DNA of 64,000 nucleotides. Origin: Pseudomonadota bacterium. Its GTDB lineage: Bacteria > Pseudomonadota > Gammaproteobacteria > Ga0077536. The notes beneath the pieces were generated by a model. It had not been told where the DNA came from. It made no database searches and saw only the letters and a list, made by a program, of their open reading frames with translations. The stretch is from NCBI GenBank assembly GCA_018668255.1, contig JABISZ010000052.1, positions 1-64,000 of the forward strand, in the 5' to 3' direction. The translations under genes and the position numbers were made by a program. Within the stretch, counting starts at the first letter, position 1, and every line of letters starts with the position of its first letter. Positions 1 to 64,000 of this stretch are shown in pieces.

Positions 1-134
1 AAAGGGAATGCGCTTACTAAAGTTGCGAAAGAGGCTCCCGCTCCAACCAGGATAAAAAGTGATGGGAGGCCACAACATAGCAATGTCGATGTAGAAGCAA
101 AAAGCGTCAAATAGTTTGCGGAATCATCTTTCAT
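1..134 (-). CDS. MerT-like small membrane protein, partial (cut by window edge)
   Basis: A reading frame starts with ATG at 134 and stays open to the window edge, giving 44 residues. The visible part has a short polar N-terminus, then a hydrophobic segment with a Cys-Cys pair followed by Gly-Leu-Pro (about residues 19-23) and a small-residue-rich helix. Paired cysteines in the first membrane helix are typical of MerT-type metal transporters, where they pass the ion from a periplasmic HMA protein into the cell. The start lies two bases beyond the stop of the HMA-domain gene, so the two are very likely co-transcribed. The transported metal cannot be read from this fragment. The family call is inference; the open frame and Cys-Cys pair are seen directly. 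Confidence 0.6.
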   Translation of the reverse strand, partial: MKDDSANYLTLFASTSTLLCCGLPSLFILVGAGASFATLVSAFP

Positions 135-136
135 TT

Positions 137-523
137 TTATTGCAAGGTGTCTATTTTTACGACTTCTTGTCCATTGTCTCTAATCTTCATAGCTATACTG
201 TCTTCATCGATTTTTGTGTTTGCTTTATACGCCATTAGAACTTTTCCAAAATTCAGATCTACATCTATTTTAAGTAAGTCAGGATCTCGTCTGAAAGTTT
301 TTTCAATACCGCGAGCGCAGAAATCACAGACCATCCCCTTGACACTGACGACTAGAATTTTTGACTGCTTCAAACCTTCTGAAAAAGTGATAAATCTTGC
401 TTGGTCAACCTTTATTGATGAACCGTCAGACATTTTTGTGTGAACATGGGTATCTTCGTTTGCGTAAACATGCACATCGTTGAATGACACAATAAAAATT
501 AATGCTAAGAATGAATACTTCAT
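137..523 (-). CDS. Periplasmic heavy-metal-associated (HMA) domain protein, MerP-like
   Basis: 128 residues with a cleavable signal peptide (hydrophobic segment about 3-20, ending near YANE). The C-terminal 70 residues form one HMA domain with the metal-binding motif GMVCDFC (Cys about 66 and 69), the GMxCxxC signature of MerP, CopZ and P-type ATPase N-domains. Such proteins bind a soft metal ion (Hg, Cu, Zn or Cd) and hand it to a membrane transporter. The next gene in the operon encodes a membrane protein with a Cys-Cys helix, which fits a MerP/MerT-type pair. The spacer between signal peptide and domain contains His residues (HVH) that might also bind metal. The exact metal is unknown. Start ATG at 523 lies 14 bases after the stop of the upstream gene. 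Confidence 0.8.
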   Translation of the reverse strand: MKYSFLALIFIVSFNDVHVYANEDTHVHTKMSDGSSIKVDQARFITFSEGLKQSKILVVSVKGMVCDFCARGIEKTFRRDPDLLKIDVDLNFGKVLMAYKANTKIDEDSIAMKIRDNGQEVVKIDTLQ

Positions 524-537
524 TTCTTTATCCTTTA

Positions 538-1143
538 TTAAAATCTATACATGAGATGAATATCCCAATTAGAACTGTCGCTATAACCGAATTCTATAAG
601 TGTGTTGCCTTTAAATAACTTGACTACTGGATATAAAGATGAGGTCTTTGCATACGAGTTCTCTTTAAATTTAACCATGAGCCAAGTATGTAAATCTCCA
701 TAATCGCCGATATAAGGAGCGACGCCTGCTAAGAGGTATTTCTCCTCTATGTCAATTCGGTCTGTTTCGGTACGCTTATAGCCAAACCCTGTGAAAATTC
801 TTCGTGTTTCCCAGTCACCTTCGATCCCATAAAAATAATTGTCGAATCCGTCGTTGGAAATACCAGTGTTTAAGTAAAGATTACCTTGCGATTTCTGGTG
901 GTTCTTTCGGAATAGTAGCCGGGTGTATCGAAGATATACATAATCATCATTCGACACTTTGTCAGAAACAGCTTCGACACCAACGGCATTTCTCGAAGTG
1001 GGGGAGTAATGAAGATAGGCAGTGTCTCTCAAAGAATTTGATTTGAACATGAAAGTATAACCCCCGGGATAGGATACAGGTCTGGCAAAGCAGTCTGCCG
1101 AGAGAAAAACGAATAGCAATAGAACATACTTTAATATACCCAT
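538..1143 (-). CDS. Small outer-membrane-type protein of a metal operon, function unknown
   Basis: About 201 residues from the ATG at 1143; a longer form could start at 1164. The ATG at 1143 is preferred because a signal peptide begins there (about residues 1-20, ending CFA) and a promoter-like site overlaps the extra codons. The mature protein is rich in alternating aromatic and polar residues and ends in Tyr-Arg-Phe; a terminal Phe is typical of outer-membrane beta-barrels. I recognise no named family. It is the first gene of a three-gene leftward operon ahead of the HMA and MerT-like genes, so a role in metal passage or sensing at the outer membrane is inferred from context only. An alternative is a periplasmic beta-rich protein. 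Confidence 0.65.
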   Translation of the reverse strand: MGILKYVLLLFVFLSADCFARPVSYPGGYTFMFKSNSLRDTAYLHYSPTSRNAVGVEAVSDKVSNDDYVYLRYTRLLFRKNHQKSQGNLYLNTGISNDGFDNYFYGIEGDWETRRIFTGFGYKRTETDRIDIEEKYLLAGVAPYIGDYGDLHTWLMVKFKENSYAKTSSLYPVVKLFKGNTLIEFGYSDSSNWDIHLMYRF

Positions 1144-1158
1144 AGGGGGTATAGTATA
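1135..1158 (-). promoter_or_regulatory. Candidate promoter and CsoR/RcnR/FrmR-like G-tract operator of the metal operon
   Basis: Plus-strand positions 1135-1141 (TATACCC) and 1147-1153 (GGGTATA) form a perfect 7-bp inverted repeat around five bases, embedding a run of five G. A G/C tract flanked by AT-rich inverted arms is the known architecture of operators for the CsoR/RcnR/FrmR repressor family. On the minus strand a TATACT -10-like hexamer occupies 1153-1158, overlapping the palindrome, so a bound repressor would block initiation. The predicted start site lies about three bases before the ATG at 1143. The repressor gene is not in the window. Confidence 0.4.
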
Positions 1159-1243
1159 TAGCATAGGTGTAAATGCAAATCCTTATTTATTCAATGAGAT
1201 TTGAGGTATTAGGACAGTAATATTGCGTTGTTTTGCATAGGAC

Positions 1244-2371
1244 TTATTTGACTTCTTTCCACCATTCATCAAAAAGTGGCGGATTTTCTAATGTAATTAA
1301 CTCACCCAGACGGGGAGTGATCAATTGTATCTGTTGCTGTTTTGCCCGCACGGTAGCCTCATTTGCGGGGTCGTACCAATTGTGAAGAGATAAATTAAAC
1401 ATGCCCCAATGTACTGGCACTAAATAACGACCCCCCAGCTCTGTAAAGCCTTTGATCATTTCCTCAGGCATGTTGTGCATAGTACGCCAGCGCTCGTTGT
1501 ACTGGCCACTATCCATAAACACTAAATCGAATGGTCCGAACCGCTCACCAATAGTTTTGTAGTGTGTGTCGTAGCCGGAATCTCCACTGTAATAAATGCT
1601 ATCGGTTGGACTTTTTATTACCCACGATGCCCATAAGGTTTCATTTGTTGAGATGAGACCAAGCCGACCCGAAAAATGTTGTGCAGGAGTCGCAATAAAT
1701 GACAGGCCCTCAATCTTAATTTCACCCCACCAATCGAGTTCAACCAGCCTAGAAGTAGGGACGCCCCAATATCGAAGGTGGGAACCAACCCCAAGCGGCA
1801 AAATAAAAATCACGTCCTTGTTCGCAAAATACTTAATTGTGTCCATGTCGAGGTGATCATAATGATCGTGAGAAATAACTATGTAATCGACCCGCGGAAG
1901 ATCTGTGATGTCTAGAACGGGTGGTTGAAAGCGATCTATCATGAAAGAGAAAGGGGAGGCGTTGTCCGAGAAAACGGGATCAATTAATACTGTTTTCCCA
2001 TCAATCGATAATAAAATTGAAGAGTGCCCAAGCCAAATAAATTTGATAGTCCTGCTACTTTCAATGAAGGATTTCATATCTGCAGTTCGGTCTTCTGGCA
2101 TCAAGCCATTTGGGGAGGTCTGGTTCGAATTGAAAAGATAATTAGGCGTGATGCGTCCTAACGGATCGTCCCAAAAGCTAATATCGTCTTCAATATTGTG
2201 GGTTATGTGACGTTTACGGTTCACAAAAATGCCATCGATTTTGTCATACTGAGCTGATTTCTGAAGAATCTCCAGATCGGGGCCCGTCGGATTTGAACCG
2301 AATTGTTGACACCCCGTCAGTACTACTAACCCTAAAAATAAAACTATTTTAGTGCTTATTGATCTAGCCAT
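1244..2371 (-). CDS. Metallo-beta-lactamase-fold lipoprotein, NAPE-PLD/RomA-like
   Basis: 375 residues. The N-terminus is a lipoprotein signal with lipobox LTGC (Cys about 21), so the enzyme is probably anchored in the envelope. The body has the MBL-fold metal motif HDHYDHLD (about residues 168-175), a strand with WLGHSS upstream, and later PAQHFSGR, YSGDSGYD and a C-terminal PVHWGMF. These match the N-acyl-phosphatidylethanolamine phospholipase D/UlaG-like branch of MBL hydrolases, which use a dinuclear zinc centre to hydrolyse phosphodiesters or lactones. The substrate is unknown. It is a single gene, divergent from the PrsW-type gene across a roughly 120-base promoter gap. Family call is strong; function is inferred. 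Confidence 0.85.
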   Translation of the reverse strand: MARSISTKIVLFLGLVVLTGCQQFGSNPTGPDLEILQKSAQYDKIDGIFVNRKRHITHNIEDDISFWDDPLGRITPNYLFNSNQTSPNGLMPEDRTADMKSFIESSRTIKFIWLGHSSILLSIDGKTVLIDPVFSDNASPFSFMIDRFQPPVLDITDLPRVDYIVISHDHYDHLDMDTIKYFANKDVIFILPLGVGSHLRYWGVPTSRLVELDWWGEIKIEGLSFIATPAQHFSGRLGLISTNETLWASWVIKSPTDSIYYSGDSGYDTHYKTIGERFGPFDLVFMDSGQYNERWRTMHNMPEEMIKGFTELGGRYLVPVHWGMFNLSLHNWYDPANEATVRAKQQQIQLITPRLGELITLENPPLFDEWWKEVK

Positions 2372-2492
2372 ACTTCTGCTTCCACTTAATTAATCGCGCA
2401 GAAAACATATTGCTTTCTTTGCCGTAAGAGATCTGCTCACTTATCTAATTAAATATTTTCGAGATTTCGTTAAAATAGCTTGTACGTCCAAC

Positions 2493-3167
2493 ATGATATA
2501 TGTGATCGTAGGCATGATGAATATTACGCTTTTCTTTTTGACATTTGCTCCGCCGATTTTAATACTCGCTTATATAATCAGGGCAGATAAGTTTAGCGAG
2601 CCAATCGCTGCGATCGTTAAAGTGTTTCTTTTAGGGGTTTTCATCACAGGCTTTGCTGGATACTTTAATGCCTTGCTGATACCGGAAGGAAGCGATCGGC
2701 ATTATTTAGCAGGACTTACAGAAGAATCGCTAAAATATATGGTTCTCCTCTTTTATGTGAGAAAGCAAAATTATTTCGACGAACCTATGGATGCTATCGT
2801 CTATGGCGTTTTAGTGTCATTAGGGTTTGCAACACTGGAGAATTATGAATATGTGACCCGGTTCATAGAGCATGGTCAAGATGTCGCTATTTTGAGAGCA
2901 TTCTCTGCAATCCCTCTCCACGCAATGTGTGGCGTTATTATGGGCTTTTATTTTGGGATGGCTAATTTTTATAAAGGTGGAAATAACTACGCTAAGGCGT
3001 TACTGATACCTATCTGTATCCATGGCTCATATAATTTTGTAGCCGGCTATTCTTTTCATCTCACAACAATCTTTATCTTAGTTCTTTTCTTTCATGCCAA
3101 ACGGCTGCATTACAAATTTGTTATGCTCCAACAAAATAAAAACAGAGAAGCTCAACTTAAGGTCTAA
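2493..3167 (+). CDS. PrsW-family intramembrane metalloprotease
   Basis: 224 residues, almost wholly hydrophobic, with seven to eight predicted membrane segments. The conserved family motifs are present: TEESLKY (the EExxK motif, about residues 80-86), FATLENYEYV (about 112-121) and a later helix with PLHAMCG (His about 148); together these Glu and His residues form the presumed zinc site of PrsW/CAAX-related membrane proteases. In Bacillus PrsW cleaves an anti-sigma factor; the target here is unknown and no anti-sigma gene is adjacent. Start ATG at 2493; internal Met at residues 8 and 9 are alternatives. It stands alone, divergent from the lipoprotein gene. Confidence 0.8.
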   Translation: MIYVIVGMMNITLFFLTFAPPILILAYIIRADKFSEPIAAIVKVFLLGVFITGFAGYFNALLIPEGSDRHYLAGLTEESLKYMVLLFYVRKQNYFDEPMDAIVYGVLVSLGFATLENYEYVTRFIEHGQDVAILRAFSAIPLHAMCGVIMGFYFGMANFYKGGNNYAKALLIPICIHGSYNFVAGYSFHLTTIFILVLFFHAKRLHYKFVMLQQNKNREAQLKV

Positions 3168-3374
3168 AGTTACGAAGGTAGATAAAGGCAAAATGCTGGC
3201 GCTAGAAGGGCAACTTACCCCTCTGGTTACGTTTCTGGCGGCTTTAGACCTAGTTAGTTGTAGCTAGATGATTTGTCAGATCCTAAGCTTGTATTAGTGG
3301 ACGAGTTAGTTAACGCTCGTGGCAGAGAATATAATGGAAACTATAGGCCAGAGAAAAATCATAATTATCTCCAC

Positions 3375-3632
3375 TTACTGTTGCCAGAAGTCTTTTTTCA
3401 GCCAATTCTTTCGGTATTCGCCGCCTTTCCAGAAGCCGGCGATATACCACACCCACCCGATAGCCAACATACAAATCCCGAGCCATTTGAACAGAAAGTC
3501 AGGCTGCCGAAAAGGTTGCCAACCTTCAGGGTTAGTTGATACAAACAAAGTCGTGAGTATTACTATTAAAAGCAGGCTGGCAAAAAATGGTGATATCTTG
3601 AGTCTACGAGCTATAAAAATTATCAGATACAT
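3375..3632 (-). CDS. Small two-helix membrane protein, unknown function
   Basis: 85 residues. Two hydrophobic segments are visible (about 13-30 and 48-66), separated by a polar loop containing NPEGWQPF, and the protein ends in a basic, Trp-rich tail. The pattern of a positive N-terminus, Trp at membrane edges and a charged C-terminus looks like a real inner-membrane protein rather than a random frame. Overlapping frames on the other strand look compositionally random. I do not recognise a family. No close partner: the PrsW-type gene converges on it and the next leftward gene upstream is separated by a repeat. Confidence 0.5.
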   Translation of the reverse strand: MYLIIFIARRLKISPFFASLLLIVILTTLFVSTNPEGWQPFRQPDFLFKWLGICMLAIGWVWYIAGFWKGGEYRKNWLKKDFWQQ

Positions 3633-3742
3633 TTTGCTACCGTTATTTTTACTTAACTATTACTTTTATTTGGAACGAATCGGCGACCCGCTGGGAACCA
3701 CGATTTAGGTTTAGATTAGCGGTTATATCATGCAAGTATCAT

Positions 3743-3858
3743 GCAATCTATATTTTTAGTATATAAATGCTTACTAATAGTATGCACAAGTAGACATAAG
3801 TATATGAAAAATATAGGTTTATCAGGGGGTTAGATGGCTCCTCGGGACGGGCTCGAAC
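3743..3858. repeat. Left copy of direct repeat: downstream flank plus 3' end of tRNA-Asn
   Basis: Imperfect copy of 4840-4950, displaced by about 1.09 kb. The right-hand 82 bases (3777-3858) match with about nine differences. They include the last 24 bases of tRNA-Asn (T-loop, acceptor strand and CCA, read on the minus strand, 3835-3858) and about 60-90 bases of the sequence following the tRNA. Similarity stops abruptly inside the T-loop at 3858/3859, a usual crossover position for tRNA-targeting tyrosine recombinases. Confidence 0.85.
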
Positions 3859-3865
3859 TGTCTTC

Positions 3866-4807
3866 TCACTCTTTAACCGTGACTACTACTTGGAATGGGT
3901 CTGCGCCATTTTTTAAAGCGTAGATATTATCGTCATCGCCTAGTTCTAAATCTACGCTAACGGCATCTGTTAGCTTAAAAGCCAGATTCATGGAACTTGT
4001 TACATCTGTGATAGTTACATCCTGGACTATTACCATCATCATGCGGGCAGATTCACTTGCACTGGTTGAGGTTGTTTTGTTGTCTGCTTTTAACAAGCGA
4101 GCCTGGATACCTTCGAGGTCATAAGTATCTGCATCAGTATCGGCACTGAAAGTCTCGTCTTCTCCAAAGGAGTCGAAGACTTCACTATTGAATATAGGTA
4201 CAGCCGCATCTGCGGTGCCACAGTTCATGGCTAGTGTCGAGCGGTCATTAGTGTCTTGTTCAGTGAGAGACGCCAGCTGACCAGAAAAGCTAGTTTTCCC
4301 AGCAATAGTCCAACAGCTGGTACCTGATCCAGTACGCCCTATGATGGTCGAGTTGAAAAGTTCCGTATTTTTGATTGCGAGTTCGTTAGAAAATATCATT
4401 GCTATATGCGAGTAACTACCGCTTGTAGGTTTGCCTTCATCGGTCTTCAGATCATCACCGGTCCCCAAGCCTTCAATTATATGGTCGACTCCGGTATCCG
4501 AGCTAAGTATGGAAACACACGAATCCAAGCTATTTGATGAATCTGCTAGGGGGTTGCTTGGACATAATGCGAATCGATAAAACTTTACCTTGTAGGCATC
4601 AGGCACCTCTTTGCAAGAGTCGGAATATTCTTTGGAATTTTGAACCATATCCCTTTCGTTATCTCGCACGACTATTGCTCCTGCACCGTCGCGCACGCAA
4701 GAGTAGGTCGCAGCTTGTAGACTACTAACGGGGCTCACGGAGAAGATTAATCCTGTAAATAAGATAGCGTATGTAGCGAAAGTGAGTTTGGCCGTATTTT
4801 TTTTCAT
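3866..4807 (-). CDS. Secreted protein of unknown function inside the tRNA-flanked cassette
   Basis: 313 residues with a classical signal peptide (basic MKKNTAK, hydrophobic core about 10-30, cleavage near LQA). The mature part is acidic, Ser/Thr/Asp-rich and holds six or seven cysteines (around residues 36, 65, 82, 97, 166 and 196), suggesting disulphides. A KFYRFALCPS segment and the low-complexity acidic stretches resemble uncharacterised exported proteins of marine bacteria, but I cannot name a family. The gene fills nearly all the space between two copies of a tRNA-Asn 3' end, so it is probably cargo of an inserted cassette. Start ATG at 4807 with AG-rich sequence upstream; stop TGA at 3866 is only seven bases from the left repeat. 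Confidence 0.75.
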   Translation of the reverse strand: MKKNTAKLTFATYAILFTGLIFSVSPVSSLQAATYSCVRDGAGAIVVRDNERDMVQNSKEYSDSCKEVPDAYKVKFYRFALCPSNPLADSSNSLDSCVSILSSDTGVDHIIEGLGTGDDLKTDEGKPTSGSYSHIAMIFSNELAIKNTELFNSTIIGRTGSGTSCWTIAGKTSFSGQLASLTEQDTNDRSTLAMNCGTADAAVPIFNSEVFDSFGEDETFSADTDADTYDLEGIQARLLKADNKTTSTSASESARMMMVIVQDVTITDVTSSMNLAFKLTDAVSVDLELGDDDNIYALKNGADPFQVVVTVKE

Positions 4808-4839
4808 GGTTCTCTTTCTCGAGTTAAAGATGGCATTCT

Positions 4840-4950
4840 GCAGCTATATATATTTATAAAGTCTACTAGATAGTATGCACAAGCAGAGATAAGCTTTTGA
4901 AAAGTATAGGCTTATCAGGTGGTTAGTGGCTCCTCGGGACGGGCTCGAAC
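4840..4950. repeat. Right copy of direct repeat, including the 3' end of the intact tRNA-Asn
   Basis: Partner of 3743-3858. Its right part (4927-4950) is the 3' end of the intact tRNA-Asn gene and its left part is the sequence immediately downstream of that tRNA. The two copies bracket one gene (3866-4807). Pairing of the copies predicts a circular form or deletion of about 1.09 kb. Confidence 0.85.
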
Positions 4951-5002
4951 CGCCGACCTAGTGATTAACAGTCACCCGCTCTACCAACTGAGCTACCGAG
5001 GA
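4927..5002 (-). tRNA. tRNA-Asn (GTT)
   Basis: A 76-base cloverleaf on the minus strand. The acceptor stem TCCTCGG pairs with CCGAGGA, followed by discriminator G and encoded CCA. The anticodon loop reads CTGTTAA with anticodon GTT. D-arm (AGCTCAGTTGGTAGAGC) and T-arm (GTTCGAGCC) are canonical. Its 3' end is duplicated at 3835-3858. Confidence 0.97.
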
Positions 5003-5395
5003 ATTGTTCTAAGTATCCGGTGACTTAAGTCATTCCAGCGAATTCTTTACCTCGCCATTTGACTTAGCAGATCGTCACTAGACTAAGGATTTAAGGTTTG
5101 GATAGTGTGCCAATTTTCGCAGCACTACAAGCATTCCTAACAGTAGTTCTAGCTCGGCTCGCTAAGCTTTGAGACTTACACCGTGCACTGCGGCGTATAT
5201 TAGCCGAAAATACTGTCCATAACCAATTCTTATTTTGCTTTATTTAAGTCTGCTGACATAAGACTGCCGTTCTGCCTGCAATGCAGCAGTCCCAGTGAAA
5301 GAAAAGATATAAGTGCTTTAATTACTGAGCCATTCGTCGATTTCGGCTGATTATGCAGCTATCATTTGTAGTTAAAGGTAGCTAAGTTTTTCAGA
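5003..5395. other. Intergenic region upstream of tRNA-Asn
   Basis: About 390 bases without a credible gene. It must carry the tRNA-Asn promoter (reading left), but I see no clear -35/-10 pair. A perfect 12-bp palindrome TGACTTAAGTCA lies at 5021-5032, about 20 bases before the tRNA. Nothing else stands out. Confidence 0.5.
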
Positions 5396-5800
5396 TTATT
5401 TAACTTTTGTTTCATAGAAAAATTCACCGTCCTTAAAGAACCCTTTCTCGGATGCTCCGTCTGTATGGCTGTAGAGGCCTCTTCCGTTCTTTTCCCGGTT
5501 CTTGAACTCGCCAACATATTTGTCCCCACTTGAGTAGGTATAGGTACCTTGTTTGTGGAACAGACCATCCTTGAATGTGCCGACGTACGCTTCTCCGTCA
5601 GCATAGGTGTATGTGCCTTGGCCGCTATAATTGCCGTCCCTAAGTTCTCCGACATATTTACTTCCACTTGCGAAAGTAACAGTTCCAAAGCAGTTATCCA
5701 TGGGCTCTGATTCAGAGCAATCTGGCAAGGCAAAGGTTTGACTAGACTGCAGAAGAAGTAGGCCACCGACTAAAGAAAATCTAAGGCATCTGTGCATCAT
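5396..5800 (-). CDS. Exported MORN-repeat protein
   Basis: 134 residues: a signal peptide (about 1-25, ending TFA) and then four MORN repeats of about 23 residues each, recognisable by repeated YVGEF/YVGTF, Gly-x-Gly and ADGE/SGDK turns (about residues 40-130). MORN repeats form elongated beta-hairpin stacks that bind membranes or partner proteins. The signal peptide places this one in the periplasm or envelope. A much larger MORN array fused to a TonB-dependent receptor lies at 22541-25795 in the same window. Two overlapping frames exist in this stretch; this one has the signal peptide and the repeats. Two consecutive ATG codons at the start leave its exact position one residue uncertain. 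Confidence 0.85.
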   Translation of the reverse strand: MMHRCLRFSLVGGLLLLQSSQTFALPDCSESEPMDNCFGTVTFASGSKYVGELRDGNYSGQGTYTYADGEAYVGTFKDGLFHKQGTYTYSSGDKYVGEFKNREKNGRGLYSHTDGASEKGFFKDGEFFYETKVK

Positions 5801-5955
5801 TAGGGAAGTGCTACAGAGTTTGTCGTATTATGGAAGTTAACATGTATGGCGGCCTGCTAAGTTAATGACTATGACTTGAGCTTGAGAGCAAAGCGGGTGA
5901 AGCGTTCGTATAACCAAAGCACTTTTTTGTTTCTTCTTTACTAAGACACCATTAT

Positions 5956-7968
5956 ATGACACGTAAATTTGAACTTGTTGCGAGCTTTTCTCCAGCTGGA
6001 GGCCAGCCGGAAGCAATTAAAACATTGATAGAAGGACTGGAAAACGGTCTCTATCAGCAGACATTACTTGGGGTCACTGGCTCCGGTAAAACATTCACTA
6101 TTGCCAATGCTATTGCGAAGTTGCAGCGTCCAACTTTGGTGTTAGCTCCAAATAAAACACTAGCGGCGCAGCTTTACGGCGAGATGAGAGATTTTTTTCC
6201 TAACAATGCTGTCGAGTACTTTGTCTCATATTATGACTACTATCAGCCTGAAGCTTACGTTCCTGCATCAGACACCTACATTGAGAAAGATGCGAGTATA
6301 AATGCTCATGTCGAGCAAATGAGATTATCTGCAACTAAATCCCTATTAGAGCGGCCTGATACAATTATTGTGGCAACAGTGTCAGCAATCTATGGGTTAG
6401 GCGAGCCGGAAGAGTATCACGCAATGATATTGCACCTTGGCCGCGGAGATATCATCAAGCAACGTTTCATTTTAAAAAAATTAACCGAGCTGCAATATAA
6501 AAGAAACGATGTTGAGCTGACTCGTGGAACTTTTCGTGTGCGTGGCGATGTTATAGATGTGTTTCCAGCTGAGTCAGAGCGCAATGCAATAAGAATTGAA
6601 TTGTTTGATGAGGAAATAGAAAGTCTCGCGGAATTTGATCCATTAACTGGAGAAGTCCTTCACAAAATCCCAAGATATACTATTTACCCTAAGTCACACT
6701 ATGTGACGAAGCGTGACACTCTGGAAAGAGCTATGGGTACCATCAGGGAAGAGCTAGTGATCAGGCTTGAGGAATTAAAATCAAGGAATAAGTTGTTAGA
6801 GTTGCAACGATTAGAACAACGCACGCGATTTGACTTAGAAATGATGAATGAGATTGGTTATTGCAGTGGCATTGAGAACTATAGTCGACACCTTTCTGGA
6901 CGGGGTCCCGGAGAAGCACCAGCGACCTTAATTGAATATTTGCCGAAAAATGCACTTCTAGTCATTGATGAGAGTCATGTTACGATCCCTCAGCTTGGAG
7001 CAATGTACAAGGGAGATAAATCTCGTAAAGAAAATCTTGTTAACTTTGGTTTTAGACTGCCTTCAGCGCTAGATAATCGACCGCTTAAGTTTGAGGAGTT
7101 TGAAAAGTTGGCACCTCAATCCATATTTGTTTCGGCTACACCCAGCAAATATGAGGCAGCTAATGCGGAGCAGATTATAGAGTTGGTTGTACGGCCGACA
7201 GGGTTGACCGATCCGGTGATAGACATCAGGCCGGCCACGACACAAGTGGATGATCTTTTGTCAGAGATTAATGCTCGAGTTGAAAGAAGTGAGCGTGTTT
7301 TAGTCACGACTCTCACTAAGAGAATGTCTGAAGATCTAACGGTATATTTCTCTGAGCAAGGGGTGAAAGTTCGTTACTTGCATTCAGACATCGCAACTGT
7401 CGAGCGGACCGAAATTTTGAGAGACTTAAGACTCGGAGAGTTTGACGTACTAATTGGAATTAACTTGCTGCGAGAAGGATTAGATTTACCAGAAGTTTCT
7501 TTGGTCGCTATTCTAGATGCGGATAAAGAGGGATTTTTGAGATCCGACCGCTCAATTATTCAGACTGTTGGCCGAGCCGCGCGCCATGTAGCAGGGCGGG
7601 CAATTTTGTATGCTGATAGGGTTACGGGCTCTATGCAGCGTGCGATGGATGAAATGGGAAGACGGCGCGAGGTGCAATTAGCCTTTAATATCGAGAACAA
7701 AATCACCCCACAAGGGATTATTAAGCCTATATCAGATATTATGGAGAGTGGCCGCTCATTAGATAACGACGAACTTGAAAATCAGAGGCGAGCTATGGAA
7801 AGGCAGAATACCTATAGAGGAATGAGCGAGAGAGATATTATTAAAGCGGTAGAGGTTTTGGAGCGCAAAATGAATGACCACGCACAAGACTTGGAGTTTG
7901 AAGAAGCAGGCCGACTGCGAGATGAAATACGGACTGTTAAGAGTGAATTTCTTTTTATGCCTGCTTAA
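5956..7968 (+). CDS. uvrB: UvrB, excinuclease ABC subunit B
   Basis: 670 residues, full family length. UvrB is the ATP-dependent damage-verifying subunit of nucleotide excision repair; it is loaded by UvrA and recruits UvrC. Visible motifs: Walker A GVTGSGKT (about 38-45), the beta-hairpin with [12 protein letters not shown] (about 91-102) that inserts between DNA strands, helicase motif DESH (about 338-341), the SATP motif (about 394-397), helicase motif VI around QTVGRAARH, and the C-terminal UVR motif [11 protein letters not shown] that contacts UvrC. Start ATG at 5956. No strong ribosome binding site is visible. It stands alone, 25 bases before the efflux genes. Confidence 0.98.
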
Positions 7969-7993
7969 TTAATAACATTGGAAGAAGGCTAGT

Positions 7994-9082
7994 ATGCAAA
8001 AAAAAATTGTCCTGATGTTTGCAGTCTGTTCTGCGGTAGCAATGCTAGTATTGCTCATATGGTATAAAAATCATTCAGAGATGACGTTGTTGTCGCAGCA
8101 ATCTTTCCCTCCAGCCGCAGTTAGAGTCAAAATGGTTACATCTGATGTGTGGACCCAGAAAATTTTTGCAGCAGGCACAGTCGCAGCCGAACATGGGATT
8201 GATGTGACCGCCCCTCTGCCGGGGACTGTGGTATCCATAGACTTCAAATCAGGCGGTTCTGTGATAAAAGGACAACCTCTGCTGTCCCTAGATATAGGGG
8301 TGCCTGAAGCAGAATACAAAGGATTGGTCGCCATGAGTACTTTGAGGGAAATTCAGCTTGAAAGAGCGACCAAGTTGTTTGCAGACAAGCAGATCTCTGT
8401 ATCCGAGCTTGATAGTGCGGTTGCGGAAAATAACGCGGCCGCCGCAGCTGCGGCGGCTCAGAAGGCTTATATAGATAGGAAGACCGTTTACGCCCCTTTT
8501 GATGGAGAACTTGGTATTAGATTGATTGATCTTGGGTCTTATCTGACTCCTGGAGATCCGATCGTGTCCTTACAAATGCTCGACCCAATTAACATCGATT
8601 ACTCTCTTCCAGAGAAACATTTGCAGGATGTTAAGGTAGGACAACAATTAGAGCTAAGCGTTTCTGCATATCCCGAAAGAATCTTTCTAGCTCGAATTAC
8701 GACTATTGAGCCAAATATTGATCTAGACACTAGAACTCTAAAAATTCGAGCTTCTTTACGCAACCCGCAAAAACTGTTGAAGCCTGGAATGTTTGTAGAG
8801 TCTTGGACTATTAGAAAAGATAAAAAGACTGTGTTAAAACTTCCAAGAACAGCTGTAACTTATAGCTCTTTTGGAGAGGTTGTATTTGTCGTTACTTCTA
8901 AAGGCGACGATACAGTTGTAGAACGTCGTTCCGTTACGACGGGGGAAATAAGAGGTGATGAAATAGAGCTTGTGTCCGGAGTGGGCGAGCAAGACTTGGT
9001 CGTTGTAATAGGACAGAACAAGCTAAGAAATGGGATGAAGGTTATGGTCACTGAGACTTTGTCTACTTCAGACGTGGATTAG
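7994..9082 (+). CDS. RND efflux membrane-fusion protein (periplasmic adaptor)
   Basis: 362 residues. An N-terminal membrane anchor or uncleaved signal (about 4-24) is followed by the HlyD/AcrA architecture: a lipoyl half with GTVVSIDFKSGGSVIKGQPL, a short alpha-hairpin with an alanine-rich stretch (about 145-160), then the second lipoyl half (VYAPFDGELG) and beta-barrel domain. It bridges the inner-membrane RND pump and an outer-membrane channel. The next gene, five bases downstream, encodes the pump. No TolC-type channel gene follows, so the pair probably uses a channel encoded elsewhere, as MexJK-type systems do. SD-like GAAGAAGG precedes the ATG at 7994. Confidence 0.93.
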   Translation: MQKKIVLMFAVCSAVAMLVLLIWYKNHSEMTLLSQQSFPPAAVRVKMVTSDVWTQKIFAAGTVAAEHGIDVTAPLPGTVVSIDFKSGGSVIKGQPLLSLDIGVPEAEYKGLVAMSTLREIQLERATKLFADKQISVSELDSAVAENNAAAAAAAAQKAYIDRKTVYAPFDGELGIRLIDLGSYLTPGDPIVSLQMLDPINIDYSLPEKHLQDVKVGQQLELSVSAYPERIFLARITTIEPNIDLDTRTLKIRASLRNPQKLLKPGMFVESWTIRKDKKTVLKLPRTAVTYSSFGEVVFVVTSKGDDTVVERRSVTTGEIRGDEIELVSGVGEQDLVVVIGQNKLRNGMKVMVTETLSTSDVD

Positions 9083-9087
9083 TTCTC

Positions 9088-12000
9088 GTGAGTTTAACCG
9101 ACATATTTATTCGAAGACCCGTGCTCGCTTGGGTCGTAAGTCTTATTATTTTGGTTCTTGGGGTTAGATCCATTCAGTCGTTAGAGCTTCGACAATATCC
9201 GAAAACTGAAAATACACTAATTACTGTAACCACTACATATCCCGGAGCCGATGGAGAGCTTATTAAAGGGTTTATCACCACTCCATTGCAGCAGGCAATT
9301 GCTGAAGCAGATGGAATAGATTACATGAAGGCGTCATCAAAGCAAGGCACATCAGTTATCCAAGCTTTTATGAAGCTCAACTATGACCCTAATGCAGCTG
9401 TTTCTGAAATCCAGGCAAAAGTTGCAAGTATGAGAAACGTGCTTCCTGAAAGAGCTAATGATCCTGTTATTAGCTCTCGGACGGGCAATGGAATGTCGCT
9501 TATCTATCTGGCGTTTTATAGTGAAACTATGAGACCCACTGAAATCACGGATTATTTGATTCGCGTGGTCCAGCCTCAAATCCAGTCACTAAACGGAGTA
9601 GCCAAAGCGCAATTATTCGGGCATAAAACTTACGCGATGAGAATCTGGCTAGATCCTCACCGCCTTAGAGCTCTCAATCTCACCGCTGGGGAGGTTCGAC
9701 AGATATTACTATCCAATAACTACCTTTCAGGGATTGGAGAGACAAAAGGTGAGCTGGTCTCGATCGACCTAAGTACCAGTACTGATTTAACTAGCGTCTC
9801 CGAATTCAAGCAAATGATATTGCGTGAAGATGATGGAGCCCTAGTAAGATTGTCCGATGTGGCTCGGGTAGAGCTTGGCGCGGAGGATTATGAATCTGTT
9901 GCTTGGTACAACGGACAAACGGCTATGTTTATAGGTATTACGCCAACCCCGGGCGCTAATCCGTTGAGAGTGGCTGAGGCAGTGACTAATGAGCTTTCAA
10001 GTATTCGAGAGCAAATGCCTGCGGGTATGTTCGTCTTCATGCCCTACAATGCAGGGGAATTCATCCAACAATCTATCAAAGAGGTATTTACTACATTAGC
10101 AGAAGCCGTGCTAATTGTGCTCTCAGTTATTTTGTTGACCTTGGGTTCTGTGCGTGCGGCTTTAATACCCGCGATTGCCTTACCTTTGTCGTTAATCGGT
10201 GGGGCCTTTCTAATGTTATTGATGGGTTTTTCGATAAATCTCCTGACCCTGCTTGCTATGGTCCTAGCGATAGGTCTAGTGGTAGATGATGCCATTGTTG
10301 TTGCGGAGAATATCCACCGTCATATTGAAAAAGGGAAGTCTCCTTTAGATGCTGCACTGGTTGGCGCCCGACAGCTGACAATGCCGATCATTGCAATGAC
10401 TACGACACTCGTTGCCGTGTATGCACCGATAGGGTTTATGGGTGGATTAGTTGGTACCTTGTTTACTGAGTTTGCTTTTGCATTGGCAGGAGCTGTCGTG
10501 ATTTCGGGCATTATTGCGCTCACTCTTTCACCTATGCTGTGTTCTAGGTTTTTTATAGGGGGAGAGCCGGGACCTTTCGAACGACGAGTTGAGCAATTTT
10601 TTTCGAAACTGGCGGAACGATATCGATACTTGCTGCATCATTGTCTCAATTATGTATCGGTGATTGTTGCTTTTGGCTTTGCAGTCTTGATCAGTATTTA
10701 TTTCATGTTTAGTATGAGTAAATCGGAACTCGCTCCCGTCGAGGATCAAAGTATAGTTTATATACAAGCACGAGGTCCTCAGATAGCTAACGTAGAGTAT
10801 GACGAACGTAATGCCCGTGCTATGAATGAAATCTTTGAGACAATCCCTGAGTATAAAGAAAGCTTTATGATTTTGGGGTTCAACAATTCCCGGAACGTAG
10901 TCTTTGGTGGATTTAAGCTCCATCCCGCTCATGAACGTGACCGGCCTCAGTGGGATGTTCAGAACGAATTGCAGGGGAAGCTTTTTGGAGTGACCGGCTT
11001 TCAAGTGTCTGCTTTTCCTCGTCCAAGTTTGCCATCGCCAGGCCGAGGCTTACCTATTCAATTTATCCTTATGGCGCCTCTGACAGCGGAAGAGCTAAAT
11101 ACTGAAACAGATAGCATGCTCAATGCTGCGATGGGCAGCGGAAAGTTTATGTTTCTTCAGAAATCTGTCGAGTTTAATCGTCCACAAACTATAGTCAACA
11201 TCGATAGAGATCGAGCAGGGATTTTGGGCATCGATATGGAATCGATAGGGCAAGAGCTGTCTACCCTGCTAGGGGGGAACCATATTAACTGGTTCAACTT
11301 GGAAGGTCGAAGTTACAAAGTTATCCCTCAAGTAGACAATGTTTTTAGATTAAATAGCTCCATGTTGAGCGACTATAATGTCAGGACAGGAACTGGAGAT
11401 CTAGTCCCGCTTTCGACGTTAGTTTCATTCAAGAATATTATTGAGCCGAGCGAGAGATTACAGTTTCAACAGCTTAATGCAGTGGCTCTTGAGGGTGTTC
11501 CAGCTTCGGGAACAACTATGGGGGACGCCATCGAATATCTAGAGACTGCAGCTAAAAATACACTACCTCAGAGCTTTACTTGGGACTATGCTGGAGAATC
11601 GAGACAATACGCTCAGCAAGGTAACGCTTTAGTAATCACTTTCTTTGTTTCCCTTGTTATTATTTATTTAGTTCTCGCCGCTCAATTTGAAAGCTGGCGT
11701 GACCCGCTTATTATTTTGATGTCGGTCCCAATGTCTATAGCCGGTGCACTCACTTTTGTATCGTTGGGTTTCGCCACATCAAATATCTACACCCAAGTCG
11801 GATTGATTACTTTAATTGGCCTAATTACGAAAAATGGAATACTCATTGTTGAGTTTGCAAATAAGTTACAGGTTTCCAAGGGAGTAGGGGTAAGAGAAGC
11901 CGTAGAAGAGGCAGCTCAAATAAGACTGCGGCCGATTCTAATGACAACAGTGTCAATGGTAGTTGCGATGGTGCCTTTGCTAATGGCCGCCGGTCCAGGC

Positions 12001-12156
12001 GCCGTAAGTCGTTTTCATATTGGATTGGTAATCGCTACTGGTCTTGGGATAGGAACTATTTTTACATTATTTGTTGTCCCTGCTTTTTATATGTTGCTCG
12101 CTCGTCAGCATGTCGGCGACTCGAGTGGGCATGAAGAAGATGGAGTAAAACTTTAG
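9088..12156 (+). CDS. RND efflux transporter (HAE1/AcrB-type inner-membrane pump)
   Basis: 1022 residues, typical for AcrB-like pumps. Twelve membrane segments are arranged as one N-terminal helix, a large periplasmic loop, a bundle of helices, a second large loop and a final bundle. The proton-relay acidic pair lies in GLVVDDAIVVAENIHRHIE (about residues 392-410). The N-terminal FIRRPVLAW and the GADGELIKGFITTPLQQAI stretch are family hallmarks. It would export hydrophobic or amphiphilic compounds using the proton motive force, together with the preceding adaptor. It starts with GTG at 9088, five bases after the adaptor stop, so the two are translationally coupled. Substrate unknown. Confidence 0.95.
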   Translation: MSLTDIFIRRPVLAWVVSLIILVLGVRSIQSLELRQYPKTENTLITVTTTYPGADGELIKGFITTPLQQAIAEADGIDYMKASSKQGTSVIQAFMKLNYDPNAAVSEIQAKVASMRNVLPERANDPVISSRTGNGMSLIYLAFYSETMRPTEITDYLIRVVQPQIQSLNGVAKAQLFGHKTYAMRIWLDPHRLRALNLTAGEVRQILLSNNYLSGIGETKGELVSIDLSTSTDLTSVSEFKQMILREDDGALVRLSDVARVELGAEDYESVAWYNGQTAMFIGITPTPGANPLRVAEAVTNELSSIREQMPAGMFVFMPYNAGEFIQQSIKEVFTTLAEAVLIVLSVILLTLGSVRAALIPAIALPLSLIGGAFLMLLMGFSINLLTLLAMVLAIGLVVDDAIVVAENIHRHIEKGKSPLDAALVGARQLTMPIIAMTTTLVAVYAPIGFMGGLVGTLFTEFAFALAGAVVISGIIALTLSPMLCSRFFIGGEPGPFERRVEQFFSKLAERYRYLLHHCLNYVSVIVAFGFAVLISIYFMFSMSKSELAPVEDQSIVYIQARGPQIANVEYDERNARAMNEIFETIPEYKESFMILGFNNSRNVVFGGFKLHPAHERDRPQWDVQNELQGKLFGVTGFQVSAFPRPSLPSPGRGLPIQFILMAPLTAEELNTETDSMLNAAMGSGKFMFLQKSVEFNRPQTIVNIDRDRAGILGIDMESIGQELSTLLGGNHINWFNLEGRSYKVIPQVDNVFRLNSSMLSDYNVRTGTGDLVPLSTLVSFKNIIEPSERLQFQQLNAVALEGVPASGTTMGDAIEYLETAAKNTLPQSFTWDYAGESRQYAQQGNALVITFFVSLVIIYLVLAAQFESWRDPLIILMSVPMSIAGALTFVSLGFATSNIYTQVGLITLIGLITKNGILIVEFANKLQVSKGVGVREAVEEAAQIRLRPILMTTVSMVVAMVPLLMAAGPGAVSRFHIGLVIATGLGIGTIFTLFVVPAFYMLLARQHVGDSSGHEEDGVKL

Positions 12157-12244
12157 GTTAACAAGAACATTGTTGTAGCAGTGTTCCAAAGAATTGTGTA
12201 TTCTCCCCGCCTTATGGTGGGTAATCCTCCTTAATCTAGACCTT

Positions 12245-12321
12245 AGGCGCGTAGCTCAGCTGGTTAGAGCACCTCGGTGACATCGAGGGGGTCGTTGGTT
12301 CGAATCCAATCGTGCCTACCA
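12245..12321 (+). tRNA. tRNA-Val (GAC)
   Basis: 77 bases. Acceptor AGGCGCG pairs with CGTGCCT (one G-T wobble), discriminator A and encoded CCA. The anticodon stem CCTCG/CGAGG encloses loop GTGACAT, giving anticodon GAC. D-arm and T-arm (GTTGGTTCGAATCCAAT) are canonical. A stem of six pairs (CCCGCC TTAT GGTGGG) lies about 25 bases upstream. Confidence 0.96.
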
Positions 12322-12865
12322 ATAACTCTTTGATTAAGTATGTTTTTGAAGAGCTGTTTGTATCACCGTCTATTAGAAATAACTGTTATGGCGCTGCTTA
12401 GTGTTGTTTTCCCGACATGGCGGATAATGTGTTTTATTCGTTAGTCTCCTCGACCCATGTGCTCAGTTCTCCATAAATACTGCATTCAAATTTGCTACTG
12501 CCCCTGTTTGCGTTTGCTGTTAAATATAAGATTTAGCTAGCCGCGGTTGTGGGGATGAATTTTAAAAGAGATATAAGACGAATTGTTTGGTCGTTGTCGG
12601 CGATAGCTTGAGCCTAAGGCACATCGCCGATGCACGGCGTGAGGGCCTTTAATAAAAAAACTGCAAAAGTGGATGAATACCGCTAAAATACAATCTAGAC
12701 AAGCTTTGCACTGTTAAGTGTTCGCAGTTTTGTCGAGTAGAGACATTTTAACTGTTGTTTTATAGGGGCTGGTAGTCTCGGTAATGACAACGTAGCAGGT
12801 ACCTCAAACTAAAGCGTATGCATACTTTCTTTCAGATATATTCTAAAATTCCGGTTAACTACATC
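12322..12865. other. Long intergenic region before thrS with a two-tier hairpin
   Basis: About 540 bases without a credible gene. The one structured element I see is at 12616-12649: an outer AAGGC/GCCTT stem enclosing an inner CGCCG ATGCA CGGCG stem-loop, followed by an A-rich run (not a T-run, so not a standard rho-independent terminator on the plus strand). The thrS promoter lies at the right end. Confidence 0.45.
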
Positions 12866-12896
12866 TTGCATGCCCGCTTGACCTCAACCTTATAAT
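12866..12896 (+). promoter_or_regulatory. Candidate thrS promoter with -10 box 11 bases before the start codon
   Basis: A consensus TATAAT is at 12891-12896 and a TTGCAT -35-like box at 12866-12871 (19-base spacer). Transcription should begin near 12903, leaving a leader of only about five bases before the thrS ATG at 12908. No Shine-Dalgarno sequence is present between the box and the ATG. Confidence 0.55.
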
Positions 12897-12907
12897 ACGG
12901 TGCCCGA

Positions 12908-14812
12908 ATGCCTTGCATAACACTTCCTGATGGTAGTCTAAAAGACTTCGATAAACCCGTTTCGGTTCAAGATGTTGCCTTTTCGATAGGTCCTGGTTTG
13001 GCCAAAGCCGCTTTAGGCGGATTGGTGAACGGTAAAGAAGTAGATACTAGCTTTGTTATGGAAGTCGACAGTGAGTTGGCGATTCTCACTGCAAAAGACC
13101 CTCAGGGCCTAGAAATTATCAGACATAGCACTGCACATCTGCTCGCGCAGGCTGTTAAAGAATTGTTTCCGACAGCCCAAGTGACTATTGGCCCAGTCAT
13201 TGAAAATGGTTTTTACTATGACTTTGCATATGAGCGTTCGTTTACGCCTGAAGACCTTGAATATATCGAGGCTAAAATGTACGAACTCGCAGGATCAGAT
13301 GCTATGGTTTCTCGGGAAACTCTCAGTCGAGACAGAGTCATTGAGTTTTTTCGCGGGATAGGAGAAGAGTATAAAGCGGAGATTGTCGCTTCAATTCCTG
13401 CTGCAGAAGACCTATCTCTATATACTCAGGGAGGGTTCACAGATCTTTGCCGAGGGCCTCATGTTCCTAGGCTGGGGCTTCTAAAAGCATTTAAGTTAAC
13501 AAAAATTGCAGGAGCTTACTGGCGAGGTGACTCAGATAATGAGATGTTGCAGCGGATCTACGGTACCGCTTGGGCCGATAAGAAAGCACTTAAGCTTTAT
13601 CTCCATCAGTTGGAAGAAGCTGAGAAAAGAAATCATCGTAAGGTTGGTCCTCAGTTAGATTTATTTCACTTTCAAGAAGAAGCGCCAGGTATGGTTTTCT
13701 GGCACCAGAAGGGATGGACATTATTTCGCGAAGTTCAGAGTTATATAAGAGAAGTTTGTTACGAAGGTTATCAAGAAGTAGAAACTCCCCAAATTCTGGA
13801 TAGGAGCCTGTGGGAGAAATCTGGTCACTGGGACAAGTTTCATCATATGATTTTTGCTACAGAGTCTGACAAGCATGAATACGCGGTGAAGCCAATGAAT
13901 TGTCCTGGACATGTTCAAATTTTTAATCATAAGTTGCGTAGCCATCGTGACCTTCCTTATAGAGTGGCGGAGTTTGGTTTGGTTCATCGAAACGAACCAT
14001 CAGGGACTTTGCATGGCTTGCTACGAGCGAGGCGTTTTACTCAGGATGATGCCCACATATTCTGTGCGGATTACCATTTGCAGTCCGAAGTTAGTGAATT
14101 AATCGATATGACCTTCAAGGTTTATAAAGATTTTGGATTCACTGATGTTCAAGTAGCCTTGTCTCTAAGACCTGATGAGCGAGTAGGCGATGACGAATTA
14201 TGGGATAAAGCAGAGAGTGCTTTGCAGACAGCCCTTGAGAGTAAGGGGTTGAAGTACTCTGTTCAAGAAGGGGAAGGTGCGTTCTACGGTCCCAAAATAG
14301 AGTTTAGCCTAAAAGACTCTATCGGACGTGTCTGGCAATGCGGTACTGTACAATTAGATTTTTCAATGCCGGGACGATTAGACGCAAGTTTCATAGGGGA
14401 AGACGGGCAGCGACATGTGCCCGTAATGATACATCGCGCTATTTTGGGATCACTGGAGCGCTTTATTGGTATTTTAATAGAAGAACACGCTGGGCGCTTA
14501 CCTGTGTGGCTAGCCCCAATACAAGGCATTGTGCTGAATATTGCTGATAAATATGCTGATTATGCCCACGAAGTAGTGCTAACATTGAAGAAATACGGCT
14601 TTAAAGTCGATTCGGACTTGAGAAACGAGAAGATCGGGCTTAAAATCCGCGAGCACACTTTGCAGAAAATTCCTTTTTTACTTGTGGTTGGTGAGCGTGA
14701 AGCACAGAAAGGTACCGTCTCGGTAAGATGCGTTGATGGCGAGGACCTAGGGAGCATGACTGTAGAGAATTTTTCCAAACACTTGCGTGGGGACGTTCTT
14801 GCACGCAAATGA
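12908..14812 (+). CDS. thrS: ThrRS, threonyl-tRNA synthetase
   Basis: 634 residues; the class II synthetase that charges tRNA-Thr. The start is set by homology: PCITLPDGS at the N-terminus aligns with the TGS domain of E. coli ThrRS. Order: TGS (about 1-62), the editing domain with [11 protein letters not shown] (about 75-85), catalytic domain and C-terminal anticodon domain. The zinc ligands are visible as MNCPGH (Cys), DDAHIF (His) and MIHRAILGS (His). It heads the operon thrS-infC-rpmI-rplT-pheST-ihfA. The putative promoter leaves almost no leader, so the long thrS operator by which E. coli ThrRS represses its own translation appears to be absent. Confidence 0.98.
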
Positions 14813-14819
14813 CGTTAAC

Positions 14820-14836
14820 AGGAGGGCTATGATATA
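14820..14836 (+). promoter_or_regulatory. infC ribosome binding site deciding an AUA start
   Basis: A strong Shine-Dalgarno AGGAGG (14820-14825) is followed after eight bases by the in-frame codon ATA at 14834-14836. No ATG, GTG or TTG in the infC frame is suitably placed; the first in-frame TTG (14891) would delete the conserved N-terminal segment. An out-of-frame ATG-ATA-TAG (14829-14837) overlaps the site. Confidence 0.75.
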
Positions 14837-15352
14837 GCTGCTGATAAAAAGAACAGAGCAAATAGCGCCATTCAGGTCGCTAATGTTAGATTGATAGGTG
14901 CCGATGGCGTTAATCGTGGAGTGGTAACGATAGAGGAAGCTCAAAACGAAGCCAAGGCCAACGGACTGGATCTGGTTGAAATTGTCCCTAATGTCGATCC
15001 CCCTGTATGCAGGGTCATGGACTTTGGTAAATTCTTGTTTGACGTTAACAAAAAGAAACACGCCGCCAAGAAGAAACAGAAACAGGTGCAAGTCAAAGAA
15101 ATCAAATTTAGGCCCGCTACTGATCAAGGAGACTACGACATAAAACTTAGAAACTTAAGAAAGTTTTTGGCGCAAGGAGACAAAGCTAAGGTTACTCTAA
15201 GATTTCGCGGAAGAGAGATGGCGCATCAAGAACTTGGTGCTGAAATGCTGAAACGAATTGAGACTGATTTGAGTGAGCTTGGATCAGTCGAGCAATTCCC
15301 TAAACTTGAAGGTCGCCAAATGGTTATGGTCATAGCGCCTAGAAAAAATTAG
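14834..15352 (+). CDS. infC: IF-3, translation initiation factor 3 (AUA start)
   Basis: 172 residues when begun at ATA 14834. IF3 binds the 30S subunit, prevents premature 50S joining and rejects non-canonical start codons. The N-terminal segment [18 protein letters not shown] corresponds to the E. coli region around RINGEIRAQEVRL, so coding clearly extends upstream of the first TTG. Then come the N-domain (VDLVEI-like, DLVEIVP), the basic linker [12 protein letters not shown] and the C-domain with IKFRP and [11 protein letters not shown]. infC genes in many bacteria use rare starts (AUU in E. coli) for autoregulation, because IF3 itself discriminates against them; AUA fits that logic. It follows thrS by 21 bases. 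Confidence 0.95.
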
Positions 15353-15371
15353 ATAATAGTGGAGATATAAA

Positions 15372-15569
15372 TTGCCGAAGCAAAAAACAAACCGAGGCGC
15401 GGCTAAACGTTTTAAGCGTACCGGTACAGGAAAAATTAAAAGGGCACAGTCGTTCGCACGGCATATCCTCACGAAAAAGAGTCCTAAGAGGAAGAGACAG
15501 TTAAGAGGTGGTGCGTTAGTTGCTGCAGCAGATGAAGCAAGTATTCGCCAGATGATTCCTGGCTTATGA
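15372..15569 (+). CDS. rpmI: Ribosomal protein bL35
   Basis: 65 residues, very basic. [23 protein letters not shown] is the bL35 N-terminal signature. The start is TTG at 15372 (the family always begins Met-Pro-Lys) with GGAG eight bases upstream. It lies between infC and rplT, the standard order; in E. coli, L20 represses translation of both rpmI and rplT. Confidence 0.97.
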
Positions 15570-15593
15570 GTTTACTAATTAAGGATTTTAGTC

Positions 15594-15953
15594 ATGGCAC
15601 GAGTTAAGCGAGGTGTACAAGCGCACGCACGACATAAAAAAGTTATACGTCTAGCAAAAGGGTATAGCGGTCGTAGAAAAAATGTTTACAGAGTAGCTGT
15701 ACAAGCCGTTACGAAAGCGGGACAGTACGCTTATCGTGATAGAAAGCAGAAGAAGAGAGTCTTCCGTGCTCTATGGATTGTTAGGATAAATGCTGCAGCA
15801 CGAGAATGTGGTATGACTTACTCTCGGCTCATTAATGGGCTGCTGAAAGCGCAAATTGAAATAGATCGAAAAGTCTTGGCTGATCTTGCCGTCAATGATC
15901 GGACTGCGTTTGAGGCTCTAGCCGAACGCTCAAAAGTCGCATTAGCTGCTTGA
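15594..15953 (+). CDS. rplT: Ribosomal protein bL20
   Basis: 119 residues (family about 118). The N-terminal arm [23 protein letters not shown] and the globular end with [19 protein letters not shown] are diagnostic. bL20 is an early 23S rRNA-binding assembly protein and in E. coli represses its own operon. ATG at 15594 is preceded by AAGGA. Confidence 0.98.
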
Positions 15954-15978
15954 GGAAAGGATTGGGAGGGTCTAACGT

Positions 15979-16002
15979 ATGGCTTTCCAATTTAGTCTCT
16001 AG
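15979..16002 (+). CDS. Candidate pheST leader peptide (MAFQFSL)
   Basis: Between rplT and pheS there is a seven-codon ORF, ATG to TAG, encoding MAFQFSL with two Phe codons (TTC, TTT), preceded by a Shine-Dalgarno GGGAGG nine to ten bases upstream. After it, GGGC CTAA GCCC (16009-16020) can form a hairpin. CCAAT within the ORF (15987-15991) can pair with ATTGG either upstream (15961-15965) or downstream (16005-16009), giving mutually exclusive folds. This resembles the pheM attenuator of E. coli, but the hairpin lacks a T-run, so any control might act on translation rather than termination. Confidence 0.4.
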   Translation: MAFQFSL

Positions 16003-16036
16003 TCGATTGGGCCTAAGCCCCATGGCTGTCTGAAAA

Positions 16037-17032
16037 ATGAACACTGCCAAATCTATAGTTTTAGACGCCGAGAAAAGATTAGAGAACGCTTCGACGGTTG
16101 AACATATCGAACAAGTACGGGTCGACATACTTGGTAAAAAAGGGGCGTTAACAGAGCTTTTAAAAGGGCTTGGGAAATTGTCTGCCGAAGAGAGACCTTC
16201 TGCAGGTCAGGCGATCAATGCTGCTAAGCAAAATTTGATCCGACTCCTTGATGAGAAGAGAGAGCAATTAGCTGAGGGCACGAGACAGAAGGCTCTAATC
16301 AGTACTGCAATCGACGTTACAATGCCGGGCAGGGGCAGAACCAACGGGTCAGCTCATCCAGTGAGCCAAGTTCAGGCAAAAATCGAAGATCTTTTTCATC
16401 ATGTCGGCTTTGAAGTTGCCCGTGGACCCGAAATCGAAGATGAATATCACAACTTTGAAGCCTTGAATATCCCAAAGCACCATCCCGCGCGTGCCATGCA
16501 TGACACCTTCTACTTTAAACCTGACCTATTGTTAAGAACTCATACTTCTCCAGTGCAGATAAGAGTGATGAAGGAGAAAACTCTGCCCATTAGAATTATT
16601 GCCCCGGGTCGAGTATACAGGTGCGATTATGATCAAACTCATTCTCCCATGTTTCACCAAGTAGAAGGGTTATGGATTGATGAAAGAGCGACTATGGCTG
16701 AGCTAAAAGGAATGTTAAACAGCTTTCTCCTAGCTTTTTTTGAACGTGATGATTTGGAAATACGATATCGGCCTTCATATTTTCCTTTTACGGAGCCTTC
16801 CATGGAGGTCGACATCAAGCTCCCATCTGCTCATGGTTTGAGTGGTTGGCTAGAAGTACTTGGCTGTGGGATGGTGCATCCAAATGTGTTGACTAATGTC
16901 GGGTTAGATCCAGAACAATGCAGTGGATTTGCTTTTGGTATGGGTGTTGAAAGATTAGCCATGTTGAAGTACGGAATTTCAGATTTACGTCACTTTTTTG
17001 AAAATGACTTGAGATTTCTCGGTCAGTTCTGA
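16037..17032 (+). CDS. pheS: PheRS alpha subunit, phenylalanyl-tRNA synthetase
   Basis: 331 residues (E. coli 327). It is the catalytic alpha subunit of the alpha2-beta2 PheRS. After an N-terminal coiled-coil that contacts tRNA (about 1-85), motif 1 lies near [14 protein letters not shown], motif 2 around [25 protein letters not shown] and motif 3 at [17 protein letters not shown]. Phe-binding residues in HPNVLTNVG are kept. ATG at 16037 lacks a clear ribosome binding site; the upstream leader ORF may provide coupling. pheT follows after 19 bases. Confidence 0.98.
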
Positions 17033-17051
17033 TGATGGAGCTGTTCACAAT

Positions 17052-19421
17052 ATGCAAGTAACTGAAAAATGGCTGCGTGAGTGGATAGATGTCCCACTAA
17101 GTATAAGCGAGATAGCAGAAGCGCTGACTCTAGCTGGTTTGGAGATAGAGTCTGTGGTTCCTGCAGGCCCGTGTGTAGAAGGTTTACTGGTTGCGGAAAT
17201 CGTGGGGGTGGAGCCCCATGGTGACTCAGACCATTTATCAATCTGTTCTGTGTTCGATGGAATAGATACCCATCAAATCGTGTGCGGAGCCTCTAATGTT
17301 GTCAAGGGCTTAAAAACTGCTTTTGCGAGAATTGGATGCGTATTGCCGGGGAACAAAGAGATCGGCGCCACCACAATTCGAGGCGTTGAATCATTTGGAA
17401 TGTTGTGCTCGTGGTCTGAAATAGGCTTGGGTCAGGAGAGCGCTGGTATCATTGCCTTCTCTGAAAAAGCGGAAGTCGGGACTGAGGTGTCGAGTCACCT
17501 TGATCTCGATGATATGATCTTGGATATAGATATAACACCTAATCGAGGAGACTGCCTCTCTGTATTGGGTGTGGCAAGAGATCTAAGTGCAATTACGAAC
17601 ACTCCTTTGAAATCGTGGACTGTAGATCCGGTCCCTGCTGAGATAGAGGCTACTTTCCCAATCACTATTACGGAAGCCCAGGCTTGCGAAAACTATGTTG
17701 GAAGAGTTGTTTGCAATGTTGATCTCTCTCGTGCAACGCCGGATTGGATGCAAGAGAAACTTCGGCGTTGCGGAGTGCGCTGTATCAACCCCATTGTTGA
17801 CGTAGTCAACTATGTGATGATTGAGCTTGGACAACCTATGCATGCTTTTGATCGCGATCTACTTACAACAGGGATTAATGTGCGAGGCTCAGTTGAAGGA
17901 GAGCAAATTGTTACACTTGATGCGGAGGAAGTGGAGCTTGAATCTGGTTCTCTTGTCATTGCTGATGGGACTGGACCCGTCGCCTTAGCCGGTATCATGG
18001 GTGGACTTGATACAGCAGTGACTGCCACTACTACAAATATTTTCCTAGAAAGTGCGTGGTTTGAGCCTATAGCTTTGGCGGTTACTGCACGACACTATCG
18101 TTTATCGACAGATGCTTCACGGCGTTATGAAAGAGGGGTTGACCCGCTGGAGCAGGCAAGAGCTATTGAACGAGCGACGAGACTGATATTAGATATATGT
18201 GGAGGGAGCCCAGGTCCGACCAAATCTCTCGTATCGGGGGAATCAAATCGCGTCCTTCGACGCATTGAGTTTCCTCCGCTGTCAGTGAATAGACTTTTAG
18301 GTACTTCATTAGACAACGATATTATATGCCGTACTTTAGAAAGTTTGGGGATGGTTGTTGAAAAAACTGACAGCCGCTGGATGGTAACCCCACCGTCTTA
18401 TCGTAGCGATATTACCTTAGGCGCCGACTTAGTAGAAGAGGTAGCGCGGATTGTAGGCTATAACAATATTCCAATTACGCTGCCCACAGGGCAAGCCGCA
18501 CCCCAAGCTCTTTCAGTGTCAACTATAGTAGAAAGACAAGTACGACAAGTGTTGGTAGGTCGAGGCTTCGGTGAAGTAATTACGTACAGTTTTATCTCTA
18601 ATGAGCGCGCGTCGCAGTTTAGCCCTGCAGCTGAAAAACTAGTTTTGGCGAATCCAATCTCAGCTGAAATGGATACGATGAGGCCATCTTTACTTCCAGG
18701 GCTTCTTGAAACCGCTATTTATAATTTGAATCGCCAGATCAGCGATGTTCAAATTTTTGAAATAGGACTGGTATTTGACGTTAAATCTGGTGAAGTAACG
18801 CAACGTCGAATGTTGGGTGGATTGAGTTCGGGCACTTTTTCCGAAGGTTGGTCGGATACATCGCGAGAATTTGATTACTACGATCTAAAAAAAGACATTG
18901 AAGTATTACTTGATACTTTAGGGGAAGACGATCCACTGTTCGTGGCAGTAGAATTACATGGTCTTCACAAATATCAGACTGCGACTATTTCTAGTGGAGT
19001 GAGGAAGCTAGGCTTAGTTGGAGCATTGGATCCGACACTTTTGAAAGGGGCAGGTATCAGCAAACCAACGTTTTATTTCGAACTATACTTAGATGAGTTT
19101 CAGAAAGAAGCACAGCGGCTATACAAACCTGTTTCTAAATACCCCGCGGTGAAGCGCGATTTGAACGTTGTTATCAGAGAAGAAATTGACTCCTTGCAAT
19201 TACTAGATGTCGTGCGTTCCAGCGCCGGAGATCAGCTGATAGAGTTAGAGTTACTTGACGTATATCGCGGCCAAGGTATTGATTCAAGAAAAAAAAGTGT
19301 GACTTTAAGCTTGATTTTTCAGAGTAATTCACGCACCCTAACCTATCAAGAAATTGATGATGCGTGTGACAGGGTGGTCACTAGCATTAAAACTGATTTG
19401 GATGGTGCACTTCGAGAGTAG
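17052..19421 (+). CDS. pheT: PheRS beta subunit, phenylalanyl-tRNA synthetase
   Basis: 789 residues (E. coli 795). Domains in order: N-terminal B1 with the EMAPII-like tRNA-binding fold (about 40-150), B3/B4 editing module that hydrolyses Tyr-tRNA-Phe (about 210-400), B5 (about 400-475), a catalytic-like domain B6/B7 without active-site motifs, and the C-terminal ferredoxin-like anticodon-binding domain beginning near [17 protein letters not shown] (about 695-789). Follows pheS and ends four bases before ihfA. Confidence 0.98.
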
Positions 19422-19425
19422 AACT

Positions 19426-19725
19426 ATGACTTTAACGAAAGCAGAAATGGCAGAGAAGTTGTTCGACGATCTTGGGTTGAATAAGCGAGAAGCAAAAGAG
19501 CTAGTGGAAGCTTTTTTCGAGGAAGCAAGAAAAACTTTAGTGAGTGGACACCAAGTAAAGTTATCTGGCTTCGGAAATTTTGATATCAGAGACAAGGCAA
19601 AACGACCAGGGAGAAACCCTAAAACAGGGGAAGAAATTCCTATTTCAGCGCGGCGAGTAGTGACTTTTCGTCCGGGACAAAAACTAAAAACTAGGGTAGC
19701 GTCATATGCTGGAACCATCGAATAA
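19426..19725 (+). CDS. ihfA: IHF alpha subunit
   Basis: 99 residues from ATG 19426, the family length; a longer frame starting inside pheT is not used because [13 protein letters not shown] is the conserved N-terminus. IHF-alpha pairs with IHF-beta to bend DNA by about 160 degrees. The beta-arm motif with [15 protein letters not shown] (about 64-78) carries the intercalating Pro in RNPKTG. Its place after pheT is conserved in Gammaproteobacteria, where IHF can also regulate the operon. The end overlaps the next gene by 20 bases. Confidence 0.97.
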
Positions 19726-20062
19726 CAACGAATTACCTACTATTCCTGGCAAACGGTACTTCACTATCGGTGAGGTAAGTGAGCTGTGCGCGGTAAAACC
19801 TCATGTCCTCCGCTATTGGGAGCAAGAGTTCCCTCAGTTGAAACCAGTTAAACGGAGAGGAAATCGACGCTATTACCAGAGGCAGGAAGTAATACTGATA
19901 AGACAAATAAGAAGCTTGCTTTATGAAGACGGATTTACGATAGGTGGTGCAAGACAAAAACTATCTGGGGAAGAAATAAAAGCAGATTCTAGTGTTAGCC
20001 AACAAATCGTCAAACAACTAAGGCTCGAGCTTGAGGAAGTATTAACGTTATTGAAAGGCTGA
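19706..20062 (+). CDS. MerR-family regulator downstream of ihfA
   Basis: 118 residues. The N-terminal winged-helix is typical of Mer[29 protein letters not shown] (about 18-45) followed by [13 protein letters not shown] (wing). A short C-terminal coiled-coil (about 95-116) should mediate dimerisation; there is no cysteine-bearing metal loop, so it is not a metal sensor. The same short MerR protein follows ihfA in Pseudomonas and relatives, upstream of tRNA-Pro. Its target is not established to my knowledge. ATG at 19706 lies within ihfA, indicating translational coupling. Confidence 0.92.
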
Positions 20063-20127
20063 CGTTAACTATCTTTATTCTTGTTAAAAGTTTTTTTCCT
20101 AAGTCCACGTTTAAGTCTGAGAAATAT

Positions 20128-20204
20128 CGGGGCGTAGCGCAGCCTGGTAGCGCACCGGCATGGGGTGCCGGGGGTCGGAAGTTCGAATCTTCTCGCCCCG
20201 ACCA
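20128..20204 (+). tRNA. tRNA-Pro (GGG)
   Basis: 77 bases. Acceptor CGGGGCG pairs with CGCCCCG, discriminator A and encoded CCA. The anticodon stem CCGGC/GCCGG encloses loop ATGGGGT with anticodon GGG. It occupies the usual tRNA-Pro position after the ihfA-merR pair. A short T-run follows the gene. Confidence 0.97.
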
Positions 20205-20301
20205 TTTTTCAGCAATAATTATTTCTTATGCTCAATGTGGGGTTTTTTCTCGTTAGAGCATATATTAGGTTTGATTTTTGTGTTTCTTACAGGCGTTCAA
20301 T

Positions 20302-22134
20302 ATGTGTGGAATTGTCGGGGCGATAGCTCAGCGTGATGTGGCGCCAATATTATTGGAAGGCTTAAAACGCCTTGAATATAGAGGCTATGATTCAGCCGGT
20401 ATTGCAGTTATAAATAACAAAGGTGTTCTAAAAAGAAATCGTTCTGTGGGAAATGTTGCAAAACTAGAACTTTCTATGGGAACTGATTCTTTTTCTGGCG
20501 GCGTCGGTATCGCGCACACACGCTGGGCTACACATGGAAAGCCGACTGTGAATAATGCCCACCCCCATGCATATGAAGATAGTGTGGCAATAGTCCATAA
20601 CGGAATTATTGAAAATCACGAACTTCTTAGAGAAACGCAGAAAAGTAATGGCTATAGCTTTAGCTCTGATACCGACACAGAAGTGATCGTCAATCAGATC
20701 CATCAGTCCTTGAGTGAAAACAACACTTTACTAAACTCGGTGACATCGACTTTATCCATGCTTAAAGGAGCTTATGCCTTAGCTGTTATGGGTCGAGACG
20801 AGCCGGATAGACTAATTGTTGCACGACGAGGCAGCCCTATTGTCATCGGATTGGGCGTTAGAGAGAATTTTGTTGCCTCTGATGTACATGCGCTATTAGC
20901 GGTTACTCAGAGGTTTATATTTTTAGAAGATGGCGATGTTGCCGAAGTTACACGAGATGATATTGTCGTGTACGACGAAACTGGTTCTAAAGTAGAACGT
21001 TCTGAGAAAATAGTGCCGATATCTGCTGATGCTTCTGGTAAGGCTGGCTATAAGCATTTCATGCAGAAAGAGATCTTTGAGCAGGCGACCGCTGTTTCCG
21101 AAACTCTAGAAGGTAGAATTGTAGATGGTAATATTGCTGAAGGGGGCTTCGAGCCAGGAGTCCTAGCTGCCATAAGCACAGCTAGATCTATTAGCATAGT
21201 AGCTTGTGGTACTAGTTATCACGCTGGTTTGTTAGCTAAATTTTGGTTTGAGGAATATGCCGGAGTAAGGTGTTCAGTAGAAGTTGCGAGCGAGTTTCGT
21301 TATAGGCAGCCTGTAGTCTCTGAGCAAGAGCTGTTTATAGCCATTTCTCAATCTGGAGAAACTGCTGACACTCTTGCAGCTATTCGATATGCAAAGGACC
21401 TCGGCTATCATTCAACTTTAGCAATTTGTAATGTAGTGGAAAGCTCTTTAGTTAGGGAAGCTTCGCACTCAATAGTGACTAGGGCAGGTCCAGAGATAGG
21501 GGTAGCTTCAACAAAAGCATTTACTACTCAGTTAGCCGTGCTGATGATCATTGCCGCTATCCTGACCGAAAATAAGCCTAAGGGGAAAGCTTCAGTCGCA
21601 GAATTAGTCTCTCAGCTAGCACATCTGCCCGCCATGATAAATGAAGTGCTAGAACTTGAGGAAAGCATCTACGCATGCGCGTCTGAACTGGCTGATGCGA
21701 CCCATGCCCTTTATATAGGTCGAGGAGTAATGTATCCCATAGCGATGGAAGGTGCATTAAAGCTTAAAGAAATTTCATACATCCACGCGGAAGCGTATCC
21801 TGCGGGCGAGTTGAAACACGGCCCCCTTGCCCTTGTGGATGAGAAAATGCCGGTCATAGCCCTTGCACCAAGTGGTCAGTTAGTTGAGAAGCTGAAATCT
21901 AATCTCGAGGAGATTAGTGCGAGAGGGGGGATGATTTTCAGCCTAACTGATAATTTGGCGGGGCTTAGGGCACAACATCGACCGCATGAGATCGTCTTTA
22001 ATTCGGGCGCGGGTTTCTTGACTCCTATTGTCTATAACGTCGCTCTACAATTGCTTGCCTATCACGTTGCGGTTTTGAAAGGCTCTGACGTAGATCAGCC
22101 ACGTAATTTAGCTAAGTCAGTGACTGTGGAGTAG
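20302..22134 (+). CDS. glmS: GlmS, glutamine-fructose-6-phosphate aminotransferase (isomerizing)
   Basis: 610 residues from ATG 20302. The start is fixed by chemistry: the catalytic Cys must follow Met1 (Met-Cys-Gly-Ile-Val-Gly), so the longer TTG frame is rejected. The glutaminase domain (about 2-240) contains YRGYDSAG and HTRWATHG; two SIS sugar isomerase domains follow (about 285-610), with the C-terminal DVDQPRNLAKSVTVE conserved. The enzyme makes glucosamine-6-phosphate, the entry step to peptidoglycan and LPS. No glmS ribozyme is expected or seen upstream; the 97-base gap after tRNA-Pro is too short and AT-rich. Confidence 0.98.
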   Translation: MCGIVGAIAQRDVAPILLEGLKRLEYRGYDSAGIAVINNKGVLKRNRSVGNVAKLELSMGTDSFSGGVGIAHTRWATHGKPTVNNAHPHAYEDSVAIVHNGIIENHELLRETQKSNGYSFSSDTDTEVIVNQIHQSLSENNTLLNSVTSTLSMLKGAYALAVMGRDEPDRLIVARRGSPIVIGLGVRENFVASDVHALLAVTQRFIFLEDGDVAEVTRDDIVVYDETGSKVERSEKIVPISADASGKAGYKHFMQKEIFEQATAVSETLEGRIVDGNIAEGGFEPGVLAAISTARSISIVACGTSYHAGLLAKFWFEEYAGVRCSVEVASEFRYRQPVVSEQELFIAISQSGETADTLAAIRYAKDLGYHSTLAICNVVESSLVREASHSIVTRAGPEIGVASTKAFTTQLAVLMIIAAILTENKPKGKASVAELVSQLAHLPAMINEVLELEESIYACASELADATHALYIGRGVMYPIAMEGALKLKEISYIHAEAYPAGELKHGPLALVDEKMPVIALAPSGQLVEKLKSNLEEISARGGMIFSLTDNLAGLRAQHRPHEIVFNSGAGFLTPIVYNVALQLLAYHVAVLKGSDVDQPRNLAKSVTVE

Positions 22135-22540
22135 TTCTCAAAGGACGCATTATTGAAGTCCAATATTATCTTTCCGTTGATATTACAGTAAGAATATCAA
22201 ATCTACTTCCAACTCCTCTAACCCAATACCAAGACCTCTTGTAGGTGAAATCCTCGTCCTAACTCAGTTGATGAAGAAGTCCTACAAACTGTCTGTAATC
22301 GGTAAGTTTAACTTTTGGCCTATCTACCAGTTAAGTAAAGAACATTTGCTGAGGTTTCGATCCTTTGGAGAAAAGGTGACGTAAACAATGGGCATGGTGG
22401 GATAAGCGGAGTGTATCCCTGATACACAGCGCTATTGACCTTTCTGGGAGTGAAAATATGTTAAAATTCATCCGTGTGATGATCAATCTCGTAATCTCGC
22501 ACTGACGTTCACCTCAGAGTAGTTCGAAACGGAGGGAAGA
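22135..22540. other. Intergenic region with two perfect inverted repeats upstream of the MORN-TonB gene
   Basis: About 405 bases with no gene. Two perfect inverted repeats are visible: TTGATATT at 22177-22184 against AATATCAA at 22193-22200 (8-base spacer), and GTGTATC CCT GATACAC at 22411-22427. The first could be a glmS-end hairpin but has no T-run. The second, about 114 bases before the next start, is a good shape for a repressor or activator site. A TTGACC at 22435-22440 could be a -35 box, though no good -10 follows at the right distance. No Fur-like box or recognised riboswitch seen. Confidence 0.45.
22411..22427. repeat. 7-bp perfect palindrome with 3-base centre
   Basis: GTGTATC and GATACAC arms flank CCT; the outer bases GCG/CGC can extend the stem after a two-base gap. 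It is the closest dyad to the MORN-TonB gene and sits just before a TTGACC -35-like box. Confidence 0.55.
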
Positions 22541-25500
22541 TTGGTAACTCTAGATAAGCGCTTAACAGACCTTCGGTCTCTTGTTCGAGAAACAGCAGTG
22601 AAAAAAGCCACCCTTACATTCTGTATGACGATGATTTTTTTTCTCGGAAATTCTAGTTTAGTCCGCTCTGAAGGCATCTGGCTGGCAATCAAAGAGAACC
22701 CAAAATGCTTTGTATGGAATCAGCCTGCTGAGCACACAAATGAGCCTTCTCAAACTGCATCTTGGAATGGTACCTGTCTAAATAGGAAAGTCCATGGAAA
22801 AGGTACATTTATTTGGAGATTTGAAAAAAATGTTCTCAGAGAAGAGCAAATATTTGTCGGAGAATTTAAAGAGGGAAGAAAAACCGGACTGGGTACTCTT
22901 ACTTGGGCGAGTGGCGACAAATATGTCGGTGAATTTAAGGAAGGGAAAAGAACAGGACAGGGCTCATATAGCTGGGCGATAGGCGATAAATATGTAGGTG
23001 GGTATCAAGATGATAAAAAGCATGGACAAGGTTCTTTTGCTTGGGCGAATGGTGACAAGTATGTAGGAGGGTGGGAAGACGACAAAAAGGAAGGACAGGG
23101 AGTTCTTAGTTGGGCAGATGGCGATAAATATTCCGGTAGTTGGGAAGACGACAAAAGAGATGGAACAGGTACATATAAGTGGGCGAATGGTGATATGTAT
23201 GTGGGCGGCTGGAAAGACGATAAAAGGCATGGGAAAGGTATCGGAACCTGGGCGAATGGTAACAGATACGTCGGTGAATTTAAGAAAGGAAGAGAGGCCG
23301 GACCGGGTACTCTTACTTGGGCCAATGGAGATAAATACGTCGGTGAATTTAAGGATGGGAAAAGAACAGGACAGGGCTCGTATAGCAGGGCGATAGGGGA
23401 CAAATATGTGGATGGTTCTCAAGACGACATTGTAATCTTGGCGCAAATGCCGATAAATGCAAAGAGATCTTCAGCCCTAGTAACACATGTCGTCACTGCT
23501 TCTGAAATAGAGAATGCTAAAGCTACGGACTTGACTGAATATTTGAGTCTATATACCCCTTCAGTGTCTATTAACTCCGCTCAAAACAACCCTCTGCAGC
23601 CTGATTTACAATATCGAGGGTTTAGCGCATCACCACTTTTGGGGCTTTCGCAGGGATTGGTTGTTTACCAGAATGGAGCGAGAGTGAACGAACCCCTGGG
23701 CGACTCTGTGAACTGGGACTTGGTTCCGGATAGCGCTATTGAGCGGGCCAGCCTATTGGCAGGAGGTAATCCTTTGTTCGGCTTAAACGCGCTCGGAGGA
23801 GCATTATCCCTGACATTGAAAAATGGTTTCACTTACGAGGAACGAGAAGCCGAAATTAGAGGTGGTTCATGGGGACGTTTTAGTAATACTTTGCAAATAG
23901 GTGGAAATGATGGCCGTTGGGGGTATTACGGGAATATATCTTTTTTTCAGGAAGATGGCTGGCGCGAACTATCCGACTCCGAAGCAGTAAACCTCTATGT
24001 GAGTGGAAGCTATCGAGGTGCCGAGTCGGAGGTTGATCTTGGTTTATATTATGCTGATACAAAGCTGATTGGTAACGGCGCATCGCCAAGAGGATTGCTC
24101 AATCTTTCTCGAAAAGCAATTTTTACTGCGCCTGATATTACCGAGAATAATATGAAGATGGTGACGGTAGAGTCTAAAAAAAATTTCGGAGATAACTTCA
24201 CCTCCTCTAGCAATATATTTTATCGAGACGTTTCTTCATTGAGTTTCAATGGAGATAGTTCTGATTTAAGTTTATGTGATCTAGCTGCGGGTCCAAAACT
24301 AATCGATGGATTCGATGAAAATAAGTTGGAAAGTTTAGGCTTAGATGAGGACGACGTTTGCGAAAATAATAGCTTGGATGTTTCTACAGTCAATCAACTG
24401 GAAGATATTCTAAATCTGAAATCATCTAGTAAAAAACTTCAGTTTGATTTAGAGGATGTGACAAATAAGATTTATGCGGGCACTAGTCTTAGTGACGAAG
24501 CAATCAACAATACCTCTTCAAGAGACCAAAAAAGTTACGGAGCAGATATTCAAGGTTTGTATAGAGAGCCGTTCTACAGTTTCGAGAATAGTTTGTTTGT
24601 TGGTGTCGGGTATCAACGAGGTACATCGAAGTTTGATTCCCAAACAGAGTTAGCTACCCTTGATCCAACAACTAGAAGCACTTGGGGACTCGGTCTTGGT
24701 ACTTTTTTGTCGGAGGAAAAGACTAGAGTCTCTACGTCTACCTCTACGTGGAGTGCTTACTTCTTGAATACGCTAAATGTGAAAGAGGAACTCGCAATAA
24801 GTCTTGGTGGTCGATACAACCGAACCAGAGTATCTTTGAAGGATCGTACAGGAGTCCATCCAGAGATTGAGGGGCGTCATTTGTTCAGACGGTTTAACCC
24901 TACAATTTCTGCTGTGCTGAATGTAACTAAGCACAACGATTTGTATATCACTTATGGTGAATCGTCGCGGGCTCCTACTCCAATTGAGTTAGCCTGCAAT
25001 GATCAGGTTTTCACTATAGCCCGCGCAGCGGCGGAAGCGAGAGGGGAGGACCCTGATGATATTGATCTAGAATGTCGTCTACCAAATGCCTTCCTTGCCG
25101 ATCCACCATTAGAACAAGTTGTCGCAGAGTCAATTGAATTCGGTACGCGCGGCTCGCTTGATTTCGTAGACTATCAGTTGAGTTTTTTCCGCACGAACAA
25201 TAAAAATGACATTATTTTTCAAACGACTGGTAGAGGAAAAGGTTTGTTCAGTAATGTTGATAATACGAGGCGAGAAGGTATCGAAACCTCTCTCAAAGGA
25301 AATATCCGAAAATTTTCTTGGGTAGTTTCTTATAGTTTCATAAAAGCGACATTTGAAGATGATTTTAGAGTTTTAAGTCCAAATCATCCACTTGCAAATG
25401 CGGATGGAGATATTTTTGTGCAAAAGGGAGATTCAATTCCAGGTATTCCCGAGCATCAGTTTAAATTCACGTCAGACATTGACGTCACCGACAAACTAAA

Positions 25501-25795
25501 TGCTGGAATCGAGTTTTCTCTGTTCTCTGACCAATTTCTGCGGGGCGATGAGTCTAATGATTTACCAACTATTGGAGGCTATGCTGTTACGAATATTAAA
25601 GTGAATTATTCTTTTTCCCGAAAATTAGATTTTTTTGTGCGCGTAGCGAATATTTTTGATAGAGATTATGAGAATTTCGGCCTAATAGGGGAGTCGCCGG
25701 AAGAAGTGCTCCCTGATTTAGAAGACAATAGCCCACGTTTTTTAGGCTCAGGCTCTCCCAGAGCCGCCTGGGTAGGCATTAGTTTATTGTTTTAG
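22541..25795 (+). CDS. MORN-repeat array fused to a TonB-dependent outer-membrane receptor
   Basis: 1084 residues in one uninterrupted frame, starting with TTG at 22541 (GGAGG five bases upstream). A signal-like hydrophobic segment (about 22-45) is followed by roughly nine MORN repeats of 23 residues (about 75-294; pattern GDKYVGEFK-x5-GxG). At residue 295 the sequence changes to DDIVILAQ, a TonB-box-like start, then a plug domain (LTEYLSLYTPSVSI, LQYRGF, NPLFGLNALGGALSL) and a 22-strand-type barrel with SSRAPTPIELAC, ending in a terminal Phe. Receptors of this kind import siderophores, cobalamin or glycans with energy from TonB-ExbBD. A periplasmic MORN array ahead of the plug is unlike the known N-terminal signalling or carboxypeptidase-like extensions. 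The array carries a recent internal duplication. Substrate unknown. Confidence 0.9.
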   Translation: MVTLDKRLTDLRSLVRETAVKKATLTFCMTMIFFLGNSSLVRSEGIWLAIKENPKCFVWNQPAEHTNEPSQTASWNGTCLNRKVHGKGTFIWRFEKNVLREEQIFVGEFKEGRKTGLGTLTWASGDKYVGEFKEGKRTGQGSYSWAIGDKYVGGYQDDKKHGQGSFAWANGDKYVGGWEDDKKEGQGVLSWADGDKYSGSWEDDKRDGTGTYKWANGDMYVGGWKDDKRHGKGIGTWANGNRYVGEFKKGREAGPGTLTWANGDKYVGEFKDGKRTGQGSYSRAIGDKYVDGSQDDIVILAQMPINAKRSSALVTHVVTASEIENAKATDLTEYLSLYTPSVSINSAQNNPLQPDLQYRGFSASPLLGLSQGLVVYQNGARVNEPLGDSVNWDLVPDSAIERASLLAGGNPLFGLNALGGALSLTLKNGFTYEEREAEIRGGSWGRFSNTLQIGGNDGRWGYYGNISFFQEDGWRELSDSEAVNLYVSGSYRGAESEVDLGLYYADTKLIGNGASPRGLLNLSRKAIFTAPDITENNMKMVTVESKKNFGDNFTSSSNIFYRDVSSLSFNGDSSDLSLCDLAAGPKLIDGFDENKLESLGLDEDDVCENNSLDVSTVNQLEDILNLKSSSKKLQFDLEDVTNKIYAGTSLSDEAINNTSSRDQKSYGADIQGLYREPFYSFENSLFVGVGYQRGTSKFDSQTELATLDPTTRSTWGLGLGTFLSEEKTRVSTSTSTWSAYFLNTLNVKEELAISLGGRYNRTRVSLKDRTGVHPEIEGRHLFRRFNPTISAVLNVTKHNDLYITYGESSRAPTPIELACNDQVFTIARAAAEARGEDPDDIDLECRLPNAFLADPPLEQVVAESIEFGTRGSLDFVDYQLSFFRTNNKNDIIFQTTGRGKGLFSNVDNTRREGIETSLKGNIRKFSWVVSYSFIKATFEDDFRVLSPNHPLANADGDIFVQKGDSIPGIPEHQFKFTSDIDVTDKLNAGIEFSLFSDQFLRGDESNDLPTIGGYAVTNIKVNYSFSRKLDFFVRVANIFDRDYENFGLIGESPEEVLPDLEDNSPRFLGSGSPRAAWVGISLLF
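22856..22995 (+). repeat. Copy A of a 140-bp direct repeat inside the MORN array
   Basis: Matches 23270-23409 with about 18 differences (about 87% identity by my count). The spacing is exactly 414 bases, i.e. 138 codons or six 23-residue MORN units, so the copies are in register with the protein repeats. Confidence 0.85.
23270..23409 (+). repeat. Copy B of the 140-bp direct repeat inside the MORN array
   Basis: Partner of 22856-22995, displaced by 414 bases. Copy B ends 13 bases before the change from MORN repeats to the TonB-box-like segment. Confidence 0.85.
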
Positions 25796-25834
25796 CTTTT
25801 TAATTAGTCGTCTTGTATGACATCTTTATAGAAC

Positions 25835-26221
25835 ATGGATTCAATTATGGCATCAGAAAAGTTAGTGAAGGTATTGATAATATTCAGTCTAGGCGCTGTC
25901 GGTGGGATTTTTTCTGTTATGCCGGAGGACCCAGCGCTTATCGATGCGCCATTCAGCTATTTTGATATTGCTTTACCTATCTATACGATTTCATGGCTGG
26001 TAAGTCTCTTCTTATTGTTCAAATTTCATCCGTCTGGACGGTCATTTTTTACTGTTATATTGGCCTTAGGTGTGCCAATCACTCTAGGGATTCCTGAGTC
26101 TAAGCTCGCCACTAGTAACATGTACGATATGTTGTTTTGGTTAAGTGGAATGATTGACGGAGCATTATTGGCAATTCTATACTTGACCGACATCAAGGAA
26201 CGATTCAACAAATTCATCTAG
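25835..26221 (+). CDS. Four-helix membrane protein, unknown function
   Basis: 128 residues with four hydrophobic segments (about 11-28, 41-62, 68-84 and 98-117) and short loops; the C-terminus is charged (DIKERFNKFI). I do not recognise a family. It follows the MORN-TonB gene by about 40 bases on the same strand and may be co-transcribed, but no functional link can be read. Start ATG at 25835; an in-frame ATG at 25847 is equally possible. Confidence 0.7.
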   Translation: MDSIMASEKLVKVLIIFSLGAVGGIFSVMPEDPALIDAPFSYFDIALPIYTISWLVSLFLLFKFHPSGRSFFTVILALGVPITLGIPESKLATSNMYDMLFWLSGMIDGALLAILYLTDIKERFNKFI

Positions 26222-26324
26222 ATCAAGATATGAGAATCAAAATGATTTAAAGTTAATAATCATACTGCGATTGAAATCTTCTGAGTAAGAAGATCGTCTA
26301 GTAATCTAAGGGGAGAGAGATCAC

Positions 26325-28340
26325 TTGGCTAACACCGAAACTAATAGATACAGCCGCGTCCTGCGCAAACTAAAAATCGGAAATCTAGAAATAAAAAATA
26401 GAATCATGATGACCGGCCATACTCAGCTCTATGGAAAAGACGGCACGCTTAGTGAACGTCACATTAATTATTACCAAGAGCGTGCTAAAGGCGGCGCCGG
26501 ACTTTTGATTTTAGAACAACAGGCAGTGCATCCTGCGGGTCGAAACTACCAAGCAGGTTGCTTGGCATGTGACGAGCGTGCCATCCCGTGGTATAAAAAA
26601 TTAGGTGAAGCGGTTCATAAATATGATTGTAAGCAGCTTGTGCAGCTTTTTGCTTGTGGAGCGCAAGGTGATGGTACACAGTATATGGATGACTGGAGGC
26701 CTTTATGGGCTGCATCAAGAATCCCTTCGGCGGTTACTGAGGAAATGCCAATTGCTATGGAGCAAGAGCATATTGATGAATTGATAGCGCACTTCGTAAA
26801 ATCGGCCGTAAACGTCAGCAAGTCTGGTTTGGATGGAATAGAAATCCATGCTGCTCATAGTCAACTGTTAGGGGAGTTTTTAAGTCCTGCCTTTAATAAG
26901 CGAGATGACAAATATGGGGGAGATCTAGAGAACCGTTGCCGGTTGATTGTCGAAATCGGGGAGGCCATTCGAAAAGAACTCGGGCCAGCATTTGTCATGG
27001 GATTACGAATTTCATTCGATGAGTATTTGGGGGAAGCCGGTATCACTTCGAAACAGGCTGAAGAGCAATTGGCCATATTTAAATCAAAGAATCTATTTGA
27101 TTTCTATGATATATCAGCCGGTGGATATCATACTTTGCACATCGCGGTCGCTCCTATGGGGACTATGAAAGATGGATTTCTGGCAGAAAGCGCAAAAAAG
27201 GCTCGGAAAATTCTAGGGCCGGAGATCCCTTTATTTATCGTCGGTCGCTTTTTAACCTTGAATCACGCAGAAAAAATACTAGCGAGTGGTGACGTTGATA
27301 TGGTTGCGATGACCCGCGCTCATATGGCTGATGCACATCTAGTTAACAAAAGTATAGAGAACAAAGAAAATGAAGTAACGCATTGTATTGGAGCAAACAT
27401 ATGTATCAGTCGGCTTATCAATAATAGAGAAGTAACGTGCTTTCAAAATCCTGAAATGGGCCGAGAAGGAAATTGGGGTAAAGGAACTTTGGTCCCCGCA
27501 AACGACGCTCAAGAAATCTCAGTGATAGGTGGAGGGCCGGCTGGTCTGAGATTTGCCGGTACAGCTGCTCTTAGAGGACATTCAGTAACACTCTTTGAGT
27601 CAGAAAGTGATCTGGGCGGCAGAATTAATTTACTCAAAAAACTACCAACGCGTGCTACTTGGCAAAGAGCTATAGATAACTTAGTGACTCGCGCGGAGAT
27701 TGCTGGAGTAAAAATCCATACTTCCAGTAAAATCGTTGAATCAACGATGCAAGGAGATATCTCAGTTTTTGCAACGGGTGCTCTTTGGGAAACCAAAGGC
27801 TACAGCCCCTACCGACCTGAAAGGGCAGCGATTCCGGGGCATAAATTTCCAATTGTGACTGACATAAAGACTGCCGTTGAATTAGCCTTATCCTCTTCTG
27901 AGGCCTTGGGAAAAAATGTCGTTATAGTCGACGAAACGGGGGAGTATCTTCCGCTTGGGCTTGCAGAATTATTAGCCAGCAGGAAAGTCTTCGTTGAAAT
28001 AATTTCGCCTCGGCCATTTATAGGTGCTGACACTCAAAGAACATTAGATATGCCTTATTTGATGCCTCGCCTTAAAACTTTAAATGTCCGGCTTAGTGCA
28101 CAGCACTTTGTAGAAGAGATCTTCGAGGATGCCATATCGGTTTACGATATATGGGGAGGAGCGCCAGAGCGACGCTCGAACATTAGTGCTGTAGTCCTCG
28201 CCATGACACAGACTCCAAACGACTATTTATATCACAAGGCAAAGGAAGACTATCGTGTTCAAAGAGTGGGTGACATTGTAGCGCCAAGACGGATTGAGGC
28301 GGTAATCTTTGAAGCAGAAAAATGCGCGCGCGACATATAA
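26325..28340 (+). CDS. Old-yellow-enzyme/2,4-dienoyl-CoA reductase-type flavoprotein
   Basis: 671 residues with the layout of trimethylamine dehydrogenase and FadH: an FMN-binding TIM barrel (about 10-340; HxxH-type motif IEIHAAHSQLLGEFLSP and R/N residues in KYGGDLENR), a cluster-binding linker, then an FAD/NAD(P)-binding half starting at ISVIGGGPAGLRFAG (about 398-412). In the linker three of the four usual Fe-S cysteines are present (Cys354, Cys360, Cys372) but the second is Ala357. That may weaken or alter the 4Fe-4S cluster, or may mark a subfamily near the amine demethylases. Start is TTG at 26325 with GGGGAG upstream. Substrate not determinable; an enoyl or N-methyl compound is the family expectation. 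Confidence 0.85.
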   Translation: MANTETNRYSRVLRKLKIGNLEIKNRIMMTGHTQLYGKDGTLSERHINYYQERAKGGAGLLILEQQAVHPAGRNYQAGCLACDERAIPWYKKLGEAVHKYDCKQLVQLFACGAQGDGTQYMDDWRPLWAASRIPSAVTEEMPIAMEQEHIDELIAHFVKSAVNVSKSGLDGIEIHAAHSQLLGEFLSPAFNKRDDKYGGDLENRCRLIVEIGEAIRKELGPAFVMGLRISFDEYLGEAGITSKQAEEQLAIFKSKNLFDFYDISAGGYHTLHIAVAPMGTMKDGFLAESAKKARKILGPEIPLFIVGRFLTLNHAEKILASGDVDMVAMTRAHMADAHLVNKSIENKENEVTHCIGANICISRLINNREVTCFQNPEMGREGNWGKGTLVPANDAQEISVIGGGPAGLRFAGTAALRGHSVTLFESESDLGGRINLLKKLPTRATWQRAIDNLVTRAEIAGVKIHTSSKIVESTMQGDISVFATGALWETKGYSPYRPERAAIPGHKFPIVTDIKTAVELALSSSEALGKNVVIVDETGEYLPLGLAELLASRKVFVEIISPRPFIGADTQRTLDMPYLMPRLKTLNVRLSAQHFVEEIFEDAISVYDIWGGAPERRSNISAVVLAMTQTPNDYLYHKAKEDYRVQRVGDIVAPRRIEAVIFEAEKCARDI

Positions 28341-28393
28341 CACGAAGTTAGAAAGTAAGCTTGTACTTACTAAGACTTGTAGTGACCATTAAA

Positions 28394-30667
28394 TTATACG
28401 GATAGGGAAATGTCATTTTTAAGGATGGGTAATTTTCTCACCTTAGGTCCTCCGGCCGTGTGGATAGCGTCAATAAGCGCCGCTATCACAACCGGAACTG
28501 GACCTTCTCCGATACCACTTGGGAGCGTGGTATCAGAAGACGCGATGTGAACATCGATAGAAGGCGTGTCTTTTAGTCGTAGAATAGGATAATCATGGAA
28601 ATTGCTTTGTTCAACTCTTCCGTTATTAAGAGTGATCTCGCCATATAGTGCATTTGAAAGTCCAAAAACTATAGCACCAGCTACTTGTGTTTCGACTAAT
28701 TGAGGGTTTACTGCAAGGCCACAGTCAACAGAAGCAACAACGTTCTTTATTTTCAAAGTACTGTGGTTTTCACTCATTTCAATTTCTATTGCAATAGCGA
28801 CGACTGAAGCACCAAGTCCAGGTGCATAACTCATGTCAAAAACGGCATAGCCTACCGAACCACGGTGATTCGGATCGGGTTTGTTATCCATTTTTTCTAC
28901 AGCGTGCAGTAGACGCTCTCTAAATTTCTTAATCCGTGAGACAGCGTCTTCATAAGTGCTTGCAATTTCTAAATTGTGATACTCGGGGGCTGTCTTCGAT
29001 ACTTTTTTCTCGTCTAAGAGTTTGAGTTGGAATGAGAGAGAGTCCATTCCTGCCAATTCCGCGAGTTCGCCAACGAAACCGTGGTACATCCACAACGCTT
29101 GGGTATGACCCACTCCTCTCATCCAAGCATAGGGAGGCGGGGTGCTGACGGTACTGTATTCGATTTTTAAATTGGGAACGGGGTAAACCATACGTGACAT
29201 AGCATACGGTTGATAGACTGATCGTCCTTGGCAGACATGGCTTTTCCAAGCGGTGATATTTCCGTCAGTATCTATGCCTCCAGTGAAGTCAGTTGTCATA
29301 ACCGGAGCATAGAAACTACGTTGCATATTTTCTTCTCTAGACCAGATCAGTTTAATTGGAACACCTTCCATTTCTTTGGCAACTTGCACAGCTTGGCTTA
29401 CATAGTCGCTATGCAGTCGACGCCCAAAGCTACCACCTGCTAACATAAGGTTGAATTTAGCATTGTATGGTGCAACACCGGCCGCGTAGGCAGTTATACG
29501 TAATGCTTCATCGCCATATTGTGTCGCAGCCCAGGCTTCTACCCGCCCATTCTCTATCAAAGCTGTGCAATTCATTGGCTCGAGTGCGGCATGTTCTAAA
29601 AATGGGTAGTGATATCTAGATTGAATTGTTTTCTCAGCCTTTAGGAAAGCAGAGTCAACGTCTCCTTCTTGGCGAATTACTTCGCCTTGTGTCATCAACT
29701 TATTGTTAATTTCCTGTGCGATCTGTGTGCTGCTGACATCCTTGTTCGCTCCCTCATCCCAGACGATTGGAAGGGCGTCTAGAGCTCGCTGTGCCTCCCA
29801 CCAGCTATCTGCAACAACCGCCACCGCATCATCCATGCGCCAATCAATTACTTCATAGAAGAAGGGAGGCACGGTATAGCCGCTTGGCCCAGCTTTGATG
29901 GCTACTACTTTTTGTACACCTTGATAGCTTTTTATTGCAGCGCTATCAAACGATACAAGATTCCCTCCAAAGACGGGACATTGCTTTACTGCCGCGTATT
30001 TCATTCCTGGCAACTTCAAATCTATACCATAGATAGCTTTCCCAGTGCTTTTGTCATAAGCATCACTGCGGGGTATCGGTTTTCCGATATAGCGCCAATC
30101 TTTCTGCGCGGTAGTTTTGATTTTTGAAGGATCGGGAATAGGAATAGTCGAAGCTATCTCAGATAGTTTGCCAAACCCCACCGAAGTCGAAGTAGCGGGA
30201 TTCATGACGTGATGATCCTTTATAACTAGCCCACGAGCATCAGTGTTCCAACGGCGAGCTGCCGCCAGTAGTAACATCTCTTTAATTTGGGCGCCTGCGA
30301 TTCGCATGGGACTAAATAGCATTTTCATGCCAAAACTCCCCCCCGAATATGTGTACACATATACGTTCTTACGATTGTAGTTTGTTAAAGGGTCGTAGAA
30401 TTCCCAATCGGTAAGACTAAGTTCTAAATTAATTTCTTCTGCTATTACTTGAGTCAAAGCAGTTGTAATTCCCTGTCCAAGTTCTATTTGTGGGATCCGA
30501 ACGGTGACACGATTGTCGTGATGAACAGTAATCCAAGAAGTAATTTCTTGCGGAACGTTCCCCTTTTTACTGGCGGAAAAAGCCATAGATGGAAGTGCAA
30601 GATTGAATACAATTGAGCTACCGGCTGATGCCGATAACGTTAAAAAATTTCGCCGAGTGGTTGTCAT
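28394..30667 (-). CDS. Molybdopterin-binding subunit of a xanthine-oxidase-family hydroxylase (IorB-like)
   Basis: 757 residues. The N-terminus TTTRRNFLTLSASAG is a twin-arginine signal, so the folded enzyme is exported to the periplasm. The large body belongs to the isoquinoline 1-oxidoreductase beta/aldehyde dehydrogenase branch: Moco-contact segments include GGSFGRRLHSDY (about 410-421), the AWMRGVGH region and the C-terminal GIGEGPVPVVIAALIDAI with the catalytic Glu. Members hydroxylate N-heterocycles or oxidise aldehydes and pass electrons through the 2Fe-2S subunit to a cytochrome. The partner gene overlaps by four bases upstream. No FAD subunit is present, as expected for the Ior type. 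Substrate unknown. Confidence 0.9.
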   Translation of the reverse strand: MTTTRRNFLTLSASAGSSIVFNLALPSMAFSASKKGNVPQEITSWITVHHDNRVTVRIPQIELGQGITTALTQVIAEEINLELSLTDWEFYDPLTNYNRKNVYVYTYSGGSFGMKMLFSPMRIAGAQIKEMLLLAAARRWNTDARGLVIKDHHVMNPATSTSVGFGKLSEIASTIPIPDPSKIKTTAQKDWRYIGKPIPRSDAYDKSTGKAIYGIDLKLPGMKYAAVKQCPVFGGNLVSFDSAAIKSYQGVQKVVAIKAGPSGYTVPPFFYEVIDWRMDDAVAVVADSWWEAQRALDALPIVWDEGANKDVSSTQIAQEINNKLMTQGEVIRQEGDVDSAFLKAEKTIQSRYHYPFLEHAALEPMNCTALIENGRVEAWAATQYGDEALRITAYAAGVAPYNAKFNLMLAGGSFGRRLHSDYVSQAVQVAKEMEGVPIKLIWSREENMQRSFYAPVMTTDFTGGIDTDGNITAWKSHVCQGRSVYQPYAMSRMVYPVPNLKIEYSTVSTPPPYAWMRGVGHTQALWMYHGFVGELAELAGMDSLSFQLKLLDEKKVSKTAPEYHNLEIASTYEDAVSRIKKFRERLLHAVEKMDNKPDPNHRGSVGYAVFDMSYAPGLGASVVAIAIEIEMSENHSTLKIKNVVASVDCGLAVNPQLVETQVAGAIVFGLSNALYGEITLNNGRVEQSNFHDYPILRLKDTPSIDVHIASSDTTLPSGIGEGPVPVVIAALIDAIHTAGGPKVRKLPILKNDISLSV

Positions 30668-31137
30668 GAGATTACCCCAGACGTTGCTCTTTTAAGCTTG
30701 GCAGCTGCGTGGATCGCTTTACGCACATAAGGGTAGGTTCCACATCGACAAATATTACCAATTGCGCTGTCGATTTCAGCGTCACTCGGTTCTGCATTCT
30801 TTTCCAGGAGCGCTATTGCCGCCATGATAATTCCGGACTGGCAGTAACCACATTGGGGTATATTGCCTTCGACCCATACTTTTTGCACTGAGTGTAATGT
30901 TTTTTCGCCAACGCCTTCTATGGTCGTTATCTCAACACCTTGAACGTCTTTGACTGGGATTTGGCAGGAGGGTACGGGTTGACCTTCAATATGAACTGTA
31001 CAGGCCAAACATTGAGCTATTCCGCAACCGAATTTAGTGCCGGTTAGACCAAGCTTTTCACGGAGAACCCACAACAAAGGCATATCAGGGTCTGCTTTTA
31101 CCTCCACTGATTTTCCATTGACTACAAATTTAGCCAT
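30664..31137 (-). CDS. 2Fe-2S subunit of the molybdenum hydroxylase (IorA-like)
   Basis: 157 residues (usual about 150-160) carrying two 2Fe-2S clusters. The plant-ferredoxin-type site is CGIAQCLACTVH (about residues 38-47) with the fourth Cys in VPSCQ (about 58). The second, alpha-helical site uses CGYCQSG and CRCGTY (about 97-100 and 130-132). It relays electrons from the molybdenum site of the following gene product. It has no signal of its own; by analogy it would be co-exported with the Tat-bearing large subunit. ATG at 31137 is preceded by GGAGG; its stop overlaps the next gene (ATGA). Confidence 0.93.
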   Translation of the reverse strand: MAKFVVNGKSVEVKADPDMPLLWVLREKLGLTGTKFGCGIAQCLACTVHIEGQPVPSCQIPVKDVQGVEITTIEGVGEKTLHSVQKVWVEGNIPQCGYCQSGIIMAAIALLEKNAEPSDAEIDSAIGNICRCGTYPYVRKAIHAAAKLKRATSGVIS

Positions 31138-31440
31138 AATTTCAGCCTCCCCGCAAAAAAATTATGATCATTTAACGTCCACTACATTAAGCTTGTTATA
31201 GTGTGATTAGTCAATTTTTTTTGTCATAACAAGATGTAATATCAGGACAATACGATACAAAATCTGAATGAACGGAATTTTGTCTCATTTTTAACATGTC
31301 ATCGAGGAGGTATGAGTCAGGGTTTCTTGTGACCTCGAGGCACGTCTTTATAATTACTCTCGAGGAACACTTGGTTAGCGCAGAGTAGAATAGAATGTGG
31401 GTTTTTTGATCTGGTAACAGAATACAGGGAGTATAGGACA
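31138..31440. other. Divergent intergenic region between the hydroxylase operon and slyX
   Basis: About 300 bases that should hold two divergent promoters. An open frame of 90 codons on the minus strand has no ribosome binding site and no protein-like character. I see no clear operator or hairpin. Confidence 0.4.
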
Positions 31441-31647
31441 TTGAAAACAGCGGTTTTAGTTGAACTTGAAACAAAAGTGGCATTTCAGGACGACACGATA
31501 CAAAAGCTCAATGATGTGGTTTGTCGTCAACAGGAGCAGATTGATTTATTATTGGTTAAGTATCAGGAGCTGCGAGGTCTGCTGGAAGTTCTACCGGATA
31601 ATCAACCGTTGACGGCAGAGGCTAATGAAGCTCCGCCCCATTATTAA
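31441..31647 (+). CDS. slyX: SlyX family protein
   Basis: 68 residues, nearly all coiled-coil (about 5-50), with the family pattern LETKVAFQDDTIQKLNDVVCRQQEQIDLL and the invariant C-terminal PPHY. Start is TTG at 31441 with GGGAG about nine bases upstream. SlyX is a small cytoplasmic protein of uncertain function, often near slyD in enterobacteria; slyD is not adjacent here. A Sel1-repeat gene follows after 39 bases. Confidence 0.93.
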   Translation: MKTAVLVELETKVAFQDDTIQKLNDVVCRQQEQIDLLLVKYQELRGLLEVLPDNQPLTAEANEAPPHY

Positions 31648-31686
31648 TCTTGGCCTAGTTACCGTGACTTAATTGGGAGATTTAGA

Positions 31687-32496
31687 ATGAAAATATACTT
31701 GCAAACATTATTGCTTTTTTTCTGCAGTTTGGTTTGTTTTTCTGTGCAAGCTGACTTCCAATCAGGACTTGATGCGGCTAAGCGTGGTGATTATATGGCT
31801 GCACTAGGTGCATGGCAGCCGTTAGCAGAGGAAGGAATTGCTGCTGCTCAATATAACTTGGGTATGATGTATAAGTCGGGGCAAGCGGTAGAAAAGAATC
31901 AAGAAACTGCTGTTAAGTGGTTTTTGCTTTCCGCGCAACAGGGGTTTGCTCCTGGTCAGTCTGCCTTAGCCTTGATGTATACAAGTGGAGAGGGTTTGTC
32001 GCAAGACTATGTCGCTGCAGTAACCTGGTACAAGCTTGCAGCAGATCAAGGAGACGCAGATGCCCAGTATAATCTTGGGCTTATTTACGATACTGGTGTT
32101 GAGGTACCGCAGAATTCTGAGTTAGCAGTAAAATGGTACACGCTTGCTGCGGAGCAGGGGTTTGCTCTGGCTCAATATAATCTGGGTTTAATGTATAAAC
32201 TTGGTCAAGGCGTTACTAAAAATGATAAAACTGCTGCGCAGTGGTATAGAAAAGCTGCAGAACAAGGTCTAGGGTCTGCGCAGACTAATTTAGGAGTGAT
32301 GTATGCCTTTGGTGCCGGTGTCGAGAAAAACTTTTTATATGCTTATATGTGGGGAGGCCTAGGAGCATCAAACGGCAGTATGAATGGCCAAAAGTTGCGC
32401 GATGATTTCGCGTTAAAAATGTCTGCCTCTCAACTTTCTGAAGCTAAAAAACTTGCGCGAGAATGTAAAATTTCTGACTATAAGTCATGTTATTAA
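31687..32496 (+). CDS. Exported Sel1/TPR-like repeat protein
   Basis: 269 residues with a signal peptide (about 1-23, ending VQA-DF). The rest is about six Sel1-like repeats of 36 residues, each with the consensus A-x2-YNLGxMYxxGxG-x7-A-x-WY (for example AAAQYNLGMMYKSGQAV and LAQYNLGLMYKLGQGV). Such solenoids are periplasmic protein-interaction scaffolds. The C-terminal segment with YAYMWGGLGASNG is the usual closing repeat. Probably co-transcribed with slyX. Partner unknown. Confidence 0.88.
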   Translation: MKIYLQTLLLFFCSLVCFSVQADFQSGLDAAKRGDYMAALGAWQPLAEEGIAAAQYNLGMMYKSGQAVEKNQETAVKWFLLSAQQGFAPGQSALALMYTSGEGLSQDYVAAVTWYKLAADQGDADAQYNLGLIYDTGVEVPQNSELAVKWYTLAAEQGFALAQYNLGLMYKLGQGVTKNDKTAAQWYRKAAEQGLGSAQTNLGVMYAFGAGVEKNFLYAYMWGGLGASNGSMNGQKLRDDFALKMSASQLSEAKKLARECKISDYKSCY

Positions 32497-32843
32497 GTAT
32501 TGATTCCGAGCTTGAAAAACTTCCTAGTTCGATTGTCGATTTAAGTATGTACACCGATTATGGTGTCTTAAAAGGGCTTTAAAAAAGAGTTCGAAGTACT
32601 GCAATTATCCTATAGGTGAATGTTTTAAAGAATCTCTTTTCAACGCGTATGAAGAATTCTTAAAGTGGATGGGATGTTATAGAATCAATCACAATAATAA
32701 ATGTTGAAATCTTGCTCATAAGGGTGAATCGAAAGCCCTCTTTAGCATGAAGAAATGACTATTTTTTTTTGACGGCAAGCTTCGCGGTGGCTATAGTGAT
32801 AGTTCTAACACCGAATAATTTTTTTGATAGAAGGGGAACTGCT
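32497..32843. other. Intergenic region after the Sel1 gene
   Basis: About 345 bases. A short hairpin ACACC GATTA T GGTGT (32551-32566) followed by a weak T/A-rich stretch may end the slyX transcript. A frame extending the next gene upstream to 32769 is not supported, because the good ribosome binding site lies at 32830-32838. Nothing else seen. Confidence 0.4.
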
Positions 32844-33176
32844 ATGAGTATAAACAAGTGGGCACCAGCGTTTAGCGCTATATTTGCAATGTTAGCGTGC
32901 ATAACTGCTTTGGATACCTATATGGTTCCATGGCCTTTACTTCTAGTGGGCTTAGGTTTTGTTCATGGAATAGCAGTTCCTGTTCGAGATCATGCCTCAT
33001 TGGGTATGCTCATCGCAGGTGCAGCATTATTCCCTGCGATCGCGGATAACCTCGATGCGGTGCCTATGGTCGGAATGTATTTGAACGAGTGGGTAGATGC
33101 TTTCGCTATAGCTATGGCGGGATATGTAGTCGCTTCTTTGATACATGAAGTCAGAGCACGCGTTTTCTCAGATTAA
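32844..33176 (+). CDS. Small membrane protein, unknown function
   Basis: 110 residues from ATG 32844, chosen because AAGGGGAA lies seven bases upstream and homologous-looking sequence starts MSINKWAPAF. There are about three to four hydrophobic segments (about 8-24, 31-45, 50-68 and 80-100). I do not recognise the family. A rho-independent terminator follows, so it appears to be a single-gene transcript. Confidence 0.7.
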   Translation: MSINKWAPAFSAIFAMLACITALDTYMVPWPLLLVGLGFVHGIAVPVRDHASLGMLIAGAALFPAIADNLDAVPMVGMYLNEWVDAFAIAMAGYVVASLIHEVRARVFSD

Positions 33177-33193
33177 GGAAGTGCATGCTATTA

Positions 33194-33233
33194 GGACCTT
33201 CGGTTAGGGGTAACCTCTGCGCGGGTCTTTTTT
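33194..33233 (+). terminator. Rho-independent terminator
   Basis: A nested hairpin: GACC (33195-33198) pairs with GGTC (33224-33227), enclosing GGTTA GGGG TAACC, and is followed directly by a run of six T. It ends the transcript of the small membrane protein, 18 bases after its stop. Confidence 0.75.
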
Positions 33234-33265
33234 AAAATTTAACTACAAAAATACCAGGATCTATT

Positions 33266-33547
33266 ATGAGCGCATATGTTGTAGTACACCTCACTATATT
33301 AGATGGAGAAAAAATTGCGGCGTACTCCGCGGTAGCTGGTCCATCAGTAACAAATCATGGGGGGGAATTTGTTTGTAAAGGTCCCGCGGAAATGTTGCAT
33401 GGAGATGCTATAGGCAAGAACATTGTCATAGTCAAGTTCGATAGCAAAGCGGCAGCAAAGGCATGGTATAACTCGGAGGAGTACCAAGCGATCATTCCTA
33501 TTCGAAACGAAGGTGCTGAGTCTTGCTTTATTCTAGGTGGTGAATAG
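33266..33547 (+). CDS. DUF1330 family protein
   Basis: 93 residues forming a dimeric ferredoxin-like alpha/beta barrel fold. Family landmarks: YVVVHLTILDGEKIAAYSA at the start, then GGEFVCKGPAEMLHG, the IVIVKFDSKAAAKAWYNSEEYQAIIPIR block (about 53-80). The biochemical role of the family is not established. ATG at 33266 has AGGA upstream. It precedes a cupredoxin gene by 62 bases. Confidence 0.9.
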   Translation: MSAYVVVHLTILDGEKIAAYSAVAGPSVTNHGGEFVCKGPAEMLHGDAIGKNIVIVKFDSKAAAKAWYNSEEYQAIIPIRNEGAESCFILGGE

Positions 33548-33609
33548 CTAAGCGAGTTGGCTAGGATGTTGCATGCTTTGTGCCTGCCGTTTAATTTAGG
33601 ATATTTTCC

Positions 33610-34074
33610 GTGGAATCAAAAATGAAAATGGGTAGATTTTTCGTAATCATAGTGTGTATAAGTTTTATTGGGTCGACTTATGCTGCTGAGCATGTGGTGA
33701 AAGGCGTAGTGACTAAGTGGCGTCCAATGATAACTTTTGCTGAGCCTGGTGATACAGTGAGATTTATAGGGATGATTGGCCACAACACAGTTGTCATCCC
33801 AGGAATGATTCCAGAGAATGCTGTCGGTTGGGACTCGAAATACGGGGAAGAGAATTTCACTGTCACGGTAACTGAAGAAGGTGCTTATATTTTCAAATGT
33901 ACGCCTCACATTACGACAGGAATGGTTGGTGCTATAGTCGTTGGAAATGCTCAGCCACCTCAAAACCTTTCTTTGATAGAGGGAAGTCTAGCTAAAGTGA
34001 CTATTGGGAAAAGAATGGTTGCCCGCACTATTAAGAAGATGAAAAGCGCGGTTCTGGCTCGTTCTGTTAATTAA
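33610..34074 (+). CDS. Pseudoazurin-like cupredoxin
   Basis: 154 residues with a signal peptide (about 1-26, ending TYA-AEH). The mature protein has the type I copper ligands of pseudoazurin: His in GHNT (about 58), Cys and His in FKCTPH (about 100 and 103) and Met in GMVGAIVVG (about 108), with the eight-stranded fold and two C-terminal helices rich in Lys. Pseudoazurins carry single electrons in the periplasm, for example to nitrite or nitrous-oxide reductase or cytochrome oxidase; no such enzyme lies nearby. Start GTG at 33610 or ATG at 33622/33628. Confidence 0.9.
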   Translation: MESKMKMGRFFVIIVCISFIGSTYAAEHVVKGVVTKWRPMITFAEPGDTVRFIGMIGHNTVVIPGMIPENAVGWDSKYGEENFTVTVTEEGAYIFKCTPHITTGMVGAIVVGNAQPPQNLSLIEGSLAKVTIGKRMVARTIKKMKSAVLARSVN

Positions 34075-34100
34075 GGTGGGAAAGGTTCGCGCAAGGCAGA

Positions 34101-36839
34101 TTATTGGGCTGCGCGCTTACTAATTTGTACGGCACAGTGCTTGAATTCTGGAATTTTTCCTATCGGGTCAATAGCATCAATAGTTAGTAAGTTGGCGGCG
34201 GCTTCGACATAACAAAAGGGCATAAAAACGTTACCTATCTGCAGACCATTGTCCATCCTTACCATAGCCGTTACTTCTCCTCGCTTAGAGTGTAAACAAA
34301 CGGTATCGTCGCTTTCGATTTGGTATAGCTCCATGTCTTCACTGTTCATACTGATAAATGCTTCTGGCTCAAGAGAGTCTAGCACTCGCGCTCTGCGTGT
34401 CATAGTTCCCGTATGCCAATGCTCTAGTTGTCTGCCAGTGATCAAAACAAGAGGGAAATCATCCGACGGAAGTTCGGCGGCATGAGAATAGTGAGCAGCG
34501 GAAAACTTTGCTTTTCCTGAAGGCAGATAGAAAGTCTCTTTAAACAGCACAGTTTCGCTCTGAGTGGAATCTTTGGTATAAGGATATGTGATAGAGTCTC
34601 TCTCCTTAAGAAGGCCCCACGTAATCCCTCCTATGGAAGGCATTACATTAGTCATTTCTTCAAATACTTCAGCAGCTGACCTGTGGGTCCATTTTTGGCC
34701 AAGTTGTTCTGCTAAATCATGAATAATTTCTAGATCCTGCCGCGCATCACCTGGCGGCTCGATCGCCTGCCTTCCAAGTTGGACTCTTCTATCTGTATTG
34801 GTGAAGCTCCCCGTCTTTTCGGGGAAAGCTGAGGCTGGCAGGATTACATCGGCAAAACTGGCAGTCTCTGTAAAAAAGATGTCCTGGATCACAAGGTGCT
34901 CTAATGTTGCTAGAGCTTCCCTCGCATGATTCAAATTAGGGTCAGACATGGCGGGGTTTTCCCCCATGACGTACATACCCTTGATAGAGCCTTGAGATGC
35001 CCCCGATAGAATTTCTGTTACGGTTAGACCGGTCTCACTGCTTAATGTTGTGTTCCAGACTTGCTCAAATTTCTTCTTGTTCTCATTATCAGTGACAGGT
35101 TGGTAGTCTGGGTAGACCATAGGGATAAGTCCGGCATCCGATGCTCCTTGCACATTATTCTGACCTCTCAGAGGATGGATTCCAGATCCTTTCTTACCTA
35201 TGTTTCCGGTCAGCAAAGCGAGAGAAATTAAGCAGCGCGCATTGTCAGTGCCATGGATATGTTGAGATATACCCATCCCCCAGAATATCATTGCACTCCG
35301 CGCTTTGGCATACAGTCGTGCTACCGCTCGAATAGTCTCAGGTTTTATTCCACAAGTAGAGGACACTGACTCGGGCGAGTATTTGCTGACTACTTCTTTT
35401 AGGTTTAAAAAGTCAGTTGTTCTTTCTTTGATGAATCTCTCATCGTGTAAATTTTCTTCTATGATGACAGACATCATCGAGTTCATTAAAAGCACGTCTG
35501 TATCAGGACGAAATTGTAAGAAAAAGTCTGCATGTCTAGTCAGATCTGATTTATACGGATCTATGACTACTAGCCTTGCCCCGTTCTTAGTCGCATTTTT
35601 CATGAAAGTCGCAGCTACCGGATGATTAGCTGTTGGCTTAGCGCCAATAACGACGATGACTTCAGTTAGAGCAACATCTTCAACTTGGTTAGACACGCCA
35701 GCATTACCTAGCATTTCTAACATTGCAGCGACCGAAGAAGCGTGGCAAAGACGAGTGCAGTGATCTACATTATTCGTTTTCAACGCTGATCGGATAAACT
35801 TTTGAAATGCGTAAGCTTCTTCATTCGAGCCTTTTGCAGACCCTAGTCCAGCCAAGGCATTACCGCCATGGATGTCCAATATGCTTTTTAGCCCTGTTGC
35901 TGCGAATTCTAGAGCTTCTGACCAAGATGCTTCTCTGAAGTAGTCGCTGATTTCATTTTTGTGGATAAGGGCAGCGGTCTTTTTCATCCCCTTGATCCGA
36001 ATGAGAGGTTTTGTTAGGCGGTCCTCATGATGGACATAATCGAATCCGTAGCGACCTTTAACGCATAGTCTATTTTTATTCGCGGGGCCATTGCGACCAG
36101 TAGCGGACTTGATAGCACCATCACTTACATTAAAAGTTAGCAAGCAACCGACTCCACAATAAGGACAAACAGTGTCAATTCTTTTATTATCAGGTAAGTC
36201 TGTAGCCGCGCCAGTGGAAGTGAGGGCATTTGTTGGGCAAGCTTGAACACATTCGCCGCAACTTACGCAGGAACTTTCTCCTAATGTCGCATCTAAGTCG
36301 AAGGTGATTTTCAGATTTGCTCCGCGATTTGATATTCCTATCACATCGTTAACTTGAGTTTCTCTGCATGCTCGAACACAGCGCGTACATTGTATGCATT
36401 GGCCTAAATCTACGGTTATCGCAGGATTAGTTATGTCTATAACCTGCGACTGGTATGGAGCGTCCTCATGACGAATGTCAAAATGCGTGACCCATTTAGA
36501 AAGTTCTGTACTATTGCTCTGAATACTACCCGCACTGTAATTTTCTGTAAGATCGCTAGTAAGCATCGTTATCACCATCTTTTGGCTAAACTGAGCTCTT
36601 GCGTTATTCGAGTGGACCACCATACTTTTCTCAGCCAGGCGCGAACATGAAGGGGCTAGAGTCCTTTCTCCTTCAATTTCCACGACACACGCTCTGCAAT
36701 TACCATCTGGTCGGCAGTTATCTTGAAAACATAAACGCGGAATTGACACCCCCGCATTTTCCGCTGCCACAAGTATCGTTTCACCCTTCTGGGCTACAAC
36801 ATTGTGTCCGTCTAATTGAAAAGTAAATTCCGAGTTCAA
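34101..36839 (-). CDS. fdsA: Formate dehydrogenase catalytic subunit, NAD-linked (FdsA/Fdh1A-type)
   Basis: 912 residues. The order is: N-terminal 2Fe-2S domain (Cys37, 48, 51, 65), two ferredoxin-type 4Fe-4S clusters (Cys148-158 and Cys191-201), a further 4Fe-4S cluster at VCPYCGVGC (Cys225-232), then the molybdo/tungsto-bis-PGD domain with the active-site Cys-His in RLCHASS. Formate is oxidised to CO2 and electrons pass through the clusters to the partner NuoEF-like subunit. The His-Cys3 cluster motif seen between the 2Fe-2S and ferredoxin domains in NuoG and many relatives is absent. It overlaps its partner gene by four bases. The accessory protein FdhD is not in the window. Confidence 0.93.
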   Translation of the reverse strand: MNSEFTFQLDGHNVVAQKGETILVAAENAGVSIPRLCFQDNCRPDGNCRACVVEIEGERTLAPSCSRLAEKSMVVHSNNARAQFSQKMVITMLTSDLTENYSAGSIQSNSTELSKWVTHFDIRHEDAPYQSQVIDITNPAITVDLGQCIQCTRCVRACRETQVNDVIGISNRGANLKITFDLDATLGESSCVSCGECVQACPTNALTSTGAATDLPDNKRIDTVCPYCGVGCLLTFNVSDGAIKSATGRNGPANKNRLCVKGRYGFDYVHHEDRLTKPLIRIKGMKKTAALIHKNEISDYFREASWSEALEFAATGLKSILDIHGGNALAGLGSAKGSNEEAYAFQKFIRSALKTNNVDHCTRLCHASSVAAMLEMLGNAGVSNQVEDVALTEVIVVIGAKPTANHPVAATFMKNATKNGARLVVIDPYKSDLTRHADFFLQFRPDTDVLLMNSMMSVIIEENLHDERFIKERTTDFLNLKEVVSKYSPESVSSTCGIKPETIRAVARLYAKARSAMIFWGMGISQHIHGTDNARCLISLALLTGNIGKKGSGIHPLRGQNNVQGASDAGLIPMVYPDYQPVTDNENKKKFEQVWNTTLSSETGLTVTEILSGASQGSIKGMYVMGENPAMSDPNLNHAREALATLEHLVIQDIFFTETASFADVILPASAFPEKTGSFTNTDRRVQLGRQAIEPPGDARQDLEIIHDLAEQLGQKWTHRSAAEVFEEMTNVMPSIGGITWGLLKERDSITYPYTKDSTQSETVLFKETFYLPSGKAKFSAAHYSHAAELPSDDFPLVLITGRQLEHWHTGTMTRRARVLDSLEPEAFISMNSEDMELYQIESDDTVCLHSKRGEVTAMVRMDNGLQIGNVFMPFCYVEAAANLLTIDAIDPIGKIPEFKHCAVQISKRAAQ

Positions 36840-38479
36840 GATATTTCTTCTTTAAAATGAGCTATGACTGATTTCATAGGGTTGGGAGCGGCCTGTCCTA
36901 GCCCACAGATTGACGCATCAGTCATAACTTTAGCAAGGTCTTTTAATTTATTTATATCCCATGAGCGGGCCGACATTAAAGCAGAAGCTTGTTTTGTTCC
37001 GATTCTACACGGAGTACATTTTCCGCAACTTTCTTTTGCAAAAAAGTCCATTGCATTTTTTGCATAACTCGCCACATTGTCATGATTCGATAAGACAATT
37101 ATTGCAGCTGAGCCTATGAAACAATCGTGTTCTTGCAGTGTATCAAAGTCCAAAGGAATGTCGGCTAGAGAAGCTGGTAATATCCCACCAGACGCACCGC
37201 CTGGGAAGTAAGCTTTAAGCTGATGCCCAGGACTCATCCCGTTACAATATTCGTTTACTAGTTCCCGCAAGGTGATTCCCGCTGGAGCAAGATACATCCC
37301 TGGGGTCATTATCCGACCACTCACTGAGAAAGAGATAAGCCCTGTTCGACCGTGACGTCCGTGAGAAGAGTGGAAATCACTTCCATTGTTGATGACATCT
37401 GTTACCCGGTATAGTGTCTCTAAATTGTGCTCAAGAGTTGGCTTTCCGAAGATGCCATTTGCTGCAATATAAGGAGGTCGAAGACGAGGAATACCTCGCT
37501 TACCTTCGATAGATTCAATCATGGCGGACTCCTCCCCGCATACATAAGAACCGGCACCTCGTCTCAGCTCTATAGACGGGAGACCATTAGGAAAAGCCAC
37601 ACTGATAGCTTTTATTTCTTGAATTAAGATTTCACGACATGCAGCATATTCATCTCGCAGGTAAATTATACATTTGTGAGCGTCTACTGCCCATGCAGCA
37701 ATTAGCATGCCTTCTAAGAACTGATGAGGTTTGCTTTCTAAGTATGTTCTATCTTTAAAGGTACCGGGTTCGCCTTCATCAATGTTTATCGCGAGATAGC
37801 GAGGACTTGGCTGTTGTCGAACGATCTCCCATTTTTTCCCCGTAGGGAAACCTGCGCCACCTAAACCTCTAAGTCCGCTGTCCGACAGGAGTTTAACGAC
37901 CGCCGACCGAGTAAGAACTCCGTCGGTACATTTCTTGAGTGCTCCATAGCCTCCGGATATGATGTATGGTTCAAGCTTTTCGTATTTCGGTATCTGAGGG
38001 GCATACGATTTGCAGGCTAAGACATTTTCGGCTGTTGCTTCCTGAATTACTCTCTGTCCGACTACTACGATTGGTGCATTTGAACATTGGCCAACACAAG
38101 GCACTTTTTCGAGCTTTACATTGCTTGGGATATTTTTTTCTATCGTCATACTCAATTCTTCGGAGCCAAACATCTTACAAGTCAGTGATTCGCAGACACG
38201 AATAGTTAAATTCGGAGTCGTTTGTTCGCTATCTTGTATGAGATTGAAATGGTGATAGAAAGTAGCAACCTCGTGAACTTCGGCAAGTGATATTTTCAGG
38301 CAGTCGGCTAAAGCTACAAGATGATCTTTCGATATGTGATGATAGTTGTCTTGAATTAGATGGAGATATTCAATCAGCAAATCGCGCCTAAAAGGCGAAG
38401 AGCCTAGTAATACTTTGATCTCGGCTAATACGCTGGGTAGGATAGCAAGTTCACGAGTCTGGTTTTTTTTCGACTTCAT
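36836..38479 (-). CDS. fdsB: Formate dehydrogenase NADH-forming subunit, NuoE-NuoF fusion
   Basis: 547 residues. Residues 1 to about 155 resemble NuoE/FdsG with a thioredoxin-like 2Fe-2S site (CESLTC about 94-99 and CVGQC about 132-136). The rest is NuoF/FdsB-like: GLRGLGGAGFPTGKKWE (FMN/NAD loop), the RGAGSYVCGEESAMIESIEGKRG segment and the 4Fe-4S site ESCGKCTPCRIG near the C-terminus. It receives electrons from the catalytic subunit and reduces NAD+. The fused arrangement matches the two-subunit Fdh1 of methylotrophs rather than the separate FdsG and FdsB of Cupriavidus. First gene of the operon, with AAAGG before the ATG. Confidence 0.93.
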   Translation of the reverse strand: MKSKKNQTRELAILPSVLAEIKVLLGSSPFRRDLLIEYLHLIQDNYHHISKDHLVALADCLKISLAEVHEVATFYHHFNLIQDSEQTTPNLTIRVCESLTCKMFGSEELSMTIEKNIPSNVKLEKVPCVGQCSNAPIVVVGQRVIQEATAENVLACKSYAPQIPKYEKLEPYIISGGYGALKKCTDGVLTRSAVVKLLSDSGLRGLGGAGFPTGKKWEIVRQQPSPRYLAINIDEGEPGTFKDRTYLESKPHQFLEGMLIAAWAVDAHKCIIYLRDEYAACREILIQEIKAISVAFPNGLPSIELRRGAGSYVCGEESAMIESIEGKRGIPRLRPPYIAANGIFGKPTLEHNLETLYRVTDVINNGSDFHSSHGRHGRTGLISFSVSGRIMTPGMYLAPAGITLRELVNEYCNGMSPGHQLKAYFPGGASGGILPASLADIPLDFDTLQEHDCFIGSAAIIVLSNHDNVASYAKNAMDFFAKESCGKCTPCRIGTKQASALMSARSWDINKLKDLAKVMTDASICGLGQAAPNPMKSVIAHFKEEIS

Positions 38480-39074
38480 AGTTGCCTTTGTCCTGGTTGA
38501 TTACGCCGGAACAGGTAAGAGTCTTTAGTGAGCAACACTTTTCCAGGATCTCCTTTTTCACTACAATGCTAATTAAGGCTAATAGTCGCGGTCATCATAT
38601 ACTTATATAGTGTTGTGGAATAGTGGTATTAGAATCAGTCATAAGAGTTTTGATGCTGAATTCAGGAATATAACCTGCGAATGGATCAAGGAAGAGGATC
38701 ATTTACTTTTGTGACTATCCCGCAAAGCTGCAAAAACGATTTTGACCCTATTTTTCCATCGTGCTGGCAAGCCATAGGTTGAATTCTCAATGGCACGATT
38801 TCCTTGCCCCGAACTGAAATGGTGGCTATTCGAAGAAGTCTAGGGCAGGTAACGTACTCTGACATTATAGCAGTTGGTAACGTCCCACTCCAAAAGAGAT
38901 CGCCCATAAGTGATTCCCGTCAGGAAGAGCCACAAAGGCTTAATTATTCTGTGATAAACAGAATCAGCACCTCGTTGATTGGTGACGATTACAGCTTTTA
39001 TCAATTTAACCTCGAGACTCTCAGACTCTTTATTATCTTCGAATGTTGGGTTTATTATTTAGACTCTCGTCTCT
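38480..39074. other. Intergenic region between formate dehydrogenase operon and nrdB
   Basis: About 595 bases. It must contain the leftward promoter for the formate dehydrogenase operon and the end of the nrdAB transcript. One plus-strand frame from ATG 38680 reads through about 135 codons with a single TGA at about codon 34, but it has no recognisable domain and no good ribosome binding site. A 73-codon frame on the minus strand is no better. I call neither a gene. Confidence 0.4.
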
Positions 39075-40283
39075 CTAATCCCAACTGAGTGCTCCTCCAG
39101 TTTGATACTCGGTGACTCTAGTCTCGAAGAAATTTTTCTCTTTCTTTAAATCAATCGCTTCACTCATCCAAGGAAACGGGTTTGAAGCGTTAGGATATTG
39201 CTCTGGGAGGCCTATTTGCGCGCACCGTCTATTTGCTATGAAACCTAGGTATTCTTCAAACATGTTTGCATTAAGACCAAGGACTCCTCTAGGCATAGTG
39301 TCGTGCGCGTAAGCTATTTCTAATTCCACTGCTTCACGGATTAAAGCGACCATTTGATCCTGAAAATCGGAAGTCCAGAGGTCTGGGTTTTCTACCTTTA
39401 TCTGATTAATGACATCAATTCCGAAATTAAGATGCATAGATTCATCTCTAAGTATGTATTGAAATTGTTCCGCAACTCCGGTCATTTTATTTCTGCGTCC
39501 CATTGACAGAACCTGAACGAACCCCACGTAGAAAAATATACCCTCAAAAATCACGTAGAAAGCAATAAGATCTCTTAGTAACCTCTGGTCATCTTCATGT
39601 GTCCCTGTTTGGAAGTTTCGGTCACCCAAACTATCAGTGAATTGCGTTGCCCAGGCAGCTTTAGCATGAATAGATTCAACTTCTCTATACATGTTGAAAA
39701 CTTCTGCCTCGTCAAGCCCTAGACTCTCTATACAGTATTGGTATGCGTGTGTGTGTAATGCTTCTTCAAAGGCCTGCCTTAATAAATATTGCCTACATTC
39801 GGGGTTCGTGATATGCCTGTATACAGCGAGTACTAGATTATTAGCTACTAAGGAATCTGCTGTAGAGAAAAAGCCTAGGTTTCTTTTTATTAAAACTCTT
39901 TCGTCTTCAGTCAAACCATTAGGGTCTTTCCATAGCGCTATATCCGCTGTCATGTTAACTTCTTGCGGCATCCAATGATTCGCGCAGCCGTCAAGATATT
40001 TCTGCCATGCCCATTTATATTTAAACGGCACCAGTTGGTTGACATCAGATCTACAGTTGATCATTGCTTTGTCATCTACGGCTAGCCTACCAGCCCCAAA
40101 TTCCACTTCTTCGAGGCCGGTTATACCTTTTTCATTGGTCTGTGCATCAAGAACATTTTCTTTTTCTACAACTTCCACTGCCGGTTGATTTTTCTCTAAT
40201 GGTTCTATTTCTGCTTTTACTTCCGTGGCCACTAATGTTGGGGGTTGTTTAAACTGTGCTATAGGGTCATCCCAATTCAGCAT
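39075..40283 (-). CDS. nrdB: NrdB, class I ribonucleotide reductase beta subunit
   Basis: 402 residues. It houses the diiron-tyrosyl radical cofactor that starts nucleotide reduction in NrdA. The ligands and radical site are visible: Asp in STADSLV, Glu-x2-His-x3-Tyr in [10 protein letters not shown] (Tyr about 199), Glu in FEGIFFY and Glu/His in [10 protein letters not shown]. An N-terminal extension of about 60 residues (acidic, Glu-rich) precedes the conserved core and is longer than in E. coli NrdB. ATG at 40283 follows AGGAG. It lies 40 bases downstream of nrdA on the minus strand. Confidence 0.96.
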
Positions 40284-40323
40284 GTTTTTCTCCTAATTTT
40301 TTGTTTTTTTATGTTCATATTAA

Positions 40324-43215
40324 TTACTGACAGGCTTCACATTCAGGGTCTAGAATTGAGCATGCTTGAGGCGCTGTGGCTAGATCTGATGTATCGTTTT
40401 GTGCGACAGCGTTTAGCTTGCCATCAGCGAGAGTACTTTTTTCTACATGAGTGGCGCCCATAGTTCTCAAGTAATAAGTTGTTTTTAATCCTTTTATCCA
40501 AGCTAGCTTATATATGTTATCCATCTTTGTACCGCTGGGCTCAGACATGTATAGGTTTAATGATTGAGCTTGATCAAGCCATTTCTGTCTTCGAGAACCT
40601 GCTTCAATTAACCATCTCGTATCTAGTTCAAAAGCTGTCGCATAAAGGGCTTTTAGGGAAGAAGGGATCCTATCAATTTGTGAAACGCTACCATCATAAT
40701 ATTTCAGATCATTCACCATGACCTCGTCCCATAGGTTAGCCTTTTTCAGGTCTTCAACGAGGTACATATTTACGACAGTAAAGTCTCCGGACAAGTTGGA
40801 TTTAACAAACAAGTTTTGATAAGTAGGCTCTATCGATTGGCTGACGCCACAGATGTTTGAAATAGTAGCTGTCGGCGCTATTGCCATACAGTTGGAGTTT
40901 CTCATACCTATTGTTTGAACCTTCTCTCTTAGTGAGTCCCAATCAAGCGTTTGCTCACGGTCCATTTCTAAATAGCCGTTCCTTCCTTGTTCGAGAAGCT
41001 TAATTGAGTCAATAGGTAGTATCCCTTGGCTCCATAACGATCCCTGAAAACTCTGATATGTTCCTCTCTCTTGGGCTAGGTTGGATGACGCAGCTATAGC
41101 GTAATAACTGACGGCTTCCATCGACTTGTCAGCAAAGCTGACGGCTTCCTCTGAGCTGTATGGAAGGTTTAACTTATATAGTGCATCTTGAAAGCCCATT
41201 ATACCAAGACCAACAGGACGGTGTTTGAGGTTTGACGCTTTAGCCGTTGCAACACTGTAATAGTTATAGTCTATGACGTTGTCTAACATGCGCATCGCTA
41301 TGTTAATTGTTTTTTCTAGTTTGTTAGAATCTAGTCCGCCATCCAAGATGTGTTGGGTAAGATTTACCGAACCCAGGTTACAAACAGCGATCTCTTTATC
41401 AGGAGAGGTATTGAGAGTGATTTCAGTACAGAGGTTGGAACTATGCACCACTCCCGCATGCTGCTGTGGCGATCTCAAGTTACAGGCGTCTTTGAAAGTG
41501 AACCATGGATGTCCAGTTTCGTATACCATTGCTAGCATTTTTCTCCACAGCTCTACCGCCCGAACTCGTTTGAAGTTACGAATCTCCCCGAGATCTGCTT
41601 TTCGTTCGTAGTCGCAATAAAGAGCTTCAAATTTTTTACCAAATGCATCATGGAGATCTGGGGTTTCATCGGGTGAAAACAGCGTCCATTGCTCATCTTC
41701 GCATACACGTTGCATGAAAAGGTCTGGTATCCAGTTCGCTGTATTCATATCGTGCGTTCGTCGGCGATCATCACCAGTGTTTTTTCTTAGCTCGGTGAAT
41801 TCCTCTATATCGATATGCCACGACTCCAGGTAGGCGCACATAGCTCCTTTCCTCTTTCCACCCTGGTTAACGGCTACCGCTGTATCATTTGCAACTTTTA
41901 GGAAAGGGACCACACCTTGAGATTTTCCATTAGTCCCTTTTATATGCGCTCCCATACCTCTTACAGGTGTCCAGTCGTTACCTAGTCCACCCGCAAATTT
42001 AGAGAGTAGAGCGTCATCTTTTATTGCTCCGAAGATGCCGTCAAGGTCATCAGGTATTGAGGTGAGATAGCAAGATGAAAGCTGTGGCCTTAATGTCCCT
42101 GAATTAAACAACGTTGGAGTTGAACTCATAAAGTCAAATGACGAGAGAAGATCGTAAAACTTTATAGTCCATTTTTCAGTTTCTATTTCATTTATTGCTA
42201 GACCCATCGCTACTCTCATAAAGAATGCCTGAGGGAGTTCAAATCGCACGTCTTCGCTTTGTATGAAATATCGGTCGTATAAAGTCTGCAGGCCTAGATA
42301 GTTAAAATTAAAATCTCTTTCGGGTCTCAGAGCTTTCCCTATCTTTTTTAAGTCATAGTTTCCTAGCCTTGAGTCGACGAGCTCTAAGCTAATTGCTTTT
42401 TTAATATAACTTTCAAAGTAACTAGGATATTGTTCAGACATTTCCTCCTGCGTCGCCTCTTCCCTATTTCCACCTACAAAGGTCAGAGCCTCTTGCCTAA
42501 GAGAGTCCAACAGCACTCGAGCAGCAACATAAGTATAATTAGGTTCGCGTTCTATAAATGTCCTTGCGGCCATTGTTGCGGCGTTAGAAACATCCACCTC
42601 GGCTACTCCGTCAAAAAGAGCTCTTTTCGTTTCTTCCATGAGTGCTTCAGGATCTGTCCCAGATACCTGCCAGCATGCTTCTTTTAAAATTTTCTGAAGA
42701 CGTTCTGTATCCAATGGTTTTTTTGTGCCATCTGCCATAGTCACTTGCAGTGCACTGCTGCTTAGTTCAAGTGCAGTTTGCGACTCTAAAGATAATGCTC
42801 TCTCTTTTTTTCTTTCCTCTCGGTAGAGCACGTATGAGCGAGCTACTTTGTGTTCGCCTGCTCTCATTAACGAAAGCTCGACGTGATCTTGAATGTCTTC
42901 TATATGCATCGCCCCGCCAGACGGCATACGACGAGTGACAGCAGATACTATTTCATCCCCAATTTGATCGACTAGGCTATGAACTCGATTAGAAGCCGCT
43001 GCATGGTTCCCTTCTACTGCTAGAAATGCCTTTGTGATAGCTACTTTGATTTTTCCGCCGTCAAAGGATGTGACTTTGCCATTTCTTCTTATTACACGGT
43101 ATTCCCCAGGTGCTGTAGCTGCTATTCCCATGTTATTGTCTACAGGGCTCTCTAACGTAGGTGGCTTAGGGCTCTCGTTTCGGGTTTCAGCCTCGGTGCT
43201 CGTCTCTGAACTCAT
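40324..43215 (-). CDS. nrdA: NrdA, class I ribonucleotide reductase alpha subunit with two ATP-cones
   Basis: 963 residues. After a disordered acidic start (1-30), two ATP-cone regulatory domains are visible (about 36-140, beginning YRVIRRNGKVTSFDGGKIKVAITKAF, and about 155-250, beginning TMADGTKKPLDTERLQKIL). The catalytic barrel holds the Cys pair and finger loop (SCYLTSIPDDLDGIF, NLCTEITLN, and the later MAIAPTATISNICGVSQSIEP). The C-terminal CEACQ is the redox shuttle pair for thioredoxin. It reduces ribonucleoside diphosphates to deoxy forms. Paired NrdR-like boxes lie upstream, as expected for NrdR control. Confidence 0.96.
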   Translation of the reverse strand: MSSETSTEAETRNESPKPPTLESPVDNNMGIAATAPGEYRVIRRNGKVTSFDGGKIKVAITKAFLAVEGNHAAASNRVHSLVDQIGDEIVSAVTRRMPSGGAMHIEDIQDHVELSLMRAGEHKVARSYVLYREERKKERALSLESQTALELSSSALQVTMADGTKKPLDTERLQKILKEACWQVSGTDPEALMEETKRALFDGVAEVDVSNAATMAARTFIEREPNYTYVAARVLLDSLRQEALTFVGGNREEATQEEMSEQYPSYFESYIKKAISLELVDSRLGNYDLKKIGKALRPERDFNFNYLGLQTLYDRYFIQSEDVRFELPQAFFMRVAMGLAINEIETEKWTIKFYDLLSSFDFMSSTPTLFNSGTLRPQLSSCYLTSIPDDLDGIFGAIKDDALLSKFAGGLGNDWTPVRGMGAHIKGTNGKSQGVVPFLKVANDTAVAVNQGGKRKGAMCAYLESWHIDIEEFTELRKNTGDDRRRTHDMNTANWIPDLFMQRVCEDEQWTLFSPDETPDLHDAFGKKFEALYCDYERKADLGEIRNFKRVRAVELWRKMLAMVYETGHPWFTFKDACNLRSPQQHAGVVHSSNLCTEITLNTSPDKEIAVCNLGSVNLTQHILDGGLDSNKLEKTINIAMRMLDNVIDYNYYSVATAKASNLKHRPVGLGIMGFQDALYKLNLPYSSEEAVSFADKSMEAVSYYAIAASSNLAQERGTYQSFQGSLWSQGILPIDSIKLLEQGRNGYLEMDREQTLDWDSLREKVQTIGMRNSNCMAIAPTATISNICGVSQSIEPTYQNLFVKSNLSGDFTVVNMYLVEDLKKANLWDEVMVNDLKYYDGSVSQIDRIPSSLKALYATAFELDTRWLIEAGSRRQKWLDQAQSLNLYMSEPSGTKMDNIYKLAWIKGLKTTYYLRTMGATHVEKSTLADGKLNAVAQNDTSDLATAPQACSILDPECEACQ

Positions 43216-43294
43216 ATTGTCTCCAAAAGTTCCCAGGTTTGGACTGTTCCTCTTCCTAGGTTTCGTATAAAAATCTGTAAGTCATGGTATATCA

Positions 43295-43342
43295 CCACCA
43301 CTGGTTGTGGTCAAGTGAATATGTAACCACTACATAATGTGT
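43295..43342 (-). promoter_or_regulatory. Paired NrdR-box-like operator upstream of nrdA
   Basis: The 16-mer at 43327-43342 matches the NrdR consensus ACACWATATATWGTGT at 13 of 16 positions. A weaker partner at 43295-43310 keeps the outer CCAC and TTGTG arms. The two start 32 bases apart, about three helical turns, which is the usual spacing of tandem NrdR boxes. They lie 80-130 bases upstream of the nrdA ATG. NrdR represses when dATP or ATP levels signal sufficient dNTP. Confidence 0.55.
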
Positions 43343-43510
43343 GTATAGTGTTGATGAACAGTCGCTTGTGGGTGCCTAACTTGCTAATAAGCTGTTGATA
43401 AGTGTAATTTATCTCCATAAAACATATGTTTGCCGGTCGAATGTATAATACAGAAAAAAGACGCATCGTTTCAGCGAAAAATGATTTTAAATGGGACATA
43501 AATTGAGAAT

Positions 43511-44287
43511 ATGCAGATAAGAATAGCTCAAATAACCGACGCTCACATCTTCGAAGATCCGCACACACGCTTTGAAGGCTGCGATACGCGCGCTAGCATA
43601 GAGGCTGTTTTAGCTGAAATTCAGTCCCTTGGTAATATTGACCTAATTGTTGCCACTGGAGATATGAGCATGGACGGCGGTTTTGTATCGTACCGTTTTT
43701 TAAATTCTCTTTTCTCCGGCTGCGATATCCCCGTCTTAGCTGTGCCTGGGAATCACGATAAGCCGGGCGTGGCTTCTCAGGCGGCCAATTTTTATTTTTT
43801 GACTAGTACAGTCAAGAGAGATTTTGGCAGGTGGCGCTTCCATTTTTTGAATACGAAGAAAGACGGTCATGAGCTAGGTGAGATTGACTCTAAAGACTTA
43901 GCAGAACTCTCTGAGAACATTGTCTCCGCGGGCAGGAAGCCGCAAATAATCTTTATGCACCATCCACCTTTGAACATCGGTAGTGCTTGGCTTGACGATA
44001 TGAAACTAGAAAACTCTAGCGATTTTTGGCAGATAGTGAGCCAGAGCTCCAATATAAAAGGTGTGTTTTGCGGTCACGTTCACCAAGATAATGAATTATC
44101 TCGTAATGGTGTGCCGGTGATAACCACACCATCTACCTGTATCCAATTCAAGCGTCACAGCCGAGTTTATCAGATAGAGCGACTCCAACCGGGCTTTCGA
44201 ATAATAGAGGCTCAAGATGACGAAACATTCTCTCATCATCTCGTCAGATTAGAACCATCAGATGATTTTAGCGTTCCCCTTTTATAG
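43511..44287 (+). CDS. cpdA: CpdA-like 3',5'-cyclic nucleotide phosphodiesterase
   Basis: 258 residues of the calcineurin-like metallophosphoesterase fold. All metal motifs are present: TDAHIF (DxH, about 8-13), ATGDMS (about 53-58), GNHDKP (about 83-88), MHHPPL (about 154-159) and GHVHQD (about 189-194). CpdA hydrolyses cAMP and so tempers CRP signalling. It is transcribed divergently from nrdA and its 3' end overlaps the convergent tsaB by 20 bases. A TATAAT at 43444-43449 could be its promoter. Confidence 0.88.
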   Translation: MQIRIAQITDAHIFEDPHTRFEGCDTRASIEAVLAEIQSLGNIDLIVATGDMSMDGGFVSYRFLNSLFSGCDIPVLAVPGNHDKPGVASQAANFYFLTSTVKRDFGRWRFHFLNTKKDGHELGEIDSKDLAELSENIVSAGRKPQIIFMHHPPLNIGSAWLDDMKLENSSDFWQIVSQSSNIKGVFCGHVHQDNELSRNGVPVITTPSTCIQFKRHSRVYQIERLQPGFRIIEAQDDETFSHHLVRLEPSDDFSVPLL

Positions 44288-44939
44288 GACTGCGCAGATA
44301 CACTGGCATTGCTTCTGTAGGCGAAAACTCTTTGTTGAGTTGAAGTGAGTATCTTGCAAACTTTGCAATTGGAAGTGCGCTGGGATAGTCGCAAGTAGTG
44401 CGTGGTAGATTCTTGATATAAGACGGAAGAAACTCATCATAGTGAGTCCATCTGCTTGAGACAACACACCATTTAGCTTTGTTAGGGACGGATACATCCG
44501 AGGGTTTGGTGACTTTGTTTTCAATGATAATTTTTTCAATTTGTCCTTCAGCTGAGAGCCTTACGCAACTCCAATAGACTTCATTTTGTCGAGCATCCGA
44601 GATCACCAATACATTTTGGCTAGCAGTTAAATTTGGAGTCATCGCTAACGCATGAAGAGTAGAACAAGGGACGATGTCGATATTTTGAGCCATAGCTACC
44701 CCATGTGCAAAAGACGCTGCCACTCTGATACCGTTGAAAGAACCTGGACCGGAACCAAAAGCAATGGCATTGAGATCGCTTTTTTGTAAGTCACATTGTT
44801 TAAGCATTTCTTCGGCCATCTTTATGACCAGCGTGGCTTGACCTTTTGGTGCAATTACGTGGTTTTCTATTTCACTAGTTGCGGTTGCCAGACTAACTGA
44901 ACATCTTTCGGTGGACGTTTCAACTGCAAGAATATTCAT
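44268..44939 (-). CDS. tsaB: TsaB, tRNA t6A biosynthesis protein
   Basis: 223 residues of the ASKHA fold. The N-terminus MNILAVETSTERCSVSL and the GSGPGSFNGIRVAASFAHGVAMAQ block (about 66-90) are diagnostic. TsaB pairs with TsaD and TsaE to place threonylcarbamoyl on A37 of ANN-decoding tRNAs. It is convergent with cpdA (20-base overlap) and divergent from lolC across 61 bases. Confidence 0.95.
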   Translation of the reverse strand: MNILAVETSTERCSVSLATATSEIENHVIAPKGQATLVIKMAEEMLKQCDLQKSDLNAIAFGSGPGSFNGIRVAASFAHGVAMAQNIDIVPCSTLHALAMTPNLTASQNVLVISDARQNEVYWSCVRLSAEGQIEKIIIENKVTKPSDVSVPNKAKWCVVSSRWTHYDEFLPSYIKNLPRTTCDYPSALPIAKFARYSLQLNKEFSPTEAMPVYLRSPIKGER

Positions 44940-44967
44940 AATAGTTACGTTTGTCTTTCCTTATGCC

Positions 44968-44994
44968 TTGAAAGCGGCATCTTTCAGTTATAAT
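44968..44994 (+). promoter_or_regulatory. Candidate lolC promoter, predicted leaderless
   Basis: TATAAT at 44989-44994 is a perfect -10 box; TTGAAA at 44968-44973 is a -35-like element with a short 15-base spacer. The expected transcription start is 45001, the A of the lolC ATG itself. No Shine-Dalgarno sequence precedes that ATG. Confidence 0.5.
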
Positions 44995-45000
44995 GACGAA

Positions 45001-46233
45001 ATGATGATCCAAATCGCATCGCTAATTATCGGAATTCGCTACATCCATGCTAGCCGTGGGAATCATTTTACCGCATTTGTTTCTCTGGCAGCTATAGCGA
45101 GCATTGCCATTGGATTAATCGTACTAATTACTATTGCTTCGATAATGAATGGATTCGAGGATGAATTGCGAGATCGAGTGTTAGATGTAGAGGGACATGT
45201 GGTGGTGAATGTGGGTGGCCTAAACCATGAAGAGTTGACGTCGCTCAGCAGGAGCATCCAAGACAGCCAGACCGAAGTTTCGGTCTGGCCAGTGATTAAA
45301 AAGGATGTTCTACTGGAACACAATGAACGCGTAACGGCTACTAGATTACTGGGCATTGATGATGATTTCTTATCAGGCTCGGGCGGAAAAAATATAGGAC
45401 TGAGTAGGGATAATTTTAAAACTCTTATCAGTGGTGACTTTAACCTAGTCATCAATAATGCGCTTGCGGTATATTTTAGCTTATCGGTAGGAGACAAAAT
45501 TATCGTCTTAGTGCCTCAAGAGAGGTTTACCGCACTAGGTTCTATTCCTCGCTTAAAAAAATTTACTGTGTCTGGAATTTATGAAAATGAGAGTGACACC
45601 TATAGTCAGAAAATTTTTGCACATGTAGAGGATGTGTCGAAATTATTTAGGCTGGGCCAGATGAGAGATGAGTTGCATGTCCGAATGAAGCGTGCTGAGG
45701 ATTCCACCGCCGCAGCGACTCAAATTCGCAACTCATCAGGAAGAGAAGCGGCCAGCTGGAGTGAGACGCATTCTGTGCTTTTTAGAGCCTTGAAAACTGA
45801 GAAATTCTTAATGTCTTTTATTCTTGTTTTAGCAGCTTCAGTTGCTATGTTTAGTGTTTTTGCGATCCTATCTTTAGGCATTGAGCAAAAGAAAAAAGAT
45901 ATATCTATCCTTCATGCCATGGGGTTAAGGACGAGCGGGATCGTGTCGATCTTTTTAATTCAAGGGGCGCTTACCAGTTTAATCGGTATCCTTTTAGGAA
46001 TAGCCGTTGGTTGTTTATTCGCTAGTCGTATCGGAGATATCGTGTCTTTTGTTGAAACAGTTTTTCATTTTCATATATTTTCGCCAGATATTTATTACGC
46101 TAGTCGAGTCCCTTCTGTAGTACTTATTGAAGATGTTCTATTATTTACAGGTATCGCCAGCCTTGTGGCTGTATTAGGTACGGTTTATCCTTCCCTGGCG
46201 GCATCTAGGGCCGTTAGAATGGTTAGGAGCTAG
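45001..46233 (+). CDS. lolC: LolC/LolE-family lipoprotein-releasing permease
   Basis: 410 residues from ATG 45001 (a longer frame into tsaB is rejected because the conserved N-terminus is IQIASLIIGIRYI). Layout: one N-terminal membrane helix (about 25-48), a large periplasmic domain (about 50-265), then three helices of the FtsX/MacB_PCD type (about 272-400) including the coupling-helix region EQKKKDISILHAMGLRTSGI. With LolD it extracts outer-membrane lipoproteins from the inner membrane and gives them to LolA. Only one permease gene is present here, not lolC plus lolE; it may act as a homodimer (LolF-like) or pair with a distant lolE. Confidence 0.92.
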   Translation: MMIQIASLIIGIRYIHASRGNHFTAFVSLAAIASIAIGLIVLITIASIMNGFEDELRDRVLDVEGHVVVNVGGLNHEELTSLSRSIQDSQTEVSVWPVIKKDVLLEHNERVTATRLLGIDDDFLSGSGGKNIGLSRDNFKTLISGDFNLVINNALAVYFSLSVGDKIIVLVPQERFTALGSIPRLKKFTVSGIYENESDTYSQKIFAHVEDVSKLFRLGQMRDELHVRMKRAEDSTAAATQIRNSSGREAASWSETHSVLFRALKTEKFLMSFILVLAASVAMFSVFAILSLGIEQKKKDISILHAMGLRTSGIVSIFLIQGALTSLIGILLGIAVGCLFASRIGDIVSFVETVFHFHIFSPDIYYASRVPSVVLIEDVLLFTGIASLVAVLGTVYPSLAASRAVRMVRS

Positions 46234-46240
46234 GATTCCC

Positions 46241-46927
46241 ATGGAAGAAGTAGCGATTTCAGTCGCAGAGCTAAGCAAATCCTATGACGAAGGGTCGAGC
46301 ACACTTGAGGTCCTTTCTGGTATCGATTTGGACATCGCCCAAGGAAGTACTGTGGCGATAATGGGCTCCTCCGGTTCTGGAAAAAGCAGTCTGCTTCAAT
46401 TGCTCGCAGGTTTGGTTCTTCCCACCAGTGGAAAGGTGATGTTCGCGGGACAAGACTTGGCTAAAATGGGAGACTCAGAACTGTCTATGCTACGTAATCA
46501 GGAGGTAGGTTTTGTTTATCAATTTCATCATCTTCTACCTGAGTTTACTGCCGCAGAAAATGTAGCAATGCCTGCTATGATAGGTGGAACCTCTTATAAA
46601 GAGTCGCTTCTTTTAGCAAGAACTCTACTTGGGCAAGTCGATTTGGAGGCACGCAGTGATCATCTCCCATCACAGCTTTCTGGAGGAGAAAGACAAAGAG
46701 TGGCGATTGCACGCGCGCTAATAAATAGCCCTCGTTGCATCTTTGCTGATGAGCCGACGGGCAACTTAGATAGTAAAAATGCCTTAATTATCTCAGATTT
46801 ATTGACAGCTTTCTCTGAGAAGTCTGGTATTACCGTGGTGGTTGCGACTCACGACCCAGTTGTGGCAAGTCAGATGTCATTTTGTTATGAAATTTCGGAA
46901 AGAAGACTACGACTTCTTGCGAAGTAG
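46241..46927 (+). CDS. lolD: LolD, ATPase of the lipoprotein-releasing complex
   Basis: 228 residues. ABC motifs: Walker A GSSGSGKSS (about 42-50), Q-loop YQFHHLLPEF with the LolD-specific region following, signature LSGGERQR (about 146-153), Walker B CIFADEPTG (about 166-174) and switch His in ATHD. It drives LolC. It follows lolC by seven bases. Its last 21 bases overlap the convergent DUF2062 gene. Confidence 0.96.
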   Translation: MEEVAISVAELSKSYDEGSSTLEVLSGIDLDIAQGSTVAIMGSSGSGKSSLLQLLAGLVLPTSGKVMFAGQDLAKMGDSELSMLRNQEVGFVYQFHHLLPEFTAAENVAMPAMIGGTSYKESLLLARTLLGQVDLEARSDHLPSQLSGGERQRVAIARALINSPRCIFADEPTGNLDSKNALIISDLLTAFSEKSGITVVVATHDPVVASQMSFCYEISERRLRLLAK

Positions 46928-47434
46928 TTTTTTCTTTTTCGTCGCGAGAAGATTCAATCGCCAGGCCCACATTACTGAGATATAACTAACAAATGCTGCC
47001 AGTAGGCCACAAACAACAGAGCCGACTACGACTGGAAGCCAAATGTCTGCAGCTACTGACAAAAGCCAATCGAAGGAAATAGAAAAATCTTCCTTAAAAA
47101 TCTGCTCACTTCCTCCAAGTAGTAATGAGCCAACTTTATATGCCAAAAGTAGTATCGGTGCTAAGGTCAACGGGTTACTTAGCCACGTCGCGGCAAGAGC
47201 TATTGGAAGGTTGACGCGAAATACAAATGCTAAAGGTGCCGCGATCAACATTTGTATTGGCACAGGAATAAACGCGAGGAAAACCCCTAATGCTACACCG
47301 CCAGCTACGGCGCGCCTGCCGAAGTGGTAGATATTTCTACCTCGCGAGATTCTAGCTAATAAGTTAAACGCTTTTATTTTAGGTTGTCTGGTTTCCCCAG
47401 AGAAACGTTTCATTAGGCGCTTACGAATATTCAT
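46907..47434 (-). CDS. DUF2062 membrane protein
   Basis: 175 residues. Family landmarks: a basic N-terminus, then FGRRAVAGGVALGVFLAFIPVPIQMLIAAPLAFVFRVNLPIALAATWLSNPLTLAPI (about 50-105) and a second long helix pair near the end, with a Lys-rich tail. DUF2062 proteins are inner-membrane proteins of unknown function, found beside lolCDE and exbBD in Pseudomonas. In that genus comEC lies between this gene and exbB; no comEC is present here. Confidence 0.9.
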   Translation of the reverse strand: MNIRKRLMKRFSGETRQPKIKAFNLLARISRGRNIYHFGRRAVAGGVALGVFLAFIPVPIQMLIAAPLAFVFRVNLPIALAATWLSNPLTLAPILLLAYKVGSLLLGGSEQIFKEDFSISFDWLLSVAADIWLPVVVGSVVCGLLAAFVSYISVMWAWRLNLLATKKKKLLRKKS

Positions 47435-47701
47435 CTGCAGGATCCTAGTCTTTTTTTAAGTAGCGTGAAAGCAAGTAATGCTTTGCGCTCTGTGATCAAT
47501 TAATTATCAGTCCCTTTCTTACGCAGGAATTTATGTGGAGACATAGATGATTTTCTATTGTCCAGCTATAACTTTAATAGTCATATTTTAAGTCTTGTCT
47601 TATAAAAGCAGTAGCTAGTGGATTCAGATTTAACAATATGAGAATTCACGATCGTCATGTTAGTATCCCATGTAATTCATCAATCTAGGAAATGAAATCT
47701 A

Positions 47702-48349
47702 GTGATAGAAATTTTTAGAGCAGGTGGCTGGATTATGCCACTTATCGTGATTTGCTCAATCATATCGATGGCTATAATTTGTGAACGGTTTTGGTCATTG
47801 CAGACTAAATTAGTGGCACCGAAAAATCTTGTTGAACAGGTGTTGCAATGGGCCAAGTCTGATGTATTAGATGAAAAAAGGATAGAGTTACTGCGAGCAC
47901 GTTCTTACTTGGGTCGAGTGTTGGCCGCTGGGCTTGTAAACCGGTACCAAGATCGTGAGGCAATGAAGGACGCCATCGAAGAGGTCGGTAGGCATGTAAA
48001 CCATGAGCTCGGTCGTTATTTGAATGCGCTAGGAACAGTGGCTTCAATCACGCCACTATTGGGCCTATTAGGGACGGTAGTAGGAATGATAAAAGTGTTC
48101 GCCGTGATCACTTCAGAGGGTACGGGAGACCCTTCCGTTTTAGCAGGGGGCATATCTGAAGCATTAATTACTACTGCAGCGGGATTATCTGTAGCGATCC
48201 CAGCTCTAATGTTTTATCGTTATTTTTTAGCACGAGTTGAAGAGTTGGTGGTTCTAATGGAGCAGGAGTCTTTAAAGCTAGTTGAAGTATTGCACGGAAA
48301 TAGGGCTGTGGTGAAAAATGTGTTGGAAAACAGTCAGGCTAATAAGTGA
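47702..48349 (+). CDS. exbB: ExbB/TolQ-type proton channel protein
   Basis: 215 residues with three membrane helices (about 8-30, 108-130 and 155-178). The conserved block LGTVASITPLLGLLGTVVGMIKVF and the later GGISEALITTAAGLSVAIPALMFY mark MotA/TolQ/ExbB proteins. With ExbD it couples proton flow to TonB or a related partner. The start is GTG at 47702 with AGGAA about ten bases upstream. First gene of the exbB-exbD-lpxK-ycaR-kdsB run, every gene overlapping the next. Confidence 0.94.
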   Translation: MIEIFRAGGWIMPLIVICSIISMAIICERFWSLQTKLVAPKNLVEQVLQWAKSDVLDEKRIELLRARSYLGRVLAAGLVNRYQDREAMKDAIEEVGRHVNHELGRYLNALGTVASITPLLGLLGTVVGMIKVFAVITSEGTGDPSVLAGGISEALITTAAGLSVAIPALMFYRYFLARVEELVVLMEQESLKLVEVLHGNRAVVKNVLENSQANK

Positions 48350-48768
48350 ATTTCCGAGCTAGAAGAAAGAAAGAAGTTGAATTAAATTTAACACCGTTAA
48401 TCGATGTGGTGTTTTTGCTTCTGATCTTTTTCATGGTGTCGACAACTTTTCAAGCTGAATCCGAGATGAAGATAAATTTGCCTTTGGCAAGCACAGCGGA
48501 GCGATCAATCCCTGACAGAGAGACAATAGAAATCAGTCTTAGTAGCGAAGGGTATATGAAGTTTATGGAGTTGGAGCCACGAGTGATTTCAGGGCCGGAG
48601 TTAAAGCAGTTGTTACTAGCCCTTCCGTCGCGGGACACATTGCCTACAGTAGCGATCAGGGCCGATGAGGAAGTGAAACACCGCAGAGTGGTGGAGATTA
48701 TGGATGTCGCAAGGCAAGCTAGTTTTAGTAAAATTACTTTTAGAACAAGTGAAAAGGCGGTGCCTTGA
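48346..48768 (+). CDS. exbD: ExbD/TolR-type protein
   Basis: 140 residues: a single membrane helix with the proton-carrying Asp in LIDVVFLLLIFFMVSTTF (about 18-35), then a periplasmic TolR-like domain ending in KITFRTSEKAVP. Partner of the preceding ExbB (four-base overlap, GTGA). Because no tonB gene follows, this pair may serve TonB in trans or act with LpxK-linked envelope functions, as suggested by synteny in Pseudomonas. Its stop overlaps the lpxK ATG. Confidence 0.93.
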   Translation: MNFRARRKKEVELNLTPLIDVVFLLLIFFMVSTTFQAESEMKINLPLASTAERSIPDRETIEISLSSEGYMKFMELEPRVISGPELKQLLLALPSRDTLPTVAIRADEEVKHRRVVEIMDVARQASFSKITFRTSEKAVP

Positions 48769-49790
48769 TGTTTGGAGATCGATTCTATTTCAAGTTAGCA
48801 TTGCATCGTACCGTTAATGACATTTGGTATGGTAGAAATTTTTGGCAGTATCTTCTGATCCCCTTTGCTTGTTTTTTTGGAGCTGTTGTTCGGGCGAGAA
48901 AAATGGCATATGAGTCAGGAGTTTTAAATGTTTTTCGTGCACGAGTTCCTGTTCTGGTCGTAGGAAATGTCTCCGTAGGAGGGACTGGCAAAACACCTTT
49001 AACTATATGGTTGGCATCTAAGCTCACTGACTTTGGCTTCAGGCCGGGGATTGTTTGTGGTGGTCATCGTGGGCGCGCCAAATCTTGGCCGCAACAAGTG
49101 CGAGCGGATAGTGATAACTATGTCGTAGGTGATGAAGCTATAATTCTTGCAGCAAACACTTCTGTGCCGGTAGTTGCGGGCCCCGATCGGGGGCAATCAG
49201 TAAAAGCGCTGCTTGAGAAATACGATGTAGATATAGTGCTGTGCGATGATGGGATGCAACATTACGCGCTGGCGAGAGATATAGAGATTGCGGTGATCAA
49301 TGGAGTTCGGAGGCTGGGTAACGGAAAACTTCTGCCAGCCGGACCTCTAAGAGAGAGTGGCAAGCGGTTGGCAGAAGTTGATATGATTGTTTGTAATGGA
49401 ATCCCGGCAAGAGGTGAATTCGCTATGAAATACAAAGCGGATGAGCTTAGGAAGGTTGGGGACACGGAGCTCACTTTCCCTATGAAAGAATTTGGTGAAA
49501 AGCACGTCCACGCAGTTGCTGGCATAGGAAATCCGGAAAGTTTTTTTTCATTACTTGAAAGCTTAGGGTTTCTCTTGGATAGACATGTTTTCCCAGACCA
49601 TCATTCTTTCGAAGAAGGGGATATCGAATTTGGCGATAACAAACCTATATTGATGACGGAAAAGGATGCGGTTAAATGTACAAGGTTAAAGAAGACTGAA
49701 AACATGTGGTATCTGCCCTTGAATATTGAATTGTCATCAGCATTCGAAGATCGTTTAAAATCTATTTTGAAGGGGGTGCTTAGTGGATGA
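48768..49790 (+). CDS. lpxK: LpxK, tetraacyldisaccharide 4'-kinase
   Basis: 340 residues from ATG 48768, which overlaps the exbD stop (TGATG). LpxK phosphorylates the 4' position of the lipid A disaccharide at the inner membrane. The P-loop is [12 protein letters not shown] (about 65-76). DDGMQHYAL (about 160-168) carries the catalytic Asp-Asp/His region, and FPDHHSFEE follows near the C-terminus. An N-terminal hydrophobic helix (about 25-45) anchors it. A GTG-started Trm112-family gene begins within its last codons. Confidence 0.96.
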
Positions 49791-49974
49791 GACTCTTTTA
49801 AGAATTTTAGTATGCCCTGTAACAAAGGGGCCACTTATTTACGTCAAAAAAAACAAAGAACTGATCTCTCTTGATGCGAAGCTAGCTTATGCTATCAGGG
49901 ATGATATTCCAGTGATGCTGGCAGAGGAAGCGAGGACAATTAGCCAAGAAGAGATTGAGAGTCTCAAAGGTTGA
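49783..49974 (+). CDS. ycaR: Trm112-family small protein YcaR
   Basis: 63 residues: [22 protein letters not shown]...[25 protein letters not shown], the UPF0434/YcaR signature. In eukaryotes Trm112 activates methyltransferases; the bacterial role is unclear. The start is GTG at 49783, overlapping lpxK by eight bases, and the end overlaps kdsB by four. One Cys in ILVCPV is kept; the zinc-binding set of canonical Trm112 is not. Confidence 0.93.
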
Positions 49975-50726
49975 GGTTTAAAGTCTACATCCCCGCAAGA
50001 TATTCGTCTACGCGATTACCAGGAAAAATGTTGGCGGACGTCTGTGGTTGGCCGCTCTTGAGGCATGTTTACACACGAGCGTTAGAAAGCGGCGCTGAAG
50101 AGGTGATCATCGCGACCGATGACGACAGAATTTTTTCTGTGGCTGAATCTTTTGGGGCTAATGTTGTCATGACTTCGGACCAATTGCGGTCTGGAACTGA
50201 CAGAGTGGAGGCGGCAGCTCGCATTCGTGGAGAGCTCACAGATACGATAGTAGTGAATTTGCAGGGTGATGAGCCGCTAATGCCTGGCGCCGTTATTCGC
50301 CAAGTTGCGGCCTGTGTTGCGAATAGCAATTGCGATATTGCGACCGTTTGTGAGCCTCTTGCTATAAGACATGCCTCTAATCCGAATATCGTGAAAGTAG
50401 CAAGGGATAAAAATCACAATGCTTTATTATTTAGCCGGTCCGTTATTCCTTACTGCAGAGAGTCCTCGGCTGACAGCGAATCAGCCTTGCTTACCGAAAA
50501 TTTATATCGAAGGCACATTGGGATTTACGCTTATCGGATGAATTATTTAAGTCGATTTGTGTCCTTCCCTGTGGCCGAGTCTGAGAAGTTAGAGAGTTTG
50601 GAACAGCTCCGAGCGTTATATCAAGGCAGTAGTATTTCAGTTCCCGATGCATTACTACCTTGTGGAAGCGGGGTCGACACTTCTAAACAGCTCGACGCTC
50701 TGAGGATTAAGCTGGCAGGTAAATAA
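49971..50726 (+). CDS. kdsB: KdsB, CMP-KDO synthetase
   Basis: 251 residues. It activates KDO as CMP-KDO for LPS core assembly. Nucleotide-binding motifs: [15 protein letters not shown] (about 7-21), [23 protein letters not shown] (about 71-86) and VNLQGDEP. The start is TTG at 49971, overlapping the ycaR stop (TTGA), consistent with coupling. Last gene of the operon; infA converges on it 18 bases later. Confidence 0.96.
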
Positions 50727-50744
50727 TCATAGATATTTCAAGGA

Positions 50745-50963
50745 CTACCTAGCCCTATACGTGATTCTGCCTTTTGAGAGATCGTAAGGGGTCAGCTCTA
50801 CAGTTACAGCGTCACCTGTGAGTATTCTTATGTAGTTCTTACGCATTTTTCCAGATATGTGAGCTGTAACCACATGCCCGTTTTCTAATTCAACTCGGAA
50901 TACTGTGTTCGGCAGGGTATCTATCACTTTTCCCTGCATTTCAATATGTTCTTCTTTTGGCAT
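50745..50963 (-). CDS. infA: IF-1, translation initiation factor 1
   Basis: 72 residues, exact family length, a single S1-like OB fold: [54 protein letters not shown]1 occupies the A-site of the 30S subunit. ATG at 50963 has AAGGA upstream. It follows aat and bpt in the conserved order. Confidence 0.98.
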
Positions 50964-51071
50964 AAATTTCTATCGATCCTTGTCTTTAGGTGATTTAGCA
51001 ACGCGCTTTAATTGTATGACTGATGGGATTATGCCTTGAACTCACTGCCGCAGCAAAATATTTGCAAAAAA

Positions 51072-51803
51072 TTATAGCAAATGCTTCTCGGCCCAGACTC
51101 CATTAAGAAAATATTCTATCGGAGAATAGTCATTCTTATATTTCATTTTAGCAGAGTTTTCTATCCAATAGCCGAGATATAAATAAGAGAGGCCGTTTTG
51201 TGCGGCGATGTCTATCTGCGTCAGAATTGCTAGTTGACCTAGGCTTCTTTGGGGGAGGTCGACTTTATAAAAAGTATATACGGCTGATAGGCTATTGTTG
51301 AGACGGTCGAAAACCGAAACAGCAACTAGTTTTTTTTTCAGTCGAAATTCGATAAATATCGTCTGACACCATTCACTGGCGAAGAAATTCATATACTCGC
51401 TAGGTGAGATACTTGTGAGTCCAGAATCATGCCTTCGTATTTGGTATTCCTTGTAAAGGTCAAAATAGGTAGAGTCAAAATGTGGCTCTACTTGCAGTAT
51501 AGTTATATCTTGGTTGAGCTTTAATGTTCGCCGATGACGCCTTCTCATATTAAAGTCCTTAACACGAAGACGGACAGGCACACATGCGGCACAACCTCTG
51601 CATGAAGGGATGTAAATATAGTCTCCGCTACGACGAAAACCTTCTTCGGATAATTTTGAATATATTTGATTTGTAAGCTTCTGATTTGGATCTATGAATC
51701 GCGCGTTCGCTGTCTCTAGAGGTAAATACCCACACGTGAATTGTTTGGATTCTTTAAACTTCAGATTGTTTATTGTTGATGAGCGGTTAAAGTCTATTGC
51801 CAT
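51072..51803 (-). CDS. bpt: Bpt, aspartate/glutamate leucyltransferase
   Basis: 243 residues. It transfers Leu from Leu-tRNA to proteins with N-terminal Asp or Glu, marking them for ClpS/ClpAP. Motifs: CGYLPLETAN near the N-terminus, PSCRGCAACVPVRLRV (about 67-82) and the C-terminal GYWIENSAKMKYKNDYSPIEYFLNG. Overlaps the upstream aat gene by ten bases. Confidence 0.95.
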   Translation of the reverse strand: MAIDFNRSSTINNLKFKESKQFTCGYLPLETANARFIDPNQKLTNQIYSKLSEEGFRRSGDYIYIPSCRGCAACVPVRLRVKDFNMRRRHRRTLKLNQDITILQVEPHFDSTYFDLYKEYQIRRHDSGLTSISPSEYMNFFASEWCQTIFIEFRLKKKLVAVSVFDRLNNSLSAVYTFYKVDLPQRSLGQLAILTQIDIAAQNGLSYLYLGYWIENSAKMKYKNDYSPIEYFLNGVWAEKHLL

Positions 51804-52501
51804 GCTGTATTTGTAATATTTATTTGAGTGAAGATTTCAAGTTTCTCCGAAAAGGTTGAACGTGCAATTTTCTCAGCTCCCAGACTCAGTAGATGAGAAC
51901 TTTCTACCTGACAATCTATCAATAGATAGCCCCATGACTTCCCGATCGAGCATAAGGTCGCTAATGCTACTTTGGATGCATCTGGAACGAGAGAGAACAT
52001 TGACTCCCCAAAGAAAACTCCACCGATAGATACGCCGTATAAACCGCCAACTAGCTCTCCTTCTCGCCAGCACTCGACGGAGTGCGCGTGCCCTTGACGG
52101 TGAAGTTGTTCGTAAGCATCGATCATTTTTACTGTTATCCAAGATGATTGCGATTTTCCTATTCTAGGTAGAGAACATGACTTCATTACTTCTGAAAAAG
52201 CCGTATCAAAACTAATATTGAAAACATTTTTTCGTAGCGTCTTACTTAAGCTACGTGACTTTTTGAATTTGCCGGGATATAACACTAATCGAGGATTTGG
52301 AGACCACCAAAGGATAGGCTGACCTTCCTCGAACCAAGGGAATATTCCGAGGGAATATGCTGTCAGTAGTGTCTTGGGTTCTAAATCTCCGCCTGAGGCT
52401 AATAGTCCATCCGGGTAAGAGAGGGCAGTGATTAGCGGTGGAAACTGGTCTACGCGGTCCCCGAGGCCGAACGAATATAGGTTGTCTAGATCATGATTCA
52501 A
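51794..52501 (-). CDS. aat: Aat, leucyl/phenylalanyl-tRNA-protein transferase
   Basis: 235 residues. It adds Leu or Phe to N-terminal Arg or Lys of target proteins (N-end rule). Motifs: FPPLITALSYPDGLLASGGDL, LTAYSLGIFPWFEEGQPILWWSPNPR (about 48-73) and VECWREGELVGGLYGVSIGGVFFGESMFS. The start is TTG at 52501; no in-frame ATG lies near, and no clear Shine-Dalgarno is present. Adjacent bpt provides the second N-end-rule transferase. Confidence 0.95.
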   Translation of the reverse strand: MNHDLDNLYSFGLGDRVDQFPPLITALSYPDGLLASGGDLEPKTLLTAYSLGIFPWFEEGQPILWWSPNPRLVLYPGKFKKSRSLSKTLRKNVFNISFDTAFSEVMKSCSLPRIGKSQSSWITVKMIDAYEQLHRQGHAHSVECWREGELVGGLYGVSIGGVFFGESMFSLVPDASKVALATLCSIGKSWGYLLIDCQVESSHLLSLGAEKIARSTFSEKLEIFTQINITNTAWQ

Positions 52502-52525
52502 ATCGAGTTAATGTGACACACGCCT

Positions 52526-53665
52526 TTAGAGCGTCACGTCCTTCTTGAAAGCACTATGATCGTCGAGTTTGTCTATATATTCCTCAATAGCTCGTGTTTC
52601 GTTATTGAGGAAATTCTCTACAGGCTTTCTAAATGAAAGTTCACGGATCCAATGCAGGGACCAGGTTTTTACAGGAGCGAAACCTCTACTAATTTTGTGC
52701 TCCCCTTGTGCTCCAGCGTCAAGAGCTTTTAGTTTATGCCGGATACAGTATTCTATCGTCTGGTAGTAGCATAGTTCGAAATGTAAGCTATCGTAATTTT
52801 CATTGCAGCCCCAATGTCTGCCATATAAAGTGTCTTCGCTTGATAGCGCGAACGCTCCCGCGACATACTTTTCTTTATCCTTGGCTAGAATTAACACTGC
52901 ACAGTCGGGTAATCGTGAATTGAGGCTTAAGAAAAAATCCAGCGTAAGTCTCGGCTCACCCCATTTTTGATAAAAAGTAGAACAGTAAAACGCGTAGAAG
53001 GTTATCCAATGCTCTTCGGTAATATCGTCACCGGACAAACATTCTATCTCTAAGCCAGATTCCGATACTTTGCGTCTTTCTCTCTTGATGTTTTTTCTCT
53101 TTTTCGAGCTTAGAACTGATAAAAAATCATCGAAAGTGAGGTAGTTGTCATTAAACCAATGGTACTGGCAGCCAAGTCTAACTAGTGTTTCATCATCTGA
53201 AAAAAAATCTTTCTGGATCTCATCGAGAAATAAGCAATGCCAAGAGGAAAACTCATTGTCCTGACAGATGCTTTTAACGGCATTTAATAATTGAGAAGCC
53301 ATTTCTTGAGCTTTCGTGTCGCAAGGATCAATCAGGAACCTGCTTCCTCCGACCGGGCTAAAAGGTACTGCAGTAACTAATTTCGGATAATACTTTCCCC
53401 CTCCTTTTTCGTAAGCTTCTGCCCATGCCCAGTCAAACACAAACTCCCCGTAAGAGTTGTCACGCAAATATAAGGGTAGAGCTGCTCGCAAGACATCCCC
53501 ATCCCATAAGAGTAGGTGGTGTGGGTACCATCCTTGTGGTTCTAGACAGTTAGTAGATTCTAGCGTGCTGAGAAAGCCATGGCTTAAAAAAGGATTCCCT
53601 CCCACGAGGGCGTTCCACGCATCTTCGTTGATATCCGCGAGTTTTGAGTGTGTGCTCAGTCTCAT
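52526..53665 (-). CDS. GNAT-superfamily acyltransferase, DUF482/COG3146
   Basis: 379 residues. Landmarks of the COG3146 family: NPFLSHGFLSTLE near the start, PLYLRDNSYGEFVFDWAWAEAYEKGG, KKRKNIKRERRKV and the C-terminal GRHWGCNENYDSLHFELCYYQTIEYCI...DAGAQGEHKISRGFAPVKTWSLHWI. The fold is a tandem GNAT resembling FemX-type transferases; the substrate is not established. It sits 24 bases upstream of aat on the same strand, so all three may be co-transcribed. Confidence 0.9.
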   Translation of the reverse strand: MRLSTHSKLADINEDAWNALVGGNPFLSHGFLSTLESTNCLEPQGWYPHHLLLWDGDVLRAALPLYLRDNSYGEFVFDWAWAEAYEKGGGKYYPKLVTAVPFSPVGGSRFLIDPCDTKAQEMASQLLNAVKSICQDNEFSSWHCLFLDEIQKDFFSDDETLVRLGCQYHWFNDNYLTFDDFLSVLSSKKRKNIKRERRKVSESGLEIECLSGDDITEEHWITFYAFYCSTFYQKWGEPRLTLDFFLSLNSRLPDCAVLILAKDKEKYVAGAFALSSEDTLYGRHWGCNENYDSLHFELCYYQTIEYCIRHKLKALDAGAQGEHKISRGFAPVKTWSLHWIRELSFRKPVENFLNNETRAIEEYIDKLDDHSAFKKDVTL

Positions 53666-53766
53666 CAGGAATCCATTAGATTAGGTTTTCGGGAGATCCC
53701 TTAAAGTATTGGGTTCAGGTTGGTAATCATTCTCTTATTGAGTGAGCAAGCAAATTTTTCTATGTC

Positions 53767-54108
53767 TCATTTATTTGTGTTGCCATTATTTGGCGAAAAA
53801 ATGGGAAAATTTGTAACGTTTGTCGTTTTATCGTCAGGAGCCGAAATTTTGCTTTGGCCAGTTTCTTCTACTTCATCGATACGGATAATTGCCTGCATAG
53901 GTATATGCGTTCGCTTTACACCGTCAAATTCGGATTTAAGGTGTTCTTCTGACGGGTCGACTACTAAGGAGGATTTGGAATCGAAGACAATATCCTCGAT
54001 CTGTATGAAACCGAAAAGTTCGCTTTGGACAATTTGTTTTGCGTAAATTTCGTACACCTTCCCTTGGTTGTGAAATTTGATTAGATACTGGGTGCTTTTC
54101 TCTGTCAT
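53767..54108 (-). CDS. DUF1820 family protein
   Basis: 113 residues. The conserved core is YLIKFHNQGKVYEIYAKQIVQSELFGFIQIEDIVF followed by VVDPSEEHLKSEFDGVKRTHIPMQAIIRIDEVEE (about 8-90). The C-terminal 25 residues are low-complexity and Asn/Thr-rich. A short cytoplasmic protein of unknown function, common in Gammaproteobacteria. ATG at 54108. Confidence 0.92.
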   Translation of the reverse strand: MTEKSTQYLIKFHNQGKVYEIYAKQIVQSELFGFIQIEDIVFDSKSSLVVDPSEEHLKSEFDGVKRTHIPMQAIIRIDEVEETGQSKISAPDDKTTNVTNFPIFSPNNGNTNK

Positions 54109-54393
54109 TGTTCTTTCGCAAATAAAATTAGGGTTGAAGTTGATGTCGCGACGGGTATGCTAGCACATTCGTTCCCCAGCTGCGGTGATTTTATCGCGCA
54201 ACATTTGTGATTTTTTACGGCCTCATTTTGAAGTCACAATTGCTGTACTAATTATTGGTTGGTGTTAGATGTTTGAAATGTCAATTTTGAGTTTCAAAGT
54301 AGGCCATTGAAGTGCCCAATAAATTTTATTATGTTGCAATTTTCTATAATTTTTATATAGTTAGTGCTGAAATTATATAAATTAGTTCAACTT

Positions 54394-56691
54394 ATGGCAC
54401 AGGCAAAACACAAATCACAGCAGACCAACTCAACTACGGTCCAGTTAGTACTAAGGCTGAAGGAGGCCATTCTGATCGGTTTTGGGGCTGCAGGTGTATT
54501 TTTTCTACTGTCACTATGGACCTACCACCCTTTCGATTCAGCATGGTCAAGCGCAGGGATATCTGAAACTATTGAAAATAAAGGTGGCATTGTTGGTGCT
54601 TGGATCGCCGACATTTCACTAAGTTTATTTGGGCAATGCGCCTATTATTTGCCATTATTTTTTTTCGCATTAGGCTTGAATATTTACCGGCAAGGTAAGA
54701 TTGGCATCTTTGACAACCCGACGCAAATGATGGCTCGTGTTGTTGGTGGGTTGTTCATCATGTCTTCGTCATGCGGCGTGCTTTGGTTCCGTGGCCAGTC
54801 TCTATCATTATCTATACCCCAAAAGACCGGTGGCATTACAGGAGATCTGTTTGGTGTATTTTTAGTTTCCTTGTTTGGCGATATAGGTGGGCCTATGATA
54901 ATGCTTACCCTGCTACTCGCGGGGATTACGCTCATGACTGGCTTATCTTGGATCATGGTCATTGAGAAGGTTGGCGTCGGAAGTTTCTTATTAAAAGACC
55001 GTGTAATAGCACTGTGCATTGTTTGCAGCGATCATATCAAAGGCCTGAGAGCAAGGCGCAAACGTCTCGCCGTCATACAGAAAGAAACTGTGACTAAAAG
55101 TAAAAGAACACCGCCGCGGATAGTCCAGAGAGTTGAGGTGCCTCAACCGAGCTTACGTGCTGAAAAAGAGAAGCAAACTGTTCTATTTGATCTCCCTTCG
55201 CAGAGTGATTTGCCAGAGCTTAGCTTGCTTGACGTTGCGGCTCCGACAGGCAATGGGTTTTCTGCAGCGTCGCTCGAGGCAATGTCCCGACAGGTGGAGT
55301 TGAAATTAAAAGATTTCGGAATAGAGGTAGAAGTAGTAGCAGTCGAACCTGGGCCCGTTATTACTCGATTCGAACTGGAGCCAGCTGCAGGGATAAAAGC
55401 GAGTCGTATTACTAACCTGTCGAAAGATTTAGCTAGATCTCTTTCTACAGTTAGTGTGCGTGTAGTAGAGGTCATTCCAGGGAAAACTTGCATTGGGCTT
55501 GAGATCCCTAACGAACATAAAGAGATCGTGTCCCTTGGCGATATACTGAAATCCGATGTTTACGAGCGCAGTAGCTCGAAATTGACTATGGCTTTAGGAA
55601 AAGATATCTCCGGCAAACCTACAGTAGCTGATCTCGCTAAGATGCCTCATTTATTGGTTGCTGGTACCACCGGGTCAGGAAAATCTGTTGCGCTAAATGC
55701 GATGATACTAAGCCTACTCTATAAATCTACGCCTGATGATGTGCGCATGATCATGATTGATCCTAAAATGCTGGAGCTTTCAGTTTACGAGGGTATTCCA
55801 GCACTATTAGCTCCGGTAGTTACGGATATGAAAGAAGCTGCGAATGCTCTGAGGTGGTGTGTCGTGGAGATGGATAGACGTTACAAGCTGATGGCGTCAT
55901 TAGGGGTCAGGAATCTCGGGGGGTATAACAAGAAAGTTGAAGATGCTATAGCTACAGGTGTTCCAATTCCAGATCCGCTCTTTAACGTTGAGCTAAATGG
56001 AGATGTTGCGCCTGGCTTAGAAAAGCTCCCACATATAGTCGTAATTATCGATGAGTTGGCCGATATGATGATGGTCACAGGGAAAAAAGTTGAGGAGCTA
56101 ATTGCACGACTCGCTCAGAAGGCTCGCGCCGCTGGAATCCACTTAATACTAGCTACTCAACGTCCTTCTGTGGATGTGATTACTGGTCTGATTAAGGCGA
56201 ACGTTCCTACTCGAATTGCTTTTCAAGTTTCCTCTAGAATTGACTCCCGTACGATTCTTGACCAGATGGGTGCAGAGGCGTTGTTGGGTCATGGAGATAT
56301 GCTTTACTTGCCTCCGGGAACTAGCTTGCCTAACAGAGTTCACGGGGCTTTTGTCTCGGATGAGGAAGTGCATAAAGTCGTTAGTCGTCTCAAAAAATCT
56401 GGCGTTCCTCACTATGTTGAGGAGATACTTTCGGGACCCAGTGACGGTTACGATGGAGTTAACGGTAGTGTTGACGATGGTGGTGGAGAACAAGATGAAC
56501 TTTACGATCAGGCAGTTGCAGTAGTTACAGAGAGTCGCAGAGCCTCTGTCTCGGGAGTTCAAAGAAGGTTAAAAATAGGGTACAACAGAGCTGCGAGAAT
56601 GGTTGAAGAAATGGAGAGAGCAGGTGTTGTTGGGGAAGTGCAATCAAATGGTAGCCGAGAAGTATTGGCTCCACCTCCTCCTAAGCATTGA
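54394..56691 (+). CDS. ftsK: FtsK, DNA translocase
   Basis: 765 residues from ATG 54394; a GTG at 54364 would add ten residues, but the ATG gives the usual short cytoplasmic start. Layout: four membrane helices (about 25-200), a short linker (no long Pro/Gln-rich region as in E. coli), then alpha and beta motor domains with Walker [10 protein letters not shown] (about 435-443), Walker [13 protein letters not shown] and the C-terminal gamma winged-helix (about 700-760) that reads KOPS sites. It clears chromosome termini at the septum with XerCD. A TATAAT at 54345-54350 is a likely promoter element. Confidence 0.96.
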
Positions 56692-56693
56692 AA

Positions 56694-57347
56694 ATGATTA
56701 AGGATTATTTCTGCCGGTTTGTGGCTGTTTCTGTGATGTTTTTTTGGTTTTTGGTCTGTCCCGTTTCTAGCGACGAGTTACCGGTCGTCACTTACCTCCG
56801 AGGGCTTGAGTTTTTTTCTTCTGAATTTCAAGAGCAGCGGTTTTCTCCAGATGGGGCTATGGTAAGCTCATCGCAAGGAAAGTGTAGGATCCATAGGCCT
56901 AGAAAACTGTATTGGGAGTATTCTCAGCCAGCTCGGCAGGTGATCATCAGCGATGGGGAAACCCTTTGGATTTATGAGCCAGAGCTGGAGCAAGTAATCA
57001 AGAGTTCTATATCAACTATGGCTTCGAGTGCGCTGAGTCCTCTGTTGGAGAGCCGTGAGAGGATAGATAAACTCTATACTTTTGAAGCCAGGAGTGATCT
57101 CAATTGGTGGCGATTACGCCCAGTTTCCGTGGCAAAGTATAGCGAAGCGGCTAAAATAGATATCAAGTTTATGGATGGAAAAATAGATCAAATCAAGCTA
57201 ACAGATCCCTTGGGGTTTGTGACTAAGCTATTTTTTACTAAGATTCATTATAAAGCGGTCAAGGCTGCTGTTTTCGACTTTTCACCCCCAGATAATATAG
57301 ATGTAGTAAATGCCGGGTTCAATGAGAATAGGGATGACCTCGATTGA
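56694..57347 (+). CDS. lolA: LolA, outer-membrane lipoprotein carrier
   Basis: 217 residues from ATG 56694; a TTG at 56688 overlapping the ftsK stop is possible. Signal peptide (about 1-26, ending VSS). The LolA pattern is clear: GLEFFSSEFQEQRF, GKCRIHRPRKLYWEYSQPARQVIISDGETLWIYEPELEQV and DPLGFVTKLFFTKI. It ferries lipoproteins across the periplasm from LolCD (about 10 kb to the left) to LolB. Overlaps rarA by four bases. Confidence 0.94.
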   Translation: MIKDYFCRFVAVSVMFFWFLVCPVSSDELPVVTYLRGLEFFSSEFQEQRFSPDGAMVSSSQGKCRIHRPRKLYWEYSQPARQVIISDGETLWIYEPELEQVIKSSISTMASSALSPLLESRERIDKLYTFEARSDLNWWRLRPVSVAKYSEAAKIDIKFMDGKIDQIKLTDPLGFVTKLFFTKIHYKAVKAAVFDFSPPDNIDVVNAGFNENRDDLD

Positions 57348-58621
57348 AACCTCTTGCTGAGAAGCTGAGACCAGAGTCCTTATCTGATTTTTATGGCCAA
57401 GAGCACATTCTGGCTAAAGGAAGTGCGCTCCGCATCGTGATGGAAGGCGAACATCTACATTCTATGATTTTCTGGGGGCCTCCAGGCACGGGAAAAACCT
57501 CACTAGCTCGAATGATTGCATCTTGTTGTAAGGCTAATTTTCTTAGCATTTCCGCTGTAATGAGCGGCGTAAAAGATATTCGATCTGTAATTGAGTCCGC
57601 GGAGGTCGCTAAGTCAAAGAACCTTCAGACGGTAGTTTTCGTAGATGAGGTGCATCGATTTAATAAATCTCAGCAAGATGCTTTCCTTCCTCATATTGAA
57701 AGTGGGTTGATATATTTTATCGGAGCAACAACGGAAAATCCTGCATTTGAGATAAACAACGCATTACTTTCACGGGTGCATGTATATCTTTTGAAATCAC
57801 TGACGTCGCAAGCTTTATTAGGCATTTATCAGAGGGCTCTAGATTTCAAGAATGAGTCTAATTCTACTGATGTCGTCATCACCGGTGAAGCTCGGGAATT
57901 TCTGATAAATAACGCTGATGGAGATGGTCGGAGACTGCTTCAAAATCTGGACCTAGTATTGAGCAATAGCCCGAGCGAGCAGATTGATTGTGCATTTGTA
58001 AAGGAGTTACTTTCCCAGAGAACTATTAGGAATTTCGACAAAAACAGAACAATATTTTATGATCAGATCTCAGCCCTCCACAAATCTGTACGAGGGTCAG
58101 ACCCAGATGCTGCGCTTTATTGGTTTGCCCGTCTTTTAGACGCGGGCTGCGATCCGAATTTCATAGCTAGGAGAGTCTGTCGGATGGCTACCGAGGATGT
58201 GGGAAATGCAGACCCCAGGGCATTGAGCTTATCTATAGATTGCTGGGATGCCTGGAAAAGGCTAGGGTCGCCCGAAGGTGAACTAGCGATTGCTCAAGCC
58301 ATCGTGTATTGCGCGTGTGCCGCTAAAAGCAATGCTGTTTATTCTGGCTTGGCGATGGCTCGAAAGGAAGTTGAGCTAAACGGCTCAATGTCAGTCCCTC
58401 CTCACTTGCAGCAAAATCCCACACGCTCAGGGCGTAATTCGGATATGGCTTATCGGTACGATCATGATGAAAGAGGGTTCTCCGCCGGACAGACTTATTT
58501 CCCGGAGGGTTTGACGGATAGATGTTTTTACAATCCAACCGAAAATGGCCTAGAAAGTCAGATTAGAGAAAAACTAGTTGGGTTGCGAGTCGGCAGATAT
58601 AAAAAAGAGAGTAAAGCTTAG
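57344..58621 (+). CDS. rarA: RarA (MgsA), replication-associated recombination ATPase
   Basis: 425 residues. AAA+ clamp-loader-like: Walker A GPPGTGKTS (about 46-54), Walker B VFVDEVHRF (about 99-107), sensor GATTENPAF and the C-terminal tetramerisation/SSB-binding part with GSDPDAALYWFARLLDAG and the YRYDHDERGFSAGQTYFPEGL motif. It acts at stalled forks. Start TTG at 57344 overlaps the lolA stop. Confidence 0.95.
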   Translation: MKPLAEKLRPESLSDFYGQEHILAKGSALRIVMEGEHLHSMIFWGPPGTGKTSLARMIASCCKANFLSISAVMSGVKDIRSVIESAEVAKSKNLQTVVFVDEVHRFNKSQQDAFLPHIESGLIYFIGATTENPAFEINNALLSRVHVYLLKSLTSQALLGIYQRALDFKNESNSTDVVITGEAREFLINNADGDGRRLLQNLDLVLSNSPSEQIDCAFVKELLSQRTIRNFDKNRTIFYDQISALHKSVRGSDPDAALYWFARLLDAGCDPNFIARRVCRMATEDVGNADPRALSLSIDCWDAWKRLGSPEGELAIAQAIVYCACAAKSNAVYSGLAMARKEVELNGSMSVPPHLQQNPTRSGRNSDMAYRYDHDERGFSAGQTYFPEGLTDRCFYNPTENGLESQIREKLVGLRVGRYKKESKA

Positions 58622-58624
58622 GTG

Positions 58625-59008
58625 ATGTACCATCTTTTTCTGCTCTGCTGTGGCGCTAGTGTAGGTGTTGTTTTGCGTGATTTAACAGCCCGCATTGTCG
58701 GTCAAGCCTTTGGCTCAGAGTTTCCATTGGGAACGCTCATAGTGAATGTCTTGGGTTCCGTGTTGATCGGTTTCTTTTTTGTTATTTGTTCTTCAAAAGA
58801 GGCTTATGATTCCTTTTGGCGGCCACTATTGTTTATTGGAGCACTAGGCGGATTCACAACTTTTTCAACATTTTCTCTTGAGACCCTGCAGCTTATGGAG
58901 GATGGCGTTTTTTTTAAGGCAGGTTATAGCGTTCTGTTAAATGTCGGGTTGTGTATTGGTGGCTGTTGGATAGGCTCTGTGACAGCAAAAATGATATTAT
59001 CAAGTTAA
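58625..59008 (+). CDS. crcB: CrcB/Fluc fluoride channel
   Basis: 127 residues from ATG 58625 (GTG 58622 also possible). Four membrane helices with the family motifs GTLIVNVLGSVLIGF (Asn about 40) and GFTTFSTFSLETLQL (about 75-89). Fluc channels are dual-topology dimers that export fluoride. No fluoride riboswitch is visible, as the gene directly follows rarA by three bases. Confidence 0.94.
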   Translation: MYHLFLLCCGASVGVVLRDLTARIVGQAFGSEFPLGTLIVNVLGSVLIGFFFVICSSKEAYDSFWRPLLFIGALGGFTTFSTFSLETLQLMEDGVFFKAGYSVLLNVGLCIGGCWIGSVTAKMILSS

Positions 59009-59050
59009 GTCCGTTTAAGGAGGATTGGACTGCGTCGTGATAAAAAATAA

Positions 59051-59080
59051 TTATGAATACTCTTTAAGAAGTAAGATAAT
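59051..59080 (+). promoter_or_regulatory. Candidate serS promoter, predicted leaderless
   Basis: GATAAT (-10-like) at 59075-59080 and TTATGA (-35-like) at 59051-59056 with an 18-base spacer. The expected start is 59087, the A of the serS ATG. No Shine-Dalgarno lies between the box and the ATG. Confidence 0.4.
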
Positions 59081-59086
59081 ACCCTC

Positions 59087-60355
59087 ATGCTAGATCCTCA
59101 AACATTACGAAAAGACCTTGTTCATGTAGCGAGCCAATTGAAGCGGCGAAACTTTGTATTAGATATTACCTCCTTAGAGGCGCTTGAATGTAAGAGAAAA
59201 GAATTTCAGGTGGCTACTGAGTTGCTGAGGAGTGAGCGAAATAAAATAAGTAAAAATATAGGGATTGCAAAATCAAAAGGGGAGGACGCAACCTCACTTC
59301 TTGACAAGGTTGGACAGCTAGGAGAGAGCTTGGACGCGAATGAGGAGTCTCTAAAGACTGTTCAAGTAGAGCTTGATCAGTTCTCTCTGGGACTACCCAA
59401 TCTTCCCGAAGATACAGTTCCTGAGGGGACAGATGAGTCACAGAATGTTGAAGTGAGGAAGTGGGGTGAAGTTCCAGACTTCTCGTTTGAGCCACGTGAC
59501 CATATAGATTTAGGTGCCTCAATCAATGGAATAGATTTTGAAGCTGGCGCGAGACTTTCTGGAAGCCGCTTCTCAGTGCTGCGCGGTAACACTGCCCGAA
59601 TGTATCGTGCGCTGGGCCAATTTATGTTGGACAGACACACTTTACGCAGCGACTATACAGAAGTACATGTTCCTTTTTTGGTTAATGAAGAAGCCATGAC
59701 TGGAACGGGACAATTACCTAAGTTTAAGGAAGACTTGTTTGCCGTTTCTAATGGGGACTATTTTTTGATTCCAACTGCCGAAGTACCCGTAACTAATTTG
59801 GCAAGAGATACTATTTTTGAGCCAGAAGACTTACCTACGCGTTTAGCTTGCTTGAGCTCTTGCTTTCGAAGTGAGGCTGGTTCCTATGGTAAAGATACTA
59901 GAGGGCTTATACGTCAACACCAGTTTGAGAAAGTAGAACTTGTGCAATTTGCAAAACCCGAGTCGTCATCTAGGCAGCTTGAGGAATTGATAGGGCATGC
60001 CGAGTCAATTCTTAGAGAGCTAGAGCTGCCATACAGGGTCGTAAGCCTGTGTGCGGGAGACTTAGGGTTCTCTGCAGCGCAAACCTTTGATTTAGAGGTA
60101 TGGCTTCCGGCACAGAAATGCTATCGCGAGATATCCTCGTGTAGTAATTTTAAGGATTTCCAAGCTCGTAGAATTGGTGCTCGGTGGAGAAACCCTGAAA
60201 CTGGTAAAACAGAGCTGATTCATACCCTCAACGGATCAGGCTTGGCTGTTGGCAGAACACTTGTTGCTATTTTAGAAAACTATCAGGACGCTGACGGTAG
60301 AGTAGCAATTCCAAGTGCCTTACGTCCCTATATGAGCGACCAGACTCATTTATAA
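59087..60355 (+). CDS. serS: SerRS, seryl-tRNA synthetase
   Basis: 422 residues. N-terminal antiparallel coiled-coil (about 30-105) that holds the long variable arm of tRNA-Ser, then the class II core: [13 protein letters not shown], motif 2 [29 protein letters not shown] (about 266-294) and motif 3 [20 protein letters not shown] (about 383-402). It closes the conserved run ftsK-lolA-rarA-crcB-serS. A tRNA-Ser gene with unusual 3' end lies 1.1 kb downstream. Confidence 0.97.
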
Positions 60356-60368
60356 CAGGGGTATAGAT

Positions 60369-60584
60369 TCAAACCGCTAGCATCAACAGTATCACGAGTC
60401 CAGCTACACAGCCTAAGGGCACCAAGAAACTGAGCCAGTCACCAGGTTTAGCTTCAGGGCTGTTTTTTAGCCAGTGTTTCGCATGCGGAAGCATTAGAAA
60501 GAGCATCATTCCCAGTAGTAGTGCCGTTCCTATTTTAAGCCACACATTGACGCCCCAGTGTTCAGGAAACTTGAACTGCTCAAT
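60369..60584 (-). CDS. Small membrane protein with uncertain, possibly ATT, start
   Basis: An open minus-strand frame ends at TGA 60369 and has an in-frame stop at 60600-60602. It encodes a protein-like sequence: IEQFKFPEHWGVNVWLK, a helix (GTALLLGMMLFLML), a polar loop LKNSPEAKPGDW and a second helix to the C-terminus. There is no ATG. The candidates are ATT at 60584, whose last base overlaps the stop of the BI-1 gene (ATTGA), giving 71 residues, or GTG at 60545, giving 58. The reading before the GTG looks equally protein-like, favouring a start at or near the overlap. Probably translated with the BI-1 gene. Function unknown. Confidence 0.5.
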   Translation of the reverse strand: MEQFKFPEHWGVNVWLKIGTALLLGMMLFLMLPHAKHWLKNSPEAKPGDWLSFLVPLGCVAGLVILLMLAV

Positions 60585-61245
60585 CGCTTCTAGAAAAACC
60601 TAGGAGGTGTAAGAGACTTATGAACAAGTTAAATATGTTCATATACAGTTGTATGGTAGCAAGCACGTAGTTATCGATACCGCCATTTATCATTCGACTT
60701 GTGTCAAACAGTATGAACCCACTCATCAACATTACGATAGCGGCCGACAAAGCCAAAGAAAGTGCAGGAATAGTCATAAAGATGTTCAGTATGGCGGCTC
60801 CAAGTACAACTAAAAACCCCACAAAAAGAAATCCACCCAAAAAGCTGAAGTCCTTTTTTGTCGTTAGTGCATAGCCAGATAGACCCAAGAAAATAATGCC
60901 GGTTCCGCCGAGTGCGGTAGCGACTATTTGTGGCCCATTAGGCAGAGCTAAATACATATTAAGTATAGGCCCTAGAGAAAACCCTAGTAGGCCTGTAATT
61001 AGAAATACGACTCCAATACCAGAAGTGGAGTTGGCTGTTTTGGGCAGTACAAACCACATCAAGAGAAAGGCGCCTCCAATGGAGAACAGATAAGTGCTAG
61101 GGGGCATGCGTAATAAAACTGAAATCGCGGCAGTAAAAGCACTAAATAGCAATGTTATCGACAGCAGGATATAGGTGTTCCGGATTAATTTGTTGGTGGA
61201 CAAAATACTTTCGGCATTAGCACCAGTAATCACATTGTTTTGCAT
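60580..61245 (-). CDS. Bax inhibitor-1/YccA-family membrane protein
   Basis: 221 residues with seven membrane segments. Family features: NKLIRNTYILLSITLLFSAFTAAI, the central GLSGYALTTKKDFSFLGGFLFVGF and the C-terminal ATIQLYMNIFNLFISLLHLLG with the Asp pair region (LFDTSRMING). E. coli YccA protects SecY from FtsH; other members are pH-sensitive calcium leak channels. AAGGAG precedes the ATG at 61245. Convergent with serS. Confidence 0.92.
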   Translation of the reverse strand: MQNNVITGANAESILSTNKLIRNTYILLSITLLFSAFTAAISVLLRMPPSTYLFSIGGAFLLMWFVLPKTANSTSGIGVVFLITGLLGFSLGPILNMYLALPNGPQIVATALGGTGIIFLGLSGYALTTKKDFSFLGGFLFVGFLVVLGAAILNIFMTIPALSLALSAAIVMLMSGFILFDTSRMINGGIDNYVLATIQLYMNIFNLFISLLHLLGFSRSD

Positions 61246-61493
61246 AATAGACTCCTTAGTTGGTTTCAGCGCAAATTTTTACATTTATGTTTACAGTCTA
61301 AGTGATAAGTATAAACTAGATTTAAGCCAATTGTTAATTGGCACTATTTTGTACTTTTGTTGTCGCATTCGACGCCAGCCTTAAGATACTTGGTTCGACA
61401 CCTTGCCAATTTGGCGAGGCCAAGTAATTTATTTCACGCCGATGGGGATTTTTGGATGCGGTTATTGATGATATTCGCTACAATAGATACAAC

Positions 61494-61580
61494 GGAAGCG
61501 TGGCAGAGCGGTTGAATGCACCAGTCTTGAAAACTGACAGCCCTTCGCGGGGCTCGAGGGTTCGAATCCCTCCGCTTCCT
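61494..61580 (+). tRNA. tRNA-Ser (TGA) with abnormal 3' end
   Basis: The cloverleaf is complete: acceptor GGAAGCG/CGCTTCC, D-stem GCA/TGC, anticodon loop CTTGAAA (anticodon TGA), long variable arm AGCCC/GGGCT and T-arm GAGGG/CCCTC. However, the acceptor is followed by T then CAA rather than the expected G73 and CCA; the other three tRNAs here encode CCA. The first anticodon-stem pair is C-A (27-43). The gene may be disturbed by an insertion at its 3' end, or the CCA is added after transcription with an unusual U73. Confidence 0.85.
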
Positions 61581-61708
61581 CAAACTATCCCTCCGTAAAA
61601 GTTCAATAAAGTCCATAAACCCTTATAAAATAAAGCATTTTCTGCTATACTCAATTCAATGAGGTTCAGGTTAATTCGTAGAGATACCGTCAAATAGGCG
61701 GTACTTAA

Positions 61709-61992
61709 AGCACAATCAAAACGGACGAAACAACAGTGTCGCTCACCTGCAATGAGGAACAAGGAGGTATGCCGGATCCACGGAGGCTTATCGACTGGGC
61801 CTAGGACAACGGCAGGGAGATCACGCTGCGCTCAAGCTACAAACAATACATAGCCGAGACACCCGACAGAAGAGACGAGAAGACAGCAGGCAGAGTAGGG
61901 AGCTCTATGACCTGACGGTACTAGGCAAGGAGATAGGTCTGTTCCCTAAGGATATGTCGTTACCTCGAGGGAGGAGACCCAAAAGTGAGTGA
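61709..61992 (+). pseudogene. Decayed ORF behind tRNA-Ser
   Basis: A frame from 61709 contains ATG 61769 (MPDPRRLIDWA), then TAG at 61802-61804, and continues with DNGREITLRSSYKQYIAETPDRRDEKTAGRV to TGA 61913. From about 61900 a second frame continues with ELYDLTVLGKEIGLFPKDMSLPRGRRPKSE to TGA 61990. Read together, with one nonsense codon and one frameshift, they look like the remains of a single gene. Base composition is more GC- and purine-rich than the neighbours. No family recognised; a mobile-element origin would fit the tRNA position but is inference. Confidence 0.3.
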
Positions 61993-62046
61993 TGATAGTT
62001 GTTGGATATCTTGCGCAGTAAGAAGTTACCTGTATAGTCTTTGAAG

Positions 62047-63216
62047 ATGGATCACTCACTGAAAAACCAGGCTAGTATTGTAGGAATTGGCCATACTGAA
62101 TACTCCAAAGACTCTGGACGGAGTGAATTGGAACTTGCTTGTGAATCTATTGCGGCGGCAGTGGAAGATGCTGGATTGAGTCCAGTCGACGTCGACGGCA
62201 TCGTTAAATATAACTGGGACAACAACGATCCGATCGAAATTGCACGAAACTTAGGCATACCACATTTACGATTCTTTGCTGGTGTCGATTATGGCGGCGG
62301 CGGCGGACCGTTAGGTACTCTCCTCCTAGCTGCAATGGCTGTTGCTACTGGGCAGGCAAATACCGTCGTTGCTTTTCGTGCTATGAATGAACGTTCAGGA
62401 CGGGGTACGCCGCGCTTCGGTCAGGCATCGACGGAGTCGGGTGCTGGTGGCAGTTACAGTTATTTGTCTCCGTATGGATTATTCTCTCCTGCGCAAATGG
62501 TGGCCCTATCCGCACGCAGGCACATGCACTTGTATGGGACAGAGTCCCGTCACTTTGGAGAAATAGCAATGGCATGTCGCCATCATGCTAACTATAACCC
62601 TGATGCGCTCATGTACGGGAAACCGATGACGATCGACGATCATCAAAATTCAAGAATGATTTCCGATCCATTACGACTTCTTGACTGTTGTTTGGAAACA
62701 GATGGGGGTGCTGCGGTTGTCATCACAACAAGAGAGCGCGCTCGAAACCTAAAGCAAAAACCTGTTCATATTGCGGCAGCCGGTCAAGGCGGCGGTGGCT
62801 GGAATCATCGGGTTATGGTGAAGGATGTTGAAGCGACTGAAACAGAAGCTACGGTCATCGCTAAACGTTTGTTTGATGATGCCGAAATCAAGCATGCTGA
62901 CATAGATGTTTTGTTTATTTATGACCATTTCACACCGCTAGTGCTAATGGCTCTGGAAGAGTACGGATTTTGCAAACGTGGTGAAGGAAAAGATTTCGTT
63001 TCTGGTGGAAGGCTTCAATGGCCGCTCGGCGATTTTCCTTTGAACACCAGTGGTGGAAACCTTTCAGAGGGATATATTCATGGCATGCAAAATACGATCG
63101 AGGCTGTGCGACAGCTTCGAGGTACTGCTCGATGTCAGGTAGATAATGCCCAGCATGCATTCGTCTCAGCTGGGAATGCAGTACCTACTTCTGCTGTGAT
63201 ATTGAGAGCGGATTGA
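62047..63216 (+). CDS. Thiolase-like lipid-transfer protein (Ltp/SCP-x type)
   Basis: 389 residues from ATG 62047 (TTG 62041 also in frame). Landmarks of the non-decarboxylating thiolase branch: IVGIGHTEYSKDSGRSELELA, the FRAMNERSGRGTPRFGQ block where the classical nucleophilic Cys is missing, and the C-terminal PLNTSGGNLSEGYIHGMQNTIEAVRQLRG in place of the GHP motif. Relatives such as Ltp2 act with a DUF35 protein as retro-aldolases in steroid side-chain removal. A DUF35 gene overlaps by four bases, supporting this. A TATAGT box at 62033-62038 again lies just before the start. Confidence 0.88.
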   Translation: MDHSLKNQASIVGIGHTEYSKDSGRSELELACESIAAAVEDAGLSPVDVDGIVKYNWDNNDPIEIARNLGIPHLRFFAGVDYGGGGGPLGTLLLAAMAVATGQANTVVAFRAMNERSGRGTPRFGQASTESGAGGSYSYLSPYGLFSPAQMVALSARRHMHLYGTESRHFGEIAMACRHHANYNPDALMYGKPMTIDDHQNSRMISDPLRLLDCCLETDGGAAVVITTRERARNLKQKPVHIAAAGQGGGGWNHRVMVKDVEATETEATVIAKRLFDDAEIKHADIDVLFIYDHFTPLVLMALEEYGFCKRGEGKDFVSGGRLQWPLGDFPLNTSGGNLSEGYIHGMQNTIEAVRQLRGTARCQVDNAQHAFVSAGNAVPTSAVILRAD

Positions 63217-63644
63217 TGGATAAAAAAGAGAGGTATAGTGCAACTTTTCCGTATCCGATCCCTGAGTATGGGGCTGAGTCGTATTGGGATGCGTGTAACG
63301 AACAACGTCTAATGATGCAGCGATGCGAGCAGTGCGTGCGCTTCCGCTGGCATCCGAGCCCACGCTGCGGAGATTGCGGCTGTGAACGATATAGTTGGGA
63401 ACTACTGTCAGGGCGTGGCAGAATTAACACATGGACTGTCGTAACTCACCCCGTGCATCCGGCTGCAGTAGAAAAGGTGCCGTATATTGTTGTCGTTATT
63501 GAGCTTGAAGAACAAGTTGGGCTTACGATGGTGTCTAATTTAATCGATTGCGATGTAAATTGCGTAGATTTTAATCAGCCTGTTGAGGTGGATTTCGTTA
63601 CTCATCCCATTGGACAAAAAATTCCGGTTTTTCGGTTAGCCTAA
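63213..63644 (+). CDS. DUF35 OB-fold/zinc-ribbon protein
   Basis: 143 residues. A zinc ribbon CEQCVRFRWHPSPRCGDCGC (CxxC pairs about 38-41 and 53-56) is followed by an OB fold (SGRGRINTWTVVTHPVHPA...YIVVVIELEEQVGLTMVSNLI). DUF35 proteins bind thiolase-type partners and acyl-CoA; in Ltp2 complexes they form part of the aldolase. Start ATG overlaps the thiolase stop (ATGA), so both are co-translated. Confidence 0.92.
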   Translation: MMDKKERYSATFPYPIPEYGAESYWDACNEQRLMMQRCEQCVRFRWHPSPRCGDCGCERYSWELLSGRGRINTWTVVTHPVHPAAVEKVPYIVVVIELEEQVGLTMVSNLIDCDVNCVDFNQPVEVDFVTHPIGQKIPVFRLA

Positions 63645-63645
63645 G

Positions 63646-64000
63646 ATGCTCGATATTGATCCCTACACGATACCTTTAGAAGAAATTAACGTCAGTGATC
63701 CTCGACTCTATCAAAATAACACGATCGGTCCGTACTTCGAGAGGCTAAGAGCAGAGTGTCCAGTGCATTTCTGCGCTAAGAGCGAATACGAGCCGTTTTG
63801 GTCGATAACGAAATATGACGACATCGTTGCAATTAATAGTGCCGACAAGTTATTTTCATGTGACTATGAATTGGGTGGTCACATTCTAGGTTATCAAAAA
63901 CTGTTCCGATGCCATGGTGTCGATGCCCGTATGTTCCAATCCACCGACGCACCAAAACATACTGGGCAACGGAAAGCGCTTGCACCTGTGGTCGCCCGTG
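63646..64000 (+). CDS. Cytochrome P450, CYP153-like, partial (cut by window edge)
   Basis: The frame from ATG 63646, one base after the DUF35 stop codon, runs open to the window edge (118 residues). The N-terminal half of a bacterial P450 is clear: IPLEEINVSDPRLYQ, GPYFERLRAECPVHFC, FWSITKYDDIVAINSADKLFS, GGHILGYQ and the B'-C segment STDAPKHTGQRKALAPVVA, where His/Arg of the PKHxxQR motif contact haem propionates. This wording is closest to CYP153-type alkane/terpene hydroxylases as I remember them; CYP125-type sterol hydroxylases are the alternative. The haem-Cys loop lies outside the window. Confidence 0.88.
   Translation, partial: MLDIDPYTIPLEEINVSDPRLYQNNTIGPYFERLRAECPVHFCAKSEYEPFWSITKYDDIVAINSADKLFSCDYELGGHILGYQKLFRCHGVDARMFQSTDAPKHTGQRKALAPVVAR

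Follow-up and report, generated by a model that had tools for sequence, protein, structure and literature searches.

The window analysed here, a 64,000-nucleotide stretch of a gammaproteobacterial contig, contains at positions 22541-25795 a single open frame of 1084 codons with zero internal stops. Its product consists, in this order, of a putative signal peptide, a Cys-containing cap, a MORN array, a TonB box, a plug and a barrel. Receptors of this type take up scarce nutrients across the outer membrane. The features of this locus and of its neighbourhood are as follows.

5396..5800, minus strand: small exported MORN protein of 134 aa, a separate gene (Pfam MORN, E=2.5e-12)
20278..22134, plus strand: glmS-type glutamine-fructose-6-phosphate transaminase (GATase and SIS), the upstream neighbour of the fusion
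22531..22536, plus strand: GGAGGG, Shine-Dalgarno-like, before TTG 22541
22541..22597, plus strand: 19-codon N-terminal extension if TTG 22541 is used; 68% identical in the second species
22598..22672, plus strand: putative signal peptide with GTG start, assigned by eye
22673..22861, plus strand: N-terminal cap NPKCFVWN...SWNGTC (Cys56/Cys79) of the exported-MORN type, including the degenerate first MORN unit
22856..23013, plus strand: copy A of an internal duplication, MORN units 1-2
22862..23413, plus strand: eight 23-residue MORN units, residues 108-291
23270..23427, plus strand: copy B of this duplication, covering MORN units 7-8 as far as the junction
23423..23446, plus strand: TonB box DDIVILAQ at the fusion junction, aligning with EDEIHVIAQ of the unfused orthologues
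23462..23803, plus strand: plug, PF07715 (Pfam and structure match)
23831..25795, plus strand: beta-barrel of a TonB-dependent receptor and stop codon (Pfam and structure match)
25835..26221, plus strand: hydrophobic protein of 128 aa without a Pfam match, downstream of the fusion

Pfam analysis of the product gave matches above the cut-off to MORN (eight stretches, E=9.9e-46), Plug (residues 308-421, E=6.3e-13) and TonB_dep_Rec_b-barrel (residues 605-1038, E=4.5e-33), and the MORN region also matched the MORN1 structure 6t4d (E=3.6e-45). The initial annotation, made from the sequence without database searches, had described a MORN-TonB receptor in one 1084-codon frame, with about nine MORN repeats and a TonB-box-like segment from residue 297, and the frame and the Pfam domains bear this out. 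The count of nine is fair, given that eight regular units are preceded by a degenerate one at residues ~85-107, and the position of the TonB box was nearly exact, as DDIVILAQ begins at residue 295, directly ahead of the plug. The last MORN unit is also degenerate (W to R, G to D). No STN domain was matched by Pfam at E<=0.001, and MORN occupies that region. The domain order and the earlier proposal that the array, located between the signal peptide and the TonB box, would lie in the periplasm are both supported.

The fusion has two candidate starts, TTG 22541, with GGAGGG just upstream, and GTG 22598 (MKKATLTFCMTMIFFLGNSSLVRS), where the signal peptide itself begins and which is not preceded by an obvious Shine-Dalgarno sequence. 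The N-terminus from GTG 22598 is hydrophobic in both species that carry the fusion and was judged by eye to be a signal peptide; in the second species it terminates in LVHA/SS, by eye a classical SPase I site.

The second species belongs to the same genus (G001, contig CALKCL010000034.1) and was assembled separately. All 1084 codons of the two fusions align with zero indels and 91% amino-acid identity, and a counterpart of the 128-aa downstream protein, 92% identical, adjoins the fusion there as well. The locus thus represents a true gene fusion common to two related uncultured gammaproteobacterial species. Although the source assembly is fragmented (106 contigs), the identical junction in a separately assembled species, the distribution of the mostly synonymous interspecies differences over both sides of the junction, and a strongly constrained receptor with neither stop nor frameshift leave only a negligible probability that two genes were misjoined or that the fusion is decaying. 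A misassembly at about 23420, which the initial annotation had allowed for, can be dismissed on the basis of this shared junction, and its suggestion that homologues might turn out to be two separate genes does not hold, because the unfused receptor of the relatives sits elsewhere. It had also considered an internal start near 23420 that would produce a separate receptor; the candidate at 23447 has no Shine-Dalgarno sequence, signal peptide or TonB box and was rejected, and no Shine-Dalgarno sequence was found near 23408-23564.

To our knowledge of the available part of the literature on MORN repeats and TonB-dependent receptors, such a fusion has no report. We scanned for MORN repeats in 36 genomes of the family, 369 of the class and 398 of the phylum (overlapping sets, ~770 in total), and no other MORN-TonB receptor was found among the matches listed. 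Nine MORN loci with frames of 729-1062 aa were translated and rejected, none being TonB-receptor-like; by eye they were kinase-like, sulfatase-modifying-like, TPR-like, caspase-like and others. When the fusion was used as the query against the order (36 genomes), the remaining receptor matches all started at the TonB box or in the plug, and in a plasmid collection the MORN and receptor matches occurred at separate places, none spanning 80% of the query. The earlier view that the fusion is unusual is therefore upheld across these sets, and as far as we have searched the MORN arm is a TonB-receptor N-terminal extension of an unreported kind. Only a few N-terminal extensions exist among TonB receptors, and a mode of control is defined by STN, the one studied best.

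We compared the fusion with known systems. The nearest solved TonB-dependent receptors by sequence (PqqU/YncD, 9c4o and 6v81) have the TonB box, plug and barrel in common with it, whereas the fusion carries the extra N-terminal MORN array and shows low sequence identity to them. STN transducers of the FecA, FpvA and PupB type likewise carry an additional periplasmic domain after the signal peptide and ahead of the TonB box, but in the fusion this domain is MORN rather than STN. With an exported MORN protein of another family (L099, cap CLVWN...WSGPC) the fusion shares the signal-like N-terminus, the Cys cap pattern and the 23-residue units; proteins of the L099 type are free, however, while the array of the fusion continues into a receptor. 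A precedent for MORN fused to an integral membrane protein is MORN-heliorhodopsin, which has been reported from MAG lineages with an N-terminal MORN array (PMC8612252). It differs from the present case in lying on the cytoplasmic side of the inner membrane, in occurring in Firmicutes, in the membrane protein involved and in its typically three repeats (PMC8612252).

Unfused orthologues of the receptor were found in three other genomes of the genus (70% identical; one of the three records, isolate AG-390-I23, looks like a single-cell genome) and, at ~50% identity, in other genera. They have their own signal peptide, followed immediately by EDEIHVIAQMP, and DDIVILAQ of the fusion aligns also with a DDEIVVVA form of this segment. 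In the unfused members of the genus, the receptor is flanked on one side by a DUF1244-like gene (named by eye) and on the other by a beta-propeller gene associated with PQQ, and in two genomes of another genus (G017 and G023) it occupies the same place, accompanied by some additional genes. The DUF1244-like and PQQ_ABC_repeats-type genes are directly adjacent, with the receptor absent between them, in the genome of the window as well as in G001 and G003; in the window's genome, which has only one copy of the receptor gene, the gap is about 40 bp and no receptor relict was found there. The clean empty site at G000:C99:67931-70020 (L106), where relatives carry the receptor, belongs to a cluster that includes aldehyde:ferredoxin-oxidoreductase-like and PQQ_ABC_repeats-type genes, with pqqC ~10 kb off. 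From the empty old site and the unfused orthologues, we infer that the receptor moved, lost its own signal peptide and joined an exported MORN protein at the TonB box. The homologous glmS-Sel1 block of G002 contains neither the MORN gene nor the receptor, so both were probably brought to this place; no MORN donor gene was found in the G002 block examined. The G003 contig starts just past the fusion locus and is uninformative on the fusion, which has so far been seen only in one branch of one genus.

The junction falls on an acidic pair common to the MORN unit (YQDD) and the receptor TonB box, and this pair may have helped the joining. The stretch from MORN unit 7 through unit 8 to the junction duplicates units 1-2 (85% over 158 nt). 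With respect to timing, 15 sites favour a duplication before the species split and one favours later conversion; judged from these sites, the internal duplication predates the divergence of the two species. The history of the fusion is thus unusually well dated by the empty old site, the unfused orthologues and the junction common to two species.

The old place of the receptor also bears on its ligand. The old cluster scored 304 bits with TIGR03866 (cut-off 287) and gave a weak match to TIGR03863, and in G000, G004 and G017 the contig that carries the receptor or its empty site also contains pqqC. In G017 there are two copies of the receptor, each adjoined by a PQQ dehydrogenase. A distant homologue in Burkholderia multivorans adjoins a PQQ dehydrogenase and pqqABCDE, and a homologue in Methylobacterium nodulans (33% identical) lies near a lanmodulin-like EF-hand gene, named from its DPDxDGTxD motifs. 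Quinoprotein dehydrogenases of the genus and of G017/G023 (L116-L121, L123 and L124) have the motif PHDxWDYD, which we take to be the lanthanide-type signature, and the PQQ dehydrogenases beside the receptor in G017 have GETWDF instead. Those orthologues of the fusion that could be placed lie in PQQ clusters, a likeness to receptors of the LutH, LanA and PqqU type; with LutH and LanA the likeness is one of gene context and of the homologue near the lanmodulin-like gene. This gene context suggests that the ligand is probably tied to PQQ or lanthanide use.

The binding residues of PqqU have been reported as Y/F/W99, R304 and R365 (PMC12124388). In the fusion receptor, position 99 is Leu according to the plug alignment, in which R304 and R365 are unaligned, and the NCBIfam PqqU model gave 77.8 bits against a cut-off of 1200. 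As far as the published signature can be aligned, the receptor is therefore not PqqU.

On the Methylobacterium nodulans plasmid (NC_011887.1, L145:8806-12565), the TonB receptor, a response regulator and the lanmodulin-like EF-hand gene occur together, and a YncE-family gene is located a few genes beyond this group.

In an AlphaFold2 model of the fusion, the MORN part consists of successive beta hairpins (mostly at pLDDT 72-85), followed by a low-confidence stretch that includes the TonB box, and then by the plug and barrel. The receptor part (model residues 275-1065) matched BtuB, Fiu and FhuA with Z of ~35, and the range over BtuB and other receptors was 31-35. The mean pLDDT was 69, and the model gives no reliable MORN-plug geometry. 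A flexible link at this place would leave the TonB box reachable.

On balance, we lean somewhat towards the reading that this is a relocated receptor with a periplasmic MORN arm that docks proteins or dimerises, and with a ligand related to PQQ or lanthanides. In the ancestor of the two species, the receptor gene would have left the PQQ/quinoprotein cluster, losing its own signal peptide, and an in-frame fusion directly at the TonB box would have linked it to an exported MORN-repeat gene at the latter's 3' end; the MORN gene would supply the signal peptide and presumably the promoter too. After export, the barrel would be placed in the outer membrane, and the MORN array and cap (~250 residues) would hang from the N-terminus of the plug via the flexible TonB-box stretch, where TonB would still be able to engage its box. 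The arm would most likely bind protein, either dimerising receptors or providing a dock at the periplasmic mouth for a partner in the periplasm, such as a protein that carries the imported ligand. Such an arm is favoured because solved MORN proteins dimerise and bind proteins: biophysical work on a pure-MORN protein saw no membrane binding, and MORN arrays have been redefined as protein-protein and dimerisation modules (PMC7725318). That the arm constitutes a new periplasmic regulatory or docking domain, which brings either a dedicated partner or another receptor molecule to the plug and so controls PQQ- or lanthanide-related transfer or TonB access, seems unlikely to us. The gating of TonB access raised in the initial annotation is a possible role. 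A MORN arm would add a periplasmic protein-scaffold extension to the TonB receptors.

The relocated receptor may also simply have captured the promoter, ribosome site and signal peptide of the MORN gene, with the array as a folded and tolerated spacer, a possibility that we regard as serious even if we do not expect it to be correct. The receptor has lost its own signal peptide and the MORN one is the only one present, no promoter-like matches were found on the plus strand within 22462-24122, and the fusion is found in two species only. In addition, the MORN part and the cap evolve faster than the receptor. We calculated NG86 dN/dS between the two species and obtained 0.21 for the MORN array (bootstrap 95% CI 0.13-0.35), 0.07 for the plug and barrel (CI 0.05-0.11) and 0.63 for the cap (CI 0.26-2.1), the last showing no clear constraint, and amino-acid change was ~3x faster in the MORN part than in the receptor. 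These values suggest that selection maintains both halves as protein, with looser constraint on the MORN half, and the faster evolution of the MORN part together with the unconstrained cap means that a strict binding role is not demanded. However, the eight units have stayed in register without an indel in either species, though tandem repeats slip easily, and the dN/dS of the array is well under 1, which constraint on folding or on avoidance of aggregation could also explain. Between the two species, hardly any variation is seen at the aromatic and Gly positions by which MORN units are defined. The case suggests how fusion to an exported repeat protein can rescue a receptor that has lost its signal peptide.

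The docking or dimerising arm has also to be weighed against a role in cell-surface signalling, in which the MORN arm would act like STN and contact an inner-membrane regulator upon ligand binding. The arm does occupy the same topological place, ahead of the TonB box, and unfused orthologues in another genus adjoin response-regulator genes. However, MORN is unrelated to STN, the scanned neighbours include neither an ECF sigma gene nor a FecR-like anti-sigma gene, and the relocated gene no longer adjoins the old cluster, so that we consider this role quite improbable. Even less probable is a tether, with the array holding the inner leaflet of the outer membrane or peptidoglycan. The name of the MORN repeats and the early literature point in this direction, but the tool results give no support; moreover, the pure-MORN protein mentioned above does not bind membranes (PMC7725318) and the array is near charge-neutral (35 acidic and 39 basic residues). 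Both observations speak against the binding of the inner leaflet by the array that was proposed in the initial annotation.

Elsewhere in the window, a block at 26325-31137 that separates the fusion locus from the Sel1 gene contains an FMN oxidoreductase and a molybdopterin (xanthine-dehydrogenase-type) gene pair; the greater part of this block is missing from the second species or rearranged there. The free exported MORN protein that had been noticed at 5396-5800 is real; its gene is kept in the sister species, adjoining a uvrB-like gene (named by eye). Another exported MORN gene is located on contig C13 (L003).
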